Source: an uncultured Lutibacter sp. (lineage in GTDB: Bacteria > Bacteroidota > Bacteroidia > Flavobacteriales > Flavobacteriaceae). Taken from it: DNA of 14,658 bases. The notes under the pieces are model-generated. The model made no database searches. It was not told where the DNA came from and saw nothing but the letters and a program-made list of their open reading frames with translations. Numbering within the stretch: the stretch's first letter is position 1; each line of letters opens with the position of its first letter. Location of the stretch: the NCBI GenBank assembly GCA_913061425.1, contig CAJXUO010000004.1:1-14658 (forward strand). Direction: 5' to 3'. Made by a program: the position numbers and the translations under genes. This document shows positions 1 through 14,658 of the stretch, one piece after another.

Positions 1-47
1 GCAGCTGTGGTTAATAACATAGCAATAAATAAAAACTTTTTTACCAT
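1..47 (-). CDS. N-terminus of an exported protein, cut by the window edge
   Basis: Reading leftwards from an ATG at 47, the frame is open to base 1 and encodes MVKKFLFIAMLLTTA. This is a short basic start followed by a hydrophobic run ending in small residues, i.e. the beginning of a Sec signal peptide. Only 15 full codons are present, so function cannot be read directly. From memory of flavobacterial gene order, the gene downstream of NAD kinase is often an outer-membrane barrel-like protein (DUF6089-type) followed by uppS and bamA; that identity is inference only. A good Bacteroidota -7 element lies 15 bases upstream, supporting this start. Confidence 0.6.
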   Translation of the reverse strand, partial: MVKKFLFIAMLLTTA

Positions 48-61
48 AATAAAATAGCGTG

Positions 62-69
62 CAAATATA
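62..69 (-). promoter_or_regulatory. Probable -7 element for the exported-protein gene
   Basis: On the minus strand 69 to 62 reads TATATTTG, a full match to the Bacteroidota -7 consensus TAnnTTTG. No clear TTTG or TTG is seen 19 bases upstream, so only the -7 half is convincing. Transcription would begin near position 56, giving a leader of about ten bases before the ATG at 47. It implies that the exported-protein gene can be expressed separately from the CBS-NAD kinase pair upstream. Confidence 0.45.
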
Positions 70-158
70 GTTGTTTCTGTTCAGTTAAAATAAGATATTA
101 TACACTTTTTGATAACTGTTTTTATTCTAAAATATTGTGATAAAAGGAATTGTAGAAT

Positions 159-1046
159 TTATTTGTTTCTAGTGTCTTCTCCCCAAAGAAGTTTTTTTCT
201 AAGTGTTTGAATAAATGTTTGATTGTTTAACTCAATCATTTTGATTGTAAAAGGGGCCTTTTCTATAAAAATTTCAGTTTTACTATCTATAGTTGCAATT
301 CTAGAATCTAATGAAATGAAAAATGTATTTTCTCTACCGTGAACCTTCATCTTCAGTTTTGTATCATCAGGAATTACTAGAGGTCTAGCGTTTAGGTTAT
401 GAGGAGCAATAGGTGTTAAGATAAAGTTTTTGGCTTGTGGTGAAATAACAGGCCCTCCACAACTCAAAGAATAACCTGTTGATCCTGTTGGAGTCGCTAT
501 TATCAAGCCGTCTGCCCAATATGAAGTAAGATATTCATCGTCTACATAGGTCTCAATTGTAATCATAGAAGTGGTGTTTTTTCTACTAATTGTTATTTCG
601 TTTAGAGCGTAATTAAATTCGTCTATTTCATTAATTTCAGGCTCTGTTTTAACGGTTAATAGGCTGCGTTCTTTGATCGTGTAGTTTTTGTTATAAAGGG
701 ATTCTATAACCTCAGAAATTTCTTCTTTGTTTACGGTTGCTAAAAATCCTAAGCGCCCAATATTCACTCCAATTACAGGAATGTTGGAGTCTCTTAAATA
801 CATAATAGAACGCAATACTGTACCATCTCCACCAAGTGTGAACATGAAATCAAAACTACTGTCCAAATCACTATGGTTATTATAAGTTTTGTAATCTACT
901 GAAATGTCAATAGAAGATTGAATGAGTTTTGAGAAGCGCTCTTCAATATGAATCTCTGAGTTTTTCAGTTTCAATGCCTCTAATAATTCTTTTATGTATT
1001 TTTCAGCATCTTGACTGAAATAATGTCCGTAAATTGCTATTTTCAT
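159..1046 (-). CDS. nadK: NAD kinase
   Basis: Phosphorylates NAD to NADP in the cytoplasm, using ATP or polyphosphate. The 295-residue protein has the family hallmarks in order: the GGDGT nucleotide-binding motif at residues 72-76, NIGRLGFL at about 95-102, the ALNEITI segment with the NE pair at 149-150, and the glycine-rich PTGSTGYSLSCGGP at 186-199, followed by HNLNARPLVIP at 216-226. Length and order are normal for bacterial NAD kinases. The ATG at 1046 is only 3 bases after the stop of the CBS-domain gene upstream, so the two are almost certainly cotranscribed and perhaps translationally coupled. NadE, which makes the substrate NAD, is also in this window but far away and not in the same operon. 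I am very sure of the family. Confidence 0.96.
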   Translation of the reverse strand: MKIAIYGHYFSQDAEKYIKELLEALKLKNSEIHIEERFSKLIQSSIDISVDYKTYNNHSDLDSSFDFMFTLGGDGTVLRSIMYLRDSNIPVIGVNIGRLGFLATVNKEEISEVIESLYNKNYTIKERSLLTVKTEPEINEIDEFNYALNEITISRKNTTSMITIETYVDDEYLTSYWADGLIIATPTGSTGYSLSCGGPVISPQAKNFILTPIAPHNLNARPLVIPDDTKLKMKVHGRENTFFISLDSRIATIDSKTEIFIEKAPFTIKMIELNNQTFIQTLRKKLLWGEDTRNK

Positions 1047-1049
1047 GCG

Positions 1050-1709
1050 TTACATGTTTAAATATTTTTGAAGATAATCTGATCGATCTTTTAATTCTTC
1101 TAAAAATAAATCTTCCTTATGTTTGGTCAATAAATTATAACCATATCTTCTAAAAGACTGTATAATTTCGTTAATTTCTTCAGATGAAATTTTAAGTGTA
1201 ATCCTTACCAAACCGTTTTTATATCCTGAAATAAAGATGCCAACTAATTTTGCATCGTTAGACTCTACTATTTGTGATATTTCACTAAAAGAATAATCTC
1301 TTTCACCTTTTTCTATTACAAGAAAAAACCCATCTTTATTCAAAAGAGGTGTGTCGTTAAAGTAGTGCAATACATCAGATAGTTCGTAATAACCAGCATA
1401 TTTGTGATCCTCAGAAAGGATAGGTAGAATATTGGTTTCGCAAGCCGAAAATTTCTTCAAAATATCCATCCAATTATCATTAATTCCAATGTGGAAATTC
1501 TCAATAATATCTTTATAATCTTCAATTTTGTGAGTGTCATCTTCAATGGCTCTGATGTCACTTTCCATAATACACCCAACTAAAAAATCACCTCTTATTA
1601 TAAGTATGTGAGAAAACGAAAAACTATTTAATAGTTTTTTGGCATCTGCAATTGTACTATTAAAAGTAAGTGCTTCTATGTCTTTTGATATGTACTCTGA
1701 TATTTTCAT
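1050..1709 (-). CDS. CBS-pair protein with a C-terminal ACT-like region
   Basis: A 219-residue cytoplasmic protein with no signal peptide or membrane segment. Two CBS-like repeats can be followed at roughly residues 10-60 (FSHILIIRGDFLVGCIMESDIRA) and 80-125 (ETNILPILSEDHKYAGYYEL). After them a beta-alpha-beta stretch at about 130-195 (FFLVIEKGERDYSFSEIS ... RITLKISSEEINEII) resembles an ACT domain. Such pairs usually bind adenine nucleotides, so a nucleotide-sensing role beside NAD kinase is plausible but inferred. I chose the ATG at 1709 (MKISEYISKDIEAL) because the protein core begins there. An in-frame ATG at 1739 would add ten residues and leave almost no leader after the promoter at 1749-1756. 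No specific function is known to me. Confidence 0.82.
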   Translation of the reverse strand: MKISEYISKDIEALTFNSTIADAKKLLNSFSFSHILIIRGDFLVGCIMESDIRAIEDDTHKIEDYKDIIENFHIGINDNWMDILKKFSACETNILPILSEDHKYAGYYELSDVLHYFNDTPLLNKDGFFLVIEKGERDYSFSEISQIVESNDAKLVGIFISGYKNGLVRITLKISSEEINEIIQSFRRYGYNLLTKHKEDLFLEELKDRSDYLQKYLNM

Positions 1710-1748
1710 ATATTCACGAATATACTTTAAATAAATCAAAAATTAATC

Positions 1749-1756
1749 CAAATTTA
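1749..1756 (-). promoter_or_regulatory. Probable -7 element for the CBS-nadK operon
   Basis: Minus strand 1756 to 1749 reads TAAATTTG, matching TAnnTTTG. No good -33 TTTG is seen at the usual distance. Start of transcription near 1743 would give a leader of about 34 bases to the ATG at 1709. It sits back to back with the pdxJ promoter. Confidence 0.4.
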
Positions 1757-1780
1757 ATTTTCAACTAAAAAAAATAAGAT

Positions 1781-1814
1781 TTTGATTTGATTATTCATTT
1801 TTACGGTATTTTTG
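1781..1814 (+). promoter_or_regulatory. pdxJ promoter
   Basis: The -7 element TATTTTTG at 1807-1814 is a full match to TAnnTTTG. TTTG copies lie at 1786-1789 (17-base spacer) and 1781-1784 (22-base spacer), either of which could serve as the -33 element. The -7 element falls 14 bases before the ATG at 1829, which supports that start over an in-frame ATG at 1787 lying between the two promoter halves. Confidence 0.65.
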
Positions 1815-1828
1815 TAAAAAACATTCTG

Positions 1829-2545
1829 ATGACAAAGTTAAGCGTAAATATTAATAAAATAGCAACTTTAAGAAATTCTAGAGGAGGAAATACACCAAGT
1901 GTTGTAAAAGTATCTGAAGATATTCAAAGATTTGGTGCTGAAGGAATCACGATTCACCCTCGGCCAGACGAAAGGCATATTCGATATCAAGATGCATTTG
2001 ATTTAATCCCTACAATTAAAACCGAATATAATATTGAAGGAAATCCTATCAAAAAATTTATTGATTTAGTGTTGGCAGTTAAGCCAACTCAAGTAACTCT
2101 TGTTCCAGATTCAGTAGATGCAATTACTTCAAATGCAGGTTGGGACAGCATTAAAAATGAATCTTTTTTAACTGAAGTTATCTCTGAGTTTAAACGAAAT
2201 AATATTCGGACATCCATTTTTATTGATGCAGATTTGAAAATGATTGAAAATGCAGTAAAAACAGGTGCTGATAGAATTGAATTATATACAGAAGAGTTTG
2301 CTTCTGAATTTGAAAAAGGAAATAAACAAGCGATAAACCCTTATATAGAAGCCTCTAAATTGTCTCATAGTTTAGGGATGAAAGTAAATGCAGGACACGA
2401 TTTAAATTTAGATAATATTCATTTTTTTGCTCAGCAAATGCCTTATTTAGATGAAGTCTCAATCGGTCATGCTTTGATCTCAGAATCTCTTTATTTAGGA
2501 TTGGAAAATGTTGTAAATATGTATTTACATAAATTGAAAGGGTAA
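1829..2545 (+). CDS. pdxJ: Pyridoxine 5'-phosphate synthase
   Basis: Condenses 1-deoxy-D-xylulose 5-phosphate with 3-amino-2-oxopropyl phosphate to pyridoxine 5'-phosphate, the ring-closing step of the DXP-dependent vitamin B6 pathway. The protein is 238 residues, the usual length. It opens with LSVNINKIATLRNSRGG and carries ITIHPRPDERHI (His43, equivalent to the catalytic His45 of E. coli), Glu70 in YNIEGN, Glu151 in RIELYT, His190 in AGHDLNLDN and His214 in SIGHALI. The phosphate-binding loop is slightly different from the proteobacterial HLREDRRHI, as in other Bacteroidota. The start at 1829 is chosen because homology begins at MTKLSV and the promoter -7 box lies just upstream. The gene is first in a plus-strand unit with the hydrolase at 2689. 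Confidence 0.96.
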   Translation: MTKLSVNINKIATLRNSRGGNTPSVVKVSEDIQRFGAEGITIHPRPDERHIRYQDAFDLIPTIKTEYNIEGNPIKKFIDLVLAVKPTQVTLVPDSVDAITSNAGWDSIKNESFLTEVISEFKRNNIRTSIFIDADLKMIENAVKTGADRIELYTEEFASEFEKGNKQAINPYIEASKLSHSLGMKVNAGHDLNLDNIHFFAQQMPYLDEVSIGHALISESLYLGLENVVNMYLHKLKG

Positions 2546-2580
2546 AAGGTTAAGAGTAATAGGTGAAAGTAGAACGGACT

Positions 2581-2668
2581 GTGTCACTTCGACGAAGGAG
2601 AAGTTGCATCTTGAAATCACGTTATCATTGTGATGAGATCTCTCCTCGTTCCTCGTTCGAAATAACAC
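2581..2668. repeat. Imperfect palindromic intergenic repeat
   Basis: An 88-base block between pdxJ and the hydrolase. Its left arm begins GTGTCACTTCGACGAAGGAG and its right arm ends TCCTCGTTCGAAATAACAC. The reverse complement of the right arm (GTGTTATTTCGAACGAGGA...) matches the left arm at the ends with a short internal indel, and an inner pair ATCAC (2616-2620) / GTGAT (2630-2634) closes the hairpin. The composition differs from the flanks. It resembles dispersed TTCGA-type elements I recall from many flavobacterial genomes. It contains no gene. It lies in the transcript of the pdxJ-hydrolase unit and could fold into an RNA hairpin. Copy number cannot be judged from one copy. Confidence 0.7.
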
Positions 2669-2688
2669 TACTCAAATATAAAAATAAT

Positions 2689-3456
2689 ATGGAATTATTA
2701 CACTCACGAATTTTAGGTACAGGAACTCCTTTTTTAATTCTTCACGGATTTTTAGGGATGGGAGATAACTGGAAAACTTTGGGAAATAAATTTGCCGAAA
2801 ATCATGAAGTGCATTTAGTTGATCAGCGAAACCATGGACGTAGTTTCCATTCAGAGGATTTTAGTTATGATGACTTGGTTAATGATCTTAATAATTACAT
2901 TGAACATTATAAATTAGATAAAATTATTCTTCTTGGGCATTCTATGGGAGGAAAAACAGCGATGTATTTTGCCGTAAACTATCCAGAAAAAGTTGATAAA
3001 TTAATCATAGCAGATATTTCTCCGAGAGTCTATCCTGCACACCATCAAGATATTTTGAAAGCATTGAATATGGTTAATTTTGATGTGCAAAAATCTAGAA
3101 ATGAAATTGAAGCGGTTTTAGAAAATTATATTCCACAATTTGGTGTACGTCAATTTTTAATGAAAAACATTGTGAGAAAAGGGAATGACAATTTTGATTT
3201 CAGATTCAATTTAGAGGCTTTAATAACCAACTATGAAGAAATTACGGTTAGTTTACCTCCTTTTACTCAATTTGAAGGTGAAACCCTTTTTTTAAGCGGA
3301 GAAAAATCAGGATATATTGGAATTGATGATGAACCTTTAATAGCGGCTCACTTTCCAAAAGCTACAATAGTAACTGTCAAAAATGCAGGTCATTGGCTTC
3401 ATGCCGATAATCCAAGTGATTTTTATGATGAAACTGTCAGGTTTTTAGTTGAATAA
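2689..3456 (+). CDS. Alpha/beta-hydrolase fold esterase, YbfF-like
   Basis: A 255-residue cytoplasmic hydrolase. The oxyanion-side motif LILHGFLG is at 17-24, DQRNHGRS at 45-52, the nucleophile elbow GHSMGG at 83-88 with Ser85, and the catalytic His235 in NAGHWLHADNP. The acidic member is probably Asp109 in IADISPR, as in the YbfF esterases, though this is inferred from position. Substrate is unknown; relatives act on short acyl or acyl-CoA esters. The frame is open upstream to an ATG at 2563, but that extension is the translated palindromic repeat and is arginine- and serine-rich nonsense, so I take MELLHSRILG at 2689 as the start. I see no separate promoter; expression probably continues from pdxJ. 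Confidence 0.88.
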   Translation: MELLHSRILGTGTPFLILHGFLGMGDNWKTLGNKFAENHEVHLVDQRNHGRSFHSEDFSYDDLVNDLNNYIEHYKLDKIILLGHSMGGKTAMYFAVNYPEKVDKLIIADISPRVYPAHHQDILKALNMVNFDVQKSRNEIEAVLENYIPQFGVRQFLMKNIVRKGNDNFDFRFNLEALITNYEEITVSLPPFTQFEGETLFLSGEKSGYIGIDDEPLIAAHFPKATIVTVKNAGHWLHADNPSDFYDETVRFLVE

Positions 3457-3501
3457 CCGTTTGGCATAGTTATCGTTATTAGTGTATGAAAATACATATA
3501 A

Positions 3502-3849
3502 ATGAAAATCATATTTAAAATTATATTCACTGCATTAGCAGTATTGGTCTTAGCACATTTTTTACCTGGAGTAGCCCTTGCAAAACCTGAATCTGCAATA
3601 TATGTTGCAATAGTTTTAGGATTGTTGCGAATTACAGTAAAACCATTGTTAATCTTTTTTACACTTCCTGCAACCATTGTAAGTTTAGGCTTATTTCTGT
3701 TTGTAATAAACGCAGTAGTTGTCTTAATTGCCGATTATTTTGTAGACGGTTTTGCCGTTAGTGGATTTTGGATAGCATTACTCTTCAGTATACTCTTATC
3801 ATTTTTACAATCAGTACTTTATTCTTTCTTAAAAGAAAAGAAAAAATAG
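3502..3849 (+). CDS. Small four-helix membrane protein, phage holin family IV-like (YvlD type)
   Basis: A 115-residue, almost wholly hydrophobic protein with four predicted transmembrane segments at about 3-25, 32-50, 52-77 and 86-110, ending in a basic tail (LKEKKK). The segment TVKPLLIFFTLPATIVSLGL followed by a hydrophobic run with INA is characteristic of the PF04020 group, which shares the name of a mycobacterial phage holin superfamily but is mostly chromosomal and of unknown role. Nothing nearby is phage-like, so I do not read it as a lysis protein. It lies 45 bases after the hydrolase and probably shares its transcript. I see no convincing promoter in the gap. Confidence 0.82.
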   Translation: MKIIFKIIFTALAVLVLAHFLPGVALAKPESAIYVAIVLGLLRITVKPLLIFFTLPATIVSLGLFLFVINAVVVLIADYFVDGFAVSGFWIALLFSILLSFLQSVLYSFLKEKKK

Positions 3850-3869
3850 TGAAATTGAATCAGTTATGA

Positions 3870-3900
3870 TTTGTATTAATGGAAAAAAGCACTAATTTCG
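3870..3900 (+). promoter_or_regulatory. tig promoter
   Basis: TTTG at 3870-3873, a 19-base spacer and TAATTTCG at 3893-3900, one mismatch from the Bacteroidota consensus TAnnTTTG. Transcription would start near 3906, leaving an A-rich leader of roughly 58 bases before the tig ATG at 3964. Spacing is exactly canonical. Confidence 0.65.
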
Positions 3901-3963
3901 CATCCGTATTTATTGAAAAATAAAGGCTCAAAAATAATAGACTACATATAAAATAATATCAAA

Positions 3964-5286
3964 ATGAACATTACCAAAGAAAATATTGATGCATTAAATG
4001 CAGTTGTGAAGATTGAAATTTCTGAAGCAGATTATCAAGTAAAAGTTGCTGAAGTATTGAAAGATTATTCAAAGAAAGCAAATATTCCTGGATTTAGAAA
4101 AGGAAATATTCCCTTAGGAATGATAAAAAAGCAATACGGAAAATCTATAATGATTGATGAGGTTAATAAATTGCTTCAAGAGTCATTAAACAAATTTTTG
4201 GTTGAAGAAAAACTGGACATTCTTGGAAATCCAATTCCGAAAATGAAAGATGATTTCTCTTGGGATGAAAAAGATTATTTATTTGAATTCGAATTAGGTT
4301 TAGCACCAGAATTTGATGTAAATCTTGATGCTAAGAAAAAAATAACTCAATACACAATCGTTGCTGATAAAGAATTAATCAATAAAGAAATAGTGAACTT
4401 ACAACAACGTTTTGGTAAGATGTCTGCTAGAGATGTGATTGCTAAAGGTGTTAATGTTACTGGAACATTTGTAAACGCAGAAAAAGAAATCGAGAAAAGT
4501 TTCAGCTTTGTATTAGAAGATATCAAAGGAAAGTCTAACCAAAAAGGTTTTATTGGTCAGAGTGTTGGTGCTGTTGTTGAATTAAAATCTAAAGGTTTGT
4601 TTGTAGATGAACATAAATTAATGGGAGCAACTGGTTTGACTCATGATGATGTTCAAGGATTAAACATTCCATTAACGTTTACAGTAGAAGATATTACGTT
4701 TACTGAATTGGCTGAATTAGATCAAGATTTCTTTGACAAGGTGTTGGGTAAAGATGCAATTACAACGGTATCTGAATTGAAAGATAAGATCAAAGCAGAT
4801 GCAGAAGGTCAATTTCAATCTCAAGCAGATCAACAATTATTAAATGCTATTACAGAATATTTTATTGACAATACGAAGTTTGATTTACCGTCAGATTTCT
4901 TAAAAAAATGGTTAGCAGTTTCTGGAGAGAATCCTTTAACTGAAGAGCAAGCTGTTGAGGAATTCAACCGTTCTGAAAAAGGTTTACGTTACCAATTAAT
5001 TGAAGGTAAACTTGTAAAAGGAAATAATTTACAAGTTACTTTTGAGGAATTAAAAGAGTATGCTAAAGGATTTATTAAAAGTCAAATGGCACAATACGGA
5101 AACATGAATCCTGAAGAAAAAGAATTAGAAGATATTTCTACAAGAGTTCTTGAAAATAAAGAGGAAGCGAAAAGATTGCAAGAGCAATTGATGAGTTCTA
5201 AATTGTTAGGTTTCTACAAAGAGAAAATGACATTTAAAACGAAAGAAGTTACTTACGAAAACTTTGTAAAAGAAGTGTATAAATAA
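3964..5286 (+). CDS. tig: Trigger factor, ribosome-associated chaperone
   Basis: Binds the ribosome exit tunnel and holds nascent chains. The 440-residue product begins MNITKENIDALNAVVKIEIS, and the N-terminal ribosome-binding domain carries the signature GFRKG at 43-47 followed by IPLGMIKKQYG. A divergent FKBP-like peptidyl-prolyl isomerase region spans about residues 135-235 (GTFVNAEKEIEKSFSFVLED ... KGFIGQSVGA), and a long helical C-terminal substrate-cradling domain runs from about 255 to the end. This is the short-loop, divergent form typical of Bacteroidota. It has its own promoter and ends at a strong terminator. The clpP-clpX genes that commonly follow tig lie 1.9 kb further on, beyond an opposite-strand cassette. 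Confidence 0.95.
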   Translation: MNITKENIDALNAVVKIEISEADYQVKVAEVLKDYSKKANIPGFRKGNIPLGMIKKQYGKSIMIDEVNKLLQESLNKFLVEEKLDILGNPIPKMKDDFSWDEKDYLFEFELGLAPEFDVNLDAKKKITQYTIVADKELINKEIVNLQQRFGKMSARDVIAKGVNVTGTFVNAEKEIEKSFSFVLEDIKGKSNQKGFIGQSVGAVVELKSKGLFVDEHKLMGATGLTHDDVQGLNIPLTFTVEDITFTELAELDQDFFDKVLGKDAITTVSELKDKIKADAEGQFQSQADQQLLNAITEYFIDNTKFDLPSDFLKKWLAVSGENPLTEEQAVEEFNRSEKGLRYQLIEGKLVKGNNLQVTFEELKEYAKGFIKSQMAQYGNMNPEEKELEDISTRVLENKEEAKRLQEQLMSSKLLGFYKEKMTFKTKEVTYENFVKEVYK

Positions 5287-5293
5287 AAATTTT

Positions 5294-5313
5294 ATTCCTG
5301 CGAAGGCAGGAAT
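5294..5313. repeat. Perfect 8-bp-arm palindrome, dispersed-repeat type
   Basis: ATTCCTGC (5294-5301), loop GAAG, GCAGGAAT (5306-5313): a perfect inverted repeat eight bases after the tig stop. The CCTGCGAAGGCAGG core is a sequence I recall as a widely dispersed intergenic palindrome in Bacteroidota and other bacteria. It lacks a T-tract, so it is not a terminator in itself, but it precedes one by ten bases. Confidence 0.65.
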
Positions 5314-5322
5314 CTAAGAATT

Positions 5323-5352
5323 AAAAAGCCTTGAGAAATCAAGGCTTTTTTT
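5323..5352. terminator. Bidirectional intrinsic terminator between tig and the ykgJ-like gene
   Basis: AAAAAGCCTTGA (5323-5334), a GAAA tetraloop and TCAAGGCTTTTT (5339-5350) form a perfect 12-bp stem. The plus-strand read ends in a run of seven T, and the minus-strand read ends in five T from the A-run of the left arm. It lies between the tig stop (5286) and the end of the convergent gene (5362), so it can stop transcription from both sides. Confidence 0.92.
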
Positions 5353-5361
5353 AGTGAATTA

Positions 5362-6228
5362 CTATTCCTTAGCGCCATGGCTCTTTGCAGTTTCTATCCA
5401 ATGTTCAGAAATTTCCTTTGCGTCCGCTCCTAAGCCTCTAGCCAAATGTAATGCTACACCCATAATTAAAACAGAAGCATCATGAAGTTCTTGTGGTGTT
5501 TGTAGGTTTCCAAACTTTTCTTGCGCTTTTAATAGTAGTAAATCATTGTGTTTTTGAGCAAAAGTAGTTGGATTCTCAATGTTATCGTTTATTGCAGGTA
5601 ACATCAAGCAGTCTATCCATTCTTCACCTATTCTTGCTGCTAATAACTCAGGAAGTTCGTTTCCTATTTCTCTCCATACACTTAATGTTTTCGTGTCTCC
5701 AGATGCAGCTAATCCTGAGTCTAAAAGTAACTCAAAGGCAATATCAGCAATGTTTTGCATTATAATTAAATATTCATCTTGAGCCTTTTCGAATGGATCT
5801 GCTTCCTGTCCTTTAAGATATTCACCTACACTAAGTTTGGGTAATTCTAGAACTTCAGAGCAGTCTGTCAAACAAGGGAATGTATCTCCTTGGTAAATAT
5901 AATGTGTTTTATTAGATTGTATTTGACGGCCTAATGGATATAGACGACACGCTAATGGGCGACCCAAATGGACGCTACAACCTACATTCTCTACATATTG
6001 GCTACATGCTTGTTGCCCTTTTTTATCGGGTTTTCCGTTAAAGCGCAATCGAATACCACCAAACTCACAATACAAATCACGAAATTCTCTTGAAGTAATT
6101 TTCTTTTCTTTACTGAAACTTAGTAACTCCCATGGATTAAGCATTACAGTTTTACCAAAACAGCAAGTTCCAGATCGGGAGCAGGTAAGTGGTAATATAC
6201 TTTGAGTATTGAGTTTAGTTACTTGCAT
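5362..6228 (-). CDS. YkgJ-like cysteine-cluster protein
   Basis: A 288-residue soluble protein whose N-terminal third carries a cysteine cluster: Cys16, Cys22-Cys23 (TCSRSGTCC), Cys54, Cys75, Cys84 (GCSVHLGRPLACRLYP, with Cys94), then Cys119 and Cys123. This matches the YkgJ family (PF03692), thought to bind zinc or an iron-sulphur centre, with no settled biochemical role. The C-terminal part, from about residue 125, is mostly helical and acidic, without motifs I recognise, and extends the protein well beyond the short YkgJ members. It is the last gene of a minus-strand cassette: the small membrane protein ends 17 bases upstream. The bidirectional terminator lies just beyond its stop. Confidence 0.85.
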   Translation of the reverse strand: MQVTKLNTQSILPLTCSRSGTCCFGKTVMLNPWELLSFSKEKKITSREFRDLYCEFGGIRLRFNGKPDKKGQQACSQYVENVGCSVHLGRPLACRLYPLGRQIQSNKTHYIYQGDTFPCLTDCSEVLELPKLSVGEYLKGQEADPFEKAQDEYLIIMQNIADIAFELLLDSGLAASGDTKTLSVWREIGNELPELLAARIGEEWIDCLMLPAINDNIENPTTFAQKHNDLLLLKAQEKFGNLQTPQELHDASVLIMGVALHLARGLGADAKEISEHWIETAKSHGAKE

Positions 6229-6245
6229 TTTTTAATACACTATAA

Positions 6246-6596
6246 TTAAGTAATTTTTGTTTTTAAGTGTTTAATAAGCATAATGGATGCCATAATTAGA
6301 TTAACTCCTAAAAACAAACTGCCAAATAGTAATAATTGAATGTAGTTATCATCATTTGTATTAGTGAATTCTGACAATTCAGATATTAAAGCCAAAACCA
6401 TAAATAGATTTAATAGTATAAATATTGAAGAAATAACAATTCCTAAAGTTGCTTTTTTTGAAATGAGTTGGTAGGTAAATATTGCCAATAAAACGATTGC
6501 AATTGGATTAAATAGATTGGAAGTTAAGATCCAATAGTATATAGTTGCGGCAATTAAATATAATTCTGTAATTTTTGAAATAATTTTTTTATTCAT
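6246..6596 (-). CDS. Small four-helix membrane protein of unknown function
   Basis: A 116-residue protein beginning MNKKIISKITELYLIAATIYY. Hydrophobic segments lie at about 9-25, 28-45, 50-72 and 87-108, with a short polar, acidic loop (SEFTNTNDDN) before the last, and a basic tail (KHLKTKIT), so an inner-membrane protein is likely. I do not recognise a family. The DNA is very A+T-rich (15 G or C in the 60 bases from 6301, by hand count), in contrast with the gene upstream. It lies 18 bases after the end of the interrupted winged-helix gene and 17 bases before the YkgJ-like gene, implying one transcript. Confidence 0.72.
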   Translation of the reverse strand: MNKKIISKITELYLIAATIYYWILTSNLFNPIAIVLLAIFTYQLISKKATLGIVISSIFILLNLFMVLALISELSEFTNTNDDNYIQLLLFGSLFLGVNLIMASIMLIKHLKTKIT

Positions 6597-6614
6597 GATA
6601 GCGTTTAGTTTTCA

Positions 6615-7049
6615 CTACACAATATTCTCCACACCTTGAAGTGTTACATAAAAACCTTGACCTTCTTTTTGACAAAACCCTTGACTTATGTTTTGGTTCA
6701 ATTGGTGACTTGGATTTGTGATTTTTACTTGTCGTGCAGCGCGCAAAGCATCTGTAACCTCTTTGGTCTTTATCATTTGCTATCCACGTTGTTGTAACCA
6801 AACTGCTGTACCTAAAAAGCGTCTACGTTGCTTGTCTATAGCATCGCGCTTGCGCAAAAAAGTAGAAAGGTTTTCTGTTGCAGCCTGTTCTGTAACTTGT
6901 GTAGTTTTTGGAGTGCTTTTTTTGCTCTCACTTTCCAGTTCTGGAATACGCGTCAACACTTTATCCAATTGTTCGGTTACCCAATCTTGGTCGCCTTCGC
7001 CAACAAATTCGATATTCCCAATTTTAAATTCTATACGAGCGTTTGCCAT
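6615..7049 (-). pseudogene. Winged-helix-like protein interrupted by an in-frame UAG at codon 90
   Basis: From the ATG at 7049 the frame encodes 89 residues (MANARIEFKIGNIEFVGEGD..., ending FLGTAVWLQQRG), meets TAG at 6780-6782, then continues in the same frame for 54 more residues (QMIKTKEVTDALRAARQVKI ... GFYVTLQGVENIV) to a second TAG at 6615-6617. The downstream half looks like real protein: a helical stretch followed by a wing-like GFCQKEGQGFYVTLQGVENI. From memory, homologs join the same two halves (TFLRK... FLATAVWL ... KDVTKAL) with an ordinary residue, probably Lys, at the UAG, so AAG to TAG would be a one-base change. Hand-counted G+C is about 40%, above the neighbouring membrane gene, suggesting acquisition. 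The promoter is intact. It could be a recent pseudogene, two products (reinitiation at the ATG at 6776), or a sequencing error. Confidence 0.75.
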
Positions 7050-7077
7050 TATTTTTTTAAAGATTTCTTCTCTCGTT

Positions 7078-7108
7078 CAAAAGTAGCAAAAGTAAATTAA
7101 ACATCAAA
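7078..7108 (-). promoter_or_regulatory. Promoter of the minus-strand cassette
   Basis: On the minus strand TTTG (7108 to 7105), a 19-base spacer and TACTTTTG (7085 to 7078) match both halves of the Bacteroidota consensus exactly. A second TACTTTTG lies at 7094 to 7087, with TTTG at 7121 to 7118 (23-base spacer), a possible alternative start. Transcription from the first would begin near 7072, about 23 bases before the ATG at 7049. Confidence 0.7.
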
Positions 7109-7143
7109 CTTTATAATCAAACTAATATTTAACGAATAGTTCT

Positions 7144-7151
7144 TATCTTTA
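7144..7151 (+). promoter_or_regulatory. Possible clpP -7 element
   Basis: TATCTTTA at 7144-7151 differs from TAnnTTTG only in the last base and lies 26 bases before the clpP ATG. No TTTG is seen at the right distance upstream, so the assignment is tentative. The next clear upstream signals belong to the divergent promoter on the other strand. Confidence 0.35.
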
Positions 7152-7177
7152 CACTTTATTATTTTAAATAGATCTAG

Positions 7178-7837
7178 ATGAATTACGGAAAAGAATTTAA
7201 AGAATTTGCTACTAAGCATCACGGTATTAATAGTATGTACTATGATAAAATCGTGAGTAATGTAACACCATATATTATGGAAGAGCGCCAAATGAATATT
7301 ACTCAAATGGACGTTTTTTCTCGTTTAATGATGGATAGGATTATCTTTCTAGGAACAGGAATTGATGATTATGTTGCCAATATCATTCAAGCGCAATTAT
7401 TATTTTTAGAAAGTGTTGACAGTTCTAAAGATATTTCAATCTATATAAATTCTCCAGGAGGAGGCGTTTATGCAGGATTAGGGATTTATGATACAATGCA
7501 ATTCATTAAGCCAGATGTAGCAACAATTTGTACAGGAATGGCAGCTTCTATGGGAGCAGTATTGATGTGTGCAGGAACGAAAGGAAAGCGTTCAGCCTTA
7601 CCTCATTCTCGTGTGATGATTCACCAACCTTTAGGTGGTGCTTCAGGTCAAGCAAGTGATATTGAAATTACTGCAAGAGAAATAATGAAGTTGAAAGGTG
7701 AGTTATATGATATTATTGCAAAACATTCTGGTCAAACTGTAGAAAAAGTCCACAACGATTCAGATCGTGATTATTGGATGAAAGCAAAAGAAGCGAAGGC
7801 TTACGGAATGATTGATGAAATATTAGAAAGAAAATAG
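7178..7837 (+). CDS. clpP: ATP-dependent Clp protease proteolytic subunit
   Basis: Serine peptidase that forms the tetradecameric chamber fed by ClpX. The 219-residue protein has INSPGGGVYAG at 90-100, the nucleophile Ser124 in GMAASMGA, His149 in VMIHQPLGG and Asp198 in the SDRDYWM segment, a complete triad with normal spacing. The N-terminal stretch of about 35 residues before ERQMNITQMD is the usual propeptide/axial loop region. The ATG at 7178 gives a normal length. clpX follows after 45 bases and the two are surely one operon. Unlike the common order, tig is not directly upstream. Confidence 0.96.
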   Translation: MNYGKEFKEFATKHHGINSMYYDKIVSNVTPYIMEERQMNITQMDVFSRLMMDRIIFLGTGIDDYVANIIQAQLLFLESVDSSKDISIYINSPGGGVYAGLGIYDTMQFIKPDVATICTGMAASMGAVLMCAGTKGKRSALPHSRVMIHQPLGGASGQASDIEITAREIMKLKGELYDIIAKHSGQTVEKVHNDSDRDYWMKAKEAKAYGMIDEILERK

Positions 7838-7847
7838 TTTTTTTATT

Positions 7848-7865
7848 GATGCTCATTTGAGTATC
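7848..7865 (+). promoter_or_regulatory. Intercistronic hairpin between clpP and clpX
   Basis: GATGCTCA (7848-7855), TT, TGAGTATC (7858-7865) form an almost perfect inverted repeat with one G-U pair, extendable by T7847-A7866. It fills the middle of the 45-base clpP-clpX gap. No T-tract follows it, so it is not a terminator. A role in mRNA processing or in setting the clpP:clpX ratio is possible but inferred. Confidence 0.4.
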
Positions 7866-7882
7866 AGGTTAAAAAATAAATT

Positions 7883-9127
7883 ATGGCGAAAGAAGAAATA
7901 TTAGAATGTTCATTTTGTGGACGAAAGAAAGCGGAGACAGATTTGTTAATTGCAGGTTTAGATGCGCATATATGTGATAAGTGTATTGAGCAAGCTCATG
8001 GTATTGTAGTAGAAGAAGTTACGGATGGTAAATCAACCTCTTTGTCTTCTGAAATTATATTGAAAAAGCCTATTGAAATTAAAGCTTTTATAGATCAATA
8101 TATGATTGGACAAACGGATGCAAAACGCGTAATGGCAGTTGCAGTCTACAATCATTATAAAAGATTATTGCAAAAAAACACGAAGGACGAAGAAGATGAA
8201 GTTGAAATAGAAAAAAGTAACATCATTATTGTTGGTGAAACTGGAACTGGAAAAACGCTGATTGCTAAGACAATTGCAAGAATGCTAAATGTTCCTTTTG
8301 CTATTGTAGATGCTACTGTATTGACTGAGGCTGGATATGTTGGTGAAGATGTTGAAACGTTATTGACACGCTTATTACAAGCAGCAGATTATGATGTAGA
8401 GAAAGCACAAAGAGGAATTGTTTTTATTGACGAAGTAGATAAAATTGCTCGTAAAGGAGACAATCCATCTATTACAAGAGATGTTTCTGGAGAAGGTGTT
8501 CAACAAGCCTTATTGAAACTGTTAGAAGGAACGGTTGTGAATGTACCGCCAAAAGGAGGTCGTAAACATCCTGATCAAAAATTTGTTGAAGTTGATACTA
8601 CAAATATTTTATTTATTGCAGGTGGAGCATTTTCTGGAATTGATAAAAAAATAAGTAAGCGATTAAATCGTCAAGCAGTTGGTTATAGTGCCTCTATAAG
8701 CGATGATAATATAGACGAAGAGAACTTATTACAATATATTTTACCAACCGATTTAAAAGCCTTTGGTTTAATTCCAGAAATTATTGGACGTTTACCTGTT
8801 TTGACTCACATGAATCCATTGGATGCTAATACGTTAAGAGCAATTTTGACAGAGCCAAAAAATTCTATAATCAAGCAGTACAAAAAATTGTTTGAAATGG
8901 ATGGAATTGATTTTTCTATTGATGAAAAAGCATTGAGCTATATTGTAGGTAAGGCGGTTGAGTATAAATTAGGAGCTCGTGGATTACGTTCACTTTGTGA
9001 AGCGATTTTAACAGATGCGATGTTTGAATTGCCTGGAAGTGAAGAAAAAGAATTGCGTGTAACTAAAAAATATGCGGAAGCAAAAATTACCAAAACAACA
9101 CTTAAAAAGTTGAAAGCAGTTTCTTAA
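7883..9127 (+). CDS. clpX: Clp protease ATP-binding subunit ClpX
   Basis: AAA+ unfoldase that recognises tagged substrates and threads them into ClpP. The 414-residue protein begins with an intact zinc-binding domain (Cys9, Cys12, Cys31, Cys34). The AAA+ module shows Walker A GETGTGKT at 118-125, the GYVG pore loop at 151-154, Walker B FIDEVDK at 181-187, the RKH loop (GGRKHP, 225-230), sensor-1 region [10 protein letters not shown] and sensor-2 GARGLR. The ClpP-docking loop that reads IGF in E. coli is VGY here (266-268), a conservative change. It is cotranscribed with clpP, and dnaG follows 46 bases later. Confidence 0.97.
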
Positions 9128-9173
9128 ATTGCTTTCATTTCCTTTGAATAAAAGAACTTAGGAAAAAGGATAT

Positions 9174-11114
9174 ATGATTTCTAGAAATACCATTGATACT
9201 GTTTTTGAAACTGCTCGTGTAGAGGAGGTGATTGGTGAGTTTGTCCAATTAAAAAAAGCAGGAAGTAATTTCAAGGGTTTGAGTCCGTTTTCTGATGAAA
9301 AATCACCATCGTTTATGGTGTCTCCAGTAAAACAGATATGGAAAGATTTTTCTTCAGGTAAAGGAGGAAATGTAGTTTCTTTTTTAATGGAGCATGAGCA
9401 TTATTCATATCCAGAAGCCATACGGTTTTTAGCGAAAAAGTATAATATTGAGATTGATGAAATTGAGCAGACTGACGAGCAAAAGGATCAAGCAACAGAG
9501 CGAGAAAGTATGTTTTTGGTTTCAGAATTTGCAAGAGATTACTTTCACGACATCCTATTAAATAATGGAAAAGGAAAAGCCATTGGTTATTCATATTTTA
9601 AAGAACGTGGTTTTACAGATGAAACCATTAAAAAGTTTGAATTAGGGTACAGTCTTGATGATTGGTCACACTTTACTGACACTGCAGTTAGAAAAGGATA
9701 TGACATTGATTATTTAGAAAAAACAGGACTTACAATTGTCAATGAGACGCGTCAATTTGATAGATTCAAAAGCCGTGTTTTATTTCCTATTCATAGTATG
9801 AGTGGACGTGTTCTAGGTTTTGGAGGGCGAATACTTACAAACGAGAAAAAAGCTGCAAAATATTTAAATTCTCCTGAAAGCGATATATACCATAAAAGTA
9901 AAATTTTATATGGTATTTACTACGCTAAACAGTCCATTGCAAAAGAAGATAACTGTTATTTAGTTGAAGGGTATACAGACGTTATTTCTTTTCATCAAAA
10001 TGGAGTAGAGAATGTTGTTGCATCTTCTGGAACAGCATTAACTTCTGATCAAATAAGATTGATTAGTAGGCTTACCAAAAACATTACCATTCTTTTTGAT
10101 GGAGATGCGGCAGGAATGAGAGCTTCTTTACGTGGAATAGATTTGATTTTAGAGCAAGGAATGAATGTCAAGGTATTGACGTTTCCTGATGGTGATGATC
10201 CTGATAGTTTTTCAAAACGTGTTTCTACTGATGAATTAAAAGAATATTTAGGGGAAAATGCTCAAGATTTTATCAATTTTAAAGTTTCTATATTATTAGA
10301 AGATGCTAAAAATGACCCTGTAAAAAAAGCAGGATTGATTAGAGATATTGTAGTGAGTATTTCTAAAATTCCAGATAGTATTCAAAGAGAAGTGTACATT
10401 CAAGAATGTGCTCGTATCATGAGTATTTCTGAAACGGTATTGTTTAGCGAATTAGCACAAATATTTAAAAAAGAACAAAGAGAAGCTTCTAAAAAACCAC
10501 TTCAAGTAAGACCTGAAGAGCCTGTATTACAAAAAACGTCTACCCAAGAAAATGTAAATGAATTAGAAAAATATGAAAGGGAGATAATTAAAATTCTCTT
10601 ACTCCATGGGAATAAAAAAATTAATTTTGTTGATTTAATTGATGATGAAGCCGCTGGTCAAAAGAAAGAAATTTACACGAACTTGATTTCTCAAGAAATC
10701 TATTTAGACCTACAAGACGATGAGATTGAGTTTACGAATGAAGTGTTTAGACAAGTTTATTTTGACGTTATTAGTCAGTTAAATCAAGAAGAAGATATAA
10801 GTGTTGATGCCTTTATTAATCATGTAAACACTGAAATATCATCTTTAGTGACCAATATTTTAATGGATGATGAAAAACATACTTTAAGTGATTGGAAACG
10901 AAAAGAGATTGTTGTAAAAGGTATTGATGAAGGATTGTCAAAATTGGTCTCTGATTCAGTATTTAATCTTCGTAGAATCTTAATTGACGAGAAGATTGGC
11001 GAACTGCAAAAAGCGGTTTCAATGGATAAAAGTAATGATAGTATATTAGAAGAAATCGTTAATTATTCTAACTTAAAAAAGCGATTATTTAGCGAATTAA
11101 ATAGAGTTGTGTAG
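9174..11114 (+). CDS. dnaG: DNA primase with a zinc-less N-terminal domain
   Basis: Makes RNA primers for replication. The 646-residue protein keeps the standard order: N-terminal zinc-ribbon fold (1-100), RNA polymerase domain with ERGF (144-147) and RVLFPIHS (201-208), TOPRIM with Glu265 in LVEGYTDV and FDGDAAG from 308 (Asp309, Asp311), then a helicase-binding C-terminus. The zinc ligands are gone: where E. coli has Cys40, His43, Cys61 and Cys64, this protein has Ser37, Ser40, Asp58 and Ser61 with identical spacing (GLSPFSDEKSPSF ... WKDFSSGKGGN). I recall the same in other flavobacteria, so it is lineage-typical, not damage. A purine-rich AGGAAAAAGGA at 9160-9170 precedes the ATG. It is probably the third gene of the clpPX operon. 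Confidence 0.95.
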   Translation: MISRNTIDTVFETARVEEVIGEFVQLKKAGSNFKGLSPFSDEKSPSFMVSPVKQIWKDFSSGKGGNVVSFLMEHEHYSYPEAIRFLAKKYNIEIDEIEQTDEQKDQATERESMFLVSEFARDYFHDILLNNGKGKAIGYSYFKERGFTDETIKKFELGYSLDDWSHFTDTAVRKGYDIDYLEKTGLTIVNETRQFDRFKSRVLFPIHSMSGRVLGFGGRILTNEKKAAKYLNSPESDIYHKSKILYGIYYAKQSIAKEDNCYLVEGYTDVISFHQNGVENVVASSGTALTSDQIRLISRLTKNITILFDGDAAGMRASLRGIDLILEQGMNVKVLTFPDGDDPDSFSKRVSTDELKEYLGENAQDFINFKVSILLEDAKNDPVKKAGLIRDIVVSISKIPDSIQREVYIQECARIMSISETVLFSELAQIFKKEQREASKKPLQVRPEEPVLQKTSTQENVNELEKYEREIIKILLLHGNKKINFVDLIDDEAAGQKKEIYTNLISQEIYLDLQDDEIEFTNEVFRQVYFDVISQLNQEEDISVDAFINHVNTEISSLVTNILMDDEKHTLSDWKRKEIVVKGIDEGLSKLVSDSVFNLRRILIDEKIGELQKAVSMDKSNDSILEEIVNYSNLKKRLFSELNRVV

Positions 11115-11122
11115 GCTATTAA

Positions 11123-11153
11123 TTTGTTTAAATCATTTTTTTTAGTATCTTAG
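11123..11153 (+). promoter_or_regulatory. Promoter between dnaG and nadE
   Basis: TTTG at 11123-11126, a spacer of exactly 19 bases and TATCTTAG at 11146-11153, one mismatch from TAnnTTTG. Transcription would start near 11159 and run into a 40-codon ORF beginning at 11177. As the next large gene is on the opposite strand, this promoter has no other obvious target. Confidence 0.55.
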
Positions 11154-11176
11154 GAGAAGAATACCAAAAAAAAGCT

Positions 11177-11299
11177 ATGAAAACTCTGAAAAATTACTCA
11201 AGGGCAATATATATATTGCTGAAAATCCCGTTTGCGTTTACACATGCAACAAAGAATAGATTAAGAAAACAAGCAAAATTATTACTGAGAATGGCCTAA
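11177..11299 (+). CDS. Possible 40-residue basic small protein
   Basis: An ATG at 11177 opens a short frame encoding MKTLKNYSRAIYILLKIPFA followed by FTHATKNRLRKQAKLLLRMA, then TAA. It is very basic (eleven Lys or Arg, no Asp or Glu) with a hydrophobic patch in the middle, so a membrane-associated or nucleic-acid-binding peptide is imaginable. It has a well-spaced promoter 24 bases upstream and an AGGAGAAGA purine run at 11152-11160. It ends 2 bases before the convergent nadE. I recognise no family. The transcript could instead be a small RNA, antisense at its 3' end to nadE, or the ORF could be a relic of a gene that sits here in relatives. Confidence 0.4.
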   Translation: MKTLKNYSRAIYILLKIPFAFTHATKNRLRKQAKLLLRMA

Positions 11300-11301
11300 G
11301 G

Positions 11302-12090
11302 CTATTTTAAATATTCAGGTATTTCGCATATAGGTATTGGCGCCATTTTGTGTTTATTAGCCCTGTTTAAACGCGTGTATATTTTAAAGACAGTTTTTTG
11401 TCTTCCACTGAAATCAGTATTTTTTTTACCTTCATCAACCATGTCCATTGCCCATTCAAGCTCTGGATAGGATGCGCCTATCTGATCTTCATCGGTTCGG
11501 TCATCTCCCCAAAGACCATCAGTTGGTGCTGCGTCTAAAATTTCTTGATTGATTCCAAGATGTGCTGCCAATTCAAATACTTCAGACTTTACCAAATCTG
11601 CGATTGGACTAAGGTCAATTCCTCCATCACCATATTTGGTATAAAAACCAACACCAAAATCTTCTACTTTATTTCCTGTGCCTGCAACTAAATATCCATG
11701 TAGTCCAGCAAAATAATAAAGTGTAGTCATTCTAAGTCTTGCACGTGTATTTGCCAATGCCATAAATCTATCTTCTTCATTCCTCACCGCAGGAATAGCA
11801 TCAATAAAAGTGTCAAATGTTGGCGTTAAATCAATATTGAGCATAGAGACATCATCAAAATTTTCTTTCAACCAGTTTATATGGTTTACAGCTCTACTAA
11901 CTTGTATTTCTTCTTGATGAATTGGCATTTCTAAAGTTAATAGTTTCAATCCTGTTTTTGCACATAGCGTTGAGGTTAAAGCAGAGTCTATTCCGCCAGA
12001 TATCCCAATTACAAAACCATCAATATTTGCTTTGGTTGCATAATCTTTAAGCCATTTAACGATATGATTTACTACTTTTTCAGAATTCAT
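11302..12090 (-). CDS. nadE: Ammonia-dependent NAD synthetase
   Basis: Amidates nicotinic acid adenine dinucleotide to NAD, the last step of NAD synthesis, in the cytoplasm. The 262-residue protein has the N-type ATP pyrophosphatase P-loop SGGIDSA at 31-37 and the substrate-binding segment AGTGNKVEDFGVGFYTKYGD, followed by LSPIADLVKSEV. Further on is DAAPTDGLWGDDRTDEDQIG, which covers the second-subunit contacts. There is no glutaminase domain, so ammonia or a separate partner supplies nitrogen. It is divergent from gldB with 60 bases between the start codons. Its stop faces the small ORF at 11177-11299. Confidence 0.95.
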   Translation of the reverse strand: MNSEKVVNHIVKWLKDYATKANIDGFVIGISGGIDSALTSTLCAKTGLKLLTLEMPIHQEEIQVSRAVNHINWLKENFDDVSMLNIDLTPTFDTFIDAIPAVRNEEDRFMALANTRARLRMTTLYYFAGLHGYLVAGTGNKVEDFGVGFYTKYGDGGIDLSPIADLVKSEVFELAAHLGINQEILDAAPTDGLWGDDRTDEDQIGASYPELEWAMDMVDEGKKNTDFSGRQKTVFKIYTRLNRANKHKMAPIPICEIPEYLK

Positions 12091-12104
12091 CTTAAACTAT
12101 TTAG

Positions 12105-12112
12105 TATTTTTG
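12105..12112 (+). promoter_or_regulatory. Probable gldBC -7 element
   Basis: TATTTTTG at 12105-12112 fully matches TAnnTTTG on the plus strand, about 39 bases before the gldB ATG at 12151. No convincing -33 TTTG lies at the normal distance. Confidence 0.45.
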
Positions 12113-12141
12113 TACGTTATTAAATTTGAATGTAAATATAA

Positions 12142-12149
12142 CAAAAATA
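12142..12149 (-). promoter_or_regulatory. Probable nadE -7 element
   Basis: Minus strand 12149 to 12142 reads TATTTTTG, again TAnnTTTG, about 52 bases before the nadE ATG at 12090. The -33 half is not evident. The nadE and gldB transcripts would overlap divergently, so the two polymerases may interfere. Confidence 0.35.
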
Positions 12150-12150
12150 A

Positions 12151-13110
12151 ATGTCAAGAATCTTTCCGTATTTATTGATTTTTTTACTCTTTTCTGCCTG
12201 TACCCCCAACGGCGAAAAAAATGGTGTTGATGTTTCAGACATTGAAGTAGACTTTTCTTTAGACAGATTTGACCAAAATTTCTATACTACAAATCCATCT
12301 GATTTAAATACACTAAAAAACAAGTATCCAAGAATGCTTTCTGGAGCAGAAGATAGCGTTTGGTTGAATAAAATGAAGAATGAAGATGACCTTTATTTGT
12401 TTAGCGAATCTCAAAAAGTTTTTGGCAATTTTTCAGAAACTAAAAACGAACTTGAACAATTATTTAAGCATATAAAATACTATACGCCTAGTTTTAAAGC
12501 GCCGAATGTTATCACTCATATTTCTAATCTAGATTATGATTATCCAGTAATTTATGCAGACACTTTATTATTTGTTGCCTTAGATATGTATTTGGGGAGA
12601 AACAATATTGTGTATAGTGATTTTCCAAAATATATATCTCAAAACTACGTAAAAGAAGCCGTTGTAGTAGATGCTGCTAAAGACATCATCAATCAAAGTT
12701 ATAGAAAAGAAAAAAGTAGAACTTTTTTAGACAGAATGATAAATGAAGGTAAATTTTTATATCTGTTAGATCGTTATTTGCCCAATACTTCTGATAAATT
12801 GAAGATACACTATGATGCCGATAAAATGGAATTTGTGCAAATGAATGAAATCAATATTTGGAAATACTTTATTGAAAACGAATTACTGTTTAGTAATGAC
12901 TCTAAATTGAATGCTAGATTTATTGATCTTGCACCTTTTTCTAAATTTTACAAAGAATTTGATCAAGAAACTCCTGGAAGAGTTGGCGTGTGGATAGGTT
13001 GGCAAATTGTTCGTGCATATATGAAGAATAATGACGTAACTTTGCAGCAATTAATGGCTACAAGTCCAGAAATAATTTATAAAAAATCTAAATACAAACC
13101 AAGAAAGTAA
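12151..13110 (+). CDS. gldB: Gliding motility lipoprotein GldB
   Basis: A 319-residue lipoprotein needed for gliding in Flavobacterium johnsoniae; its biochemical role is unresolved. The N-terminus MSRIFPYLLIFLLFSAC is a lipoprotein signal peptide, with Cys17 as the lipidated residue in the lipobox LFSAC. The mature part opens with the family segment DIEVDFSLDRFDQNFY. It continues with YLLDRYLPNTSDK and ends in ETPGRVGVWIGWQIVRAYM, all of which I recognise as GldB. The residues right after Cys17 (TPNGEKNG) show no K(D/E)2-type surface export signal, so a periplasm-facing anchor is likely. gldC follows after 4 bases, so they form an operon. Confidence 0.92.
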   Translation: MSRIFPYLLIFLLFSACTPNGEKNGVDVSDIEVDFSLDRFDQNFYTTNPSDLNTLKNKYPRMLSGAEDSVWLNKMKNEDDLYLFSESQKVFGNFSETKNELEQLFKHIKYYTPSFKAPNVITHISNLDYDYPVIYADTLLFVALDMYLGRNNIVYSDFPKYISQNYVKEAVVVDAAKDIINQSYRKEKSRTFLDRMINEGKFLYLLDRYLPNTSDKLKIHYDADKMEFVQMNEINIWKYFIENELLFSNDSKLNARFIDLAPFSKFYKEFDQETPGRVGVWIGWQIVRAYMKNNDVTLQQLMATSPEIIYKKSKYKPRK

Positions 13111-13114
13111 TAAT

Positions 13115-13450
13115 ATGGCTGTAACATCTAAATCAAAAATTGAATTTATAATTGGTCTTGACGAAAATAAAATTCCAGAAGAATTAAATTGGAGTGCTGA
13201 TGATGGGAACATTAAAAATTCAGAAGTAAAAGCAATGTTAATTTCTGTTTGGGACCACAACAAAAAAGACACTTTGAAGGTAGATTTGTGGACCAAAGAT
13301 ATGCCTGTAGATGAGATGAAACAATTCTTTCATCAAACACTGGTTTCTATGGCTAGTACTTTTGAAACGGCTACAAATGATGAGAAAATGACTGCAACGA
13401 TGCGCGATTTTTGTGATTATTTTGCTGAGAAGTTGGAACTGAAACAGTAA
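13115..13450 (+). CDS. gldC: Gliding motility protein GldC
   Basis: A 111-residue soluble protein with no signal peptide, so probably cytoplasmic. The conserved core WSADDGNIKNSEVKAMLISVW and the segment TLKVDLWTKDMPVDEMKQFF are typical of GldC. In F. johnsoniae gldC is not strictly needed for cell gliding but improves colony spreading. It starts 4 bases after the gldB stop and is surely cotranscribed and perhaps coupled to it. It ends 2 bases before the stop of the convergent folK fusion, leaving no room for a separate terminator between them. Confidence 0.92.
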   Translation: MAVTSKSKIEFIIGLDENKIPEELNWSADDGNIKNSEVKAMLISVWDHNKKDTLKVDLWTKDMPVDEMKQFFHQTLVSMASTFETATNDEKMTATMRDFCDYFAEKLELKQ

Positions 13451-13452
13451 AT

Positions 13453-14583
13453 TTAGTTCTTAAACTCCGAAATTTGTTTGATTATAAATTGGTAATCTTC
13501 AGGGCTGTTCACAAAGTCTAATTGAGAGACATCAATCACCAATGTATTTAATTCTTTTTCCGATTTGATAAAAGTAGCATAACCTGCATGAATCTTATCT
13601 AAATATTCAGGCTCAATATTTTGCTCATAGTCACGACCACGATTCTTAATATTGGTTAGTAAACGGTCTGTATTCTGATATAAATACACGTAAATATCAG
13701 GTTTTGATATTTCTCGATACATCACGTCAAACACTTTTCTATACAATGCATATTCATCTTTGTGCAATGAAACTTGAGCGAAAATCAATGATTTGAAAAT
13801 GTAATAATCTGAGACGATGAAGTTTTTAAATAAATCAAACTGCGCTAAATCTTCCGATAATTGATTGTATCTATCTGCCAAAAAACTCATTTCTAAAGGA
13901 AATGCATAACGCTCCATATCTTCATAATACTTTGGTAAAAATGGATTGTCTGCAAAACGTTCTAGAACTAATTTAGCATTGTAATCATCACCAATCATTT
14001 TGGCAAGCGATGTTTTTCCTGCACCTATATTTCCTTCAATCGCTATATAGTTGTATTTCTCAAACAATGATATTGGTCGAATAAGAGTAGCGTCAATTTT
14101 TTCAATAGCGCTTGAATCATCAGAATTCTGAAGACACATTAAAATGGTTTGCTTTTCAATAGGATGTCTGTAATTTGGTGTAATTTCTGTTAATGGAACT
14201 AGTACAAACTTGCGTTCTAACATTCTTGGATGCGGAACAATTAAGTTTGGCGAAAAAATAATTTCATCATCAAATAGTAAGATGTCCAAATCAATACTTC
14301 TTCCTGAGTATTCATTTGAATTAGTTCGAACTCTCCCAAGACTTTCTTCAATTTCAAGAAGTGTTTTAAGAAGTGTTTCGGGATTTAAATTAGTTGAAGC
14401 TTCTACACAGCAATTAAAAAAATCGTCGCCATCAAAACCCCAAGATTTGGTTTTATAGATTGATGATACTTTGTGAATAGCACCAACTTTTTCACCAATT
14501 AAATCAATTGCTTTTTGCAAATGCTTTAATTTATTACCTTGATTACTTCCAAGAGATATATATGTAGTTCTTACGATTTTCAT
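13453..14583 (-). CDS. folK: FolK-deoxynucleoside kinase fusion
   Basis: A 376-residue, two-domain cytoplasmic enzyme. Residues 1-165 are hydroxymethyldihydropterin pyrophosphokinase (folate synthesis): ISLGSNQGNK at 9-18, LGRVRT at 82-87, GRSIDLDIL at 94-102 with metal-binding Asp98 and Asp100, and IVPHPRMLERKFVLVPL at 115-131. Residues 175-376 are a deoxynucleoside kinase: P-loop GNIGAGKT at 184-191, LERFADNPFLPKYY, the LADRYNQL segment, and the arginine-rich lid NRGRDYEQNI. No stop or gap separates the halves, so this is a genuine fusion, one I recall as usual in Bacteroidota. Nucleoside preference cannot be read. The ATG at 14583 starts at the conserved strand. Its promoter region is cut off by the adapter at 14607. 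Confidence 0.94.
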   Translation of the reverse strand: MKIVRTTYISLGSNQGNKLKHLQKAIDLIGEKVGAIHKVSSIYKTKSWGFDGDDFFNCCVEASTNLNPETLLKTLLEIEESLGRVRTNSNEYSGRSIDLDILLFDDEIIFSPNLIVPHPRMLERKFVLVPLTEITPNYRHPIEKQTILMCLQNSDDSSAIEKIDATLIRPISLFEKYNYIAIEGNIGAGKTSLAKMIGDDYNAKLVLERFADNPFLPKYYEDMERYAFPLEMSFLADRYNQLSEDLAQFDLFKNFIVSDYYIFKSLIFAQVSLHKDEYALYRKVFDVMYREISKPDIYVYLYQNTDRLLTNIKNRGRDYEQNIEPEYLDKIHAGYATFIKSEKELNTLVIDVSQLDFVNSPEDYQFIIKQISEFKN

Positions 14584-14606
14584 TTTCGGTTTACAAAGTA
14601 AAGAAA

Positions 14607-14658
14607 CTGTCTCTTATACACATCTCCGAGCCCACCGAGACCTCTCTACATCTCGTAT
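14607..14658. other. Illumina Nextera i7 adapter (not genomic)
   Basis: 14607-14625 is the 19-base Tn5 mosaic end CTGTCTCTTATACACATCT. It is followed by CCGAGCCCAC, one extra C at 14636 relative to the standard adapter, and GAGAC (14637-14641). Next comes CTCTCTAC (14642-14649), which is index N707 of the Nextera i7 set, and ATCTCGTAT (14650-14658), the start of the P7 flow-cell sequence. The order is exactly that of read-through into the i7 adapter. This end should be trimmed; it is neither a transposon nor an attachment site. Confidence 0.98.

Follow-up and report, generated by a model that had tools for sequence, protein, structure and literature searches.

An in-frame TAG in a winged-helix gene beside clpP of an uncultured Lutibacter, probably marking a recent nonsense pseudogene

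The interrupted gene and its surroundings

The window, by which we mean the whole 14,658-nucleotide stretch analysed here (contig CAJXUO010000004.1 of assembly GCA_913061425.1), derives from an uncultured Lutibacter sp. whose draft genome comprises 1,852,245 bases in 381 contigs and is 78% complete. A reading frame on its minus strand (7049..6615) starts with ATG at 7049, runs for 89 codons and meets a TAG at codon 90 (6782..6780), after which the same frame continues for 54 further sense codons to a terminal TAG at 6617-6615. An in-frame ATG begins at 6776, separated from the internal stop by one codon. The first-pass annotation had described the stop, the open continuation and the nearby ATG without stating the strand, and all three are present. 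The upstream ORF including its TAG (6780..7049, minus strand) is catalogued as protein P0047, and the continuation including its terminal TAG (6615..6779, minus strand) contains a 53-residue ORF, starting at 6776, that is catalogued as P0055.

The promoter-like pattern TTTG-N19-TACTTTTG that had been noted ahead of the gene is found at 7108-7078 (7078..7108, minus strand); it is a pattern match, and we take it to be a promoter of the Bacteroidota type. With a spacer of N19/20 it recurs in four of the six relatives aligned (L016, L017, L018 and L005), with no match in the remaining two (L019 and L022). The divergent neighbour at 7178..7837 on the plus strand is, judged by its sequence, presumably clpP.

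Homologues and fold of the intact protein

The translations of the two halves were joined with an X at the stop and used as a single query, as the first-pass annotation had proposed. This search returned 54 proteins, one of which (P0047) is the window's own 89-residue piece. Of the 53 non-self homologues, 48 cover the query completely (100%) in the alignment, a further one covers 97% of it and the last four cover 38–75%. A residue is present at the stop column (6780..6782, minus strand) in all 53 non-self rows, truncated catalogue forms besides P0047 having been only partly checked. Because homologues span the stop as one ORF, the sequence comparison identifies the two halves as one gene and the continuation as coding sequence rather than a chance open frame.

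A whole-genome search covered 198 genomes, 14 of them from the genus (the window's own included) and 184 from outside it. The gene is found as a single open frame in 8 of the 13 other genus genomes and has no match in any of the 184 outside, and the window's genome is the only one of the 198 with a stop inside the match. In six of the eight congeners that carry it (G006, G007, G010, G011, G012 and G013), the intact gene adjoins clpP, as it does here, while in G002 and G008 it is located away from clpP. The five genus genomes that give no match (G001, G003, G004, G005 and G009) are each 69–84% complete, and their lack of the gene may in part reflect assembly gaps; an empty locus is seen only in G003. 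There, the gap between clpP and tig is 164 bases and holds no trace of the gene (L030), nor is the gene present elsewhere in that genome, which is 84% complete. In G005 and G009 clpP has other genes upstream, and in G001 and G004 clpP itself is without a match. The locus is thus a clean example of one gene that is intact, interrupted or missing from the locus among congeners.

Homologues with a named source come from Lutibacter sp., Urechidicola and from unclassified Flavobacteriaceae MAGs. Distant full-length relatives occur in one Verrucomicrobia MAG, one Deltaproteobacteria MAG and, besides the window's own genome, two other Bacteroidota genomes among 394 sampled; these distant members of what is otherwise an unnamed winged-helix family of Flavobacteriaceae share the same architecture over their full length. 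A search of a phage collection gave no match, and a phage origin is not supported.

By VIA-align, the intact protein contains a three-helix core and a beta-hairpin wing, so that the earlier description as winged-helix-like fits its C-terminal part. The architecture consists of an N-terminal strand-strand-helix part, a variable linker and the C-terminal winged helix, which in the window corresponds to 6618..6839 on the minus strand (P0002 residues 80-153). Within this domain the stop separates helix 1 from helix 2. The upstream ORF encodes the N-terminal part, the linker and helix 1, the continuation supplies helices 2-3 together with the wing, and a complete domain is therefore present in neither fragment. 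The fold assignment rests on VIA-align, Foldseek having returned no matches at E ≤ 0.001 and a PDB profile search nothing better than E 0.1. We found no sequence relationship to solved winged-helix proteins such as 1stz, Rio2 (6fdn), MepR (3eco) and MntR (2hyf), and sharing their fold shows no function.

Family-library searches were run over 18 family members. In Pfam, HemN_C was matched in 9 of the 18 (best E 0.0072, under the cut-off in the member shown) and Med10 in two (E 0.0011), the other Pfam matches being single. NCBIfam gave blaARL in four members (0.00046) and WzzB in nine (0.024), and PADLOC gave DndD in two (2.2e-05), PglZ in nine (0.0026) and LmuB in three (0.0019). We disbelieve all of these, since they involve few members or are weak, and neither length nor fold fits.

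In two distant relatives, L023 (1527-2288) and L024 (4124-4879), a gene of 251–253 residues lies directly 3' of the winged-helix gene; the two copies share 56% identity and have no Pfam match over the curated cut-off and no PADLOC match, and in L023 a type II methyltransferase gene adjoins. A Bacteroidota homologue (L205, 1501-2133) has two RGRP runs in its linker, which we take to resemble AT-hooks. The winged helix, these runs and the second gene with its methyltransferase neighbour suggest that the intact product is probably a DNA-binding accessory protein, and in L023 and L024 the two adjacent genes possibly form an unnamed two-gene unit. A tblastn search of the other loci compared, those of the genus included, did not recover the partner, and the winged-helix protein therefore stands here without it. 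Catalogue protein P0054 (200 aa) has the family's N-terminal part followed by unrelated sequence that looks, presumably, dockerin-like; it is perhaps an assembly chimera.

UAG as a stop codon in this genome

The gene for release factor 1 (RF1) is a complete ORF of 358 aa that scores above the family cut-off. The search that located it counted one TAG in the matched stretch; the ORF is whole from ATG to stop, and we infer that this TAG falls within the two codons that precede the RF1 ATG. No tRNA with a CUA anticodon is among the 15 tRNA matches in the 78% complete assembly. In 867 kb there are 416 ORFs with a length of at least 250 aa, terminated by TAA in 335 cases, by TAG in 60 and by TGA in 21. 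Within the window, both clpP and dnaG end in TAG, as had been reported, and so do the ORF at 3502, the CxxCxxCC gene and nadE.

We compared 682 ORFs, taken from 800 kb of the G006 and G010 genomes, with the 867 kb. Matches were obtained for 199, and in 138 the alignment spanned 70% with an identity of at least 50%. These 138 alignments contain two distinct internal stops, the winged-helix TAG and one TAA. The latter lies 12 residues into its alignment, just before an internal Met, and we read it as a mis-extended start, which makes the winged-helix TAG the only stop read as in-gene. The reverse control (687 ORFs, 190 with matches, 119 aligned) also gave two internal stops, one of which looks antisense while the other sits 7 residues in. 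No frame split was seen in either direction.

The same assembly contains a second TAG-interrupted gene, at 1363-2214 of L057 (G000:C1), with its TAG at 1513-1515. Found by a coding-potential scan, it comprises a signal-peptide-like piece of 50 codons followed by 233 codons, and in G010 the two match a single open frame in collinear order. A first scan for interruptions produced 20 candidates. Two of these, L092 and L104, turned out to be separate genes of the ordinary kind, as the open frames of relatives end near the same place, except that for L104 the match in G011, one of six genomes, sits in a longer frame of 539; a third, L076, is on visual inspection infC following thrS. A wider scan gave 47 candidates (38 TAA, 6 TAG and 3 TGA), of which only L057 looked real when judged by eye. 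Both scans are insensitive, neither having listed the window's own stop. TAG makes up about 20–22% of what is expected from one-step nonsense changes, and its occurrence in two of two interruptions would have a chance of about 0.04 in a sample chosen after the fact; we regard this as suggestive at most.

That both recognised interruptions are TAG speaks for a general reassignment of UAG to an amino acid, but the intact RF1, the use of TAG as the terminal codon of long ORFs, its place at the end of the 219-aa clpP (closed by TAA in six congeners) and the single in-gene stop in the orthologue survey all stand against it. On RF1, terminal TAG use and the survey we reject this explanation, whose probability is negligible, in agreement with the earlier statement that UAG is not generally reassigned here.

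Origin and fate of the in-frame stop

The protein catalogue holds the 89-residue half (P0047) from 6 contigs and the 53-residue half (P0055) from 9, with two member sequences each; the longest of these contigs is 58,928 bases, against 14,658 for the window's. The split form thus occurs on more than one contig, which makes an error confined to one assembly unlikely. The fragmented and incomplete state of the draft would favour a sequencing or assembly error as the source of the TAG, but the catalogued halves, although some of their contigs may copy one assembly, and a private change after the stop that is unexpected in an intact gene make such an error highly improbable.

Against the intact genes of L016, L017 and L018, the downstream half shows dN of 0.036–0.052 and dS of 0.99–1.27, compared with dN of 0.008–0.065 and dS of 0.55–0.89 for the intact pairs among those three; dS is near saturation, and the bound on the age of the stop is accordingly rough. 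Along almost the whole branch, selection acted on the part after the stop, whose low dN means that the stop came late or that the downstream part is still used. Changes in this part are few. One, private to this sequence, puts L where 50 of 51 rows carry P and so affects an almost invariant residue; another unusual residue is the final V, at a position that varies in homologues too. The P-to-L replacement suggests relaxed selection, although as a single change it is no proof. A clpP+clpX tree leaves seven of its nine inner branches open and is too poorly resolved to date the loss.

We favour the reading that a dispensable winged-helix gene has recently become a nonsense pseudogene, and give it a probability of roughly 0.8. 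Of the three options offered by the first-pass annotation, a young pseudogene is thus the best supported, while readthrough and use as two pieces found no positive support. The intact orthologues that span the stop as one ORF at the same locus, the conservation after the stop, the gene-free locus of G003 and the private change all speak for it, as do the catalogued split halves, the intact RF1 and the single in-gene stop of the orthologue survey. The gene would be vertically inherited and non-essential in a Flavobacteriaceae genus that includes Urechidicola croceus, and in this lineage it would recently have become a pseudogene through a nonsense mutation in the hinge that follows helix 1. Ribosomes would stop after 89 residues and release a product lacking the recognition helix and the wing, while the sequence past the stop would have only begun to drift. 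Function, presumably DNA binding, would then be lost from a dispensable gene, with no alternative route to the protein. Two observations sit less easily with this account. Conservation in the downstream half almost reaches the level seen between intact relatives, as would be expected if this part were still in use no less than if the stop came late, and a split form that has spread to several contigs, each half being represented by two member sequences, seems slightly too old to be a fresh lesion. Nonetheless, a pseudogene explains everything seen and calls for no special mechanism.

Continued use of the gene could take two forms. Under low-efficiency readthrough a little full-length protein would still be made and the stop would amount to down-regulation rather than loss. 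A survey (PMC7918605) describes in-frame stops in bacteria as widespread and mostly short-lived, with dN/dS below 1, and argues that they are frequently read through in prokaryotes, an argument for which we keep low-level readthrough as a rival. The conserved downstream half agrees with it, as does the position of the stop at a hinge whose column holds two residue types in homologues, and so does the second TAG-interrupted gene, TAG accounting for only about 21% of the one-step nonsense expectation. However, RF1 is intact, no CUA anticodon appears among the tRNA matches of this incomplete genome, the private change affects a nearly invariant residue, the two TAG cases were selected after the fact, and the survey of 138 orthologue alignments contains only one in-gene stop. 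The stop is also not conserved across species as in a recoded gene, being found in one of nine gene-bearing genus genomes, the window's own. Nothing measured here favours readthrough over decay, and we consider readthrough unlikely. The broader version, in which weak suppression or inefficient termination lets the lineage pass UAG at a low level, so that the winged-helix protein and the secreted protein of G000:C1 are both made in small amounts and the stop acts as a dimmer, seems to us equally improbable. Were readthrough shown, the locus would allow the idea that short-lived in-frame stops serve as regulators to be tested in a natural setting.

Alternatively, the gene could be used as two pieces, an N-terminal protein of 89 residues and a second one, of 53 residues, whose translation restarts at the ATG following the stop. 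The closeness of that ATG to the stop, the cataloguing of both halves as ORFs and the conservation of the downstream half are in its favour. Against this, the break parts helix 1 from helices 2-3 and the wing, and because of that separation two pieces are unlikely to make a winged helix. Met also occupies the post-stop column in 14 of the 53 homologues and need not be a newly evolved start, and a search with the 53-aa protein returned the window's own cluster only, with no other stand-alone relative at that sensitivity. We think this use very unlikely.

Read as a nonsense allele, the winged-helix gene records an ordinary event of routine gene loss. It resembles the nonsense pseudogenes and short-lived in-frame stops surveyed in PMC7918605 in having a single stop, intact orthologues and visible selection around it. 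Relative to the cases described there, nothing is distinctive here except that one congener also lacks the gene at this locus. We note that between the winged-helix gene and tig the accessory genes differ among congeners (5362-6596 in the window, 6527-9322 in L016 and 6478-6924 in L018), and that this stretch looks like a small insertion hot spot.
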